A stretch of DNA of 53,602 nt from a bacterium (GTDB taxonomy: Bacteria; Cyanobacteriota; Vampirovibrionia; Gastranaerophilales; Gastranaerophilaceae), in the NCBI GenBank assembly GCA_017480425.1, contig JAFVAR010000035.1:1-53602 (forward strand), given 5' to 3'. The translations under genes and the position numbers were made by a program. Positions 1 through 53,602 of this stretch are shown here, in pieces. Position 1 is the first letter of the stretch; each line of letters starts with the position of its first letter. The notes under the pieces are model-generated. The model was not told the DNA's origin. It ran no database searches and saw nothing but the letters and a program-made list of their open reading frames with translations.

Positions 1-541
1 TTGGGTTAAGTGCAATTGCTTTATCATAATCTTCAAGTGCACCTTTGTTATCGTTCAGCATATATTTTAGGTTTCCTCTGTTATAGTAAACATCTGCATA
101 CTTTGGATTAATACTCAGCGCTTTTGCATAATCATCCATTGCACCTTGAATGTCATTCATTGAAACTTTTAATACCCCTCTGTTATTGTATGCATATGCA
201 AAATTACCGTTTATTTTTAAGGCTTGGTTATAATCATCCATTGCACCTTTTAAATCATTTGTTACGTGTTTTATGTAACCTCTGTTTAAATATAAAAGCG
301 GATTATTCGGATTTATACTTATTGCTTCGTTAAAATCCGCAATTGCACCTTTAATATCTTTTTTTATAAATTTTATGGACGCTCTGTTAGAGTACGCATA
401 AGATTGATCTTGAGGAGTTGAAGATTGAACTTCTGCAGCATAAGTATTTGCATCTGCGCTTTTTTTTGAAACTGTCGCATAAGAACTTGAATATGATGTA
501 AGAACAGCAAAGGCTGCAATTACAGAACAAAGTTTTTTCAC
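1..541 (-). CDS. TPR-repeat exported protein (3' end cut off by window edge)
   Basis: Read on the minus strand from a GTG at 541-539, with a GGAG ribosome site 8 nt upstream. The first 25 residues are a signal peptide (MKKLCSVIAAF... ending around SYA), so the protein is exported or periplasmic. After a Ser/Thr-rich linker come about four visible 34-residue tetratricopeptide repeats with the pattern NRG-KY-NDKGA-DYDKAI-NP. TPRs are protein-binding scaffolds, and the partner cannot be guessed. The C-terminus lies beyond base 1. A GTG start was chosen because no ATG lies between the ribosome site and the signal peptide. Confident as a TPR protein; specific function unknown. Confidence 0.85.
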   Translation of the reverse strand, partial: MKKLCSVIAAFAVLTSYSSSYATVSKKSADANTYAAEVQSSTPQDQSYAYSNRASIKFIKKDIKGAIADFNEAISINPNNPLLYLNRGYIKHVTNDLKGAMDDYNQALKINGNFAYAYNNRGVLKVSMNDIQGAMDDYAKALSINPKYADVYYNRGNLKYMLNDNKGALEDYDKAIALNP

Positions 542-691
542 GATACGTACTCCTTCATTAAGTTGGATTGTAACTAGATAGTAACATATCAAAAAACAAT
601 ATCAAGCTAAATTGGACAAAGGAGTAATATATATTTACATAATGACATTACACAAATTTTACACAAAATATATTAAAAAGTTCTCAAAAAC

Positions 692-720
692 TTGAAAAAA
701 GCTGGTATTAATGATATTGT
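692..720 (+). promoter_or_regulatory. Promoter of tRNA-Thr
   Basis: TTGAAA (692-697) and TATTGT (715-720) are separated by 17 nt and lie 8 nt before the first base of the tRNA, which suits a sigma-70-type promoter. Confidence 0.6.
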
Positions 721-728
721 AGAAGTAT

Positions 729-801
729 GCCGATGTGGCTCAGTTGGTAGAGCAATGCATTCGTAATGCATGGGTCGGGAGTTCGAGTCTCCCCATCGGC
801 A
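729..801 (+). tRNA. tRNA-Thr (anticodon CGU)
   Basis: A full cloverleaf can be drawn. The acceptor stem is GCCGATG with CATCGGC, the D arm GCTC-AGTTGGTA-GAGC, the anticodon stem ATGCA/TGCAT with loop TTCGTAA, and the T arm GGGAG-TTCGAGT-CTCCC. The discriminator is A at 801. The anticodon CGT reads ACG threonine codons. CCA is not encoded. The last 13-14 bases are repeated twice downstream within a 182-bp tandem repeat. Confidence 0.95.
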
Positions 802-1215
802 AAGTTAATTTTGACAATGGAATAAATAAGAGACGAGAACTCCCATATGGCGTAAGCCATATAAGAGTTCGAGCGATTTGTGAGCAGAGGCTGGAGTATT
901 TTGCCGAATTTGCGAAGAGCAAATAGGAAAAATACGGAATTGCCGTTTAAGGCGAACAAATCAAGACAGTCTCCCCATCGGCAAAGTTAATTTTGACAAT
1001 GGAATAAATAGGAGACGAGAACTCCCATATGGCGTAAGCCATATAAGAGTTCGAGCGATTTGTGAGTAGAGGCTGGAGTATTTTGCCGAATTTGCGAAGA
1101 GCAAATAGGAAAAATACGGAATTGCCGTTTAAGGCGAACAAATCAAGACGGTCTCCCCATCGGCAAAGTTAATTTTGACAATGGAATAAATAGGAGATGA
1201 GAACTCCCATATGGC
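788..1215 (+). repeat. 182-bp tandem repeat carrying the tRNA-Thr 3' end (2.35 copies)
   Basis: The tRNA end TCTCCCCATCGGCA recurs at about 970 and 1152, a period of 182 bp, and the units are about 98% identical. Each full unit contains a hairpin (837-842+845-851 with 856-862+865-870) closed by a GTAA tetraloop. This is followed by a three-way junction: outer stem 875-881/956-962, inner stem 896-902/929-935 enclosing hairpin 908-913/919-924, and stem 940-944/951-955. The differences between copies fall in unpaired positions. The third copy stops inside the first hairpin at about 1215. No protein-coding frame is credible here. It may be a structured RNA or a minimal element inserted at a tRNA end. 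Confidence 0.85.
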
Positions 1216-1248
1216 GGGAATTTTATTTTATTTAAATTAGGGGTTTAT

Positions 1249-1731
1249 ATGAGAGATAGAATTTTATCAATAATTGAAAAAAACAGCAGAATTGATTTAA
1301 AAGAACTTGCAATAAGGCTTGGTGCGGAAGAAATTGATGTTGCAAACGAACTTGCAAAACTTGAACAAGAGGGGGTGATATGCGGGTATCACACTCTAAT
1401 TAATTGGGAAAAAACAGATATAGAAAAAGTTACAGCATTAATTGAAGTTAAAGTAACTCCGCAAAGAGGACAAGGATTTGACAGAATTGCTGCAAGAATA
1501 TATAACTATCCTGAAGTAAGGGATGTATATTTAATCTCCGGCGGATTTGATTTACTTGTTACCTTAGAGGAAAAGTCTTTGAAAGAAATTGCACAATTTG
1601 TATCTGAAAAGCTTTCAACATTAGATAGTATACTTAGTACCGGTACACATTTTATACTAAAAAAATACAAAGACCACGGAACAATAATTGATGAAAAAAC
1701 TGAAGATGAAAGAGAGGTAATTACTCCATGA
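1249..1731 (+). CDS. Lrp/AsnC-family transcriptional regulator (AlaR-like)
   Basis: A 160-residue DNA-binding regulator. Residues 1-50 form the winged helix-turn-helix (ILSIIEKNSRIDLKELAIRLGA), and residues 60-140 form the RAM ligand-sensing domain with the usual ISGGFDLLV signature. Family members bind amino acids and form octamers. The ATG follows a weak GGGG site. The stop overlaps the start of the next gene in ATGA, so the two are co-translated. A short Lrp regulator directly before an aminotransferase resembles the Bacillus subtilis alaR-alaT (yugG-yugH) pair, so control of alanine synthesis in response to alanine is a reasonable but untested inference. Confidence 0.85.
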   Translation: MRDRILSIIEKNSRIDLKELAIRLGAEEIDVANELAKLEQEGVICGYHTLINWEKTDIEKVTALIEVKVTPQRGQGFDRIAARIYNYPEVRDVYLISGGFDLLVTLEEKSLKEIAQFVSEKLSTLDSILSTGTHFILKKYKDHGTIIDEKTEDEREVITP

Positions 1732-2891
1732 CAAAGCCTCTTTCAACTAAAGTTGAGAATATTAAGCCATCAGGAATTCGTAAATTTTTTGACTTGGTTA
1801 GCGAAATGAAAGATGCAATATCTCTCGGAGTCGGAGAACCTGATTTTGATACACCTTGGCACATACGGGACGAGGGTATTTATGCATTAGAAAAAGGAAA
1901 AACTTTTTACACATCCAATTCAGGTTTAAAAGCACTGAGAGTTGAAATTTCAAATTATCAAAAAAGGACTCAGGGAATTGATTATGATCCAATGAGTGAA
2001 ATTCTTGTAACAGTTGGCGGTTCAGAAGCTATAGACATAGGATTAAGGGCATTGGTTAATTCCGGAGACGAAGTAATTATTCCTCAGCCTTCATATGTTT
2101 CATATCTTCCGTGCGCAATTTTAGCCGGAGCAAATCCGATTGTAATTAATTTAAAAGAAGAAAATAATTTTAAACTTACGGAAGAAGAACTGTTAAGCGC
2201 TATTACGGATAGAACTAAATTGTTAATTCTACCGTTTCCGAATAACCCGACAGGAGCGATTCTGGAAAAAGATGACTTAGAAAAAATAGCAAGAATATGT
2301 ATAGAAAAAGATATTTATGTAATGTCTGATGAAATATATTCAGCTCTTACATATAAAGGGGAGCATATTTCTATTGCTTCAATAGAGGGAATGAAAGAGC
2401 GGACAATACTTATTAACGGTTTTTCAAAAGCTTACGCAATGACAGGATGGCGTTTAGGGTATGCATGCGGACCAAGTAAAATAATTAAACAAATGACAAA
2501 AATTCACCAATTTGCGATTATGTGTGCGCCGACAACAAGCCAATATGCTGCAATAGAGGCTTTAAAAAACGGAGACGATGATGTAACAATGATGAGAGAA
2601 GCTTATAATGAGCGCAGAAGATTTTTGATGGATGAATTTAAGAATATGAATTTAAAATGTTTTGAGCCATTTGGAGCTTTTTATGTATTCCCTTGTATTA
2701 AAGAGTTTGGAATGACAAGTGAAGAATTTGCAATGAAATTTTTGGAAGAAGGAAGAGTTGCTGTAGTTCCGGGCAGTGCATTCGGAGAAAGCGGTGAAGG
2801 ATATTTAAGAATATCATACGCATACTCTATTGAAAATCTTAAAATTGCAATGGAAAGACTTAAAAAGTTTGTAGATAAACTTAGAAATTAA
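1728..2891 (+). CDS. PLP-dependent class I/II aminotransferase (AlaT/AspC-like)
   Basis: A fold-type I aminotransferase of 387 residues, the normal length for the family. Visible landmarks are GEPDFDTP near residue 36, the PNNPTG substrate/cofactor motif at 171-176, D201 and Y204 of the SDEIY motif, the PLP Schiff-base lysine K234 in GFSKAYAMTGWRLGY, and a C-terminal LRISYA arginine for the substrate carboxylate. It transfers amino groups between an amino acid and 2-oxoglutarate or pyruvate. The overlap with the Lrp gene (ATGA) and the close match in style to B. subtilis AlaT suggest alanine or aspartate transamination. Substrate cannot be fixed from sequence alone. Confidence 0.9.
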   Translation: MTKPLSTKVENIKPSGIRKFFDLVSEMKDAISLGVGEPDFDTPWHIRDEGIYALEKGKTFYTSNSGLKALRVEISNYQKRTQGIDYDPMSEILVTVGGSEAIDIGLRALVNSGDEVIIPQPSYVSYLPCAILAGANPIVINLKEENNFKLTEEELLSAITDRTKLLILPFPNNPTGAILEKDDLEKIARICIEKDIYVMSDEIYSALTYKGEHISIASIEGMKERTILINGFSKAYAMTGWRLGYACGPSKIIKQMTKIHQFAIMCAPTTSQYAAIEALKNGDDDVTMMREAYNERRRFLMDEFKNMNLKCFEPFGAFYVFPCIKEFGMTSEEFAMKFLEEGRVAVVPGSAFGESGEGYLRISYAYSIENLKIAMERLKKFVDKLRN

Positions 2892-2894
2892 ACC

Positions 2895-3884
2895 TTACAA
2901 TTTTTTTATTATTTCCTCTGTAAATTCGCTGCATTTTTTGTCACCGCCAATATCGGCAGTTTTTATACCAGCTGACAGTGTATCAAATAGAGCATTTTTA
3001 ATTCTGTTAGCAGCGTCATTTTCATTTATATATCTAAGCATCTCTATAGCTGACATAAGCATAGCGGTTGGATTTGCTTTATCCTGCCCTGCAATATCAG
3101 GTGCAGAGCCGTGTACAGGTTCAAAAACCGCATAATTTTCACCTATGTTTGCACCCTGAGCAACACCTAAACCGCCGACAAGACCGGCGCAAAGATCCGA
3201 TACAATATCACCGTATAGATTAGGAAGTAAAAGAACATCAAACTGGTTTGGATTTTGAACAAGCTGCATACAGCAGTTATCAACCAGAATTTCTTTTAGT
3301 GGTAAATTGTAATTTTGACTAATTTTACGTGCACTTTCCAAAAACAGCCCGTCAGATAGTTTACAAATGTTTGCTTTAGTAACAACGTGAACTTGCTTGC
3401 GATTATTTTTCAGCGCATAATCAAATGCAAACTTTGCAATCCTTTCAGATGCTTTTCGTGTAATAATTTTTATGCTCTCTGCAGTATCCTCATCAACATG
3501 TCTTTCTATTCCTGCGTATAAATCTTCTGTATTTTCTCTTACAACGACAATGTCAACATTGTTATAGCGTGTTTTAATGTTAGGAAGATTGTAACAAGGA
3601 CGCAAATTTGCATACAAATCCAATTCTTTTCTTAGCTGCACGTTTACAGAACGAAATCCCTTGCCAATCGGAGTTGTCACAGGAGATTTTAGGGCAATTT
3701 TATTCTTTTTTACAGATTCGACAACTCTTTTAGGAAGCGGAACACCTTCTTTTTCGATAACATCTGCTCCTGCAGTTTGTATATCCCAATTTATTTTAAC
3801 GCCGGATGCTTCTATAATTTTTAACACTGCTTCAGATATTTCCGGACCGATTCCGTCACCTTTTATCAGAGTAATATTAGTCAT
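2895..3884 (-). CDS. NAD-type isocitrate dehydrogenase (isocitrate/isopropylmalate dehydrogenase family)
   Basis: 329 residues, the compact length of NAD-dependent isocitrate and isopropylmalate dehydrogenases. GDGIGPE opens the protein. S79-V-N81-x-x-x-R85 and R95 match the isocitrate-binding pattern. RENTEDLY (117-124) is typical of isocitrate rather than isopropylmalate enzymes. K170, D202 and NLYGDIVSD (222-230) complete the metal site, and EPVHGSAPDIAG (255-266) binds the nicotinamide cofactor. It converts isocitrate to 2-oxoglutarate and CO2 in the oxidative TCA branch and would supply 2-oxoglutarate to aminotransferases such as the convergent neighbour. The ATG has a GGAG site. Tartrate or homoisocitrate dehydrogenase are less likely alternatives. 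Confidence 0.85.
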   Translation of the reverse strand: MTNITLIKGDGIGPEISEAVLKIIEASGVKINWDIQTAGADVIEKEGVPLPKRVVESVKKNKIALKSPVTTPIGKGFRSVNVQLRKELDLYANLRPCYNLPNIKTRYNNVDIVVVRENTEDLYAGIERHVDEDTAESIKIITRKASERIAKFAFDYALKNNRKQVHVVTKANICKLSDGLFLESARKISQNYNLPLKEILVDNCCMQLVQNPNQFDVLLLPNLYGDIVSDLCAGLVGGLGVAQGANIGENYAVFEPVHGSAPDIAGQDKANPTAMLMSAIEMLRYINENDAANRIKNALFDTLSAGIKTADIGGDKKCSEFTEEIIKKL

Positions 3885-4025
3885 TTTAACCGTCTCCTAC
3901 TTTCGAAATCTTACCACATTTGTAAAGAATTGTAAATCAAAAACGCAATTTTCAAAGTTAAAAAAACTTTATTGATAGTGAGGATAGTTTTATCCGGGGA
4001 AAATGTAAGATAAGGAGTTCAAATA

Positions 4026-5237
4026 ATGGGGAATCACAAAATGCGTGTGCAAAAAGGCCAAACAATGACTTATGTTCAGTTTCTAAGACAACAAAGAAGC
4101 AAAAAAGTTGAAAGCAAGGTAGCAGATATTTTTACCGAATCTAATGTTGTTTTAACTGAAAAGCAAGCAAATGTTGCATCTTCAACAAGCAAATCGCCAG
4201 AAAGCATATATACAACTGTATTAGAAGAATCGAAAAAATCTACAGTTCCGCAAATAAATAAAGTTGCTGCCAGCAAACCGCCTGTTACTCCAACGCCACA
4301 GGCAGCAAAACCTAAAGCTAAAATTAAGAATACTAAAGTTTTAGGTGCACTTGTTATTCTTGGCGGATTAGCATACCTTGCAAAAAAAGGATACGACTAC
4401 TTTAAAGGAGCTCATATTGTAACTCCGGCAGAAGAATTTCCTCTTGATTCACTTGATGCAAAACTTGTAGAAGCAGCTAAAATCATACGTTTTGGGGCGG
4501 AAGAAGATTCTCTAATAACACAACATCCTCAAGACACAATTGTAAAACCAGAACTGACAAAAGAAGAATGGGCACTGCTTAAACAAAAAAATCCTGATGC
4601 AATAACTCCGTTAGACACCGTTGAAATTAATGCTCCGAAAGACACTGTAATTGACGAATTCAACGGTAAGGTATGCGCTCCTTTAACAAAAGAAGTACTT
4701 GACTCTATTGAACGAATAAAACAAGAACGTGAAGAATTTCTTACAAAAGCCCGTAACAAAGACTATACATATAAGCCGGAAGTTGAACAGCAAGTAAAAG
4801 AACAAAAGAAAGACAATGCTCCTGATAATAAAAAGAATACAGAAGTAAAAAAAGAACAAAAAGCAACGAATGTTTCTAAACCGAAAGCAGAACAGCCGAA
4901 GAAGGCAGAAACAAGTAATAAGCCTGCTGTTAAGCAAGAAACAAAAACAACTCAGAAACAAGTGCAGAATACAGTTCAAAAGACAAATACAAAATCAGAC
5001 AGATTCTATATAGCTAAAAAAGGCAGCTGCGTATGGAATACAATCAAAAAAGATTTGGCTCAAAATCCTGATGCATATAAAGAAATAAAACAATATTTAA
5101 CAAAAAAATATGGCAAAGAACCAAGTACAAATACAATTATTGCAGAAGCTACAAATAGAACATTAAAAGAATTCAATCTTAACCATATAGAACCAGGTGA
5201 CACAATTAAAGTTCCCCGATTTGTAAACATAAAATAA
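4026..5237 (+). CDS. Unknown single-pass membrane protein with Lys/Gln-rich stalk and LysM-like C-terminus
   Basis: I do not recognise a named family. The 403-residue protein has a polar N-terminal part (1-100), a single hydrophobic segment VLGALVILGGLAYLA (about 105-119), and an acidic middle. A long low-complexity stalk follows (about 250-325, rich in Lys, Gln, Glu, Thr). A folded C-terminus of about 75 residues starts FYIAKKGSCVW and ends PGDTIKVPRFV, reminiscent of LysM-type modules (Y-V-KGD...GD-I-VP). An outward-facing, peptidoglycan-binding role is inference. The start is supported by AAGGAG 8 nt upstream. Confidence 0.6.
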   Translation: MGNHKMRVQKGQTMTYVQFLRQQRSKKVESKVADIFTESNVVLTEKQANVASSTSKSPESIYTTVLEESKKSTVPQINKVAASKPPVTPTPQAAKPKAKIKNTKVLGALVILGGLAYLAKKGYDYFKGAHIVTPAEEFPLDSLDAKLVEAAKIIRFGAEEDSLITQHPQDTIVKPELTKEEWALLKQKNPDAITPLDTVEINAPKDTVIDEFNGKVCAPLTKEVLDSIERIKQEREEFLTKARNKDYTYKPEVEQQVKEQKKDNAPDNKKNTEVKKEQKATNVSKPKAEQPKKAETSNKPAVKQETKTTQKQVQNTVQKTNTKSDRFYIAKKGSCVWNTIKKDLAQNPDAYKEIKQYLTKKYGKEPSTNTIIAEATNRTLKEFNLNHIEPGDTIKVPRFVNIK

Positions 5238-5254
5238 AAAAACGGTTTATTTTT

Positions 5255-5309
5255 GAACAGAAACCCTAATACCGGACAAAGTAAAAAAGTCGGTTTTAGG
5301 GTTCGGTTC
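5255..5309. terminator. Long imperfect inverted repeat between convergent genes
   Basis: The arms GAACAGAAACCCTAA-ACCG and CGGTTTTAGGGTTCGGTTC flank an A-rich loop. The repeat sits between the convergent genes ending at 5237 and 5326. The T-tract is weak on both strands, so it may be a bidirectional terminator or only an mRNA 3' stabiliser. Confidence 0.5.
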
Positions 5310-5325
5310 ATTTAGACCGCAATTT

Positions 5326-5637
5326 TTATACATTTACTTGAATATCTTTTTTTGCTTCAATATAAGCTTTTATTGCTTTTGAAATTTGATCGGGACAACT
5401 TGTCGGGCGGCTTCCGCAAGGAATTCCTTGCAATCTATTTACGATTTCATTAATATTTTGCCCTTTTATAAGCATTCCGATTCCTCCAAGATTACCGCTG
5501 CAACCTCCAACAGCTTCAAATTCAAGAACAATTCCGTCTTTAATTTTGAATTGCATTAATTTACTGCAAACTCCTTGAGGTAAAAATCTCACTACATCAA
5601 CTCCGTCCATTTCTCTGATTTCAATATTCTCGCTCAT
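5326..5637 (-). CDS. TSCPD domain-containing protein
   Basis: A 103-residue protein matching the small stand-alone TSCPD family, also found at the C-terminus of some class II ribonucleotide reductases. The diagnostic TSCPD is at 79-83. Conserved cysteines C24, C46, C74 and C81 with VGGCSGNLGG suggest a metal or redox site. The family's biochemical role is not established. A GGAG site precedes the ATG. It stands alone, convergent with the membrane-protein gene on one side and divergent from an unknown gene on the other. Confidence 0.85.
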   Translation of the reverse strand: MSENIEIREMDGVDVVRFLPQGVCSKLMQFKIKDGIVLEFEAVGGCSGNLGGIGMLIKGQNINEIVNRLQGIPCGSRPTSCPDQISKAIKAYIEAKKDIQVNV

Positions 5638-5728
5638 ATAAACTCCTTTAAAAAAATATCTTTCTACTGTTACAAAATTATATCACATTGCTTTTTTAAA
5701 TATCAAATTTTAAGCAAATATTTTTCCA

Positions 5729-5737
5729 TGTTATCAT
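5729..5737 (+). promoter_or_regulatory. Extended -10 promoter placed 6 nt before ATG (leaderless start)
   Basis: TGTTATCAT (extended -10, hexamer TATCAT at 5732-5737) ends exactly 6 nt before the ATG at 5744, and no Shine-Dalgarno sequence is present. Transcription would begin at or next to the start codon. Confidence 0.55.
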
Positions 5738-5743
5738 TAAATT

Positions 5744-6493
5744 ATGCAAAAAATTGGTTTTTGGGGATATCCGCATCCCAATATAATTAAAGAAACGAAA
5801 GGAAAATATCCTAATGCTGAATGGATAGATTTGGATATTGATTTTGGGTATGAACACACAAATATTCTGCCCGAATCTTATTGCAAAATAATAAGAAATA
5901 TTATAGACAACACTATTTACATAAAACCTGATTTAATTATTGCCCCAATTGGTAAGGACAAATGTGATAGCGGCTGGTTTGCATCAAGAATCTTAGCAGA
6001 TATGGGATTCAATGTAATTACGACTATTTTTGAAGAATTAAAACCGATAAGAGAAATCAAAATTTCAAAAAGCAACATTCCGCTAATTGATAAAATAACT
6101 TTTATAACTGCAGGAATTATTGATAATTCTATTTGGACAAAGAATTATGAAACGTCTTGCGTTCCGCAAAATAACACTTCAAAAAATTCGTCATTTACAC
6201 CTGGGTTTTGGGGCGTTCCTCCTAATGACCTAGAAATTTTAAAACTTTTTCCTGATTCAACCCACGTTTACGGTTGGACAAGATGTGTAGAGGCTGGAAC
6301 TCCTGCCGATTTGGATTTGGAAATGTATGTTAACCCGAATGTACCTACAGTATTTTATGCTCAGGCATTCTGTGCAAAAGCACAACTTGCAAAATACCTT
6401 GCAAACAAGTATAACGGACTTTACATAGACATTGATGACTATGCTTCAAATTCTATTAAAGCAAAAATTGAAGCGTTTTTAAGACTAAGCTGA
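5744..6493 (+). CDS. Conserved-looking protein of unknown function with repeated GFWG motif
   Basis: 249 residues, cytosolic in appearance, with no signal peptide or membrane segment and no family I can name. A GFWG motif occurs at residues 5-8 (GFWGYPHPN) and again at 154-157 (GFWGVPPND), which suggests two related lobes. Between them are [14 protein letters not shown], an acidic [12 protein letters not shown] stretch and cysteines at 47, 74, 139, 181 and 210. The second lobe resembles a Rossmann-like nucleotide or metal-binding half by its alternating hydrophobic pattern (inference). The mRNA is probably leaderless. The 3' end overlaps the convergent pyrG by 9 bp. Confidence 0.6.
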
Positions 6494-8098
6494 TAAGTGC
6501 TTTTGTTTTACAACTGCGTCAATAAGTCCCTTAAATAGCGGATGCGGTCTCTCCGGTCGTGATTTAAATTCAGGGTGGAACTGGCATGCAACAAACCAAT
6601 CCGGCTCCGGCAATTCTACTATTTCAGAAAGCATACCGTCAGGAGACATGCCGGAAAATACAAGCCCTGCTTTCTTTAAAGGTTCAATATAATCCGTATT
6701 AACTTCATATCTGTGTCTGTGACGTTCTGAAATTTTATTTGAATTATAAACCTCATGCGCTTTTGTGCCTGATTTAATTTTACAATCGTATGCACCGAGC
6801 CTCATTGTTCCGCCATATCCCTTTACATTTTTTTGATCAAGCATAAGGTCTATAACAGGAGCAGAGGTATTCTCTTCAAACTCAGTAGAATTTGCCCCTT
6901 TAATTCCGGCAACATTTCTTGCATACTCAATTACAGCACACTGCATGCCAAGACATATTCCTAAAAACGGAACATTGTTCTCTCTTGCATATTTTATAAC
7001 ATTTAGTTTACCTTCGATTCCCCTTATTCCAAAGCCTCCGGGTACAATCACACCATCAACATCAGACATTAATTCTCGACAAGTCTTTGAATCTATACAA
7101 TCTTCAGAATTAATCCATTTAATTTCTGTTTTAACATTGTTGGCATATCCTGCATGTTTTATTGATTCAACTACGGAAATGTACGCATCCGAAAGTTTTG
7201 TATATTTTCCTGCAATTGCAATTTTTATTGTGCCCTTAGGATGATTTATTTTTTCTACAAGCTCTTTCCATCTTTCCAAATCCGCTTTTCGTTCAGACAC
7301 TTGCAGCAGTTTCAATACAACGGGAGCAAAGTTCTGTTCTTCCAATGCAAGAGGAACTTCATAAATACTTTTCATATCCCTGCATTCTATTACCGCCTCT
7401 TTGGATACAGAGCAAAATAATGCAAGTTTTTCTTTTTCAGTTTTCGGAATAGATTTTTGTGTTCTGCAAACAAGAATTTCCGGCTGTAATCCATAACTTC
7501 TCAACACATTTACACTATGTTGTGAAGGTTTTGTCTTTAATTCTCCGGATGTTGGCAAATATGGAAGAAGCGTGCAGTGAATATTTATTGCATTACTGAT
7601 TCCTGCCTCAGATTTAAATTGTCTTATTGCTTCTATAAACGGTAAGCCCTCTATATCACCTATTGTACCGCCAATTTCAATAATTTGAAAATCCGGTTTG
7701 AACTGTTTCTGAGCTTTCACAATTCTTGATTTAATCTCGTTTGTAATGTGCGGAATTACTTGAACTGTACCGCCTAAATAATCTCCTCTGCGCTCTTTTT
7801 GTATGACGGTTTGGTATACACTTCCTGATGTTACGCTACTCAATTTAGAAAAATTTGAATCTATAAAACGCTCATAATGTCCTAAATCTAAATCTGTTTC
7901 TGCTCCGTCATCAGTTACAAAAACTTCTCCGTGCTGAAAAGGGCTCATTGTACCGGGATCTACATTTATATATGGGTCAAATTTCTGTATTGCAACAGAA
8001 AAACCCCTCGCACGGAGAAGTTTCCCAAGAGATGCACCGATAATACCTTTTCCCAAGGAACTTACAACACCGCCTGTTATAAATATATATTTTGTCAT
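6485..8098 (-). CDS. pyrG: CTP synthase
   Basis: A full-length 537-residue two-domain enzyme that makes CTP from UTP, ATP and glutamine. The N-terminal synthetase domain opens with [13 protein letters not shown], the P-loop-like ATP site, followed by [16 protein letters not shown]. The class I glutamine amidotransferase domain holds PGGFGIRG, the nucleophile C382 in GICLGMQ, and the triad H508/E510 in [10 protein letters not shown]. All catalytic residues are present. A GGAG site lies upstream of the ATG. The gene is monocistronic or leads into gatC, which lies further downstream on the same strand... the order on the minus strand is mtaB, gatC, pyrG, so gatC precedes it with a 77-nt gap. Confidence 0.98.
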
Positions 8099-8175
8099 AA
8101 TACTTACTCCGTCAATTAAAAATTGTGAGCCGTTTAAAAATAAATGTATTTAATAATTAAAATCTAAACACAAAA

Positions 8176-8457
8176 TTAATTAATTTTTGGAACTTTAAAG
8201 AAGCCGTTTTCTTCTTCAGGTGCATTTTTCATAAGTTCTTCTTTTGTTTGTTCGTAATAAACTTTGTCTTCTCTCATTACATTAACAAAATCAATTGCGT
8301 GTGCCATTGGCTCAACATTCGATGTATCAACTTCATTCATAGCATCAACGTGTTTTAAAACATCACCTAATTGTTTTGTAAATTTTTCTTTTTCTTCTTC
8401 TGTTAACTCTAAACGTGCCAATTTTGCAACGTGTTCTACATCTTTTATTGTAATCAT
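8176..8457 (-). CDS. gatC: Aspartyl/glutamyl-tRNA(Asn/Gln) amidotransferase subunit C
   Basis: 93 residues, the normal GatC length. The typical N-terminus reads ITIKDVEHVAKLARLELTEEE, then a helical linker, then the conserved MREDKVYYEQTKEELMKNAPEEENGFFKVPKI tail that wraps around GatA. It stabilises the GatCAB complex that amidates Glu-tRNA(Gln) and Asp-tRNA(Asn). gatA and gatB are not in the window. It sits between mtaB and pyrG on the same strand. Confidence 0.95.
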   Translation of the reverse strand: MITIKDVEHVAKLARLELTEEEKEKFTKQLGDVLKHVDAMNEVDTSNVEPMAHAIDFVNVMREDKVYYEQTKEELMKNAPEEENGFFKVPKIN

Positions 8458-8495
8458 AATCTTTTATACTCCAATTGATACAATTTTACCATAAA

Positions 8496-9749
8496 CTATT
8501 TTTTGAGTAAATTTTCTTCTGTTAAAATTACCTTTTGTAAAGTGTTAAAACGACCTTCTTTTAAAAGTACATTCAAGTAGTTTCTTGTAATACCTTTATA
8601 TAAACCTGTTTTTTTATCCGGATGTTTTTCGATTAAAACTTCTTGCTCTGTTCCAATATTTGATTTTATAAATTCCAAATACTTTTCTTCCGAAATTTGC
8701 TTTATAACGTTAGCACGCATTTCTTTGACGCTATCGGGTAAATGCCCTTCCATTTTTGCTGCAGCCGTACCTGTTCTTACAGAATAAGGGAATACGTGTA
8801 TTCTTGATAATTTTGATTTTTTTAAATTTTCTACAGTAACATAAAAATCATCTTCTGTCTCACCGGCGAATCCTGCTATTATATCACTTCCCATAAATGG
8901 TTTATCAAATCGTGTTGCTATATCTTCAATTTGTTCAAGATAATATTCTACTGTATAGTGTCTGTTCATACGTTTCAAAGTATTGTTGCAAGCTGACTGC
9001 AATGACAGATGAAAATGAGGACAGAACTTTTCACTGTCTTGCATAAAATTTAAAAGTTCCGGTGTTATTTCATGCGGGTTTAAAGAACCGAGTCTGTAAC
9101 GATTAATATTAGTATCAGATTCAATTTTTTTTAATAAATCCAATATAGTTTTACCGTGTTCTTTTCCCCACAAACCAATATGAATACCTGTTAATACAAC
9201 CTCTTTATATCCATTATCGGCATATCTGTTTATTTCTCTTATTATGAAATCTGAATCAGCACTTCTCGATTTTCCTCTGCCAAAAGGAATTACACAATAT
9301 GAACACCTGTTATCGCAGCCATCCTGTATTTTTAAACTAATTCTTGTTTTTGTTGTATCATTCAGTACGGCTTCACAAAAATCGTTTGCTTTCATTAAGT
9401 CTTTTACTGAATATTTAGTATCACTTTCCAAAAGTTTTGCAAGTTTAAATTTGTCTTCGTTTCCGAAAACATAATCTATATATGGTTCCGAAAGAAGTTT
9501 TTCTTTTTCTATTTGTGCAATACATCCTGTTAAAACAGTTTTTAATCCTAACGTATGGGCGTGCCTTAGAAAATAAAAAGCTTCATTATCGCTTTTGTGA
9601 GTAACAGAACATGAATTAAGTATATAAAAATCGGCATCCTCAAGCCTGCTAACTTGAGAATAGCCGTTCTTAAGAAGATTTTCCACAACAATCTGACCTT
9701 CAAATTGGTTAGATTTGCATCCCATTGATTTTAGATAGAATTTAGTCAT
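8496..9749 (-). CDS. mtaB: MtaB-type tRNA methylthiotransferase (radical SAM)
   Basis: 417 residues with the three-part methylthiotransferase layout. The N-terminal MTTase domain holds cluster cysteines C11, C47 and C76. The radical-SAM core has C145-x3-C149-x2-C152 in DGCDNRCSYCVIP, and a TRAM-like C-terminus follows. GCKSNQ and FGRGKSRS match the MtaB subgroup, which converts t6A to ms2t6A at position 37 of ANN-decoding tRNAs, rather than MiaB or RimO. An extended -10 lies 6 nt before the ATG with no ribosome site, so the mRNA is probably leaderless. Confidence 0.9.
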   Translation of the reverse strand: MTKFYLKSMGCKSNQFEGQIVVENLLKNGYSQVSRLEDADFYILNSCSVTHKSDNEAFYFLRHAHTLGLKTVLTGCIAQIEKEKLLSEPYIDYVFGNEDKFKLAKLLESDTKYSVKDLMKANDFCEAVLNDTTKTRISLKIQDGCDNRCSYCVIPFGRGKSRSADSDFIIREINRYADNGYKEVVLTGIHIGLWGKEHGKTILDLLKKIESDTNINRYRLGSLNPHEITPELLNFMQDSEKFCPHFHLSLQSACNNTLKRMNRHYTVEYYLEQIEDIATRFDKPFMGSDIIAGFAGETEDDFYVTVENLKKSKLSRIHVFPYSVRTGTAAAKMEGHLPDSVKEMRANVIKQISEEKYLEFIKSNIGTEQEVLIEKHPDKKTGLYKGITRNYLNVLLKEGRFNTLQKVILTEENLLKK

Positions 9750-9755
9750 AAACTA

Positions 9756-9764
9756 ATTCTAGCA
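9756..9764 (-). promoter_or_regulatory. Extended -10 promoter 6 nt before mtaB ATG
   Basis: On the minus strand TGCTAGAAT (hexamer TAGAAT at 9761-9756) is followed by six bases (TAGTTT) and then the mtaB ATG at 9749. No Shine-Dalgarno sequence is visible. Confidence 0.6.
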
Positions 9765-9772
9765 TAAAACAA

Positions 9773-10069
9773 CTAATCTTTTTTTTCATTTTCTTTTACA
9801 CTTTTATCTAATGCATCACCGACTGCGCCGCCTGCTGCTGCCGCTCCTGCTGCGATTGCCCCTATAATAAGAGGAACTCCGCCTGTTGCAATTGTCCAAA
9901 GACCAATCCCTACAAGTCCTAATGCACCGCCTGCACCAAGCCCTTTGTTGCGCATCGAGTGTTTTCCCTTAAAAGAAACACAATCAGTTTTTTGTTCCGG
10001 CGGAACATCACTAACTCTTCTTACTGCTTGCGGTCTGTAATTAAATCCTGTAACTGAACTTACTTTCAT
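9773..10069 (-). CDS. Small glycine-zipper membrane protein
   Basis: 98 residues from the ATG at 10069. The upstream extension to 10129 has no ribosome site, while GGGGTGA lies before this ATG. The N-terminal 45 residues are polar and include CVSFKGKHS, a motif I associate with small Melainabacteria proteins. Two hydrophobic segments rich in Gly/Ala (GAGGALGLVGIGLWTIA and VPLIIGAIAAGAAAAGG) form a glycine-zipper pattern, followed by a charged tail. Such zippers often drive membrane oligomerisation. Function unknown. It is separated from manC by only 66 nt. Confidence 0.6.
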   Translation of the reverse strand: MKVSSVTGFNYRPQAVRRVSDVPPEQKTDCVSFKGKHSMRNKGLGAGGALGLVGIGLWTIATGGVPLIIGAIAAGAAAAGGAVGDALDKSVKENEKKD

Positions 10070-10135
10070 AACTTTCACCCCTATAAAAACACATAAACTA
10101 CTAATATCAAAAACCTGAATTATAGTCAATATTTC

Positions 10136-11527
10136 TTAAACTCTGCCATACATATCTTCGTACCTTACAATATCTTCTTCTATTAATAAATCTCCTTTTT
10201 GAACTTCTATAATTTTCAAAGTTTCTTCATAAGGATTTTGCAAAGAATGAATTTCTTTTACATCAATATCAATACTGTGTCCGGGGCTCAAAATATGTTC
10301 TTTACCTTCAAGAAGAACTTTTGCCATACCTTCAAGAACAACCCAGTGCTCACTTCTGTGGTTATGAGACTGCACAGAAAGTTTCTGTCCCGGATTTACT
10401 TGTATCATTTTCGTAAGAAAGCCTTTACCTTCTGCCAGTACAGTATAATACCCCCACGGACGGTAAACTGTTTTGTGTACAAGGTGAGTATTATCATTTT
10501 GTTTTTTAAGCGTATCAAAAATCTTTTTTACGTCCTGAGTCTTATCAGATTTGCAAGCAAGAATAGCATCCTCCGTTTCAACAATAACAGTATCCTCAAG
10601 CCCTATTGTAGCAACAAGTTTTGATGATGAATATATAAAAGAATTCTTTGAACCCTCATCAAGCACATGGCCAACTATAACATTTCCATTTTCGTCTTTT
10701 GGACTTACTTCATATATTGAACTCCAGCTTCCTAAATCATTCCAATCACTTTCTAATTTTACGAGCGCTATATTATCAGATTTTTCCATAACCGCATAAT
10801 CAATTGATATTGCAGGCATTTTATCAAATTCAATATACGGAATTTCATTAGATTTTGAAAAGTCATAATTTTCAAGTTTTTCAAATATTTCAGGAGTACA
10901 TTTCTTCGTTTCTTCCAGAAGTACAGAGGCTTTAAACATAAAAATTCCGCTATTCCAATAATAGTTCCCATCTGATATATATTTTTCTGCAATTTCTTTT
11001 GTCGGTTTTTCTACAAATTTATTTACTTTAAATCCGCTCTCTATTTCTTCTGAATCAACTTTTATATAACCATATCCCGTTTCTGCATAAGATGGTTTTA
11101 TCCCAAATGTAACAATTAAACCTTTCTGAGCAATCTTTTCGCCCTTTTTAACGGTTTTTTCAAAACCGTCAATATCTTTAATTTGATGGTCTGAAGGTAA
11201 TACAAGAATTACCGGATCAGATTCGGTTTTCTCCATTATAAATTTTGTTCCGACTATTATTGCAGGAGCAGTATTTTTTGATGTCGGTTCAGATAATACA
11301 ATAGGATTTTGGTATAATTTTGAGAGTTGATATTTTACATTGGAAACATGCTTCACACCTGTCATACTGATTATATTTGATGCAGGCATAACTCTTTCCA
11401 ATCTTTCAAATGTAGCTTGTAAAAGGCTTTCAGTATCTTGAATATTTAAAAGTTGTTTCGGATATAATTCTCTTGATAATGGCCATAATCTGCTGCCTGA
11501 TCCGCCTGCTAATATTAATCCGTACAT
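10136..11527 (-). CDS. manC: Mannose-1-phosphate guanylyltransferase / mannose-6-phosphate isomerase
   Basis: 463 residues, the length of bifunctional ManC/CpsB. The nucleotidyltransferase domain opens with LAGGSGSRLWPLSRE (6-20), continues with LPSDHQI and FVEKP, and has YYWNSGIFMF in its middle. A C-terminal cupin (about 355-455) with RPWGYY, HNHRSEHW and a conserved GHSIDI provides the isomerase-type metal site. It makes GDP-mannose for surface polysaccharide or glycan synthesis. A GAGG site precedes the ATG. It follows the MsbA-like exporter by 17 nt on the same strand, which implies a cell-envelope operon. Confidence 0.93.
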   Translation of the reverse strand: MYGLILAGGSGSRLWPLSRELYPKQLLNIQDTESLLQATFERLERVMPASNIISMTGVKHVSNVKYQLSKLYQNPIVLSEPTSKNTAPAIIVGTKFIMEKTESDPVILVLPSDHQIKDIDGFEKTVKKGEKIAQKGLIVTFGIKPSYAETGYGYIKVDSEEIESGFKVNKFVEKPTKEIAEKYISDGNYYWNSGIFMFKASVLLEETKKCTPEIFEKLENYDFSKSNEIPYIEFDKMPAISIDYAVMEKSDNIALVKLESDWNDLGSWSSIYEVSPKDENGNVIVGHVLDEGSKNSFIYSSSKLVATIGLEDTVIVETEDAILACKSDKTQDVKKIFDTLKKQNDNTHLVHKTVYRPWGYYTVLAEGKGFLTKMIQVNPGQKLSVQSHNHRSEHWVVLEGMAKVLLEGKEHILSPGHSIDIDVKEIHSLQNPYEETLKIIEVQKGDLLIEEDIVRYEDMYGRV

Positions 11528-11544
11528 AATTTATCCTCTCTTTA

Positions 11545-13365
11545 TTAAACCGTACTGCCTGAAAACTGCATGTCATATAAATATTTATATTTTCCGTTAG
11601 GTATTTTAATAAGTTCGTCATGGCTTCCGAGTTCAACCAGTTCTCCCTCATTTAATACAGCAATTCTATCCGCATTATGTATTGTTGAAAGCCTGTGTGC
11701 TATTACAAATACTGTCCTGTTTTGCATTAAGTTGTCCAATGCTTTTTGGACTATTGCTTCTGATTCATTATCAAGTGCAGATGTAGCTTCATCCAAGATT
11801 ACAATAGGGGAATTTTTTATTAAAGCTCTTGCAATCGCAACCCTTTGACGCTGACCGCCTGATAATGATGCTCCACGTTCACCGACAACAGTATCAATTC
11901 CATCCGGCAATGTATCAAGAAATTCGTCCAAATGAGATAACCTTATTGCTTCACTTATTTCATCCTTACCTGCATCGGGTTTCCCCATTATAATATTTTC
12001 TCTTATAGATCCCGTAAATAAGTAATTATCCTGAAAAACAAAACTAATATTATTTCTCAGACTTACAATATCATAGTCCCTTATATCAATGCCATTAATT
12101 TTTATTGAACCAGATTTTACATCATAAAATCTCGGAATAAGATTAACTACCGTTGATTTACCGCCTCCGGAATTCCCAACCAGAGCAATTGTTTCATTAG
12201 GTTTTACATTTAGATTAAAATCTTTCAGCACAGGCTGATTTTCTTCATATTCAAAGTTCACGTGTTCAAAGCTTATTCCGCTGCCTACTCCGTTTAATAG
12301 CTTTGCTTGCGGTTTATTCTTGATTTCAGGCATTAAATCAAATAATTCAAAAGTTCTGGCCATAGCAACAAACGTTGACTGAAGACTTGTAAGAGTATTT
12401 CCGAGAGTTTTTGTCGGTTTGTATAGAAGCAGCAAGGATGTAACAAATGATGCAAAACTTCCTGCAGACATTTCACCAGAAACTATTAAACTATTGCCAT
12501 ACATCATTACAATTGCAATACCTATTGAACAAACAAAATACATTATCGGAGACATCCAACCAACTCTTTTTGTCAAAGACATTGCCAGGTTAAACTGTGT
12601 ATGAATTTGATTTTCGTATTTATGATTTTGGTTTTCTTGTAAATTGTATGCTGTTACTATCTTATTTCCGGCAAAAGTTTCATTAAAGTTTGTTGTCATA
12701 TCTCCAGAAACAACCATTGTTGCATTAGAAACTGATTTAATCTTCTTTCTTACCAATACAACCGGTGTAATTGCTATTCCCATAACTGTTATACCAATAA
12801 GTGCCAGCTTCCATGAATTAAATAAAAGAACAAATACTAATGCAAAAAATTCAAATACTGAAAGAATTAAACTTTTTAGTGTATTAATTAGAGATTTTGA
12901 GGCTTGCTCAGGGTCTGTCAAGAACCTGCTCAGTACAAGACCGGAAGAATTTACATCGAAAAATTTTGTATCCATGGAAGTCAATTTTTTGAATAAATCA
13001 ACCTTCAAGGAATTTGCCATTTTGTTTCCTGTCCAGTCCGTAAGATAATTACATATATATTTTAATACTCCTTGAACCAGAGCAAAAGTAACTATACCCA
13101 GCGGAATCAACTTTATCCAAAATTCTTGAAGTTTGAGCGTATGACCGGCAAGTTCAAATGTTTGAGACGGATTACCATTAACAACGTAGTCTAAGTACGG
13201 ACGTAAAGAAAAAGCAACTACACCATCTAATAATCCGAGCGGAACAGCAAGAACAAAAAGTAAAAGTGTTCTTCCAAGTACCATTCTTATATATGGATAC
13301 ATTTTATTTAATAGATAACCGTAACTGAATGCAAATTTGCTTTTTGTATCTTTTAACCTTAACAT
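11545..13365 (-). CDS. MsbA-like ABC exporter (fused permease-ATPase)
   Basis: A 606-residue half-transporter with six transmembrane helices (about residues 30-335) and a nucleotide-binding domain. Walker A GNSGGGKS is at 397-404, signature LSGGQRQR at 501-508, Walker B VILDE at 522-526, and an H-loop lies in IAHRLSTIHNADR. It works as a homodimer. Closest in style to MsbA lipid A-core flippases, which fits the lpx genes elsewhere in the window, but multidrug or peptide export cannot be excluded. GGAG precedes the ATG. It is co-directional with manC downstream. Confidence 0.9.
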   Translation of the reverse strand: MLRLKDTKSKFAFSYGYLLNKMYPYIRMVLGRTLLLFVLAVPLGLLDGVVAFSLRPYLDYVVNGNPSQTFELAGHTLKLQEFWIKLIPLGIVTFALVQGVLKYICNYLTDWTGNKMANSLKVDLFKKLTSMDTKFFDVNSSGLVLSRFLTDPEQASKSLINTLKSLILSVFEFFALVFVLLFNSWKLALIGITVMGIAITPVVLVRKKIKSVSNATMVVSGDMTTNFNETFAGNKIVTAYNLQENQNHKYENQIHTQFNLAMSLTKRVGWMSPIMYFVCSIGIAIVMMYGNSLIVSGEMSAGSFASFVTSLLLLYKPTKTLGNTLTSLQSTFVAMARTFELFDLMPEIKNKPQAKLLNGVGSGISFEHVNFEYEENQPVLKDFNLNVKPNETIALVGNSGGGKSTVVNLIPRFYDVKSGSIKINGIDIRDYDIVSLRNNISFVFQDNYLFTGSIRENIIMGKPDAGKDEISEAIRLSHLDEFLDTLPDGIDTVVGERGASLSGGQRQRVAIARALIKNSPIVILDEATSALDNESEAIVQKALDNLMQNRTVFVIAHRLSTIHNADRIAVLNEGELVELGSHDELIKIPNGKYKYLYDMQFSGSTV

Positions 13366-13435
13366 AAATACTCCCTAACCAATATATTAGAAATTGTAAC
13401 ACAAATATCAATTTAATTTTATTAAGTTACATAAT

Positions 13436-13465
13436 TTGCATACCATAAATAATTTTTGATATAAT
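13436..13465 (+). promoter_or_regulatory. Promoter of the mlaE-mlaF-mlaD operon
   Basis: TTGCAT (13436-13441), an 18-nt spacer and a perfect TATAAT (13460-13465). The predicted start near 13472 leaves at most about 22 nt of leader before the ATG at 13494, or none if the GTG at 13470 is used. Confidence 0.65.
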
Positions 13466-13493
13466 AAATGTGGAAAATGACAGACTTGTAATT

Positions 13494-14294
13494 ATGAGAG
13501 TTTATTATAAATCTACTTATACATATAAGATATTTCAAATGTTTCGCAAGGAGTTTGAAAACTTTGTAAGCACTCTTGGCGATATAGTTTTTTATGGTCT
13601 GGAATTTTTGAAAGGCTTGAAAAATAAGCCTACAACTTTCAAAGAAATTATTAATCAATCTGCAAGATTTGGAGTCTCATCTCTTCCTATAACACTATCA
13701 ATTGTGGGAATGACTTCCATTATTGTTGCAATGCAGGTTGCAGGAGAAATGGTAAAGCAAGGCGGAGGGAATTATGTCGGGATGCTAATTGCCATCTTAA
13801 TGGTGAGAGAAGAAGGTGTAATAATGTCCGGTTTTGCAATAATTTCTATGATTGGCTCATCTTTAGCATCTGAAATCGCTACAATGAAAGTGACTGAACA
13901 AGTAGATGCAATAAGCGTTTTAAAAGTTAATCCTGTTCATTATTTATTTACACCAAGAATAATTGCAGGTACATTTATGATGCCGCTTGTGGTTATACTT
14001 GCATCAGTATTTGGTATTTTGGGCGGAGCAATTGCATCAAATCTTGTGTCAGGATTGACATATAAAGCTTATTTTGATTCTGTATGGTTCGGATTAAGCA
14101 TACACGACTTGAATGTTTGTCTTATGAAGGCATTGAGTTTCGGTTTTGTAATAACTCTTATCAGCTGTGCCTGCGGAATGGCAGCAAAAGATGGTGCAAA
14201 GGGAGTTGGTACAGCTACAACAAAAGCGGTTGTTTGGTCTTTTGTTGCAATAGTTATACTTGATTTGATATTTGCAGCGGCATTTTTCTATTAA
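13494..14294 (+). CDS. mlaE: MlaE-family ABC transporter permease
   Basis: Inner-membrane permease of the Mla/TGD phospholipid transport system, with about five hydrophobic segments. Family landmarks are the amphipathic N-terminus, GGNYVGMLIAILMVREEGV, the IASEIATMKVTEQVDAISVLKVNP coupling segment and TPRIIAGTFMMP. The start is uncertain: GTG at 13470, ATG at 13494 and ATG at 13539 are in frame and none has a ribosome site. The last gives the best length match to the other MlaE in this window. It is followed by mlaF after 11 nt. Confidence 0.9.
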   Translation: MRVYYKSTYTYKIFQMFRKEFENFVSTLGDIVFYGLEFLKGLKNKPTTFKEIINQSARFGVSSLPITLSIVGMTSIIVAMQVAGEMVKQGGGNYVGMLIAILMVREEGVIMSGFAIISMIGSSLASEIATMKVTEQVDAISVLKVNPVHYLFTPRIIAGTFMMPLVVILASVFGILGGAIASNLVSGLTYKAYFDSVWFGLSIHDLNVCLMKALSFGFVITLISCACGMAAKDGAKGVGTATTKAVVWSFVAIVILDLIFAAAFFY

Positions 14295-14305
14295 AAAGGA
14301 ATATT

Positions 14306-15022
14306 ATGGGAATTGAAGTTAAACATTTAGTAAAATCTTTTGATAAAAAAGTCATTATAAATGATATCTCGTTTAAGGTAGATGACGGAAAAATATTATC
14401 CATAGTAGGATTTAGCGGCTCCGGTAAAAGTACGGTATTAAAGCTTATAAGCGGATTATTGGAAAAAGATTCCGGAGAAATTATAGCTTCAGGCGGAGAT
14501 ATTGCTATGGTATTCCAGTATTCTGCTTTGTTTGATTCTATGAATGTATTTGATAATATATCGTTTGCTCTTCAGGAAAGAAAAGACTTAAGAGGAAAAT
14601 ATACCAAAAAAGAACTTGAAAAAGTTGTTGCGGAAAAATTAGAACTTGTAGGTTTATCCGGAATAGAAAACAAATTTCCTTCAGAACTCTCAGGCGGCAT
14701 GCAAAAACGTGTCAGTTTTGCAAGAGCCATAGTTACGGAGCCTAAAATTATTCTGTATGATGAACCTACGGCCGGTCTTGATCCTATTTCTTCAACATTA
14801 ATTGAAGATTATATCGTAAGACTTAAGAATGAAACAAATGCCGCTTCAATTGTAGTTACTCACCAAATGTCCACTATTCGCAGGACGGCAGATTCTGTCT
14901 TGATGTTGTATAATGGACATGCAGTTTTTGAAGGAACTCCTGATGAGCTGTGCGCAGAAAAAACTCCTTATACCAAGCAGTTTGTTGAAGCTACGCTTGA
15001 AGGACCAATGAAAATGAACTAA
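14306..15022 (+). CDS. mlaF: MlaF-like ABC ATPase
   Basis: A 238-residue ATPase subunit. Walker A GFSGSGKS is at 35-42, Q-loop FQYSALFDSM at 70-79, signature LSGGMQKR at 128-135 (the GGM variant is characteristic of MlaF), and Walker B ILYDEPTAGLD at 149-159, with the H-loop in VTHQM. It energises lipid movement between membranes with MlaE and the MCE protein. AAGGA precedes the ATG. It lies inside the mlaE-mlaF-mlaD operon with 11-14 nt gaps. Confidence 0.95.
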   Translation: MGIEVKHLVKSFDKKVIINDISFKVDDGKILSIVGFSGSGKSTVLKLISGLLEKDSGEIIASGGDIAMVFQYSALFDSMNVFDNISFALQERKDLRGKYTKKELEKVVAEKLELVGLSGIENKFPSELSGGMQKRVSFARAIVTEPKIILYDEPTAGLDPISSTLIEDYIVRLKNETNAASIVVTHQMSTIRRTADSVLMLYNGHAVFEGTPDELCAEKTPYTKQFVEATLEGPMKMN

Positions 15023-15036
15023 AAGGATTTTTAAAT

Positions 15037-16395
15037 ATGAAAATGTCACCATCGTTTAAAGTCGGTATACTTACTATAATATCTTTAACAATACTTTTAT
15101 TTACTATTTTGTGGATAAAAGGACGTTCTTTCTCTTCTGCTGAAAGAATAGAGGTCCAATTTAAAGATGTAAACGGGATGCGTCCAGGCTCAGGTGTACA
15201 AATGATGGGACTAAGAGTAGGTCAAGTTGAAGAAATTACCCCTGTTGTTAACGGTGAATCCAGTTATGTTAAAATGAAATTTGTAATAACAGAACCGGGA
15301 ATAGAAATCCCAAAAGCATCTGTGCTATCAATTCAACAATCAGGATTAATAGGGGAACAATTCCTTGAAATAACTCCTCCTAAAGTGCGTTCGGTATATA
15401 TTCCTGCAACAAGTAAAGATTTAATACTAAATGATGCTGTTGTAGAAATTAAACTGGATGACAAATTTTATGATGTAGGTAAAATAAGAAAGTCACAAAT
15501 AATGACATCCAAGCTTGTTCCTATTGAACTTTCCGATTATGTAAAAACTGATTATGCATATAAAGTTGATTACGTGGTCAATCTTCCGGGACTGATTTTG
15601 CCTCACTTTATGACAGGGAAGATTGTAAATGAAAACGGTGTAAAAAAATTGCGAATTACTCCGCTTGATAATGCGGCTCTGCCATATCCGAATCAGACAT
15701 CTCCTTATACAATAATCGAACCGATGAGAATCGCAGATTTTATGGATTTACAATACAAGGCAGCAGAGTCACTTACAGAAATGAGCCGTATGGTAAATGA
15801 TTTAATGAATGACAGAATGATTGCAGAGATAAAAGATTCTGTAACAAATTTCAAGAATCTTACAGCTCAAGCTACGTCAACACTGGAAAAAACAGAAAAA
15901 CTTGTTGAAACATCAAGAAATGATATAGATGCGATGGTTTGGATGCTGACTGATGTTTCAAATAACTTTAACCGTTTGGCAACAAATGTTAACGGTATTA
16001 TAGGGGATGAAAAATTTAAACCGGCAATGTATCAAACAGCGGATTCCATTTCAAAACTAACCGAACAACTTGCGCCTATTGTAGGAGCTATTGATGCAAA
16101 AGGTTTTGGAGAAGATTTAAATGCAGTTATGAAAAATATGAACGAAATTTCAACTTCAGTCAACAGAATGACTAAGGATGAAAATCTTAAGAAGAAAATA
16201 ACAGCTTCTATTGATAATTTGAATACAACAATGTGTGAAGTATCAACTGCACTTGAAACAATTAACGGAGGTCCAGCAGCAAATACAGAAGGATTAAAAC
16301 AAATTGTTGAAGATACTTCGGCTACGGTTTCTAATTTAAAGAAATTCTCGGAAAAATTAAATAAAAGATTCCTGTTATTCAGATTATTATTCTAG
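15037..16395 (+). CDS. mlaD: MCE-domain protein (MlaD/TGD2-like)
   Basis: 452 residues. A single N-terminal membrane anchor (KVGILTIISLTILLFTILWI, about 6-25) is followed by an MCE domain with FKDVNGMRPGSGVQMMGLRVG. A long insert and a coiled-coil C-terminus follow (about 230-440, regular N/L/T heptads). The ending KRFLLFRLLF resembles the cyanobacterial/TGD2 group rather than the short E. coli MlaD. It binds lipid and forms the periplasmic ring of the transporter. AAGGA lies upstream. The 3' end overlaps an open frame for an AAA ATPase. Confidence 0.9.
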   Translation: MKMSPSFKVGILTIISLTILLFTILWIKGRSFSSAERIEVQFKDVNGMRPGSGVQMMGLRVGQVEEITPVVNGESSYVKMKFVITEPGIEIPKASVLSIQQSGLIGEQFLEITPPKVRSVYIPATSKDLILNDAVVEIKLDDKFYDVGKIRKSQIMTSKLVPIELSDYVKTDYAYKVDYVVNLPGLILPHFMTGKIVNENGVKKLRITPLDNAALPYPNQTSPYTIIEPMRIADFMDLQYKAAESLTEMSRMVNDLMNDRMIAEIKDSVTNFKNLTAQATSTLEKTEKLVETSRNDIDAMVWMLTDVSNNFNRLATNVNGIIGDEKFKPAMYQTADSISKLTEQLAPIVGAIDAKGFGEDLNAVMKNMNEISTSVNRMTKDENLKKKITASIDNLNTTMCEVSTALETINGGPAANTEGLKQIVEDTSATVSNLKKFSEKLNKRFLLFRLLF

Positions 16396-16478
16396 AATTT
16401 GATACATGCAAAAGTCTGGATAAATCCTTAAGAGAACATTTAATACAACAAGTAGCATTTATAAAAGCAGATAAAGAT

Positions 16479-17252
16479 TTGATTGAAAAATCAGGAGCCA
16501 AGCTTTCAAACAGACTTATTTTAAACGGACCTCCGGGAAGCGGTAAATCTTTTTACGCAAAAATTCTTGCAAAATCAACAGAATCAAAATATAAAGAAAT
16601 CAAATATGCTGATATTAATTCTAAATGGGCAGGTGAAGGTGTTGAGAAAATGCAATATATTTTCGAAGACATTATAAAAACAGCATCAGAAAGCCCAAAA
16701 GAAAATTTTGTTGTTTGTTTTAATGAAATAGATTCTGTTGTACAACCTGTTGAAAAATATGCAACCGACAGCAAAGGCAGCTACTGGTTATCTAAAATGG
16801 AGCAACGTTCTACGTTTCTTGATTATATTGAAGAATTAAATGAAAAAGTTCCTAATGTTACAATTATCGGAACAACAAATATATCTCCCAAAAGCGGCGG
16901 GCTTGACGGTGCTGCAATGAGTAGATTTCAAAATATTATTGAAGTTCCGCTTCCTAATAATAACGCATTATATGAAGCACTAAAAATGAGAATACAGGAA
17001 TTTATTAGCGGAAAAGAGTTTATTGGTGCAAATGACAAAAATCTCCAAATTCTCGCAAAGAAGATGGAAGATGAGAAATATTCATTCCGAGACTTAGATA
17101 ATTTAGTTAATACTTCACGGAACTATCTTCTAAACGATTTAGCAAAAAATAAAGAAGCAAAATACAAAATAGAACATCTTCAAAATGCCTTTGAAAATCA
17201 CGGTCTTACAGACGGAACAATATCAGGCAATGCAAAACCTCACGGAGCTTAA
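16479..17252 (+). CDS. AAA ATPase with no convincing start codon (possibly 5'-truncated)
   Basis: The AAA core is intact: Walker A GPPGSGKS, Walker B VVCFNEID, sensor-1 IGTTN, an arginine-finger region MSRFQNI, and a helical lid. The reading frame is open from 16365, inside the 3' end of mlaD, and the N-terminal helix region before Walker A is readable there. No ATG and no ribosome site exist in that part. TTG at 16479 is only the first permitted start. Either an unusual start is used through coupling to mlaD termination at 16395, or the gene is a remnant that lost its 5' end when it was joined to the mla operon. Confidence 0.55.
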   Translation: MIEKSGAKLSNRLILNGPPGSGKSFYAKILAKSTESKYKEIKYADINSKWAGEGVEKMQYIFEDIIKTASESPKENFVVCFNEIDSVVQPVEKYATDSKGSYWLSKMEQRSTFLDYIEELNEKVPNVTIIGTTNISPKSGGLDGAAMSRFQNIIEVPLPNNNALYEALKMRIQEFISGKEFIGANDKNLQILAKKMEDEKYSFRDLDNLVNTSRNYLLNDLAKNKEAKYKIEHLQNAFENHGLTDGTISGNAKPHGA

Positions 17253-17338
17253 TTATTATATAGTTTTGTAAAGAGTTTATACTAAAATTAAATCCTTTGT
17301 TGTAGAATATCAGATGGAGTGTTATTAGGAGATATTTT

Positions 17339-18142
17339 ATGCTGAATAATGCAGTAGAGTTTATACAGGAAATTATAAAGGATTTTAGCCCTGAAATCGG
17401 GATTATCTTGGGTTCGGGACTGGGAGAATTGGCTGACGAATATTGTAATATTGCAATTAATTATTCTGATATACCGGGATTTGAAGCATCAACAGTCGCA
17501 GGACATAAAGGAAGGCTTGTATTTGCAGAAATTAACGGTAAAAAAGTCGTAATGATGCAAGGTCGTTTTCATTTTTACGAAGGACATTCCATTCAAAAAG
17601 TTGTTTTTCCCGTTAAAGTAATGAAAAAACTTGGAGTAAAAACTTTAATTATAACAAATGCAGCAGGCGGCGTAAATCCAAATTTTAGACCTTCTGATTT
17701 AATGATTATAACTGACCATATTAACTATATGGGGACAAATCCGTTAATTGGAGCCAATGATAATTCTATGGGTGAGAGATTTCCTGATATGAGTGAAGTG
17801 TACAACTCTGAACTTATAGAACTGGTACATAAAGTGGGAGATTCTATCGGGGTAGATCTTCAAGAAGGTGTATATATGGCACTTACAGGACCGTCTTATG
17901 AAACACCGGCAGAGGTAAAAATGGCAAAAATAATTGGTGCGGATGCTGTAGGAATGTCAACCGTTCCGGAGGCAATTGTCGCATCATGGGCAAAAATGAA
18001 TGTTATCGGAATAAGTTGTATATGTAATTCGGCAGCAGGAGTAAGTACTGTAGGGCTTTCGCATGAAGATGTTATAAAGGCAGCAAATACTGCTAAAGAC
18101 AAGTTTAAAAAACTTGTTAAAGAGGTTATTAGAAAAATATAG
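17339..18142 (+). CDS. punA: Purine nucleoside phosphorylase
   Basis: 267 residues, the trimeric PNP (PNP/MTAP) family. It has GIILGSGLGELAD (20-32), the phosphate-binding serine and histidine in VAGHKGR, MQGRFHFYEGHS, TNAAGGVNP, and a substrate-site GPSYETPAE with VGMSTVPEA. It cleaves purine (2'-deoxy)ribonucleosides with phosphate for salvage. AGGAG precedes the ATG. It starts a long co-directional run of housekeeping genes with the S4 protein one base downstream of its stop. Confidence 0.93.
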   Translation: MLNNAVEFIQEIIKDFSPEIGIILGSGLGELADEYCNIAINYSDIPGFEASTVAGHKGRLVFAEINGKKVVMMQGRFHFYEGHSIQKVVFPVKVMKKLGVKTLIITNAAGGVNPNFRPSDLMIITDHINYMGTNPLIGANDNSMGERFPDMSEVYNSELIELVHKVGDSIGVDLQEGVYMALTGPSYETPAEVKMAKIIGADAVGMSTVPEAIVASWAKMNVIGISCICNSAAGVSTVGLSHEDVIKAANTAKDKFKKLVKEVIRKI

Positions 18143-18143
18143 T

Positions 18144-18389
18144 ATGAGACTGGATAAATTCTTAAAAGTTTCAAGATTGATAAAAAGAAGAACTGTTGCA
18201 AACTCTGTTTCCGAAACAGGCAGGGTGCTTATAAACGGAAATAGCGCAAAACCTGCAAAACAGCTTAAAATCGGTGATATAATTGAAATAGAGTATGCAA
18301 ATAGAACTGAAAAAGTTCAGGTTATCAGTATTCCGGAAGGAAATGTCAGCGTTCAAGACGCACATAATCTTTATAAGGTGATTGAATAA
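18144..18389 (+). CDS. Small S4-domain RNA-binding protein (RqcP/HSP15-like)
   Basis: 81 residues read from the ATG at 18144, one base after the preceding stop. A longer upstream frame starts inside punA and has no support. The whole protein is an S4 domain: MRLDKFLKVSRLIKRRTVAN, then GRVLINGNSAKPAKQLKIGD. In Bacillus, RqcP of this size works with RqcH in ribosome-associated quality control, and HSP15 in proteobacteria handles stalled 50S subunits. Which of these applies is not shown. Coupled by TAATG to the next gene. Confidence 0.88.
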   Translation: MRLDKFLKVSRLIKRRTVANSVSETGRVLINGNSAKPAKQLKIGDIIEIEYANRTEKVQVISIPEGNVSVQDAHNLYKVIE

Positions 18390-18988
18390 TGCATGAAATT
18401 TTTGTACATATGAATAATTGGTTTCAAGCAATGGGGGTTCAAGGACTTGCGATAAATTCTTGCGTAGAAAGTTTTTTTCTTGTTCCTCCTCCGGATTTTT
18501 TGCTTATAGCTATGGATTTAGCAAAGCCAAAACTCGCACTGTACTATGCAACAGTTTGTACAATTGCTTCTGCAATAGGCGGAGTAATCGGCTATTTAAT
18601 TGGAAAGTTTGGAGGAAGACCTGTTTTTAATTTTATGTTCAAAAAAAACAGAGATAAGCTTGATTCTGTTGAGGCAATGTATAAAGAATACGGGTCTTTT
18701 GCGGTTTTCTTTTCCGCATTCACTCCGATTCCTTATAAAATATTTACAGTTGCAAGCGGAATTTTAAATATGAATTTTATCAAATTCTTTATTGCAAGTT
18801 TTTTAGGACGTGGAGCAAGATTTTTTATTGTAAGCTTAGTTTTAATGTTTTTTGGTGAAACAGTAAAAAAATACTTAGAGCTTGTTATTTTAGCTGTGAC
18901 CATAATTATTATTGTATTCTGTATAATAGTATATAAAAAAAGGCACTCAATTATAAAAAAAGAGGATATGAAAAATGCCGATAATTAA
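18389..18988 (+). CDS. DedA/YqaA-family membrane protein (VTT domain)
   Basis: 199 residues with about four to five hydrophobic segments and the family core: VIGYLIGKFGG, then FAVFFSAFTPIPYKIFTVASGILNMNFIKFFIASFLGRGARFF (quoted in parts). The F-x-R-G-x-R-x-x motif is typical of DedA proteins, thought to scramble or transport polyprenyl- or phospho-lipids. The start overlaps the previous stop (TAATG), and the stop overlaps the next gene by 14 bp, so all three are probably translated together. Confidence 0.85.
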   Translation: MHEIFVHMNNWFQAMGVQGLAINSCVESFFLVPPPDFLLIAMDLAKPKLALYYATVCTIASAIGGVIGYLIGKFGGRPVFNFMFKKNRDKLDSVEAMYKEYGSFAVFFSAFTPIPYKIFTVASGILNMNFIKFFIASFLGRGARFFIVSLVLMFFGETVKKYLELVILAVTIIIIVFCIIVYKKRHSIIKKEDMKNADN

Positions 18989-19391
18989 TGAGCATTTTGT
19001 GATTAACACAAAAGGAAACACTGATATTATCAATATAACAAAACACGTACAAAATTGTGTTTACAAGCATGAATTGAAAGACGCACTTGTTTGTGTATCT
19101 ATTCAAGGTAGTACATCTGCCGTTACTACAATTGAATATGAAGAAGGACTTGTTAAAGACCTAAAAGAAGCTTTAGAAAAAATTGCACCATCCGGAGCCG
19201 AATACCACCATGATGAAATATGGCACGACGGAAACGGTTATGCACACGTAAGAGCGGCTCTAGTCGGAAGTTCCGTTCATATAGCTCTTCAAGATGGTCT
19301 TTTGAATTTAGGGACTTGGCAACAAGTTGTTTTACTTGATTTTGATAATAAAGAACGTTCCAGAAATATCACGGTTCAAATAGTTTACTAA
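18975..19391 (+). CDS. YjbQ-family protein (secondary thiamine-phosphate synthase-like)
   Basis: 138 residues covering the whole YjbQ/UPF0047 fold. Conserved metal and substrate residues occur in YHHDEIWHDGNGYAHVRA, and SSVHIALQDGLLNLGTWQ follows. Some members have weak thiamine-phosphate synthase activity, but the physiological role is unknown. It overlaps the DedA-like gene. Confidence 0.9.
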   Translation: MPIINEHFVINTKGNTDIINITKHVQNCVYKHELKDALVCVSIQGSTSAVTTIEYEEGLVKDLKEALEKIAPSGAEYHHDEIWHDGNGYAHVRAALVGSSVHIALQDGLLNLGTWQQVVLLDFDNKERSRNITVQIVY

Positions 19392-19436
19392 ATATTATAA
19401 TGAAAACAGTTTCAGAGTGTGTATTTATAGGAAGAC

Positions 19437-19465
19437 TTAACTATTTTACTTATTTCTGCTAGGAT
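19437..19465 (+). promoter_or_regulatory. Promoter with extended -10, 6 nt before bioD ATG
   Basis: TTAACT (19437-19442), 17 nt, then TGCTAGGAT with hexamer TAGGAT at 19460-19465. The next six bases lead straight to the ATG at 19472. AGGA within the -10 is too far from consensus use to be certain as a ribosome site, so a leaderless start is likely. Confidence 0.5.
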
Positions 19466-19471
19466 ATTTTT

Positions 19472-20188
19472 ATGTTAAATCTATACGTCACATCATCAAG
19501 AAAAAAATATGGAAAGACTTTCATTACTGCGGGACTTGCAGCTACAATGCAAAGTCTGGGATATGCAACGGGCGTATACAAACCAATACAAACGTCAGGT
19601 ATAGAACGAGGCGGATTTACTCAATCTCCCGACTTAACATACATAAAAACGCTGGATCCATATATAAATACGGCATTCACATATCTGTATAAATCATCTG
19701 ACGAACCACTTATATCATCAGAAAATGAAAATGATTATATTGATATCAATATAATACATCGAGAATACTTAAGACTCAGCAGTTCAACTGATTGTACGAT
19801 AATAGACGGGGATAGCGGAATTCTTAGTCCTGTGGCACCAAATGTACAAAACATTGATATTATAAAGAAATTGAATGTTCCGGTTCTGATTATAACAGAA
19901 CCTCATGAAGATTCAATTAATGATACGCTGATGACTATACGAGTTCTTGAGACAAAAGAAATTCCTATAAGAGGGGTTATTATAAATAATATATATGATG
20001 ATTGTCCAAAAGACCTACTTGTATCGCTTCCTAGGATTATAGAAGAATATACCAATGTAAAAATACTTGGACTTGTTCCGCATATTAAAGTACCTGCAGC
20101 TCCTGAAGACATTATAACTGCTATTTTGAACGGAATTGATATTGAAAGCGTTTTTAATGTTAAAATAGAAAAACTGGAAATAAGCTAA
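19472..20188 (+). CDS. bioD: Dethiobiotin synthase
   Basis: 238 residues of the BioD P-loop family. The loop YVTSSRKKYGKTFITAGL (5-22) is the divergent BioD form with G14-K15-T16. VYKPIQTSG carries the catalytic lysine, and VLIITEPHEDSINDTLMTI with RGVIINN fits the ATP-grasp partner region. It closes the ureido ring of dethiobiotin from diaminopelargonate, CO2 and ATP. No other bio gene is nearby, and a cobyrinate-type amidase subfamily is a weaker alternative. It is coupled to rsmD by TAATG. Confidence 0.85.
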   Translation: MLNLYVTSSRKKYGKTFITAGLAATMQSLGYATGVYKPIQTSGIERGGFTQSPDLTYIKTLDPYINTAFTYLYKSSDEPLISSENENDYIDINIIHREYLRLSSSTDCTIIDGDSGILSPVAPNVQNIDIIKKLNVPVLIITEPHEDSINDTLMTIRVLETKEIPIRGVIINNIYDDCPKDLLVSLPRIIEEYTNVKILGLVPHIKVPAAPEDIITAILNGIDIESVFNVKIEKLEIS

Positions 20189-20697
20189 TGATTATAACAG
20201 CCGGCATTTATAAGGGACGAAAAATTTTAACTCCGGATGAAAAAATAACAAGACCAACTCTATCAAAAGTAAGGATGGGAGTTTTCAACACGTTATATTC
20301 AATAGTGGGAACATTTGAAAACAAAACATTTCTTGATGCCTTTGGAGGTTCCGGTATTATGGGCTTGGAGGCCTTATCAAGAGGGTTTAAAAGTGTTACT
20401 GTGTACGAAAAAAATAAGACAGTCTCAGAAATAATAAAAAAGAATTATAATTCACTTGGAATTAAACCAAACCTTCATGTCGGTGATAGTATAAAGTTGG
20501 TATGTAGGGAACAAACATTATATGACGTTATATACATAGACCCGCCATATTATAGCGGAATATATGAAAAATTTTTGTTAGGTGCGAAAGGTAAAATAAT
20601 AATACTGGAACACTCTGTAGAAATTGACACACCGGATTATAAACTTATTAAAAGAAAAAACTATGGTGATAAAATCATTTCATTTTTAACAAAATAG
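20188..20697 (+). CDS. rsmD: 16S rRNA (guanine966-N2)-methyltransferase
   Basis: 169 residues, a compact Rossmann methyltransferase. R-I/K-TRPTLSKVRMGVFN is the RsmD N-terminus, FLDAFGGSGIMGLEALSRG the SAM motif I, and DPPYYSG (118-124) the N-methylation catalytic motif. It methylates G966 of 16S rRNA. Its start overlaps the bioD stop. Slightly shorter than E. coli RsmD (198 residues) but complete in motifs. Confidence 0.92.
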   Translation: MIITAGIYKGRKILTPDEKITRPTLSKVRMGVFNTLYSIVGTFENKTFLDAFGGSGIMGLEALSRGFKSVTVYEKNKTVSEIIKKNYNSLGIKPNLHVGDSIKLVCREQTLYDVIYIDPPYYSGIYEKFLLGAKGKIIILEHSVEIDTPDYKLIKRKNYGDKIISFLTK

Positions 20698-20707
20698 GAG
20701 ATATCGA

Positions 20708-20742
20708 TAATATTGCAATATTTTTTTCAGCAATATAGAATG
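20708..20742 (+). terminator. Hairpin after rsmD
   Basis: AATATTGC-AATATT followed by T7, with a second possible pairing of ATATTGC to GCAATAT. It lies in the 102-nt gap before rpmE, and may be a weak terminator or part of the L31 leader. Confidence 0.35.
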
Positions 20743-20799
20743 GTAAAGGTCGAAATAGATTATCAAGTTTGGAATCTTGAATAAAGAAAGAAGGTTAAA

Positions 20800-21000
20800 A
20801 TGAAAGACGGAATACATCCTGATTATAAGAAAACTGTTATCAAATGTGTTTGTGGTAACGAAATCGAAACGGGTTCTGTTGTAGATGATATTACAGTTGA
20901 AATTTGTTCACACTGTCACCCATTCTACACAGGTCAACAAAAAATTCTTGACTCTGAAGGACGTGTTGAAAGATTCAAAAAACGTTACGGACAAAAGTAA
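20800..21000 (+). CDS. rpmE: 50S ribosomal protein bL31 (zinc-binding form)
   Basis: 66 residues, standard length. It retains the zinc ligands C16, C18, C36 and C39 (CVCGN and [10 protein letters not shown]), so this is the C-plus form rather than the zinc-free paralogue. It bridges the 50S central protuberance and the 30S head. GAAGG precedes the ATG, and a good terminator follows immediately. Confidence 0.97.
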
Positions 21001-21019
21001 GAGATTACAATATTTTTAT

Positions 21020-21055
21020 AAAAACGGTGGAACGAGTATTTCGCCGTTTTTTATT
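21020..21055 (+). terminator. Rho-independent terminator of rpmE
   Basis: AAAACGGTG pairs with CGCCGTTTT across a 12-nt loop, followed by a T-run. Confidence 0.85.
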
Positions 21056-21058
21056 ATA

Positions 21059-21088
21059 TTGACATTTCCCGATAATAAAGAGTACAAT
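21059..21088 (+). promoter_or_regulatory. folK promoter (TTGACA-N18-TACAAT), leaderless
   Basis: TTGACA is at 21059-21064 and TACAAT at 21083-21088, exactly 6 nt before the ATG at 21095. The promoter starts within the T-tail of the rpmE terminator. There is no Shine-Dalgarno sequence. Confidence 0.7.
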
Positions 21089-21094
21089 TATTCT

Positions 21095-21595
21095 ATGGCT
21101 ATTGTGTATTTATCACTAGGTTCAAATTTAGGTGACAGAGTCGGGTATCTTCAGCAGGCAGCAAGTCTAATTGGCGCAATTGAAGATATTAAAATTGTTG
21201 CAACTTCGTCCTTTTATGAAACAGAGCCTTGGAATATGCCTACAGACAATTGGTTTGTAAATGCAATTGTGCAGATATCGACATCATTAACCCCGATAGA
21301 ACTTCTGTCTGAATGCCATAGAATTGAACGTCAGCTTGGAAGAGTCCGTTTTGATGAAAATAAATATGAAGACAGGACTATAGATATAGATATTCTTTTT
21401 TATGATGATTTAGTTATAAATAATGAAACACTTGTAATACCTCACAAGCATTTTCATAAAAGGGCATTTTTACTTGTTCCTATGCTAGAAATTGCACAAG
21501 ATTTTATTCATCCTATTTACAAAAAAACTGTATCTGAATTGTACGAGGAATTAGAAAATCCCGAAATGGTATATCTGTATGGGACAAGAGTTTAA
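21095..21595 (+). CDS. folK: 2-amino-4-hydroxy-6-hydroxymethyldihydropteridine pyrophosphokinase
   Basis: 166 residues (normal is about 160). YLSLGSNLGDR opens the protein, VATSSFYETEPWN and FVNAIVQI follow, and the signature RTIDIDILFYDD binds Mg-ATP. HKHFHKRAFLLVPMLEIA closes the core. It pyrophosphorylates the pterin precursor in folate synthesis. The open frame runs upstream into rpmE, but the promoter position fixes the start at 21095. The 3' end overlaps the flavoprotein gene by 17 bp. Confidence 0.95.
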   Translation: MAIVYLSLGSNLGDRVGYLQQAASLIGAIEDIKIVATSSFYETEPWNMPTDNWFVNAIVQISTSLTPIELLSECHRIERQLGRVRFDENKYEDRTIDIDILFYDDLVINNETLVIPHKHFHKRAFLLVPMLEIAQDFIHPIYKKTVSELYEELENPEMVYLYGTRV

Positions 21596-22718
21596 ATCTG
21601 TAGGAATTGTTGGAGGTGGTGCAGCCGGATGTTTATGTGCTTATTTTTTGGTAAAATCAGGAATAAGTGTAACTATTTTTGATCATAATCCACTACTAAT
21701 AACCCTTTTGCCTACGGGGGGCGGCAGATGTAATTTGGCACATGCAGAGTTCGACTTTAAGGAACTTGCTAAAAATTATCCCAGAGGTGAAAAATTTTTA
21801 TATTCTGTTTTTTCAAAATTTTCTACCTGTGATACACTTTCTCTATTTAAAGATTTTGGTGTAGATACTTATCCTCAGGATGACGGAAAAATATTTCCTG
21901 TTTCAAATAGTGCAAAAGAGGTAAGAAATGCAGTCTTAAGCCATATAAAAAATGCTAACTTTATAAAAGAAACAGTTGTTGAAATAAATAAAATTGATAG
22001 CGGTTTTAAACTCAAAACGGGATGTTCGGATTACTTTTTTACGGACATTGTTCTTGCACATGGCGGTAATAAGAGAACTCGCTTAATAAAAGGTATTAAT
22101 CACAATGTAATTCCTCAAATGCCTTCTCTTGTAGGTTTAAATTCGCACATAAAAGAACTTAGCGGAATTGTTCTAAAAAGTGTTTATTCACGGGATTGCA
22201 AAATAGAAGATGATTTATTATTTACACATTACGGAATTTCAGGGCCTCTTGCTTATAAAATTTCATCTATTAAAGCGTTTGACAAATATCCGTATACACT
22301 TACTTTTGACTTATATAAAGAAGGTTTTAATCTGCAAGATATTTTAAATTCTAATTCTCATAAAAAATTTAAAAATATTTTATCTGAATTTCTTCCTCAC
22401 AGATTTTGCGACTATATTTTAGGAGAAAACAAAGATATCAAAGCTTGTAATGTAAACGGAAAATTAAGAGATGAAATACTAAATAAAATACACAATTTTC
22501 AACTTACAATTCTTGGAACAAATGCAGGAGAAGAAACTGTTTCCGCAGGCGGATACGACCTTGACGAAATTAATCCTAAAAATATGGAGTCCAAAAAATA
22601 TCCTCATCTGTTTTTTGCAGGGGAATGTCTTAATATTGACGGTTTCTGCGGTGGGTTTAATTTACAAAATGCTTGGTCAACGGCTTTTGTTGCCTCACAG
22701 GGAATAATAAATTACTAA
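21579..22718 (+). CDS. NAD(P)/FAD-dependent oxidoreductase, HI0933/BaiN family
   Basis: 379 residues. The FAD-binding GIVGGGAAGCLCAYFLVKSG motif is at the N-terminus, then TGGGRCNLAH, the hallmark of the HI0933-like group. C-terminal AGGYDLDEINP and FFAGECLNIDGFCGGFNLQNAWSTAF (quoted in parts) close the FAD site. The family includes BaiN, implicated in bile-acid dehydroxylation intermediates, but most members have no assigned substrate. It overlaps folK. Confidence 0.9.
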   Translation: MGQEFKSVGIVGGGAAGCLCAYFLVKSGISVTIFDHNPLLITLLPTGGGRCNLAHAEFDFKELAKNYPRGEKFLYSVFSKFSTCDTLSLFKDFGVDTYPQDDGKIFPVSNSAKEVRNAVLSHIKNANFIKETVVEINKIDSGFKLKTGCSDYFFTDIVLAHGGNKRTRLIKGINHNVIPQMPSLVGLNSHIKELSGIVLKSVYSRDCKIEDDLLFTHYGISGPLAYKISSIKAFDKYPYTLTFDLYKEGFNLQDILNSNSHKKFKNILSEFLPHRFCDYILGENKDIKACNVNGKLRDEILNKIHNFQLTILGTNAGEETVSAGGYDLDEINPKNMESKKYPHLFFAGECLNIDGFCGGFNLQNAWSTAFVASQGIINY

Positions 22719-22719
22719 A

Positions 22720-23364
22720 CTATCTTACCAGTAAAACGTACCAAGGATTTTCCTTTGATGTTCCATATGAATTTGAAAATTGAATCATTCCTGGTTTTGA
22801 TACCGTTAGGAGTCCTGAAATCGGGTATGTTTCTATTTTTGCATTTCCGCTTGAAAAAGTATAATTATCAAATGATTTATCGGTATCATTTAGCAGAATA
22901 ATTCTCAAATCACCCCAAGCTTTTTTTATCTTTAAAGAATTTGTTTTATCAGAAAATTCTGAAATTTTTATTATCTGATAGTCAGGGAAAAGCGATTTTA
23001 CTTCATCGTCAGAAAGCTCACGCTTTAAAAGAGAGCCGTTATACGAAAAAGTATAGAATTTTAAGTCTTTGTTTGAATAACCTATAAACAGATTGCCTGC
23101 AATAAATTCATATTCACAATCAGTTGTAAATGCATAACTCTTATTCGAGGTTAAATAATCAAAGTAAGTTCCGAAGCCCTTTGTTTTAGTAAAATATAAG
23201 TCTTCTTTTTTATTAACTTTTGTTGACCAGTGACCATTTGCAGAATTGTATGATATTTTTGATTTTTCTTTTATCTCATTGTATTTGAAACCAGGAATAT
23301 CAGAAGCCGTAACACCTGATATTATGAGCATATAAACTATAAATGTTGTAAAAAGTTTCTTCAT
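22720..23364 (-). CDS. Secreted protein of unknown function
   Basis: 214 residues with a clear signal peptide (MKKLFTTFIVYMLIISGVTAS). The mature part is rich in Tyr, Phe, Lys and Ser with alternating beta-strand-like hydrophobicity and no recognised domain. No lipobox cysteine is present. It ends one base after the convergent flavoprotein stop. A periplasmic or surface role is inferred only from the signal sequence. Confidence 0.6.
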   Translation of the reverse strand: MKKLFTTFIVYMLIISGVTASDIPGFKYNEIKEKSKISYNSANGHWSTKVNKKEDLYFTKTKGFGTYFDYLTSNKSYAFTTDCEYEFIAGNLFIGYSNKDLKFYTFSYNGSLLKRELSDDEVKSLFPDYQIIKISEFSDKTNSLKIKKAWGDLRIILLNDTDKSFDNYTFSSGNAKIETYPISGLLTVSKPGMIQFSNSYGTSKENPWYVLLVR

Positions 23365-23444
23365 ATTTTCACCCGAAGTGTATTATATAAAAAATTCATA
23401 ACAAGTTCAACTTTTTATATGATTAAATTTTTCGAAAGATATTG

Positions 23445-23450
23445 TATTCT
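23445..23450 (+). promoter_or_regulatory. -10 box 6 nt before ATG (leaderless)
   Basis: TATTCT ends 6 nt before the ATG at 23457. No ribosome-binding site is visible. The -35 is not clear. Confidence 0.4.
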
Positions 23451-23456
23451 ACAGGT

Positions 23457-23813
23457 ATGAGTTTAGCATCAAATATAGTAAGCAGTATTTTATCAAATCA
23501 AATAAGCGGGAAGTCAGGAATAAGCCAGATTCTTGACCTAAATGATAAGACATTTGCTGATATTTTAGAAAAACAATTTAACATACAAGTAACACCTAAA
23601 ACTGAAAATACACCGGGATCATTTGGAGTTCCGGCAGGTATGCTTATTCAGGATATTAGTAATATAGTAAACGGTTCTGATAATATAAATGGAAGCCATT
23701 CTTATTCATGTATGTCCGATTTTAACAAACGCCAAGCATTAAATTTTTATAACAGGGGGGCAAGAAATTCGGTTATTAATTTAAACGAATTTATGGCTGA
23801 TGCGTTTAATTAA
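23457..23813 (+). CDS. Small protein of unknown function
   Basis: 118 residues, starting MSLASNIVSSILSNQISG. No signal peptide, membrane segment or known domain. It is rich in Asn, Ser, Ile and Asp, and has PGSFGVPAGMLIQDI in the middle. A frame extension to 23442 uses a codon that would lie inside the -10 box, so 23457 is preferred. A terminator follows 40 nt downstream. Confidence 0.5.
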   Translation: MSLASNIVSSILSNQISGKSGISQILDLNDKTFADILEKQFNIQVTPKTENTPGSFGVPAGMLIQDISNIVNGSDNINGSHSYSCMSDFNKRQALNFYNRGARNSVINLNEFMADAFN

Positions 23814-23853
23814 AATTAAAAATAAATAAAATAGATTTTGTTTGTTGTATAAT

Positions 23854-23885
23854 AAAGCTATTATGAGATAATAGCTTTATTTTTG
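23854..23885 (+). terminator. Hairpin terminator or leader hairpin before the NifU-like gene
   Basis: AAAGCTATTAT pairs perfectly with ATAATAGCTTT across GAG and is followed by ATTTTT. A TATAAT (23848-23853) abuts its 5' side, so it could end the upstream gene or sit at the 5' end of the downstream transcript. Confidence 0.75.
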
Positions 23886-23902
23886 ATTAATAAGGAGGTC
23901 AA

Positions 23903-24604
23903 ATGGGCAAAATAGAAATTACTAAGGAAATCGAAGAAAAATGCTGCGTGCACCGTGGTGTTAAAGGTTCTCCTGCTCCAATCCCTCAAGAAGGGGAATG
24001 GACAAAATGTAAAGAAATCAAAGACATTTCAGGTTTAACACACGGCTGCGGTTGTTGTGCTCCTCAACAAGGAACTTGTAAATTAACTTTGAACGTTAAA
24101 GAAGGTGTTATACAAGAAGCTCTTGTTGAAACAATCGGATGTTCCGGCATGACACACTCAGCTGCAATGGCAGGTGAAATCCTTCCCGGAAAAACTATTC
24201 TGGAAGCATTAAATACAGACCTTGTATGTGACGCTATAAATGTTGCTATGAGAGAATTATTCCTTCAAATTGTTTACGGAAGAACTCAATCAGCATTCTC
24301 TGAAAATGGTTTACCTGTTGGTGCAGGTCTTGAAGACCTCGGCAAGGGTTTATGCTCTATGTGTGGTACAATCCACTCTACAAAACAAAAAGGTGTAAGA
24401 TATCTTCAACTTACCGAAGGCTATATCTTGAAACTTGGTCTTGATAAGAATGACGAAGTTATCGGGTATCAATTTATCAACATGGGCAAATTTATGGATG
24501 CAATCAAAAAGGGTGTAAATCCTCAAGAAGCATTCGATAAGAATGTTGGTACATACGGCAGATTTGCTGATGCGGTTAAGTATATCGATCCTCGTGAAGA
24601 GTAG
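23903..24604 (+). CDS. Iron-sulfur cluster scaffold-like protein (NifU-N-type) partnered with GGGtGRT protein
   Basis: 233 residues and cysteine-rich: C14, C15, C36, C49, C51, C52, C59, C80, C109, C151 and C154. The segment LVETIGCSGMTHSAAMAGEILPGKT resembles the IscU/NifU N-terminal scaffold fold with its cluster-ligand cysteine. CCVHRG and HGCGCCAPQQGTC at the N-terminus and CSMCGTIHS later are specific to this family. Known genomes often pair it with a GGGtGRT protein, as here. Cluster assembly or transfer is inferred, and the client is unknown. GGAGG is 8 nt before the ATG. Confidence 0.8.
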   Translation: MGKIEITKEIEEKCCVHRGVKGSPAPIPQEGEWTKCKEIKDISGLTHGCGCCAPQQGTCKLTLNVKEGVIQEALVETIGCSGMTHSAAMAGEILPGKTILEALNTDLVCDAINVAMRELFLQIVYGRTQSAFSENGLPVGAGLEDLGKGLCSMCGTIHSTKQKGVRYLQLTEGYILKLGLDKNDEVIGYQFINMGKFMDAIKKGVNPQEAFDKNVGTYGRFADAVKYIDPREE

Positions 24605-24622
24605 AAATAAATATACAGATTC

Positions 24623-24692
24623 GTGAATCGTGAGCTGTGATTTGTGAATCGATATTAAAAAACGGCTCACGAGTCACAATATACGACTCACG
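24623..24692. repeat. Degenerate heptanucleotide repeats forming an inverted repeat
   Basis: Four GTGANNY-type heptamers at 24623-24650 are followed by a 13-nt spacer. Four more in reverse orientation lie at 24664-24691 (GGCTCAC, GAGTCAC, AATATAC, GACTCAC). The arms can pair imperfectly. It sits between the NifU-like and GGGtGRT genes. Confidence 0.7.
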
Positions 24693-24727
24693 TTATTACA
24701 ACAATAAAACTATAAAGGAAATAAATT

Positions 24728-25729
24728 ATGACAGTAAAATTTGAAGGACAAGATAGACGTGAAGCTACTTTAAAGAAAGTTTTACCTGAATATGGTTTCA
24801 AATCTTTAGAAGAAGCTCGTGATTTATGTCTGTCAAAAGGCATCGATGTAGATGCTATTGTTAAAGGCATTCAGCCTATCGCTTTTGATAACGCTTCTTG
24901 GGCATATACACTTGGTTGCGCTATTGCTATTAAAAAAGGTATTAAGACTGCTGCGGAAGCCGCTGAAGCAATAGGTTTAGGTTTGCAAGCATTTGCAGTT
25001 CCGGGCTCAGTCGGTGACAGAAGACAAGTTGGTATCGGTCACGGTAACTTAGCGGCAATGCTTTTAAGAGAAGAGACAAAATGCTTCTGCTTCTTAGCAG
25101 GTCACGAATCTTTTGCAGCCGCAGAAGGTGCTATCGGTATTGCTCGTAACGCTAACAAAGTTAGAAAAGAACCCTTAAGGGTTATTTTGAACGGTCTTGG
25201 AAAAGATGCAGCTCACGTCATTGCACGTATAAACGGTTTTACTTCTGTTGAAACGGAATATGACTACAAAACAGGCGAATTAAAAGTTGTTAAAGAAACT
25301 GCATTTTCTGAAGGTGAAAGAGCAAAAGTAAGATGTTACGGTGCGGATGACGTTAACGAAGGTGTTGCTATTATGATTAAAGAAGGTGTTGACGTTTCTA
25401 TTACAGGTAACTCAACTAACCCAACCCGTTTCCAACACCCTGTTGCAGGCACTTATAAAAAATGGTGCTGGGAAAACGGAAGGAAATATTTCTCAGTAGC
25501 TTCAGGCGGTGGTACAGGTCGTACATTGCACCCGGATAACGTTGCGGCAGGCCCTGCTTCTTACGGTATGACAGATACAATGGGAAGAATGCACGGAGAT
25601 GCTCAATTCGCAGGCTCTTCTTCTGTTCCTGCTCACGTAGAAATGATGGGCGTAATAGGTATGGGCAACAACCCGATGGTAGGTGCTACTGTTGCAGTTG
25701 CAGTTGCAGTAGAAAAGGCTATGGCTTAG
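24728..25729 (+). CDS. GGGtGRT family protein
   Basis: 333 residues containing the name-giving SGGGTGRTLHPDNVAAGPASYG motif near residues 257-278. VPGSVGDRRQVGIGHGNLAAMLL, AGHESFAAAEGAIGIARNANKVRKEP (quoted in parts) and a C-terminal HVEMMGVIGMGNNPMVGATVAVAVAVEKAM are conserved in style. The family (Pfam GGGtGRT) has no assigned activity. Its constant partner is the NifU-like scaffold immediately upstream, so a metal or Fe-S dependent function is plausible. AAGGA precedes the ATG, and a strong terminator follows. Confidence 0.9.
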   Translation: MTVKFEGQDRREATLKKVLPEYGFKSLEEARDLCLSKGIDVDAIVKGIQPIAFDNASWAYTLGCAIAIKKGIKTAAEAAEAIGLGLQAFAVPGSVGDRRQVGIGHGNLAAMLLREETKCFCFLAGHESFAAAEGAIGIARNANKVRKEPLRVILNGLGKDAAHVIARINGFTSVETEYDYKTGELKVVKETAFSEGERAKVRCYGADDVNEGVAIMIKEGVDVSITGNSTNPTRFQHPVAGTYKKWCWENGRKYFSVASGGGTGRTLHPDNVAAGPASYGMTDTMGRMHGDAQFAGSSSVPAHVEMMGVIGMGNNPMVGATVAVAVAVEKAMA

Positions 25730-25750
25730 TAACAAAATTCGAACATATAT

Positions 25751-25793
25751 AAGGAAGGGTAGATTCAAAATATTTACACTTCCTTATTTTTTT
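25751..25793. terminator. Terminator after the GGGtGRT gene (can act on both strands)
   Basis: AAGGAAGgGTA pairs with TACaCTTCCTT and is followed by ATTTTTTT on the plus strand. On the minus strand it also ends near the stop of the convergent gene. Confidence 0.85.
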
Positions 25794-25796
25794 GTT

Positions 25797-27290
25797 TTAT
25801 GAATAAACAAACGGAGGCCCGTTCTTAATTTCAAAAAGAATATTATCCGCTACAACCTTAAGTTCTTGCGGAGATTTCCCACTCCTTTTTTGCAGATAAA
25901 ATTCATGACAAAGAGGTTCTATAGCAGAATCTTTTTTTGCTTTAAAATTTCTTAACTCAGTAGCGACAAGACGTTTTTGAAGGTTTAATTCAATATCAGC
26001 AGAATATTTTTTTACTTGAACTTCCTTTATTGCTTCTGCAGCTGCTTTACCGCCATAGGCTAATGCAGAAATTCCTGCTATTCCAAAGAATAAATTTTTA
26101 AACTGAGGATTTTTGGGATTCATCAGCCAATCGTAGAAGAATGATAAATAGTCATTTACATGAGAAAAATATGTTATCTTGTTTCTTCCGGAACCGCCTA
26201 TAGTTGGGTTAACTTTTTCTGTTGCCTGATTCATTGAATCTTTTAATTGTTTTATGAATTCAGTTTTTTCAGTTTTTGTCAAATTCATTTTATTTACAGT
26301 TTTTTCAATTTCATCAGGGGTGGCATAAATCGATTCTAACATATTTTCTATTAACAACTTATAAGCAGGTTTTCCTGAGAGGATTTCACCGTTATGACCT
26401 TCCAGTCTGTTTATTTTTTTGCCGGAATTAAATTCATCTATAATATTATCCAGTCCTTTTTTAGTATTCTTTATTCCGTTTTTTATAAATTCATCACTTC
26501 TTCTTATATTGTGAGATGCATAATATCCGAGTCCTAATATCGATAGAAGTGTAATTGCCGCAATACCCAAAAGTTTTGTTGAACTATTTATTTGTGATGT
26601 ATTTTCGCTCTTTCTGTTTGATTTGAAAGCTAATTCCGAAGAAAAAATTTTGGCTTTTGAAGAAAGCATGCTTCTTATTATTTGCAGTTTCCCGGAAAAA
26701 GATTGTGTTTCAACTGCAATAAGGTTTTCTTGTAAGTTTTTTTGAATATCTGCTTCCTGACGTTTTACCCAAACTTCTTTAAAACCGTCTATAAATATTT
26801 TCCCCATAAATGCGGTTGCACCAAGCGTTATTACTCCAATAGAGGCAAGAATGGTTTTACGATTCGGAGACTGAATCATTGAAAATATGCTTTGATGTAT
26901 TTCATCATTAATACAATGATTTCTTGTTATTCCCGGGAGAAGGTATTCTTTTGAAGATTCCAATTTATTTTTAGAAAACTTTTTCATCATAGAAGTGAAG
27001 GCTCCTAAAAGAGCCATCACACCAATAGTTATTCCGCATAGCGGATATATAGGATTATGTGTTTTTTGTTCTTTATGAAAAAGTTTTTTGGGTAGCGCAA
27101 TTTGATTTTTTGATATTACCAATGAATCATAAGTTTCATCGAGGCTTAAATTAGGATCTTTAACATAAGAATTTACTATGATACCTTCTTTAACATAAGT
27201 ATCATTGCGTTTTTGAGTGTTAGTCATATTTTTTTGATGTCTTGTACTTTCAAGATCCTGATTTATTTTCATCCCTGTTACTTGAGTCAT
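25797..27290 (-). CDS. Unknown multi-pass membrane protein with internal duplication
   Basis: 497 residues with four hydrophobic segments (about 82-100, 147-165, 239-258, 399-420) separated by Lys/Asn-rich regions. Two related modules follow segments 2 and 4: residues 170-201 (FKEVWVKRQEADIQKNLQ...) and 421-452 (IKEVQVKKYSADIELNLQ...) share KEV-VK--ADI--NLQ--L-A-E---F. I know no family for it. AAGGA lies 9 nt before the ATG. It overlaps the upstream gene by 41 bp, so expression is tied to it and to the riboswitch ahead of that gene. Confidence 0.65.
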   Translation of the reverse strand: MTQVTGMKINQDLESTRHQKNMTNTQKRNDTYVKEGIIVNSYVKDPNLSLDETYDSLVISKNQIALPKKLFHKEQKTHNPIYPLCGITIGVMALLGAFTSMMKKFSKNKLESSKEYLLPGITRNHCINDEIHQSIFSMIQSPNRKTILASIGVITLGATAFMGKIFIDGFKEVWVKRQEADIQKNLQENLIAVETQSFSGKLQIIRSMLSSKAKIFSSELAFKSNRKSENTSQINSSTKLLGIAAITLLSILGLGYYASHNIRRSDEFIKNGIKNTKKGLDNIIDEFNSGKKINRLEGHNGEILSGKPAYKLLIENMLESIYATPDEIEKTVNKMNLTKTEKTEFIKQLKDSMNQATEKVNPTIGGSGRNKITYFSHVNDYLSFFYDWLMNPKNPQFKNLFFGIAGISALAYGGKAAAEAIKEVQVKKYSADIELNLQKRLVATELRNFKAKKDSAIEPLCHEFYLQKRSGKSPQELKVVADNILFEIKNGPPFVYS

Positions 27291-27939
27291 CTTTATTTTT
27301 CCTTAAAATTTTATTAATAAACGTTTTTAGCCTAAATATTTTTTTATCTTCATCAATTTTTGTTTCATCATCTTTTGTATTATTTCGCTTGAAAATTTTA
27401 AATAAACTTTCAAATTTTGATTTAACAGAACTTACGATTTCAGACATTTTCTTTTGGATAAATGCCTTTACTTCGCCAAATATTGCATTCAATTTATCTT
27501 GTATATCTATTTTTAGTTGAGAAAATTTATTAAAAATATTATGCACAAAATTTGGTAATGCTTTTAAAAGATTTACTAACGGTAAAATTGTAATATTTAA
27601 AGTAAATGCGATAGGTTTAAGCATAATATTTTGTGAAAGCTTGGAAATAAATTGTGAAATTTTTTCGGAAATTTGCATTAAATTTTGTTCAAAAGATTTT
27701 ATGGCTTCAGCCCTGTCAAGCAAATTCTTTTCGTGTTCTTCTATTCGAGCTTCTCTGGCTCTCATCATTGCGCCAATCATAGCACACTGATGATAAGACA
27801 TTTCGCCTGCTTTCTGCGGTCTTTCACCAATTCTCGAACCGCCTCCCATGCCTGAACATATAGGACAAGCAGCCGGTGAACAACCATGCGGACAAGTACC
27901 TGCATTTATTTTATTTACATTTTGTACAGAATTAGCCAA
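27250..27939 (-). CDS. Unknown protein with N-terminal CPHGC/CPIC cysteine cluster
   Basis: 229 residues from a TTG start. No ATG is available upstream of the conserved N-terminus INAGTCPHGCSPAACPICSG. C16-x3-C20-x4-C25-x2-C28 forms a zinc- or Fe-S-type knuckle. A Gly-rich link, MMRAREARIEEHEKNLLDRAEAI helices and a hydrophobic/amphipathic middle (105-135) follow, then a highly charged Lys/Asp tail. I have the impression this N-terminus recurs in gut Melainabacteria, but cannot verify it. The ribosome site AAGAAAG is buried in a 16-bp hairpin downstream of a cobalamin-type aptamer. Confidence 0.6.
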   Translation of the reverse strand: MANSVQNVNKINAGTCPHGCSPAACPICSGMGGGSRIGERPQKAGEMSYHQCAMIGAMMRAREARIEEHEKNLLDRAEAIKSFEQNLMQISEKISQFISKLSQNIMLKPIAFTLNITILPLVNLLKALPNFVHNIFNKFSQLKIDIQDKLNAIFGEVKAFIQKKMSEIVSSVKSKFESLFKIFKRNNTKDDETKIDEDKKIFRLKTFINKILRKNKDDSSNRDENKSGS

Positions 27940-27941
27940 TA

Positions 27942-28131
27942 AATTATTCTTTCTTGCAATTTATGTACCGCAAGCAAAGAATAATTCAACGCTCTGGTCA
28001 CGAAGCATTGATTCTTATTTGGGAGGACATAAAAACGGTAATAAAATTAATGCGTTATCTTTTGTCCCTTCCGGCTTTAACGGCTGCGGCACAGTCGGGG
28101 ACTTTCACCCCTGGTTTCCACATATTCAGTT
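27942..28131 (-). promoter_or_regulatory. Probable cobalamin riboswitch with ribosome-site-sequestering hairpin
   Basis: Read on the minus strand. TGGAAACC precedes the stem-loop GGGG-TGAAAGT-CCCC (P4 with the UGAAANU loop), then GACTGTGCCGCAGCCGTTA (P5/L5), which matches the core consensus of cobalamin aptamers. CAATGCT...AGCGTTG (about 28011-27988) would be a P13-like hairpin. The 3' half fits the consensus less well. The expression platform is explicit: 27986-27970 pairs with 27957-27942 (16 bp, one bulge) and covers AAGAAAG just before the TTG start at 27939. A promoter TTTACT-N17-TACGAT lies at 28166-28138. Vitamin B12 forms would be expected to shut off translation of the two genes downstream. 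Confidence 0.65.
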
Positions 28132-28200
28132 TATTCTATCGTAATATAATAATCAAAAATAGTAAAGCATCTTTCCTCTTTATATTTATCCCTTTTGTTA

Positions 28201-28206
28201 TATAAT
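28201..28206 (+). promoter_or_regulatory. TATAAT 6 nt before MATE gene ATG (leaderless)
   Basis: A perfect TATAAT is followed by six bases (CGTTCT) and the ATG at 28213. No ribosome site is visible, and the -35 is weak. Confidence 0.6.
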
Positions 28207-28212
28207 CGTTCT

Positions 28213-29517
28213 ATGCAAAGCCGAAATTTTTACGCAAAAGATATTCTTAAAATAGCCCTTCCTATTATTTTGGGAAATTTGGGATTTATTCTTATTGGCG
28301 TTGGTGATGTTGTTGTTGCGGGAAGACATTCAACAGTCACTCTGGCTGCAATAAGCCTTGCTACCGCAATAACAAATTGCTTAATGATTCTCGGAATAGG
28401 AATATTGGGGAGCATTTCTGCAATTCTTTCTAACTATAGAGGTGAAGGCAGAGAAATAGAAAAATATTTTTATCCGGCTCTGAGATTTGGAATTATTCTG
28501 GCAACGATTATTTGTTTTTTGATTTTATGCTGTATTCCTCTTATTGAGAGACTGGGTTTTGAACCGCAATTAACAGTCATGATAAAAGATTACTTCTTTA
28601 TAACAGCTTTTGCTACTTTTGGAGGATACCTGCACTGTATGGCAAAAGAGTATTTGCAAGCTTTTGAAATTGTTGTTTTCCCAAATATATTAACAATTTT
28701 TTGTATATTTTTAAATGTTGCTCTAAATATTATTTTAGCATTCGGATGCGGATGCATTCCGGAAATGGGTGCAAAAGGTTTGGCAATTGCAAGTCTGATA
28801 ACAAGATATTTTATGGGGCTTGTACTTATTGCTTATTGTTTCAAAAAAGTTAAAATAAAATGCGGAAAGACTCATGGTTTCTGCCATGATTTAATAAAAG
28901 TAGGAGTTCCTGCGTCATTGGCAGTGATGATAGAGTTTATGGGATTTAATATTATTGCAGTTATTATGGGAAGAGTTTCAGGCATATATGCAGCTGCTCA
29001 CAACATTATGTGTACATTAACCAGTGTCTCTTTTATGATTCCGCTGGCTCTGTCTAATGCAACTGCAGTAAAAGTAGGATTCGCAAACGGAGCAAAATAT
29101 TATAACTCAATGAAAAAATATGCATTTACTTGTATTAAAATTTCTGTCGGATTTATGGCTTGCTCAGCTTTATTAATAGGTATGTTTGCGGAATTTTGGA
29201 CAGGTTTATTTACAAAAGACATTGAACTTATAAAGGTTTGTATACCTATAGCTTATGTATTGTGCTTCTTCCAAGTTTTTGACGGTCTTCAAGTATCACT
29301 TGCAGGAATTTTCAAAGGAATGAAACAGACAAGGGTTGTTATGCTTTCAAATATTATCGGCTATTGGTTTATTGCTTTTCCTCTCGGATATGTTCTTGCA
29401 TTTAAATATAACTTAAATTTGTTGGGCTTTTGGATTGCACTTGGAGTTTCCGCTATTGTTTTGTGCTCAATTATGTTAATATCTATGTTAATGAAATTTA
29501 AAAAGTTGGAGTCATGA
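28213..29517 (+). CDS. MATE-family efflux transporter
   Basis: 434 residues with twelve predicted membrane segments in two related halves, as in NorM/DinF proteins. Family traits include LPIILGNLGFILIGVGDVVVAG near the start and VGVPASLAVMIEFMGFNIIAVIMGRVSG at the beginning of the second half (quoted in parts). It would export cationic compounds by Na+ or H+ antiport. The start at 28213 is set by the adjacent -10 box. The stop overlaps the rsmE start in ATGA. Confidence 0.9.
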   Translation: MQSRNFYAKDILKIALPIILGNLGFILIGVGDVVVAGRHSTVTLAAISLATAITNCLMILGIGILGSISAILSNYRGEGREIEKYFYPALRFGIILATIICFLILCCIPLIERLGFEPQLTVMIKDYFFITAFATFGGYLHCMAKEYLQAFEIVVFPNILTIFCIFLNVALNIILAFGCGCIPEMGAKGLAIASLITRYFMGLVLIAYCFKKVKIKCGKTHGFCHDLIKVGVPASLAVMIEFMGFNIIAVIMGRVSGIYAAAHNIMCTLTSVSFMIPLALSNATAVKVGFANGAKYYNSMKKYAFTCIKISVGFMACSALLIGMFAEFWTGLFTKDIELIKVCIPIAYVLCFFQVFDGLQVSLAGIFKGMKQTRVVMLSNIIGYWFIAFPLGYVLAFKYNLNLLGFWIALGVSAIVLCSIMLISMLMKFKKLES

Positions 29518-30254
29518 TGCCGCATTTTTTTGTAAGAACTAATAATATAGATATCCAAAACAAAACAGTGAAGATAAATGATGTGGAAAACTATCGCCAT
29601 ATAGCACGTTCTTTGAGAGCAAGAGTCGGCGAAAAGTTACTTTTAATTGACGAAAATCAAATTCAATATGAAACAAAAATAATAAATATAACAGGTTCAG
29701 AAATTGAATGTGATATTGAAAATCACTATCCTTCAAAGAGAGACTTGGAGTTTGATTTATATCTGGCACAATCTCCGCTAAGAAGTGATTCTCAGCTTAC
29801 AGTAATGGAGAAGGCAACAGAACTCGGTGTAAGAGGAGTATACCCAGTTATTACTGATAATTGCGCTGTAACAATGGATATTGCAAAGAAGAAACGGGAA
29901 AAATGGCAAAAAATAATGTATGAAGCATCAAAACAATGTGAAAGAGCAAAAATACCTGACTGCTTCGAACCATCAGACCTAAACTCTATTCTTAATAATC
30001 ATTTTGACAGAGTTTTTGTATTTGGAGAGCGTTCAACAGAAATCAGTTTAAAAAACTATTTAAATAAATTTCCGATTAAAAAATTTGAGAAAGTGCTTGT
30101 TATAATCGGACCCGAAGGCGGTTTTTCGCAAAAAGAATTTGATTTTTTTAAAGAAAAAAATTTCCCGATAATTACACTCGGGGATTTAATACTAAAAGCT
30201 GAAACTGCAGTCATTGTAGCGTTAGGAGATATTATTTATGAATATAAGGGATGA
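29514..30254 (+). CDS. rsmE: 16S rRNA (uracil1498-N3)-methyltransferase
   Basis: 246 residues of the SPOUT family. HIARSLRARVGE in the PUA-like N-terminus, VMEKATELGVRGVYPVIT, and the SAM-binding knot VIIGPEGGFSQKEFDFF with LGDLILKAETAVIVAL are diagnostic. It methylates U1498 in the 16S decoding region. It overlaps the MATE stop by 4 bp and the cca start by 17 bp, so the three are probably one transcript. Confidence 0.93.
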   Translation: MMPHFFVRTNNIDIQNKTVKINDVENYRHIARSLRARVGEKLLLIDENQIQYETKIINITGSEIECDIENHYPSKRDLEFDLYLAQSPLRSDSQLTVMEKATELGVRGVYPVITDNCAVTMDIAKKKREKWQKIMYEASKQCERAKIPDCFEPSDLNSILNNHFDRVFVFGERSTEISLKNYLNKFPIKKFEKVLVIIGPEGGFSQKEFDFFKEKNFPIITLGDLILKAETAVIVALGDIIYEYKG

Positions 30255-31662
30255 TTTTATTCTAAAAAATATTCATAAAGGATACTTGGTTGGCGGATAT
30301 ATCCGAGATTTGTTAATGAATGATAAAAACATAAGTCCTAAGGATAGAGATATTGCAATAAAAGGCGCAGAAAGCTTTGCAAAACAACTTTCTGAAGAAC
30401 TTGATGCTACATTTATTATATTGGATAGCGAAAATAAAATTTTTCGACTTGTACTTAAAGATAAGGAAAATTTTTTAGACATTTCCGAACTAAGAGGTGA
30501 TTCAATTGAACAAGATTTGGAAGAACGAGATTTTACGATTAATGCCATAGCATATGATTTAAGCAATGATAAAATAATAGACTGTACAGGCGGAATAAGA
30601 GATATAGAAAGTCGAACTCTCCGCCATATCAAAGAGCAAAATTATATTGATGACCCTCTAAGAATTCTTAGAGCATATAGATTTATGTCAACAACAGGAT
30701 TTGATATAGATAACAATCTGTCAGAAATTCTAAAAAAGAATTCTGAATTGCTAAAACTCCCTGCAAAAGAGAGAATTCATGATGAAATTATGAAACTTTT
30801 TGGAGGAAAATACACATCCGAAGCCCTTTTAAAGATGTACGAAGATGATATTTTAGAAATAATTTTTCCTTGCGTTTGCGAAATAAAAAAAATTCCGCCA
30901 AATACGCATCATCATTTAGACTTAATACATCACGTAATTGAAACTGTTCGCCAAATAGAAATCCAATATTGTAATGAATGTGACGAAGTTAAAGAGCATA
31001 TGGACACAACAGATTTTGGCGGATATCCGAGAATGAACCATTTAAAATTAGCCGGATTTTTACACGATATAGGAAAACCTTCGACGTGGACTTTAGAAAA
31101 AGACGGTAAAACAATTTGGTCAATAAAAGACAACAGTCCGATTCCGGATGACAAAGGGTGCAGACACAGATTTATAAAACACGATATTGAAGGTTCTAAA
31201 ATTGTCGTACCGCTTCTGAAAAAACTTAAGTTTTCAAATAAACAAATTGAATATATTTCATTAATGATTAAAAATCATATTTATCCGTCAGGTGTAATTT
31301 CGTCTCCTGTATTGGATGAAAAAGTTATGATGAGATATATTCGTAAAATGGAAAATAATGTCATCGATAATATATTACTCGCTAAAGCCGACAGGCTCTC
31401 AGCTCAAGGGGTTGATGTTTCAAAAGAAATGACAGAAAATAACATAAACGGACTTACAAAATTATTACAATTTTATATTAAAATAAAACCGACATTAAAA
31501 CCTTTACCTAAATTAATTGACGGTAAAGAAATAATGAAGATCTTAAATATTGAACAATCCCCAAAATTAGGTGTAATGATAAAAGCCCTGCATGAAGCAC
31601 AAATAAACGGTGATGTACTCACTAAAGAAGAGGCTATAGACTTTTTAAAATCTGTGCTATAA
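30238..31662 (+). CDS. cca: CCA tRNA nucleotidyltransferase / poly(A) polymerase-type enzyme with HD domain
   Basis: 474 residues. The class II nucleotidyltransferase head has GGYIRDLLMN and the catalytic DRDIAIKG motif (usually DxD). The DFTINAIAYD and DPLRILRAYRF motifs follow, then an HD domain with HHHLDLIHHVIETV and FLHDIGKPST. It adds or repairs the 3' CCA of tRNAs, which the tRNA-Thr in this window needs as its CCA is not encoded. Some cyanobacterial-type lineages split CC and A addition, which sequence alone cannot decide. It overlaps rsmE. Confidence 0.9.
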   Translation: MNIRDDFILKNIHKGYLVGGYIRDLLMNDKNISPKDRDIAIKGAESFAKQLSEELDATFIILDSENKIFRLVLKDKENFLDISELRGDSIEQDLEERDFTINAIAYDLSNDKIIDCTGGIRDIESRTLRHIKEQNYIDDPLRILRAYRFMSTTGFDIDNNLSEILKKNSELLKLPAKERIHDEIMKLFGGKYTSEALLKMYEDDILEIIFPCVCEIKKIPPNTHHHLDLIHHVIETVRQIEIQYCNECDEVKEHMDTTDFGGYPRMNHLKLAGFLHDIGKPSTWTLEKDGKTIWSIKDNSPIPDDKGCRHRFIKHDIEGSKIVVPLLKKLKFSNKQIEYISLMIKNHIYPSGVISSPVLDEKVMMRYIRKMENNVIDNILLAKADRLSAQGVDVSKEMTENNINGLTKLLQFYIKIKPTLKPLPKLIDGKEIMKILNIEQSPKLGVMIKALHEAQINGDVLTKEEAIDFLKSVL

Positions 31663-31681
31663 TAACAGCAAAGGAGTACAC

Positions 31682-32188
31682 ATGAAATTAGCTCTCGCTC
31701 CAATCAGCTTTTTAGGGCAACCTAAAAACTACGCAATTGTCGATAGATATGTATCCCGCTCAGCACAACCTCAGGCGGATGATTTTGCGTGGCTTAAAGC
31801 TCAAGGGGTTACGGATATTTTTAATTTTCGTACAATGTATGCTCCTGATATTAATTTTGATGAAAAAGCCGTGGTTGAAGGGCTCGGAATGAATTATCAC
31901 TTAATTCCCACAAATACAAAAGAACCGACAGAAAAAGGTATTCTTATATTTTTGGATGGAATTAAAAAAGTAATCAAAAACGGGGGAAAAGCCCATATTC
32001 ATTGCAAAGCAGGAGCTGACCGAACAGGCATGTATACATATGTATACAAATCGGTAAACGGTATTGGGGACCGTGTTTTAAACCAGTTGGAAATGCTGCA
32101 ATACGGGCATAACACCACAATATTTCCTAACCTTATTCCGTGGGTAAATGAATTAATTAATAAAATGTTAAAAACTTTAAAAAAATAA
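31682..32188 (+). CDS. Dual-specificity / tyrosine phosphatase-like protein
   Basis: 168 residues. The CX5R signature H107-C108-KAGAD-R114-T sits in IHCKAGADRTGMYTYV, with a candidate general-acid aspartate upstream. VSRSAQPQADDFAWLKAQGVTDIFNFRT matches the N-terminal part of small bacterial/plant-type DSPs. The N-terminus LAPISFLGQP resembles the SFxG motif of other short proteins in this lineage. Substrate unknown. A TATAAT lies at the end of cca and AAGGAG precedes the ATG, so it probably has its own promoter. Confidence 0.82.
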   Translation: MKLALAPISFLGQPKNYAIVDRYVSRSAQPQADDFAWLKAQGVTDIFNFRTMYAPDINFDEKAVVEGLGMNYHLIPTNTKEPTEKGILIFLDGIKKVIKNGGKAHIHCKAGADRTGMYTYVYKSVNGIGDRVLNQLEMLQYGHNTTIFPNLIPWVNELINKMLKTLKK

Positions 32189-32218
32189 GAACTGAAAATA
32201 TTTTCAGTTCTTATTTTT
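32181..32218. terminator. Bidirectional terminator between phosphatase gene and rpsP
   Basis: A perfect 19-bp palindrome whose arms read AAAAATAAGAACTGAAAAT, flanked by T/A runs that work in both directions. It includes the stop codon of the phosphatase gene and lies 22 nt from the rpsP stop. Confidence 0.92.
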
Positions 32219-32239
32219 AATAAATCAAAACGTACTTTA

Positions 32240-32644
32240 CTATGCTTCAGGGGCAGCTTCTTCAGTTGATTCAGCAGGAGCTTCAGCAGCAGCTTCTTCT
32301 TCTGCCTTCTTAGCTTCTTCAGCAGCTTTTTTTGCTTCTTCTTCGGCAGCTTTTTTAGCAAGAGCTTTCTTTGAAAGTTTTACTGTTTCTGATTTCTTGT
32401 AGTTTAAGGTACCGTCATCGTTGCAATTTGCAATTAAGTATTTAACAGTTTCTGTTGCTTGAGCACCTTTAGAAATCCAAGCTACTGCAGATTCTTTATT
32501 CAACTTCATATCTTTTGTTTTCGGATTATAGTAGCCTAATTCTTCAATCGGCTTACCTTCACGTTTGGTAGTTGAATTGATTACGATAACTCTGTATGTA
32601 GGAGCTTTTTTTGCACCTAATCTTTTTAATCTGATTTTTAACAT
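32240..32644 (-). CDS. rpsP: 30S ribosomal protein bS16 with Ala/Glu/Lys-rich tail
   Basis: The first 80 residues are standard S16: MLKIRLKRLGAKKAPTYRVIVINS, EELGYYNPKT and AVAWISKGAQATETVKYL. Residues 90-134 are an added low-complexity tail of Ala, Glu and Lys (KKAAEEEAKKAAEEAKKAEEE...), predicted to be a charged helix. S16 is needed for 30S assembly. GAAGG precedes the ATG. An approximately 100-nt structured leader lies upstream. Confidence 0.95.
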   Translation of the reverse strand: MLKIRLKRLGAKKAPTYRVIVINSTTKREGKPIEELGYYNPKTKDMKLNKESAVAWISKGAQATETVKYLIANCNDDGTLNYKKSETVKLSKKALAKKAAEEEAKKAAEEAKKAEEEAAAEAPAESTEEAAPEA

Positions 32645-32750
32645 TTTTAATTCCTTCTTTTATATTCGACATTTCGGAGTCCAGCCGCGAACCCGATAAG
32701 TGTTACAGGCTTAAAAGAGGATACCTGTATCAAGTATAAATAAACACAAA
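32645..32750 (-). promoter_or_regulatory. Structured 5' leader of rpsP
   Basis: Minus strand: -10-like TATACT near 32738, then hairpin ACAGG...CCTGT (about 32726-32704). A second hairpin TCGGG-TTC...GGA-CTCCGA (about 32696-32674) follows, then a free GAAGG ribosome site. This could be an autoregulatory ribosomal-protein leader. I do not recognise a named motif. Confidence 0.4.
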
Positions 32751-32826
32751 CACAAGTAATAATCAAGTGGTATGTGTATTTTTGTTTAGTAATATTTACA
32801 AATACTAATATGCGTAAAATTCGGCA

Positions 32827-32891
32827 TAGAAAAAGCCGCAGTCGTTGCGGCATTAACTCGTTAGATAAAGGAGTGGAGGAGAAAATAAAGA
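32827..32891 (-). ncRNA. Candidate small RNA with CU-rich anti-Shine-Dalgarno region
   Basis: Minus strand: a perfect TATAAT at 32903-32898, then a transcript starting about 32891 rich in C/U (TTTTCTCCTCCACTCCTTTA). It ends in the terminator GCCGCA-ACGAC-TGCGGC-TTTTT (32851-32827). The only annotated gene that could use this minus-strand terminator would have to start in the dapB-upstream gap, where no reading frame exists. A longer form is possible because ACTCGTTA (about 32974) can pair with TAACGAGT (about 32857-32864). Confidence 0.5.
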
Positions 32892-33006
32892 AAAGAGATT
32901 ATATTTGTATATACCACAGTATATATTATTTATAACATTTGCGTTTGATATTGTTACATTTCTTAACGAGTAGGTCTTAAATATAGTATTTGACATACTT
33001 TTATTG

Positions 33007-33018
33007 TATAATCATTGT
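33007..33018 (+). promoter_or_regulatory. dapB promoter region
   Basis: TATAAT is at 33007-33012. A TTGACA at 32990-32995 is only 11 nt away, too close for that -10, but is 17 nt from CATTGT at 33013-33018. Either gives a leader of about 15-20 nt carrying GGAGGAG. Confidence 0.45.
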
Positions 33019-33038
33019 ACCTGGCGGAGGAGCTTAAA

Positions 33039-33785
33039 ATGGTAAATATTGCAGTTTGCGGTGCAAACGGAAAAATGGGACAAGAAGTTATTAAGGCAGT
33101 AAACTCTGCTGATGATATGACTTTGGTCGCCAAAATAGATATAAATAACGGAGAATTTGCAACAATTAAGGATGCAAAAGATTCTGTTAACATAGACATT
33201 TTAATAGATTTTACCCAGCCAAAGTCAATATATGAAAACGCATTATATTGTTTAAATAACGGTATAAATATCGTTGTAGGGACTACGGGGCTTAATGATG
33301 AGCAAATAAATGAATTAAAAAAGCTTTCTGACAAAAATAAATTGGGATGCTTAATCGCGCCTAACTTTTCTACAGGAGCAGTTTTAATGATGAAATTTGC
33401 ACAATTAGCCGCAAAGTATTTTGATAATGCGGAGATAATTGAACTTCATCATAATCAAAAAAAAGATGCTCCGTCAGGCACTGCCGTTAAGACTGCGCAA
33501 ATGATGGCAGAAGTTAATGAAAATTTTACTTCCGGAAATTGTGAAGAAGTTGAAACAATATCCGGTGCAAGAGGTGCAAATTCGTATAATAACATTCATA
33601 TTCATTCAGTCAGAATGCCCGGTTTTATGGCATCTCAAGAAGTAGTATTCGGGGCAAACGGTCAAACTCTTAGAATCCGCCACGATTCAACAAACAGAGA
33701 ATGTTATATGAATGGTGTACTTTTAGCGGTAAGGTATGTAAACGAAAATAGAAATTTTGTTTACGGATTAGACAACATAATGTAA
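33039..33785 (+). CDS. dapB: 4-hydroxy-tetrahydrodipicolinate reductase
   Basis: 248 residues, from the ATG at 33039 after GGAGGAGC. An earlier in-frame start overlaps the ribosome site. The NAD(P)-binding GANGKMGQE is at the N-terminus, and VGTTGLNDEQINEL and APNFSTGAVLMMKF follow. The substrate-site HHNQKKDAPSGTA carries the catalytic His and Lys. It acts in the diaminopimelate/lysine pathway. It heads a run with asd, another gene of the same pathway, 13 nt downstream. Confidence 0.96.
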   Translation: MVNIAVCGANGKMGQEVIKAVNSADDMTLVAKIDINNGEFATIKDAKDSVNIDILIDFTQPKSIYENALYCLNNGINIVVGTTGLNDEQINELKKLSDKNKLGCLIAPNFSTGAVLMMKFAQLAAKYFDNAEIIELHHNQKKDAPSGTAVKTAQMMAEVNENFTSGNCEEVETISGARGANSYNNIHIHSVRMPGFMASQEVVFGANGQTLRIRHDSTNRECYMNGVLLAVRYVNENRNFVYGLDNIM

Positions 33786-33798
33786 TAGAGGAATAATA

Positions 33799-34821
33799 AT
33801 GAGAAAACCAAGAATTGCAATACTCGGTGCAACAGGCGTTGTAGGAAGAGAAATTACAAAGATAACGGATGAATTAAAAGTAGATTTTGAAAATATAAAG
33901 TTTTTGTCAAGCGCCAAAAGTGCAGGTTCAAAAATCACATTTCAAGGAAGAGAATATACGGTAGAAGAAGCAGTTCCTGAAATATTTAATGACGTTGATA
34001 TTGTGATGGCATCTGCCGGAGGTAGTACTAGTAAACTATTTGCACCGGAGATTGTAAAAAGAGGCGGAATGATAATAGATAATTCTTCGGCATTTCGTAT
34101 GGAAAAAGATGTTCCGCTTGTTATAGCAGGAGTAAATGATGAAGACTTAAAACTTCACAAAGGTATCGTTGCAAATCCGAATTGCTCAACTTCTCAATTA
34201 ATGCTGGTTCTTGAACCGTTAAAAAAATTTGGAATAAAACGGTTAATTGTCTCTACATACCAATCTGTATCAGGCGCAGGACTTGCTGCAATAAATGAAT
34301 TAACAGCAGATACGGAAGCAAGATTAGCCGGAAAATCCTTCGAGAATAAATGTTTTAAAAAACCTATCTCTTTTAATATAATTCCGCAAATTGATGATTT
34401 CTGTGATAACGGATATACAAAAGAAGAAATGAAAGTTGTTAATGAAACAAGAAAAATTCTTCATTTGTCAGAAAATGTCAAAATTTCATGTACTGCTGCA
34501 AGAGTGCCTGTGTATAGAGGACATTCTGAAGCTGTGGATATTGAATTTGACAAAACTGTTTCACCAAGTGAAATAAAAGAAATTCTTAAAAATGCATACG
34601 GAATAACAGTTATAGATAATCCTGAAGTTTTTGAATATCCGACAACTCGTGATGCTGAAGGGGTCGATCCGGTATTTGTAGGAAGAATCAGAAAGAATTT
34701 AGCATTTGATAATGGCATTTCTCTTTGGTGCGTTGCTGATAATTTAAGAATCGGCGCAGCATTAAATACTGTTAGAATATGCAAAAAAGTTATAGAGATG
34801 GGATTATACAGAGGAGCGTAG
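33799..34821 (+). CDS. asd: Aspartate-semialdehyde dehydrogenase
   Basis: 340 residues. The NADP-binding ILGATGVVGREI is at 8-19, the catalytic cysteine is C129 in ANPNCSTSQ, and a histidine in RGHSEAV follows. It makes aspartate semialdehyde, the branch point to lysine/diaminopimelate and threonine/methionine, and feeds dapA then dapB. It is co-transcribed with dapB by spacing (GAGGAAT before the ATG). Confidence 0.96.
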   Translation: MRKPRIAILGATGVVGREITKITDELKVDFENIKFLSSAKSAGSKITFQGREYTVEEAVPEIFNDVDIVMASAGGSTSKLFAPEIVKRGGMIIDNSSAFRMEKDVPLVIAGVNDEDLKLHKGIVANPNCSTSQLMLVLEPLKKFGIKRLIVSTYQSVSGAGLAAINELTADTEARLAGKSFENKCFKKPISFNIIPQIDDFCDNGYTKEEMKVVNETRKILHLSENVKISCTAARVPVYRGHSEAVDIEFDKTVSPSEIKEILKNAYGITVIDNPEVFEYPTTRDAEGVDPVFVGRIRKNLAFDNGISLWCVADNLRIGAALNTVRICKKVIEMGLYRGA

Positions 34822-34822
34822 A

Positions 34823-35290
34823 TTGGGCCGGATTGTATCAAAAGGAGACATTATAAATATAGTACGCAAAGGACAAAAAGAAGGTAAAACGTTTGCGGCA
34901 ACAAACGGTTGTTTTGATATTCTTCACATTGGTCATGTAAGATATCTGCAAAAAACAAAGTCTTTCGCCGACTATTCTATTGTAATGTTAAACTCTGATA
35001 AATCCGTAAAAATGCTCAAGGGAGAGTCCAGACCTATAAATTGTGAACAAGACAGAGCTGAAATGTTAACAGCTTTGAGTTGTGTTGATTATGTGGTATT
35101 ATTTGAAGAGAAGTCTCCTGCTAAATTATTGGAGAAAATAAAACCTGATATATATACAAAGGGGGCGGATTATACTCTGGAGACGCTGCCGGAGAAAGAT
35201 ATAGTATTAAAAAATAATATCAAGGTAGAGTTTATAGAATTTGTTCAAGGCAAATCGACTACAAATATAATTAAGAAGATAAATAATTAG
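34823..35290 (+). CDS. RfaE2/HldE-C-type nucleotidyltransferase (heptose-1-phosphate adenylyltransferase-like)
   Basis: 155 residues, the stand-alone C-terminal domain of HldE. ATNGCFDILHIGHVRYLQ holds the cytidylyltransferase-fold HxGH motif (35-38), and VMLNSDKSVKMLKGESRPI and KGADYTLETLPE are typical. It would make ADP-heptose for LPS inner core or glycans. The start is a TTG one base after the asd stop, with GGAGCG upstream inside asd. The kinase half of HldE is not in the window. Confidence 0.88.
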   Translation: MGRIVSKGDIINIVRKGQKEGKTFAATNGCFDILHIGHVRYLQKTKSFADYSIVMLNSDKSVKMLKGESRPINCEQDRAEMLTALSCVDYVVLFEEKSPAKLLEKIKPDIYTKGADYTLETLPEKDIVLKNNIKVEFIEFVQGKSTTNIIKKINN

Positions 35291-35314
35291 TTATAAAAAA
35301 TAAAGGAGTTAATT

Positions 35315-36424
35315 ATGAAAACTTTTTCATTGGAACAAATTGCACAAATTACAGGCGGTATGCTGACAAAGGCAAAAGATGTTGCGATAACAAAAATCGC
35401 TCCTCCTCTTTTAGCGGATGAAAGCACTTTAGCATTAGCTTTAGGAGAAGATGAAATTGCTAATCTTTCATCTACAAAAGCTCAGGCAGCACTTGTTCCT
35501 TTGGGAGTAAATATCGACGGTTTTTCAACAATAGAAGTTGAACGTCCCAGATTAGCAATGATGAAGCTTATAACTATGTTTTACGAAGAACCTGCTGTAA
35601 ATGAAGGAATTCATCCGTCCGCAGTAGTCGCATCTACAGCAAAAATCGGTCAAAATGTTTCATTAGGTGCCAATGTTGTTGTTGCGGAACATGCAGTAAT
35701 TGGTGATAACTCTAAAATACTGGCTAATTGCTATATAGGAAACGGAGCTGTTGTCGGAAGCAATTGTTTCTTCCACCCCGGTGTAAACATTGGAGACAGA
35801 GTTAAAGTTGGTGATAAAGTAATCCTTCACCACGGAGTTTCCCTCGGTGCTGACGGGTTCAGTTTTGTTACAGAAAATCCAAATAACATAGAGCAAGCAA
35901 GAAAAGATGGTGAAATAAAAGAAAATAACGTTGAACAAGTAATATTCAAGATTCCTTCTATCGGTTCGGTTATTATAGGAAACAATGTTGAGATTGGAGC
36001 AAATACTTGTATAGACAGAGGAACTATTGAGAACACTGTAGTAGGAGATAATACAAAAATCGATAACCTTGTTATGATTGGACATAACTGCCGTATCGGT
36101 AAAGGTTGTATGATTGTTTCACAAGTAGGTATCGCAGGCAGTTGCGTAATCGGAGACAGAGTTGTTATAGCAGGTCAAGCAGGACTTGCGGATCACATTT
36201 CTATAGGAGATGATACAATTATTGCAGCACAAGCCGGTGTGTCAAAAAGTTTCCCTGAAAAATCAATAGTAGTCGGCTCTCCTGCTGCTCCGAGAAAAGA
36301 ATTCATTAAACAATTAAAAATAATGAAGGATGCGGGAGATTTAATATCTAAATTTAAAAAATATGAGCCGCTCTTGAAATCCTTTGAAGAAAGTGTAAAT
36401 GAAAGCGAAGTTGCTAAGGTATAA
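35315..36424 (+). CDS. lpxD: UDP-3-O-acylglucosamine N-acyltransferase
   Basis: 369 residues. An N-terminal uridine-binding domain (1-100) is followed by a left-handed beta-helix of hexapeptide repeats (about 105-330, [18 protein letters not shown] type), then a C-terminal helix. [15 protein letters not shown] carries the catalytic histidine. It adds the second acyl chain in lipid A synthesis. It is followed by lpxC after 3 nt and fabZ, a classic lipid A cluster. AAAGGAG lies before the ATG. Confidence 0.96.
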
Positions 36425-36427
36425 TTA

Positions 36428-37264
36428 ATGGGAACTATAAAATCGGAAATAAAAACATCGGGCAGATCGCTAATGAAAAACCGTGAGTGTGAGGTTATAA
36501 TTAAGCCTTCAAGGGGCGGTGGAATAAGAATTTTTTCTAAAGGTGCTGATACACCATTTAGCGTCTGTATAGAAAATCTATATTCTACAGACCATTGTGT
36601 AACTTTATGCAGTAAAGACAAAAGAACTCTTTTGGGTGACTATAAATATAAAGTTATGCTTTGTGAACACTTTATTGCAGCTTGCGCAATTTGCGGCATT
36701 GATTCTATAGATGTATATTTATCTGAAACAGAAATGCCTATATTTGACGGTAGTGCAAAAGTTTGGGTGGATTTATTTGAAAAAGCGGGAATAGAAGATG
36801 TTAAAAAAGATTTTTATACAGTAAGTGAACCTGTATATTATCTCAATGGGAAAACAAGCCTTGTAATATTGCCGGATAAAGAACTTAGAATAACATATGC
36901 CGTAAATTATGACCATCCGGACTTGCACAACAGGTGGGCAACTCTGGATACGGGGCATTTGGATGAAATTATAGAAGCACGAACATTTGGTTTCTATAAG
37001 GATTTAAAAAAATATCAAGCAATGGGTTTTGCAAAGGGTGTTACATATGATAATACAGTTGGTCTAAAAGATGTTGGTTATACGACTGAACTGAGATCTG
37101 AATTAGAGCCTGTTAAACATAAAATTTTAGATTTAATAGGAGACCTTTATTTAACAGGAGTTTCGCCGTTAAATATGAAAGCACAAATCTTAGTTAAAGA
37201 AGCAGGACATGCAGTTCATGCGAAAGTTGCACAAATATTAAAAAGTAAGTTGGTAAAAATATAA
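36428..37264 (+). CDS. lpxC: UDP-3-O-acyl-N-acetylglucosamine deacetylase
   Basis: 278 residues of the stand-alone LpxC type. Zinc ligands are visible as H81 (LCEHFIAACA), H231 and D235 (KHKILDLIGDL), and the catalytic H261 is in AGHAVHAK. The active-site EMPIFDGSA motif is at 102-110. It performs the committed step of lipid A synthesis. The N-terminal part is diverged but motif-complete. Its start lies 3 nt after lpxD without a strong ribosome site, which suggests coupling. Confidence 0.95.
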   Translation: MGTIKSEIKTSGRSLMKNRECEVIIKPSRGGGIRIFSKGADTPFSVCIENLYSTDHCVTLCSKDKRTLLGDYKYKVMLCEHFIAACAICGIDSIDVYLSETEMPIFDGSAKVWVDLFEKAGIEDVKKDFYTVSEPVYYLNGKTSLVILPDKELRITYAVNYDHPDLHNRWATLDTGHLDEIIEARTFGFYKDLKKYQAMGFAKGVTYDNTVGLKDVGYTTELRSELEPVKHKILDLIGDLYLTGVSPLNMKAQILVKEAGHAVHAKVAQILKSKLVKI

Positions 37265-37279
37265 AATAAGGAGAAAATA

Positions 37280-37732
37280 ATGACTGAAGAGATGAAAAAT
37301 GAAGTACTGAGCTTTGATATAATGCAGATTATGGAAATGATTCCTCACAGATATCCTTTTTTGTTAGTTGATCGGATTACAGAATGCGTACCGGGAAAAT
37401 ATTCCAAAGGATATAAAAATTTAACAATGAATGAAACATTTTTCCAAGGACACTTCCCTAATAATCCAATTATGCCGGGAGTTCTGCAACTGGAAGCTTT
37501 GGCACAATGCTCAGCACCTATTCTTATGTGCCTTCCTGAATATAAAGGCAAATTAACATTGTTTGCAGGAGCTGACAATGTAAGATTCAAAAATATTGTT
37601 CGTCCAGGAGACAGACTTGATATGGAAATTGAACTTTTAAAATCTAAAGGCCCGATAAGTAAATGCCACGCTGTAGGCTCCGTTAACGGAAAAGTATGTA
37701 TTGAAGCAGATATGACAGTTGCTTTAAAATAA
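37280..37732 (+). CDS. fabZ: 3-hydroxyacyl-ACP dehydratase
   Basis: 150 residues. The hot-dog fold core is IPHRYPFLLVDRI, then GHFPNNPIMPGVLQLEALAQ with catalytic H58 and E72. It dehydrates 3-hydroxyacyl-ACP, balancing fatty-acid elongation against use of 3-hydroxyacyl chains by lipid A enzymes. It ends the dapB-to-fabZ run, and a strong terminator follows, so lpxA does not follow here as it does in many genomes. Confidence 0.97.
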   Translation: MTEEMKNEVLSFDIMQIMEMIPHRYPFLLVDRITECVPGKYSKGYKNLTMNETFFQGHFPNNPIMPGVLQLEALAQCSAPILMCLPEYKGKLTLFAGADNVRFKNIVRPGDRLDMEIELLKSKGPISKCHAVGSVNGKVCIEADMTVALK

Positions 37733-37745
37733 TTTGCTGCATAAA

Positions 37746-37790
37746 TAAAAACATGCTTGTGTAAATATCTTTCACAAGCATGTTTTTATT
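37746..37790 (+). terminator. Terminator of the lpxD-lpxC-fabZ run
   Basis: AAAAACATGCTTGTG pairs perfectly with CACAAGCATGTTTTT over an 11-nt loop, followed by ATTT. Confidence 0.95.
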
Positions 37791-37886
37791 TATGTAAATT
37801 TTTGTTACAAATACTCTTTTTTTGCTAAAGTTTTTTTTAAATATGCCGATATATAAAGTGTAAGACTTTAGATAAGTGAGCATTTT

Positions 37887-39446
37887 ATGTCAGGTGAAAT
37901 TCAAAGACAATATGAAACCTACCAGAAGCGTTACCCATTGAGGACACGAGATGCTATAGTTGATTTAATGCTTAAAGATGGCGTTATCACACCTCAGACT
38001 GCTAAAAAGATTAAAAGCGGAGTTAGTTTATTTTTGCTGGATAATGTTTATTCACTCAGCATTGAAAAAGCAGAAAGTCCAACCAATATTATGGGGGGAT
38101 ATTTTCAAAATACAAAACCGAAAACAAAATTTAACCGAAAAATAGAACCTGCATTTCAATCAATAAAACAAGGAGATTGTTGGCTTTTATCAGATATAAA
38201 TTCTCTCAATCAAACCGAATGGGGTAAAAGAGCCATTTATAACGCTATTATTCCTGACAAATATGGTGGAGTTACTATAAAATTCAAAGGTTCTTTACTC
38301 AAACAAAAAAATTTTTATATCTCAGAAAAGGAAATTTTAGATGCGAAAAAGAGCGGACTTTATTCATCAGGTGACGATGATATGATAGCCTTTGAGCTTG
38401 CAACCGAAAAGTACTCAAAATTGCTGGTAACAACAGGTCTTTACAAAAGAAATAGCCATTTTGATGAACAATTCGGAAATAAATCATATATTGCAGGCGG
38501 AGGAGCTTATGATAAAAACGGAAATTCAATTAATATTTCAGGTCTTATCACCGGCATTGATGATGTTACAGTGGCTTTTACAATGGATACAAAAGTCCCC
38601 CCAAAATTATTAAAATACTTATCCGGGAATCACGATATCGCTATGGTATGCGGCTTTAGTCAAGTAAAAGATGTTGCCGGCAGGGATAAAAATGACCCTG
38701 TGCACGGAGGACATGCATATGCAATTAAAAACTTTGTATACGGAAAATTTGTTACTCTAATTGATCCATACCACGGAGATAAAGAAATTAAGCTATCATG
38801 GAATAAATTTATAAATGATGTCTGGACAATTTCTATTTCCCCAAAAGATAATAAAACTAAATATGAAGTTGAAAAATTAATTCCGTCAAGCCTAAAAAAC
38901 GAAAGAGATATGGCGTTAAAGAGAATGGCAAAAAGAAATGATAAAATGGACATACTACGAAAAGAAGAACATATAATAAATGAAATTTTTCCTCAAGTTT
39001 CAAAAATTCTTTTAGGATTTGGAATTTACGGAAAAGACTTAAATTTTGATAACATAAAGCTTCAATCAGATATTTTTAAAAATACACGATTTGACCTTGT
39101 ATATAATGACATTAAAAGAAAAACCCCAACAAATACAAACCCCTCTACAACAGAGGTTAATAAAGATAATGTTGTATTGCTCCTTGACATAAAACCGGAC
39201 TTTATAGAATTTTTAGATAAATATAAATCCGGTTGGGGCAATGGCAAAGAAAAAAAGGAACTTATCTCACCTATAATTAACGCCCTTGCTGAAAAAGCAA
39301 AAGAAGTTGAAATCAATACAAATATAATTAATGAATTTAAAACAAAATGCTTTAAAGAACTTGATGCAGTACTTTATACAGATGAAAAAGTTATAAAATC
39401 TGAAGTAAAAAAAATTCTGCAACAGATTAAGGCAAAAATGGAGTAA
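37887..39446 (+). CDS. Calpain-like (C2 family) cysteine protease
   Basis: 519 residues. Residues 91-105 (QSIKQGDCWLLSDIN) reproduce the calpain cysteine site, with C98 the nucleophile. Residues 272-280 (VHGGHAYAI) match the catalytic-histidine block GHAY, H276. The third block, normally NPWG with catalytic Asn, reads LIDPYHGDKEI, so Asp293 replaces Asn. There is no signal peptide and no C2L or EF-hand domain, and the C-terminal 200 residues are helical and unrecognised. Bacterial calpains are uncommon and mostly uncharacterised. It stands alone after a terminator, with AAGTGAG as a weak ribosome site. Confidence 0.75.
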   Translation: MSGEIQRQYETYQKRYPLRTRDAIVDLMLKDGVITPQTAKKIKSGVSLFLLDNVYSLSIEKAESPTNIMGGYFQNTKPKTKFNRKIEPAFQSIKQGDCWLLSDINSLNQTEWGKRAIYNAIIPDKYGGVTIKFKGSLLKQKNFYISEKEILDAKKSGLYSSGDDDMIAFELATEKYSKLLVTTGLYKRNSHFDEQFGNKSYIAGGGAYDKNGNSINISGLITGIDDVTVAFTMDTKVPPKLLKYLSGNHDIAMVCGFSQVKDVAGRDKNDPVHGGHAYAIKNFVYGKFVTLIDPYHGDKEIKLSWNKFINDVWTISISPKDNKTKYEVEKLIPSSLKNERDMALKRMAKRNDKMDILRKEEHIINEIFPQVSKILLGFGIYGKDLNFDNIKLQSDIFKNTRFDLVYNDIKRKTPTNTNPSTTEVNKDNVVLLLDIKPDFIEFLDKYKSGWGNGKEKKELISPIINALAEKAKEVEINTNIINEFKTKCFKELDAVLYTDEKVIKSEVKKILQQIKAKME

Positions 39447-39470
39447 CTATAACAAAATAGTTCTGCAAAA

Positions 39471-40115
39471 TTATATATTAAAACTCTTTCTTGAGCCTTC
39501 TTCGTGGTATAGACCGCCGCCGCAAATTGTTTCTACAACCTTTAAAACAAATTCTCTCGATGCATCCGAGCTATTCAAGAAAAATTCTCTGTTTGCGAGG
39601 TGGCGAATTTTAAAAATAGAATTTTGGGATTTATCAGCAGGCACAAAAAGTGAAGCAACTTCTTTATCCAATAGAATTTGCATCATATCGTTTCTCGATT
39701 TAACACCTTCCATCAATTCATTGTAATTTCCGTTTATTGCCATTATACGTCCGGAAAACATCGGAGCAGCACCTTCCCTGAACAATGCCTGAGGTTCATA
39801 GTTGCATCTTGTGGTTAGGCTTATTGTATGCCACAAAATATTTATCACAACTACGCTTTTATCTTTGTCATGCTCTACATATATATTCTCTGTTGTTATT
39901 CCTCTGGATGCAAAGGACTGCTTCAGAGAATCTGCGATAGCTTTTAAGTTTTCTATCATTTCCGCAAAAATCTCTGTAGTGTTCAAAGTTGCATGTTGAT
40001 AATCAAGAAACTGTTTATACATATGAGTTGAAACAAGTCCTATTCTCTCTTGTATAAGCGTTGATTTTCTGAAAGATGTTTCTGAATTATTAAAATTTTC
40101 GTAACCTTGAGTCAA
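39471..40115 (-). CDS. Unknown cytosolic protein
   Basis: 214 residues from TTG at 40115, which is preceded by a perfect AAGGAGG 7 nt upstream. A longer frame to 40145 would start before that ribosome site and is rejected. The N-terminal half is helical (STHMYKQFLDYQHATLNTTEIFAEMIENL, quoted in part). The second half is mixed, with VVVINILWHTISLTTRC and a FSGRIMAINGNYNELMEG segment. No known domain. Divergent from the 29-residue membrane peptide gene. Confidence 0.6.
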   Translation of the reverse strand: MTQGYENFNNSETSFRKSTLIQERIGLVSTHMYKQFLDYQHATLNTTEIFAEMIENLKAIADSLKQSFASRGITTENIYVEHDKDKSVVVINILWHTISLTTRCNYEPQALFREGAAPMFSGRIMAINGNYNELMEGVKSRNDMMQILLDKEVASLFVPADKSQNSIFKIRHLANREFFLNSSDASREFVLKVVETICGGGLYHEEGSRKSFNI

Positions 40116-40296
40116 TATATAAAGCCTCCTTATATAATTGTACACTCAAACTAATGTCAAAGTAAACATGCTTTATGAAGTTTTGTAAAAAAATAGGTCA
40201 AGTATGTTATAAAAAGTAAAAAATGTGGAAATCAAAAGTATAAGAGATTCTTGGCCATGTGCTGAGGGTTAGTAGTCCAGGAAAGGAGTATTAAAA

Positions 40297-40386
40297 ATGG
40301 AAATTTTAAATTTAGTTTTATTCGGATGTGTATTCTATCTTGCAATGATAGGAATTCCTACTCTTTGCGAAAAAAGAGGTAAATAA
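40297..40386 (+). CDS. 29-residue single-pass membrane peptide
   Basis: MEILNLVLFGCVFYLAMIG continues as IPTLCEKRGK, giving one hydrophobic helix (residues 3-23) and a positively charged C-terminus, the usual inside-positive pattern. AAAGGAG lies 8 nt before the ATG and codon use is normal for the window, so it looks translated. Upstream, TTCTTGG (about 40247) can pair with CCAGGAA (40277-40283), leaving the ribosome site free. The stop is 4 nt from the convergent giant gene's stop. It may be an accessory subunit of a membrane complex, but no partner is evident. Confidence 0.6.
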   Translation: MEILNLVLFGCVFYLAMIGIPTLCEKRGK

Positions 40387-40389
40387 GGT

Positions 40390-43300
40390 TTATATAAGTC
40401 TTTTAAGCTTTGCTTGAGAAGCTACTTGGGCAAGTTTTTGTTCTTCGGATTTAATATCTATGGATGAAATATTGCCATTCTTTGCAAGTTCAATAAACAT
40501 TTTTTCAAACAATATATAAAAAACTTTTGCCTGATTATCGTTATTTTGAATTAGAGCAAGAGCATCGTTTATTATTTGAAGCGCTTCGCTAACATTTGAT
40601 TTTAGTATTTCCAATCGTGCAATAAAGTACTTTGCAAGTAATATCATGATATACATTGCCGAATTTTCCGATTTTTGCAAGATATCATTATAAATTACAG
40701 CTGCCTTATGTTTTGCTCCTTCTTTAGCATATGAATCAGCAATAAGGAGCTCAGAGAACATTTCTATCATTTTTTGATGAATATCTGATGCTAACAGTTT
40801 TGCCTGATATATGTTTTGAGCAAATACTTTATTATCGTTTTTATGTGTTTCAAATTCTTGTAAAATCAAATATATAAGTTTTGAAAAACTTGATGCATCT
40901 TCAATATTTGACGGTGCAAAGCTTGCTCCATCAATAAATTCTTTTATTGCAACTATTGCATCCTTATCAGGAAGTTCCGCTCCAAGAGCTATATTTATCT
41001 TTGCAAAATATTCATCTAAGCCGGAATCCAGAACAATTAATTTTGCAAGTCCAACCAATCTAAAAGTTTCCATCATATGAGAAACAAAAAGGTTTGTTGA
41101 AAAGTTCACAGGTTTAATTTTTTCTATTATTTCCGGCCTTATTACAGAAAGCAGTTCTTGAGCAATTTCAATACAATTTCTGAATTCACCAATGTTAAAC
41201 AGTATCTCAATATTTACCAAGGATAGTAATAAGAATCTCGTATTTATTGCTCCGTCAACAATTAAAGTCGGATTCGGCATTCTGGTAAGAATATTATGTA
41301 ATAATGTCAGTGCATCCGTGTAATTTGAAGATAACAATGCACCTTGAAGCATAAGATTTGAAAGTTTTACAATTTTTTCATTATCATCTTCTTTAATTGC
41401 ATCCATTAATAAAACATTTTCGATTGAATAAATTTTCTCAGGTGAATATCCGTATAAACTCATTAAAATATTTTGATATACTTCTTTTTTATTATTTTCA
41501 ATCTCTTCTTCCGAAATTGCAGGCTCTATATGCTCAGCCAGAGATAAGCATCCTAAACAATTTTTGAGATAAGCGTCATAGTCTCCGACACTCATTGCAA
41601 ATTGCGAATTTTTCCATAAAAGTAAGTATTCGTCTTTATACAATTTTAATTTACCCATTAATAGAAGAATAAGCGTGCTATTAAGCCCTTTACCTATTTT
41701 TGCAATAATATTTTTACATAAATATTCTTCTATTTCCGGTTTTAAAGACATTTGAATAACTTGCTTCATTAAGTTGTAATTATTTATGTATACACAATTG
41801 CTTTCAACGTAAACAAAACCCTTTTCTTGAAGAATCTTGGCATTTTTATCAATTTCTTTCACACCTAATGTTTCAAGAACAGCAAAATCAAGTTTTTGTC
41901 CTAAATATACAGAATATGCTAAAATCATTGAAGCATCCATATAATTTGCCATATGTTTAAATCGTGCTCTCAGCAGCTCTTTTATATCAAATGGCAAAAT
42001 TACTGAATTATTACTCTTTATAAGCAGCCTGTCTTCAAAGCTTATAAGAACGTCTTTTTCTTTCAAATATGCAATCGCATTGTCAAAGTATAATTTAGAT
42101 CCGCCAAAATTTTCTTTTAATTTTTCATAATAAAAAGAGTTTATAAAATCGGATGCATCTTCTTTTATGGTTGAAAGGACAGCCTCCAAACCGGTTTTTT
42201 GAAGCATAATTTCTATATAATTCGGATTTGCTAATAGTGCTCGCAATTTACCATGAACCGCTATAGAACTATTTGTTATAAATACAAAATTTACATTTGC
42301 ATTATTGAATCTGTCGAAGAACAATTGAAGAGTTTGAATTGTTGTATCATCAATATATTCAAAATCTTCTATTATAATTACGCAGTTCTTTAATGATGCA
42401 AGGAAACATTCAAAGTCTTCCATATAGGCAAATCTTGCATCTTCTGAAGTTGCAGATTTTCGTGCAACACCATATATTAACTGTTTTATGGATTCAAATC
42501 TTTGTACTTCAAAATTTGAATCTATAAAAGCACTGTGAGAAGGTATCTTATAAAAATCAATGAATATTTGTTCAAGAATAGCCCAGGGTTTATAATTTAG
42601 CTCTTCCGTACATGTCGCTCGTACAACTTTCATACCTTTTGAAACATAGTAATTTACTATATCTGATGTTTTTAGCTGGTATTCGCAGTCTCCGCGTAAG
42701 GCAACAATTTTATTGTTTCCTATAATTTCCTCAATCCCGATAGGTATGCTCTTTTCAAATTTACATTTAGCATTTATATCAAAGATTTTAAATCCATACA
42801 AATCTTCTGATTCATCTGCTTTTACATTCTTTTTAATATTACTGACCTTTACATCTGCAATTTTCTCTTCAAAAGATTCGTTTGGCGGTAAGATATACTT
42901 ATCCAGGATAATTTCATAGAACATTACACTCATGCCATTTTGTTCAACTGAATAAAGAGAGTCCGTTTTATAATCTTTTGATATATTATCCTGCACAAAT
43001 TGGTCTAAAACTATTTGCATGCCTCGCAAATAACGTTTTTCGTCTTTTTTTACGGTAAATAGTTTTACGTTGTTATCTAATGTTATATTCTTCAAAAGAT
43101 CTTCCGCATTCTTTTTTACTATAGTAACGCTTAATTTTAGTGGAGTGCCCAACTCTTCTATTGATTTGAGATTTATGGATGCAAAAGAATTAATCACTTT
43201 TAATGCAAGTCTTACCGCTTTATCAACAGATGTAGCAAAAGAAAGTTCCTTATTGAAATTTACAACATAAGTGTCCCCGTAGACTATAATCCGTCCTTCA

Positions 43301-43677
43301 ATTCCTTTTAATATCGAAACAATTAAATTTTTTATACGGATTTTAAATTTTGAATAGAGTTCTTGAGAACTCAAAACTCGTCTTATACTTTTTAAACCTG
43401 AAAATTTTATAGAAAGAGATGCAAATTCATCTGATTCACATTCTTGATATGCAACACTCGTAGATACAGAAAATCCGCATTTGCATTTACCTGAAGAAGT
43501 GGATACAACTCTCCCGCATTTTGAACACTTCTCCAATATTATGTATCCGCAATTTTCACATACCGGACTGTGCCCTAATGTTCTGCAATTTGGGCAAACA
43601 AGCGATAAAACCTTGTGGCAATACGGACAAACAGTTGCACTGTCCGAAATATTTCTATGACATTTTGGACATTCCAT
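40390..43677 (-). CDS. Giant zinc-ribbon / cyclase-like / degenerate AAA / TPR-like protein
   Basis: 1095 residues. Three zinc ribbons open it (C3,C6,C17,C20; C28,C31,C40,C43; C51,C54,C65,C67). Residues 85-190 resemble a class III nucleotide cyclase fold (GRIIVYGDTYVVNF), but the metal-binding aspartate pattern is not clear. Residues 310-480 resemble the ATPase of cyclase-AAA-TPR proteins, with a Walker B-like NCVIIIEDFEYID (431-443). The P-loop position reads RGDCEYQLKTS and lacks GK(S/T). The rest is helical, TPR-like. No signal peptide. A TATAAT lies 7 nt before the ATG. It is divergent from the ZorAB-like pair. Confidence 0.7.
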   Translation of the reverse strand: MECPKCHRNISDSATVCPYCHKVLSLVCPNCRTLGHSPVCENCGYIILEKCSKCGRVVSTSSGKCKCGFSVSTSVAYQECESDEFASLSIKFSGLKSIRRVLSSQELYSKFKIRIKNLIVSILKGIEGRIIVYGDTYVVNFNKELSFATSVDKAVRLALKVINSFASINLKSIEELGTPLKLSVTIVKKNAEDLLKNITLDNNVKLFTVKKDEKRYLRGMQIVLDQFVQDNISKDYKTDSLYSVEQNGMSVMFYEIILDKYILPPNESFEEKIADVKVSNIKKNVKADESEDLYGFKIFDINAKCKFEKSIPIGIEEIIGNNKIVALRGDCEYQLKTSDIVNYYVSKGMKVVRATCTEELNYKPWAILEQIFIDFYKIPSHSAFIDSNFEVQRFESIKQLIYGVARKSATSEDARFAYMEDFECFLASLKNCVIIIEDFEYIDDTTIQTLQLFFDRFNNANVNFVFITNSSIAVHGKLRALLANPNYIEIMLQKTGLEAVLSTIKEDASDFINSFYYEKLKENFGGSKLYFDNAIAYLKEKDVLISFEDRLLIKSNNSVILPFDIKELLRARFKHMANYMDASMILAYSVYLGQKLDFAVLETLGVKEIDKNAKILQEKGFVYVESNCVYINNYNLMKQVIQMSLKPEIEEYLCKNIIAKIGKGLNSTLILLLMGKLKLYKDEYLLLWKNSQFAMSVGDYDAYLKNCLGCLSLAEHIEPAISEEEIENNKKEVYQNILMSLYGYSPEKIYSIENVLLMDAIKEDDNEKIVKLSNLMLQGALLSSNYTDALTLLHNILTRMPNPTLIVDGAINTRFLLLSLVNIEILFNIGEFRNCIEIAQELLSVIRPEIIEKIKPVNFSTNLFVSHMMETFRLVGLAKLIVLDSGLDEYFAKINIALGAELPDKDAIVAIKEFIDGASFAPSNIEDASSFSKLIYLILQEFETHKNDNKVFAQNIYQAKLLASDIHQKMIEMFSELLIADSYAKEGAKHKAAVIYNDILQKSENSAMYIMILLAKYFIARLEILKSNVSEALQIINDALALIQNNDNQAKVFYILFEKMFIELAKNGNISSIDIKSEEQKLAQVASQAKLKRLI

Positions 43678-43684
43678 GTTAAAA

Positions 43685-43690
43685 ATTATA
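43685..43690 (-). promoter_or_regulatory. TATAAT 7 nt before the giant gene's ATG (near-leaderless)
   Basis: On the minus strand TATAAT is followed by TTTTAAC and the ATG at 43677, with no ribosome site. Confidence 0.5.
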
Positions 43691-43734
43691 GTCTAATTTT
43701 GCTCATTATGCTATACTTTAAAAGGAGGGCAATT

Positions 43735-44619
43735 ATGATTTTATTACACATCCTTTTGGAACCTGCAATTCTGATAATTACTGCATGTTTTCTGTTTTTT
43801 ATATTACTTGTATTAAAAAATTACTTAAAGGTTAAAAAGAACCTGTCAGCAGTATATAAATTTTTAAAATCGCTTAATCAAAAAGAACTATCATACAGAT
43901 TTCAAGAACTTGATGCGTTTATGGCATCAAATGCCTTTACTGCAACAACTTGGGAAGATTTTAAAAAAGCTTTAATTTTTCCTGAAAAGTTATACATTGC
44001 ATCTCAAAATCAAAAATCAACAGGGGATTTTAAATCTGAAATTTATCTGACAATTGATGCTTCCTATTTCTTCAATGAGGACACACTGGTTTTTTCAAAA
44101 ATAAATAACAAATTTATCCAAACCATGCCGACTTTGTTGACAGGTTTAGGTCCGTTTTTTACATTTTTAAAAATGGCTATTGCATTCACGACTGTTAATT
44201 TTTCTGTTGAATCAGAGGTTGGAAATTCACTTAACGGATTAATTGCCAATATCCAAATAGCTGCCCTTTGTTCTGTATTTGCAGTCGGTTTTTCTCTAAT
44301 GTTTATGTTTCTTGAAAAAGTTATGTATAACAGAATGTGCAAAAAATACTATCTAGCAATACAAAAAGAATTTATTAGATTATTTGATGTTGTAACAAGT
44401 GAAAAATTTCTTATTGATTTAGTAAAAGAATCTAAAATTCAAAATTCAACAAATGAACGATTGTTAAAAGCTCTGCCGGAAGATTTTGCAAAAGCAGTAG
44501 TAAAAAGTTTAGGCGAAACAACCACTCCGTACTTAGAAAATATTCTTTACAGCCTAAATAAACTCAATGAATCAATGAATCACGGCGGAAATGGCGATGT
44601 TGTCGACAAATTATTTTAA
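43735..44619 (+). CDS. ZorA-like MotA/TolQ/ExbB-family proton channel protein
   Basis: 294 residues from the ATG after AAAGGAGGG. Upstream in-frame codons belong to the divergent gene. Membrane segments lie at about 9-27, 131-152 and 168-193. MPTLLTGLGPFFTFLKMAIAF is the conserved motor helix, similar to ZorA and MotA/ExbB. The C-terminal cytosolic part is a short helical tail, much shorter than in full Zorya ZorA. It is followed 15 nt later by an OmpA/MotB-type partner. TATACT (about 43711) could be its -10. An inner-membrane ion-driven motor is inferred from family. Confidence 0.78.
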   Translation: MILLHILLEPAILIITACFLFFILLVLKNYLKVKKNLSAVYKFLKSLNQKELSYRFQELDAFMASNAFTATTWEDFKKALIFPEKLYIASQNQKSTGDFKSEIYLTIDASYFFNEDTLVFSKINNKFIQTMPTLLTGLGPFFTFLKMAIAFTTVNFSVESEVGNSLNGLIANIQIAALCSVFAVGFSLMFMFLEKVMYNRMCKKYYLAIQKEFIRLFDVVTSEKFLIDLVKESKIQNSTNERLLKALPEDFAKAVVKSLGETTTPYLENILYSLNKLNESMNHGGNGDVVDKLF

Positions 44620-44634
44620 CAAAAGGATTGGTAA

Positions 44635-45294
44635 ATGAGAATTAGACCAAAAAATGACGATAATAGTGAAAATAATATATTTTGGGTAACTATGACCGAC
44701 CTTATGACGGCATTGGTTTTGGTATTTATCGTTCTTTTCTTTTATACATACATGACAAGTTATTATGAAAAAATTCAAGAAAAACTTGAACAAAAAAATG
44801 CTTCACAAGCGCTTGAAGAAACATTAAAAGAACAAAATATTGATGCTAATATAGATAAAGCAACTGGCGTTGTAAAAATTTCTGATTTGGAATTATTTGA
44901 TGTAAACAGTTACGAATTATCAGAAAAAGGTAAAAAATACTTGGATAAATTTGCTCCTGCTTACTTAAATTCACTTTTTTCAAATAATTATATGAAAGAT
45001 AATTTAGATAAAATAATTATTCAAGGACATACTGACTCTCAAACATTCAAAGGAAAATTTTCTGATGATGAACAATATATGAAAAATATGGATTTAAGCC
45101 TTAAAAGAGCATACGCCGTAGCAAATTACATGACAAACACTCCATACAATAAGTCTCACGGTAATAGATTAAGAAAAATGATAATTGTAGAAGGCGCAAG
45201 TTTCTCAAATCCGATTTTGGTTAACGGAAAAGAAGATTTTTCAAAGAGCAGAAGAGTTGAATTAAAACTTGTTATGAAGGGAAAAAGCAAATAA
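44635..45294 (+). CDS. ZorB-like MotB/OmpA-family protein
   Basis: 219 residues. The short cytosolic N-terminus leads into a single membrane helix with FWVTMTDLMTALVLVFIVLFF, where D22 is the expected proton-binding Asp of MotB/ZorB. A coiled coil (50-70) follows, then an OmpA-type peptidoglycan-binding domain with IIQGHTDSQ and a terminal SRRVELKLV. This DLMTAL pattern is the ZorB/MotB one. AAAGGA precedes the ATG. With the preceding gene it forms a stator-like complex. zorC, zorD and zorE are not adjacent. Confidence 0.82.
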   Translation: MRIRPKNDDNSENNIFWVTMTDLMTALVLVFIVLFFYTYMTSYYEKIQEKLEQKNASQALEETLKEQNIDANIDKATGVVKISDLELFDVNSYELSEKGKKYLDKFAPAYLNSLFSNNYMKDNLDKIIIQGHTDSQTFKGKFSDDEQYMKNMDLSLKRAYAVANYMTNTPYNKSHGNRLRKMIIVEGASFSNPILVNGKEDFSKSRRVELKLVMKGKSK

Positions 45295-45799
45295 TAACTC
45301 CAACAATTGCTGATATTAAAATATAAAAAAGCGGGTCTTTTTTGTTTTTCCAGCTTATAAGAAGCAGAATCCCCAATAGAATCATTGCCTTAATGTCTTT
45401 AATTTCAGGTTTCAAAAGTCCTACTGCAACAGATGTAAGAAGTGCACAACTTATCGGTTTTAATGTTTCTATTAAAGATTTAACATAAAAGTTTTCACTA
45501 AATTTTTTTAATAGTTTTGAAACAATAATTACAAGTATAAAAGACGGGAGCATTTCAGATGTTGTAGCTAATAATGAGCCCCAAATGCCTGCAGTTTTTA
45601 GTCCGGCATATGTTGCAACATTTATACCGACAGGTCCGGGAGTTATTGATGCAACTGCAACCATCTGAGTTAATTCATTCAAATTATACCATTCATACTC
45701 TTGTGATATATGGTACAAAAACGGAATTGTTGCATATCCGCCTCCGAATGAAAAAAGCCCTATTTTAAAAAATTCTTTAACCAGTAACCAATAAATCAT
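45272..45799 (-). CDS. Chromate transporter family protein, half 2
   Basis: 175 residues, one CHR domain. FFKIGLFSFGGGYATIPFL is the family signature, followed by ASITPGPVGINVATYAG and four to five membrane segments. The split (two short CHR proteins) type is known in bacteria as chrA1/chrA2 pairs. Chromate/sulfate exchange is the family function, but the true substrate here is unknown. It overlaps its partner by 4 bp (ATGA) and the convergent ZorB-like gene by 23 bp. Confidence 0.88.
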   Translation of the reverse strand: MIYWLLVKEFFKIGLFSFGGGYATIPFLYHISQEYEWYNLNELTQMVAVASITPGPVGINVATYAGLKTAGIWGSLLATTSEMLPSFILVIIVSKLLKKFSENFYVKSLIETLKPISCALLTSVAVGLLKPEIKDIKAMILLGILLLISWKNKKDPLFYILISAIVGVIICFFPS

Positions 45800-46338
45800 A
45801 GAGCTTTGGCCCTCATAATTCGTTTTGTAATTAAACCTATAAGGCTAAAGATTAAAATAGTTTGAACCGGGCTTAAATGAAAATAAAGCAATCCTATTAA
45901 TGACATCAAAAATATCAAGTAAAAAAACACGCTTTTTTTTGTTTTTTGCCAAACTTCTCTTACTGTTAAAATAATAAGTGCAATAACGGCCACTCCTACT
46001 CCCCAAAAGGCTCCTGCAATAAAATTATTTGAAACAATGTGTTCTAAAAATGATGCTAACAATATAATACACAAAAAGGGAACCAGTATTACACCAAGCA
46101 TGCCTGCAAAAGCGCCGCATTTTCCTTTCAATTTATAACCGATAAACATAGAAATATTTGCAGCAATTATCCCGGGCAATGACTGTGATAGCGCAAAATA
46201 ATCCATCAATTCTTCATATGATATAAGATTTCTCTTATCTACAAACTCAGATGTCAGAATTGGAAGAATTACATATCCTCCGCCGAGCAAAATTGCACCA
46301 ATTTTAACAAATATAAAAAATAACTTAATTAAAGACAC
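45796..46338 (-). CDS. Chromate transporter family protein, half 1
   Basis: 180 residues from GTG at 46338, preceded by AGGA. FVKIGAILLGGGYVILPIL is the CHR signature, and ALSQSLPGIIAANISMFIGYKLKG follows. It is paired with the second CHR half through a 4-bp overlap, consistent with a heterodimeric antiporter. An SDR enzyme gene lies 14 nt upstream on the same strand. Confidence 0.88.
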   Translation of the reverse strand: MSLIKLFFIFVKIGAILLGGGYVILPILTSEFVDKRNLISYEELMDYFALSQSLPGIIAANISMFIGYKLKGKCGAFAGMLGVILVPFLCIILLASFLEHIVSNNFIAGAFWGVGVAVIALIILTVREVWQKTKKSVFFYLIFLMSLIGLLYFHLSPVQTILIFSLIGLITKRIMRAKAL

Positions 46339-46352
46339 TTTTTTATCCTAAA

Positions 46353-47048
46353 CTAAAAACCGACAGTTAGCCCCGCACACAGGTTTATTGACTGCCCTGT
46401 TACTCCTTTTGCTTCCTTTGAAATCAAGTATTTAACCATATCTGCAACTTCGACGGGAGAAACAAAGCGTTTTTGAGGAATGCATTCAACAACTTCCTCT
46501 TTTGTCCAATTACCATCATTTGCAGAAGAATTCCCCATTTCAGTATCAACCCATCCCGGGTTTATTGTATTAACAGTGATTCCGTATTGAGCAAGTTCAA
46601 GAGCAATTGCTTTTGTTGCGCCTATCAACCCTGATTTTGATGCAGAATATACACTTGCACCGGCTTCTCCCATAACTCCGCTTATTGAACCAATATTAAC
46701 AATTCTTCCCCATAGGTTTTTTTTCATACATGGAACCGCCTTAGAAATCAGATAAATAGGAGCTTCCAAATTTACTTTGATAAGATTTTTAATATTTTTA
46801 AATTCCAGATTTTCTACGGGAGAATAATTGTATTCACCTGCATTATTAATTAACACATCAATATTATTTGATTCAATATACCTGCCCAAATCCTGTAATT
46901 CGTTGTCATTTAAGAAATCACACACAAAATAATTACTATAAATTTTTAGCAAATCTTCATTTCTGCCAACCGCAAATATATTTCCTTGAAGATTTTCGGC
47001 AATTGCCTTCCCGATACCTCTTGTAGCTCCTGTAACCATTATATTCAT
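46353..47048 (-). CDS. Short-chain dehydrogenase/reductase (FabG-like)
   Basis: 231 residues, a classical SDR. The cofactor motif VTGATRGIGKAI is at 5-16, NNAG in VLINNAGEY, catalytic Ser in GSISG, and Y-x-x-x-K in VYSASKSG. NPGWVDTEM and GVTGQSINLCAGLTVGF resemble 3-oxoacyl-ACP reductases. The substrate could be acyl-ACP or another ketone. The ATG has only a weak GAGGA upstream. It is a plausible operon partner of the chromate-transporter pair by spacing. Confidence 0.9.
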   Translation of the reverse strand: MNIMVTGATRGIGKAIAENLQGNIFAVGRNEDLLKIYSNYFVCDFLNDNELQDLGRYIESNNIDVLINNAGEYNYSPVENLEFKNIKNLIKVNLEAPIYLISKAVPCMKKNLWGRIVNIGSISGVMGEAGASVYSASKSGLIGATKAIALELAQYGITVNTINPGWVDTEMGNSSANDGNWTKEEVVECIPQKRFVSPVEVADMVKYLISKEAKGVTGQSINLCAGLTVGF

Positions 47049-47082
47049 AATAATATCCTCTAACTAAATATTATCATAAACA

Positions 47083-47118
47083 AGCAAAGACGCAGTCTCA
47101 GAAAAAATCAGACTGCGC
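47083..47118 (-). terminator. Terminator after the 156-residue protein gene
   Basis: CGCAGTCT pairs with AGACTGCG around an 11-nt loop, followed on the minus strand by TCTTTGCTTGTTT. It lies 30 nt past the stop at 47149. Confidence 0.75.
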
Positions 47119-47148
47119 CGAAACTTACTACAAATCACCTTTCATACA

Positions 47149-47619
47149 TTACAGGAACTGTGCCTGATATGCATAATATGACATTACATCTTGCTGCCCG
47201 TCTTGCTTATTGGCTTGACCGAATACCCTTTGAGCCTCGCTTCTTATACCTGCAAAATAAGCCATTGCCTGACCGTCAATTGCGCTTTGACTCAATAATT
47301 GTATTGCATTGTTAAATGCAGCATAATCCTTGTCATAATCACCTGTTGCCTGTACGCCTATTTGTGCACATAAACCGGCCCAAGGAACTACGTTTTTTTG
47401 ATTATTTTGATTTTTTATCTGATTCTGTACTTGATTTGAATACTCCTCATACATTGCAGTATTCAATTTTTTAAGGTCACTTGTGTTTCCGGTAGGTGTA
47501 ATACCGAATTCATCAAATGCTTCTTTAAGCGCTCTGTCATTTGCAGGCACTCTTCCCAAGTATGAGTAAATGTTTGCGCTTGTGTACGAATATACTCCGT
47601 TGACTGTGAAATTAGACAT
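47149..47619 (-). CDS. Small unknown protein, N/Q-rich
   Basis: 156 residues starting MSNFTVNGVYSYTSANIYSYLG, with no signal peptide. LKKLNTAMYEEYSNQVQNQIKNQNNQ gives a helical, Gln/Asn-rich middle, then PWAGLCAQIGVQATGDYDKDYAAFN and a helical end. The style recalls short abundant proteins of gut Melainabacteria, but no function is known. GAGG lies before the ATG. It has its own terminator and probably its own promoter upstream in the 430-bp gap. Confidence 0.6.
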   Translation of the reverse strand: MSNFTVNGVYSYTSANIYSYLGRVPANDRALKEAFDEFGITPTGNTSDLKKLNTAMYEEYSNQVQNQIKNQNNQKNVVPWAGLCAQIGVQATGDYDKDYAAFNNAIQLLSQSAIDGQAMAYFAGIRSEAQRVFGQANKQDGQQDVMSYYAYQAQFL

Positions 47620-47639
47620 GACACACCTCTTATATGATA

Positions 47640-48051
47640 TATAATATATATCGGCACAAATTCTAAAAACTTTAGGGTTTTTGGAAAAATTGTTACAAAT
47701 CTTTACAATATAAAATCAAAAAGCGCATGATTAAAGGGTTTTGACGGTATATATTCTTATATGTCGTTTATATATTTTATTAAGTTTTGTAACAAATAAT
47801 TTCTTTTTTGAAATTCAAAAAGTTTTATATACTTTATATATATGTAAGACAAATCAATAGAGAGTTAAAAAACAGAGAGACAAAAAACAAACAAAGAGAA
47901 AGATGAAGCTTAAGCACGCTTGAGCTAAAAGAGACAACAGAATCCAAGTTTATGACAAAGATTCATATTAAGATGACTTGTAATAAATTTGAGTTCTGCA
48001 GCGGAGAAAAACGACCTTTTCGGAAGAATCGGTCTATAAGAGAGGTAAAAT
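47640..48051 (+). promoter_or_regulatory. 430-bp gap with a long structured leader of the 57-residue gene
   Basis: 47640-47820 is AT-rich with no gene visible. From about 47830 (TATATATATG, a possible -10 near 47843) to the ATG at 48052 the sequence changes to purine-rich, with two hairpins: AGCTTAA-GCACGC-TTGAGCT (about 47908-47927) and GACC...GGTC (about 48013-48034). GAGG precedes the ATG. A leader of about 200 nt is unusual beside the near-leaderless genes elsewhere. Confidence 0.4.
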
Positions 48052-48225
48052 ATGGCAGTACTTAACAGCTATAACATCAATGCTATGGCAACACAAATTT
48101 CACGAGAATTTTACATTCAAGACAACCCGCAGGAAGATAAATCCTACGTATTAGTAGATGAAATGCGACTGTTTGCGATGGACTTAAAATCACGAGTAAC
48201 ATTTATTTCACGAACTAAAAATTAA
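48052..48225 (+). CDS. 57-residue unknown protein behind a long leader
   Basis: The frame reads MAVLNSYNINAMATQISREF and then YIQDNPQEDKSYVLVDEMRL, ending KSRVTFISRTKN. It is preceded by AGAGG (6 nt spacing) and followed by a strong terminator 57 nt downstream. All four arginines are CGA, a codon little used in neighbouring genes, which prefer AGA. The TCACGA hexamer occurs three times. No signal peptide or membrane segment. It could be a small basic/regulatory protein. Function unknown. Confidence 0.6.
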   Translation: MAVLNSYNINAMATQISREFYIQDNPQEDKSYVLVDEMRLFAMDLKSRVTFISRTKN

Positions 48226-48282
48226 AAATTTTGAATTTAACAAATAAAAATTTTATTCCCCAAACTTACTTATCTATTAGCA

Positions 48283-48307
48283 CCTGACTTAGGTCAGGTT
48301 TTTTTTA
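48283..48307 (+). terminator. Terminator of the 57-residue gene
   Basis: CCTGAC-TTAG-GTCAGG followed by eight T. Confidence 0.92.
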
Positions 48308-48718
48308 TGCTAAATAATTCAAGATTGCACCGCCAATTTCTTCTGTCGGATCAAAATATTTATCAGAGGGCGGCTCAATGGAATTTCTTATAAGCATTTT
48401 TACAAGCGGACCAAATGCATCAGGAATTTTTGTTTTTCTGTATATACCTGCTAAAAAAGTCTGGACATTCGGAGATTTTGTATCATTATATTTTGATAAT
48501 GTCGGATATAGGTTTGATATTTCAGATTTTGAAACTCCGTTATCCAGCATTAAATTTAATGCATACAAATTTTCAATAATGTCATCTTCGTTTTTCGGAT
48601 TTTCCAGATTATGCTTTATAATAGGCAGGGCACTCTCTTTTTCGGATGCTAATTTTTGGACTTTTGCATCATCAAAAACACAATAATTTCTATACTGATT
48701 TGGATATAAAACAACCAT
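48305..48718 (-). CDS. Unknown helical protein (HEAT-like)
   Basis: 137 residues, all-helical by composition: ALPIIKHNLENPKNEDDIIENLYALNLMLDNG (quoted in part), then TKIPDAFGPLVKMLIRNS and DPTEEIGGAILNYLA. The spacing of about 35-40 residues between helix pairs resembles HEAT/armadillo-type repeats. No catalytic motif. It lies 9 nt downstream of pilD on the same strand, so co-transcribed with the prepilin peptidase and the sigma factor. Confidence 0.55.
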   Translation of the reverse strand: MVVLYPNQYRNYCVFDDAKVQKLASEKESALPIIKHNLENPKNEDDIIENLYALNLMLDNGVSKSEISNLYPTLSKYNDTKSPNVQTFLAGIYRKTKIPDAFGPLVKMLIRNSIEPPSDKYFDPTEEIGGAILNYLA

Positions 48719-48727
48719 AAAAATATC

Positions 48728-49630
48728 TTACATGCTCATAATAAAATATAAAGCAGCGCACGAAAGTGCAGGAACATACGGAAGGTATGTAAGTTCGCTT
48801 TCTCTTTTCATACTTTTAATAACCGAAAATGCCAATAATATACCTAATATCATTAAAACTGCTAAACTAACAAGAGACTGATTTACTGATTTAAAAAACG
48901 CAACAGAAAGTAAAAACAATATCATTAATATACAAACTTTTTTTTCGTTGTTTTTATACGATTTGTACAAATACATAGGAATTATAAAAATCATTGCTGC
49001 AAAAAGCGCATATAATAGAACCGGAATAATGTTAAAAATCCCTGCTATAGCACCAAGAGCTCCTGCTACATACGAATCTGCCTCACCCATAGCCCTTGTA
49101 CCTGCAAAAATATAACCGAGTCTTGCAACAGCTTCTATTATTATAACGCCCGCTAAAATTCCCAGAAAAGAATACCACAAACCTTGCAATCCGTTGTTTA
49201 TAAAAGCATAAACTATACCTGATATCGCCATTATTATTGCAATATTACAATCTACAAGTTTTGCCTTAAAGTCTGTTGTAGTCATTATAATCAAACAAGA
49301 TATCCAAAACATTACAAATAATGTTTTGATTTCAAAACCGAATTTTATATATGTTAGCGCAAACATAGCCATAGTAAGCAATTCAATAAACGGATATTGA
49401 ATACTTATTTTTTCATGGCAAAAATAACATTTTCCTCTTAATAAAATATATGATATAACCGGAATATTATGCCACCAATATAATTTATGATTGCATTTTG
49501 GACATTTTGAAGGCGGAAAAACAATGCTTTCGTCGTTTAATGACCTCAAAATAACAACGTTATAAAAACTTCCGCAGCACAAACCGATAATGCATACCCA
49601 AAACATTATATATCCAAACGTTAATTCCAT
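48728..49630 (-). CDS. pilD: Type IV prepilin peptidase (A24 family)
   Basis: 300 residues, about eight membrane segments. The cytosolic zinc-type loop has C43-P-K-C46 and C68-Y-F-C71. The two catalytic aspartates are D120 in MTTTDFKAKLVD and D184 in MGEADSYV. The second motif is normally GxGD, while here the residue before Asp is Ala (GEAD). It cleaves and N-methylates type IV pilins and pseudopilins. It follows the sigma factor by 1 nt, and SigF-type sigma factors control pilus genes in Cyanobacteria, so the pairing is meaningful. Confidence 0.9.
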   Translation of the reverse strand: MELTFGYIMFWVCIIGLCCGSFYNVVILRSLNDESIVFPPSKCPKCNHKLYWWHNIPVISYILLRGKCYFCHEKISIQYPFIELLTMAMFALTYIKFGFEIKTLFVMFWISCLIIMTTTDFKAKLVDCNIAIIMAISGIVYAFINNGLQGLWYSFLGILAGVIIIEAVARLGYIFAGTRAMGEADSYVAGALGAIAGIFNIIPVLLYALFAAMIFIIPMYLYKSYKNNEKKVCILMILFLLSVAFFKSVNQSLVSLAVLMILGILLAFSVIKSMKRESELTYLPYVPALSCAALYFIMSM

Positions 49631-49631
49631 G

Positions 49632-50438
49632 CTAAATTGCTCCGAGTAAAACTGATTCCAAATCTGATTTTGAAATCATTTCATAAAGCAAACCGAATGC
49701 TTTTTTAAGTTTTCTGGAAACTTGCATTTGAGAAAGTTCCAGACGTTCTGCAATATCTTTTTGACTTAAATCATTATGATAATACAGTTCCACTAATTCT
49801 TTATACTCCTCTGGCAGCTTTGAAATCAAACTAAGAAGCAGCATTTTAGTATCTTCAATTTCTGTTTTTTCTTTATAATCATTACTTGCCAGAACTTCTT
49901 CGTATCCCAAATTATCATTATCAGAACGATAAACATCTTCAAGAGAATATGTGTGTTTTCTTCTGTCAGCTTGAAGTGCCATATCAACTTCTTTAGGTGT
50001 CACGTTAAGTGCTTCTGCCACAAAATCGCTTGTTAAATCATCTAATTGTTCGGGCGTAAGCGTGCTTATAAAAGAATTTATACGATATGAAAGCTCTTGA
50101 ATATGCCTTGGAACTCTTATTGTATTAAGTTTATCCCTCAAATAATGTTTCATTTCTCCGATAATAAGACTACCTGCATATACTTTAAAATTATCATTTT
50201 TATCGGATGAAAAACTTTCTATTGCTTTTAGTAATCCTATAGAACCTGCTTGAATCAAATCATCAATCGGGTCGTAAGAACGTCTTGCAATCGTCTTTGC
50301 AATACGCTTAACGATAGGGAGCATTGTAGACACTATCATTGTTTTAGCCTTTGCTTTTTTAAATGGGTCTCTTGCTATTCTATATTCATCAAGCCATTCA
50401 GAAACTATTTCTTCTCTGCTTCTCTCATTATTTTGCAA
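49632..50438 (-). CDS. Sigma-70 family sigma factor, SigF/SigB-like (group 3)
   Basis: 268 residues with regions 2, 3 and 4 but no region 1. Region 2 is YDPIDDLIQAGSIGLLKAIESF with GEMKHYLRDKLNTIRVPRHIQE. Region 4 is KLPEEYKELVELYYHNDLSQKDIAERLELSQMQVSRKLKKA (quoted in part), an HTH. The layout matches SigF/SigB/SigG of Gram-positives and SigF of Cyanobacteria, which drives pilus and motility genes. No anti-sigma gene is adjacent. AAGATAA is weak as a ribosome site. It precedes pilD by 1 nt. Confidence 0.9.
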   Translation of the reverse strand: MQNNERSREEIVSEWLDEYRIARDPFKKAKAKTMIVSTMLPIVKRIAKTIARRSYDPIDDLIQAGSIGLLKAIESFSSDKNDNFKVYAGSLIIGEMKHYLRDKLNTIRVPRHIQELSYRINSFISTLTPEQLDDLTSDFVAEALNVTPKEVDMALQADRRKHTYSLEDVYRSDNDNLGYEEVLASNDYKEKTEIEDTKMLLLSLISKLPEEYKELVELYYHNDLSQKDIAERLELSQMQVSRKLKKAFGLLYEMISKSDLESVLLGAI

Positions 50439-50496
50439 AATCTTATCTCCACATATGTACAGTTACATAATACCACAGCTTTTGAGGTTAATCAAT

Positions 50497-51228
50497 TTAT
50501 AAATAAAAAATCAAGTTTATTATAAAGTCAGCAAAAAGCATATAGACAGTTGATAATACTGCTGCTTTTGTTGTTGATTCTCCTACATCCTTAGCTCCGC
50601 CTCTTGTTTCATAACCTTGAGTGGCGCAGACAAGTGCTATCAAAATACCAAATACAAAACCTTTAAATAAACTTATATAAATATCACGTGCATTAAGCCA
50701 CAACCAGACAGAATTAATGTATCTTGCAGGGTGCAAACCGATTGTTGCATGAGAAACTAAAAGGCCGCCTGTAATACCGATAAGTTCTGCAATCATTACA
50801 ACCATCGGAACCGTTATTGCAGCTGCAATAATTCTTGGTGTAAAAAAGTAACCTACCGGATCTACTTTCAGTGTTTTTATGGCGTCAACTTGCGAAGTTA
50901 CCTGCATGTTAGCAATCTCTGCAGATATTGCAGTTCCGGCTCTTGCGCCTATTGCAAGAGCAACAAACCCCGGAGCAATTTCACGTATCATTACAACTGC
51001 AATAGAACCTCCGACATATGCTTCTGCACCGCTCATCAAAAATTGTTTTGAAACCTGTATTGCAATAACTGCAGCTGATACAAAAGCTATCACAAGTGAG
51101 ATTACTAAAGAATCATAACTTATTGATGCAGCTTGAGAAAGAACATGACAAAATCGAGAACGTCCTGAAACTAAGTAAAAAACGCTTTTATAAAGATTTT
51201 CAACGCACTTTCCGAAAAATGTAATCAT
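50497..51228 (-). CDS. Second MlaE-family ABC permease (orphan copy)
   Basis: 243 residues, same family as the mlaE at 13494. IAVVMIREIAPGFVALAIGARAGTAISAEIANMQVTSQVDAIKTLKVDPVGYFFTPRII is the MlaE core (quoted as a range, residues 80-137 approximately). This copy keeps the canonical REIAP and GARAGT motifs, which the first copy has changed to REEGV and GSSLAS. No mlaF or MCE gene is next to it, so it must borrow partners encoded elsewhere. It is co-directional with sigF-like and pilD, 59 nt upstream of the former. Confidence 0.9.
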   Translation of the reverse strand: MITFFGKCVENLYKSVFYLVSGRSRFCHVLSQAASISYDSLVISLVIAFVSAAVIAIQVSKQFLMSGAEAYVGGSIAVVMIREIAPGFVALAIGARAGTAISAEIANMQVTSQVDAIKTLKVDPVGYFFTPRIIAAAITVPMVVMIAELIGITGGLLVSHATIGLHPARYINSVWLWLNARDIYISLFKGFVFGILIALVCATQGYETRGGAKDVGESTTKAAVLSTVYMLFADFIINLIFYL

Positions 51229-51345
51229 AAATCCTCTCTTTAAATATTATACAATTAAACTTTATTTTGTAAATTTATGTAACAAAAAATAGCAATTTTT
51301 TCAGCTTAATTGTTTTTATATAAATATAAGTGTGGAGGCAGTTTT

Positions 51346-52023
51346 ATGTATGAAGTTAAAAACGGAATTACAAAAATAGACGGTTCAAAAGGTAAATATG
51401 ATAATACAGTTACAAATCCGTCTGTTAAATACGGAAGAAATGCTGTAAACAATTTTTATAGCTATCTGGAGGCTCCAATTGTTAATGATAAAATGAATCC
51501 TGCTCCGATTTTAGATTTTAGTCTTAATCCGAATGCAGCTGATGAAAATGCTAAAAAAGTTGAAGGATTTATAAACAAGAATAATGATTATCTTAATGCG
51601 CTGCCTCCGCTTGAATTTGAATATCGTTATATGCCAAATATCCAAAAAGGACAAATTGATAAAGATGCGCTTTTGGGTGCTGCGTACGAAGAAATGGGAA
51701 GAAGAGATACTGTTAATGTAAATGATTTTGACAAAGTTTATGGACCAAACAGCGGATTTACAACAAAACCTATGGATGTAAACAATGACGGAAAAATTGA
51801 TGTTGCTGAATATGGTTCGGGAATACTTGCAGCTGATATGTTAAGTAAATCCGATAAACCTGATATGAACAATATAGACGGAACGATAAGCAGTAAAGGA
51901 TATAATGCAGTTCTTGAATATACAAAGAAAAGCAATGCAGATGCTGCAGCGGCTCTTTATTCAAACATCTATAATAACTTTAATTTATCTGATGCTAAAA
52001 ATAATTTTAAGCCGGAAGTATAG
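51346..52023 (+). CDS. EF-hand calcium-binding protein, cytosolic-looking
   Basis: 225 residues from the ATG after GGAGG (7 nt spacing). An upstream in-frame start at 51310 lies before the ribosome site. Residues 144-155 (DVNNDGKIDVAE) form a canonical 12-residue EF-hand loop with D, N, D, I and a final E. A second, DMNNIDGTISSK (173-184), lacks the final Glu and is degenerate. The rest is Asn/Asp/Ala-rich without known domains. No signal peptide. A perfect terminator follows. Calcium-linked surface or regulatory role is inference. Confidence 0.75.
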   Translation: MYEVKNGITKIDGSKGKYDNTVTNPSVKYGRNAVNNFYSYLEAPIVNDKMNPAPILDFSLNPNAADENAKKVEGFINKNNDYLNALPPLEFEYRYMPNIQKGQIDKDALLGAAYEEMGRRDTVNVNDFDKVYGPNSGFTTKPMDVNNDGKIDVAEYGSGILAADMLSKSDKPDMNNIDGTISSKGYNAVLEYTKKSNADAAAALYSNIYNNFNLSDAKNNFKPEV

Positions 52024-52072
52024 TAAACTACAGAAATATTATATTAAATATAAAAATCATTAACAATAGTAG

Positions 52073-52105
52073 CTAATTTCACATTTTGTGAAATTAGTTT
52101 TTTTT
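52073..52105 (+). terminator. Terminator of the EF-hand gene
   Basis: CTAATTTCACA pairs perfectly with TGTGAAATTAG over three T and is followed by eight T. Confidence 0.95.
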
Positions 52106-52312
52106 GTAAAAACTATAAAACAAAGCAAAGCAGATTATAAGTGGTGCGCGAAGTTCTTTTGCATAAACAGAGAATGTAAGTCTATTTGATGCCGGAAACA
52201 AAACTAAAAAATGAAATTAACGAATTGTTTACTCATATCTTGCAAGAGGGGGGGAATTATTTGTAAAATTTTTAATTCTAATGTAAACAAATGTAACAAT
52301 ATAAAACAATGT
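52106..52312. other. Intergenic stretch before flagellin
   Basis: No supported gene. A 25-codon frame at 52189-52266 has no ribosome site. The stretch is AT-rich, with a run of eight G at about 52247-52254 (in cttgcaagaggggggg). Confidence 0.4.
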
Positions 52313-52423
52313 TGTTATTAACCCAAAAATATGTGGAATTAACAAATATTGTAGAGAGTTATGCAGGAAGCATATAAAACTAAGCCAGAAAGGAGTAACA
52401 AATGGCAATTACTATTAACACAA
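52313..52423 (+). repeat. Flagellin promoter/leader direct repeat, copy 1
   Basis: The 111 bp from TGTTATTAACC to the eighth codon of flagellin recur at 53492-53602 with one mismatch (52324 C versus A). The block holds TATTGT (52347-52352, possible -10), then a 5-bp hairpin TATGC-AGGAA-GCATA (52360-52374), then AAAGGAG and the ATG at 52402. GGA in the hairpin loop plus GGA in the ribosome site is the layout of CsrA targets. Confidence 0.85.
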
Positions 52424-53331
52424 ACTTATCATCACAAATTGTTCAAGCAAACTTGAACAAATCAACAAATGCTTTGAACCAAGCAATTGAAAGAATGACC
52501 ACAGGTTACAAAATTAACCACGCATCAGACAACGCAGCAGGTTATTCAATTGCAAGAAGCTGGGAAGCAAAATTGGGATCATTAGACGTAGCAGCAGATA
52601 ACGCAGCAACAGGTGCTGACATGTTATCAACATTGGAAGACCATTATGCATTGATTTCAACACACGTACAACGTGTAAGAGACTTGACAGAACAAGCAGC
52701 AAACGGAACATACGGTTCACAATCAAAAGCTGCAATTCAAGAAGAAATTAAAGCAAGACTTGATGAAATTAACCGTATTGCAAAAAACTGCGAATTCGGT
52801 GGTGTTGACTTAATGCAGGGTATGAATAATGATATTTATCTTCAAGTAGGTCTTGATTCAGATATGACAAAGAGCGGCATTAGGCTTGATAAAAACTTAT
52901 TTGCAGAAGGTGATACAAAACATTTATTTAAATTTGAAGGTAACACTGGTGATAAAGCATACAAAAACTTTGATCCGACAGTCGTTAATGGTGACTACGG
53001 AACTGCTCAAATTGCTCAATTCTGTGCAGGATTAGGTTCAGGTGACGGTGCAAAGTCTGCATCACAAATGCTTGAAATTATAGATGGTGTTATCGACAGA
53101 ATTTCTTCACGTGTAACAACCTTAGGTGCTGCACAAAACAGAGTAGAATCAGCAATAGAATCAATAGCAGTACAGTCAGAAAACATCACATCATCTCTGT
53201 CAACATTAAGAGATGCAGATGTAGCACAAGAATCATCAAACTTCTTGAAAGCACAAATATTACAACAAGCATCAGCAACACTGCTTGCAACAGCAAACCA
53301 ATCACCAAGCATTGCGTTGAACTTGTTATAA
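52402..53331 (+). CDS. fliC: Flagellin
   Basis: 309 residues. The conserved N-terminal D0/D1 (AITINTNLSSQIVQANLNKS... ERMTTGYKINHASDNAAGYSIA) and C-terminal D1/D0 (VESAIESIAVQSENITSSLSTLRDADVAQESS...QILQQASATLLATANQS) helices are intact. They flank a short variable D2 of about 60 residues. It polymerises into the filament outside the cell after type III export. No other flagellar gene is in the window. Strong codon preference for GCA, ACA, TCA suggests high expression. A second copy begins 249 nt after its stop. Confidence 0.95.
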   Translation: MAITINTNLSSQIVQANLNKSTNALNQAIERMTTGYKINHASDNAAGYSIARSWEAKLGSLDVAADNAATGADMLSTLEDHYALISTHVQRVRDLTEQAANGTYGSQSKAAIQEEIKARLDEINRIAKNCEFGGVDLMQGMNNDIYLQVGLDSDMTKSGIRLDKNLFAEGDTKHLFKFEGNTGDKAYKNFDPTVVNGDYGTAQIAQFCAGLGSGDGAKSASQMLEIIDGVIDRISSRVTTLGAAQNRVESAIESIAVQSENITSSLSTLRDADVAQESSNFLKAQILQQASATLLATANQSPSIALNLL

Positions 53332-53362
53332 TAGATATTCTGACATATATATTTATTCTAAA

Positions 53363-53396
53363 AAAGAGCAAGGTTTTAAAAGCCTTGCTTTTCTTT
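53363..53396 (+). terminator. Terminator of flagellin
   Basis: AAAGAGCAAGG pairs with CCTTGCTTTT across a short loop, followed by CTTT. Confidence 0.85.
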
Positions 53397-53491
53397 ATGG
53401 AAAAGAAAAATGCAGAACAAAAATAAAAATTGTGGCTATGAGCGGATTTTGCACCTCAATTGTGACAAAGTGTAACAAAGTTAATAAAAAA

Positions 53492-53602
53492 TGTTATTAA
53501 CCAAAAAATATGTGGAATTAACAAATATTGTAGAGAGTTATGCAGGAAGCATATAAAACTAAGCCAGAAAGGAGTAACAAATGGCAATTACTATTAACAC
53601 AA
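53492..53602 (+). repeat. Flagellin promoter/leader direct repeat, copy 2
   Basis: Same 111-bp block as 52313-52423, with one mismatch at 53503. It carries the same hairpin, ribosome site and start codon. Confidence 0.9.
53581..53602 (+). CDS. Second flagellin gene, 5' end only
   Basis: ATG at 53581 with AAAGGAG upstream, and the first seven codons identical to the first flagellin (MAITINT). It is cut by the window end. Confidence 0.8.

Follow-up and report, generated by a model that had tools for sequence, protein, structure and literature searches.

Typical members of B12 regulons are metE, the class III reductase and BtuB. A kissing loop between L5 and L13 is known from cobalamin riboswitches (PMC9600662), and BtuG and BtuH of Bacteroides, once-unknown proteins found through cobamide riboswitch control, bind B12 and are encoded in loci with cobamide transport genes (PMC8941943, PMC10404256). 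Here we analysed a 53,602-nt stretch of DNA from a Gastranaerophilales bacterium (hereafter the window), in which a minus-strand leader precedes a two-gene operon. Like BtuG and BtuH, the two products are unknown gut-bacterial proteins found through cobamide riboswitch control; unlike them, they are encoded in an operon of two genes in which no part of a transporter is recognisable, and they have no family or fold match. The leader shares with AdoCbl-II (RF01689, clan CL00101) the P4-L4-P5-P6 core, the whole model aligns to it, and aptamers of this type precede B12-regulon genes in sister genomes. It differs in its score (26.6 bits against a threshold of 36.5), in an extra hairpin after P6, in an L13 altered in its genus and in an L5 that would double as the target of an anti-aptamer element. 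The core logic and, outside the window's genus, the L5-L13 kissing loop (PMC9600662) are shared with the Cobalamin riboswitch RF00174, whereas the window's own assembly holds no RF00174 match.

At gathering thresholds, Rfam returned a tRNA as the sole match in the window and no riboswitch. With relaxed filters, RF01689 matched end to end at 28133-28055 on the minus strand, with an E-value of 4.6e-4 when 451 nt were searched and of 3.7e-4 across the entire assembly of this genome, at a score of 26.6 bits that lies under the 36.5-bit gathering score. This was the single RF01689 match in the assembly (1.54 Mb, about 70% complete), and RF00174 gave 0 matches anywhere in it. The sequence-only reading of this DNA, which had called the leader a cobalamin-type riboswitch and named both models as a check, was thus borne out by RF01689, significant though under the gathering score, and not by RF00174. 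The hairpin inserted downstream of P6 and ahead of the 3' strand of P3 probably explains the low score of the window copy. Taken alone, the predicted core exceeds chance yet stays below the curation threshold, and it is the comparative evidence that settles the assignment as a riboswitch. Judged by sequence comparison, the window leader is a divergent cobalamin-clan aptamer, a structural variant of the known AdoCbl-II.

The leader is about 190 nt long and runs on the minus strand, as do all its elements, from about 28130 to 27937, before a TTG-started gene. Transcription would start near 28130, from a candidate promoter with consensus resemblance only (28138-28166), which consists of TTTACT (28166-28161), a 17-nt spacer and TACGAT (28143-28138); in the comparison of leader sequences, a TTACGAT-type motif was seen again before the aptamer in relatives. 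The aptamer core (28055-28133; RF01689, 26.6 bits; cobalamin clan, closest to AdoCbl-II) contains GGAAACC, the P4 strands GGGG and CCCC around TGAAAGT, GACTGTGCCGCAGCC and CCG...CGG. The B12-aptamer elements GGGG-TGAAAGT-CCCC (28111-28097) and GACTGTGCCGCAGCC (28096-28082) are present as had been claimed. P4 pairs 28111-28108 with 28100-28097 around L4 (TGAAAGT, 28107-28101), P5/L5 occupies 28093-28085, and P6 pairs 28083-28081 with 28073-28071, with P4 and P6 backed by covariation in 107 sequences. Sequence comparison and the predicted fold placed an inserted hairpin, GGGACA...TGTCC, after P6 (28025-28068), and the fold further predicted a P13-like hairpin with loop CGTGACCA (27987-28010), for which relatives have an equivalent. 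The leaders of L036 and L116 also contain a minisatellite of the GGGGTAAAT type, repeated several times in tandem and situated downstream of the aptamer core and upstream of the P13-like hairpin.

The last element before the start codon is a start-sequestering hairpin (27941-27986; arms 27986-27970 and 27957-27941), present in the minimum-free-energy fold and with the same architecture in relatives. A hairpin of 27986-27970 with 27957-27942 before the TTG at 27939 had already been described and is there, but the ribosome site that it was said to hide has a weaker Shine-Dalgarno than claimed. In relatives, whose order is AAGAGAGGA(T)n and then a TTG or ATG start, the 3' arm is the position of the Shine-Dalgarno, and the window has a poor one (AAGAAAG) where they carry AAGAGAGGA. 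The predicted fold of the window leader had a z of -4.0, and equal stability was reached in 0 of 200 shuffles.

Across 107 distinct cores, 96.4% of cells in P4, P5 and P6 were paired, with 134 double-sided changes compared to 32 in shuffled data. P4 alone showed GC, AU, CG and UA, and one P6 pair showed CG, UA, AU and GC; P5 was nearly invariant and so uninformative for covariation, and the aptamer core positions were invariant. Across the set, P3 had a mean length of 3.95, compared to 2.86 with shuffled partners. In the window copy P3 has no direct partner, its partner strand being displaced by the inserted hairpin; this hairpin was found only in the window's subclade (the window, L012/L104, L013/L120 and L111), where the direct P3 partner is missing. 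Outside the window's genus, L5 and L13 covaried and were complementary in 38 of 49 leaders (shuffled 16.8, maximum 27), compared to 2 of 43 in the usual register within the genus. Inspection by eye of a GACU/AGUC pairing that might have supplied a partner for L13 in the genus showed it to be inconsistent.

An anti-L5 element, TTGCGGTACA (27964-27973), is complementary to the window's L5, TGTGCCGCAG (28093-28084), over 10 contiguous pairs, with a score of 23 compared to a shuffled maximum of 19. The genus carries this as a conserved element with consensus GTTGCGGCA, the reverse complement of L5 TGCCGCAAC. The same GTTGCGGCA element doubles as the 5' arm of the last hairpin; in relatives, the opposite (3') arm carries AAGAGAGGA and a U-run. 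At the variable L5 position, the anti-L5 base followed L5, an A being matched by T and a G mostly by C (57 leaders; Fisher p 2.6e-5, uncorrected for ancestry). Without ligand, the nascent RNA would pair the anti-L5 element (27973-27964) with L5 (28093-28084), and, as that element shares positions with the 5' arm of the long hairpin, the hairpin would be blocked and the start region left open. With ligand, the aptamer (P3-P6, with P13 nearby) would hold L5 and free the anti-L5 element, and the hairpin would then cover the ribosome-binding region and shut off translation, perhaps also transcription; in relatives the putative sequestering hairpin directly precedes the U-run. In the full leader the sequestered form was favoured over the anti-L5 form by about 12 kcal/mol; switching would therefore have to take place while the RNA is being transcribed, under kinetic control. 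A recognisable anti-L5 site was found in only 57 of 120 leaders, which ruled out a universal anti-L5 mechanism, and many of the remaining genera appear to rely on another competing pair. TCCTC...GAGGA hairpins are seen in other genera and could compete with the 5' strand of P3 instead. The OFF direction is most likely, being the simplest reading of the predicted switch, and we consider it highly probable that the leader is an AdoCbl-II-like riboswitch that turns the two-gene operon off when corrinoid is plentiful.

RF01689 matched in 133 of 146 family genomes (113 above the gathering score), and the genomes in which named relatives of gene 2 were found are Candidatus Gastranaerophilales or Melainabacteria, often of rumen origin. 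Of 79 further named orthologous loci whose first gene could be read, at least 78 had the aptamer core upstream of gene 1. Outside the family, gene 1 was present in 14 genomes, 12 of which, spanning four other families, had the aptamer directly upstream. The expected conservation at orthologues was thereby confirmed, and in the window's genus the aptamer was kept at nearly every operon orthologue. We read 69 distinct aptamer sites, a sample deliberately enriched for second aptamer copies: 47 were upstream of the CPHG operon, 20 upstream of nrdD (with nrdG), 1 upstream of a TonB receptor with BtuC- and BtuD-like genes behind it, and 1 upstream of a radical-SAM gene of the B12-binding kind. The AdoCbl-II aptamer also preceded metE, nrdD and BtuB-type receptors in other families of the order. 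Because aptamers of the same type nearby control nrdDG, metE and BtuB/BtuCD-type genes, the ligand sensed by this predicted aptamer is almost certainly a corrinoid. With nrdDG and metE, which are B12-repressed replacements, the CPHG operon shares an aptamer type common to the same genomes and order, but it differs from them in having no known B12-dependent counterpart.

Individual loci showed further arrangements. In L065 (G058:C8), two divergent aptamers about 1.6 kb apart stand before the CPHG operon and before nrdD. In L054 (G032:C1:219802-219877), the aptamer is directly 5' of a TIGR04190-like B12-binding radical-SAM gene. In G025 (L061) and G030 (L090), gene 1 is under the aptamer, the genome has no recognisable gene 2, and a shorter reading frame follows gene 1.

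Gene 1 (27250-27939, minus strand; TTG start at 27939) encodes 229 aa with a CPHG-x5-CPxC Cys/His cluster followed by long helices. Across 68 sequences, C16, P17, H18, G19, C25, P26, C28, C52 and E156 were invariant; the model consists of long helices and is moderately confident (mean pLDDT 74, pTM 0.43). Gene 2 (25797-27290, minus strand) overlaps the end of gene 1 and encodes an internally duplicated membrane protein of 497 aa, with about four predicted membrane segments, an internal repeat (E 3e-10 over 50 aa) and a helical model (mean pLDDT 70); it is better conserved than gene 1. Searches of both proteins against Pfam, NCBIfam, PHROG, PDB sequences and Foldseek, with models that were only moderately confident, gave no credible relative. 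Neither protein has a Pfam family, and thus no TonB plug or FecCD domain; neither has a B12-binding domain or solved-structure match (Pfam/NCBIfam, PDB sequence and Foldseek), and no ATPase, porin or signal peptide was evident. The earlier statement that both match no known B12 family was thus upheld in Pfam, NCBIfam, PDB and Foldseek. A weak likeness of gene 1 to phage tape-measure proteins was put down to the usual similarity of helical repeats, and a phage or plasmid origin was rejected, gene 2 being without relatives among viral contigs and gene 1 without relatives among plasmids. As no family model matched and searches of open-access text gave nothing tying Melainabacteria or Gastranaerophilales to cobalamin riboswitches, the gene pair appears undescribed. 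Around the operon, the window carries a NifU-N-like protein adjoining a GGGtGRT protein (PF14057, 644 bits; 23903-25729), convergent with the operon; a MATE-family transporter gene (28195-29517), divergent from the leader and with no riboswitch of its own seen; and a small dual-specificity phosphatase-like protein (PF22785, 34 bits; 31682-32188).

Four readings of these data were weighed. That the window merely resembles a riboswitch by chance would fit its score under the gathering threshold, but orthologue conservation, covariation and the shared regulon led us to reject a chance match as extremely improbable; together with the RF01689 match, they support a cobalamin-type riboswitch before two uncharacterised proteins, as first proposed. 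In another reading the aptamer is real, and in the window's genus its ligand has shifted or ligand control has been lost, leaving the leader constitutive or differently regulated. The loss of L5-L13 fit in the genus (2 of 43), the hairpin insertion with the lost P3 partner in the subclade and the few B12-dependent enzymes in the genus speak for it. The invariant core and the aptamer kept at nearly every genus orthologue argue for continued function, however, and the genus has kept radical-SAM proteins that carry a B12-binding domain, so that we regard a shifted ligand or lost ligand control as improbable. The other two readings accept corrinoid control and differ in what the operon does. It could be a previously unknown system for corrinoid acquisition or intracellular handling, working instead of or beside BtuBCDF, with corrinoid bound by the Cys/His cluster of gene 1 and gene 2 as the membrane partner. 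Alternatively, and as the main rival, it could be a B12-sparing or envelope response under B12 scarcity that replaces or compensates a B12-dependent step.

The gene content of 45 family genomes bears on both. CbiC was found in 0 of 45; two other families of the order gave positives and served as internal control. The importer survey covered FecCD and the TonB plug; the FecCD permease was found in 3 of 45 and the TonB plug in the identical three, both being absent in 42. The B12-dependent ribonucleotide reductase NrdJ was nonetheless above cut-off in 30 of 45, a B12-binding_2 domain (MetH type) was found in 5, and QueG in 0 over cut-off. The operon, scored by gene 2, was present in 37 of 45, and genomes without gene 2 were mostly without NrdJ (Fisher p 0.025 over the 45 genomes, uncorrected for ancestry). 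Most family members thus appear to use B12 while neither making the corrin ring nor possessing a classical importer. Because of this profile, and because the operon is the most widespread riboswitch target in the family genomes, acquisition or handling is the leading guess; the riboswitch-linked BtuG and BtuH, which proved to be B12 binders (PMC8941943, PMC10404256), provide a precedent. Against it, no transporter fold, ATPase, porin or signal peptide was seen, the operon occurs alongside the TonB receptor/FecCD set in G012, G038 and G049 and alongside BtuB-type genes in G205 and G210, and the window's genus retains it though NrdJ (0 of 6 genomes in the set) and QueG are absent and MetH is rare (2 of 6). 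QueG, considered as the source of the B12 need in this genus, had no match above cut-off. We rate acquisition or handling as possible, at somewhat less than an even chance. A B12-sparing role seems rather unlikely: the same aptamers govern nrdDG and metE, the classic replacements, and the operon is retained where few recognisable B12-dependent enzymes are left, but neither protein is enzyme-like, and the helical models show no catalytic-looking fold.

We infer that the operon is part of the B12-scarcity response of Gastranaerophilales, and the 'new B12-linked system' of the sequence-only reading stands as a hypothesis. The fuller proposal, that the CPHG protein joins its duplicated membrane partner in a new, Gastranaerophilales-specific system for corrinoid acquisition or handling under a remodelled cobalamin riboswitch, is tentative and somewhat doubtful. 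If it is true, the system would serve B12-auxotrophic gut bacteria that have no BtuBCD as a means of obtaining or managing B12. The leader illustrates how a cobalamin riboswitch can be rebuilt, with a hairpin after P6, a changed L13 and a predicted anti-L5 switch. Gastranaerophilales are common uncultured relatives of cyanobacteria in the gut and rumen, and the operon, present in most family genomes, offers two concrete proteins for asking how they obtain B12.
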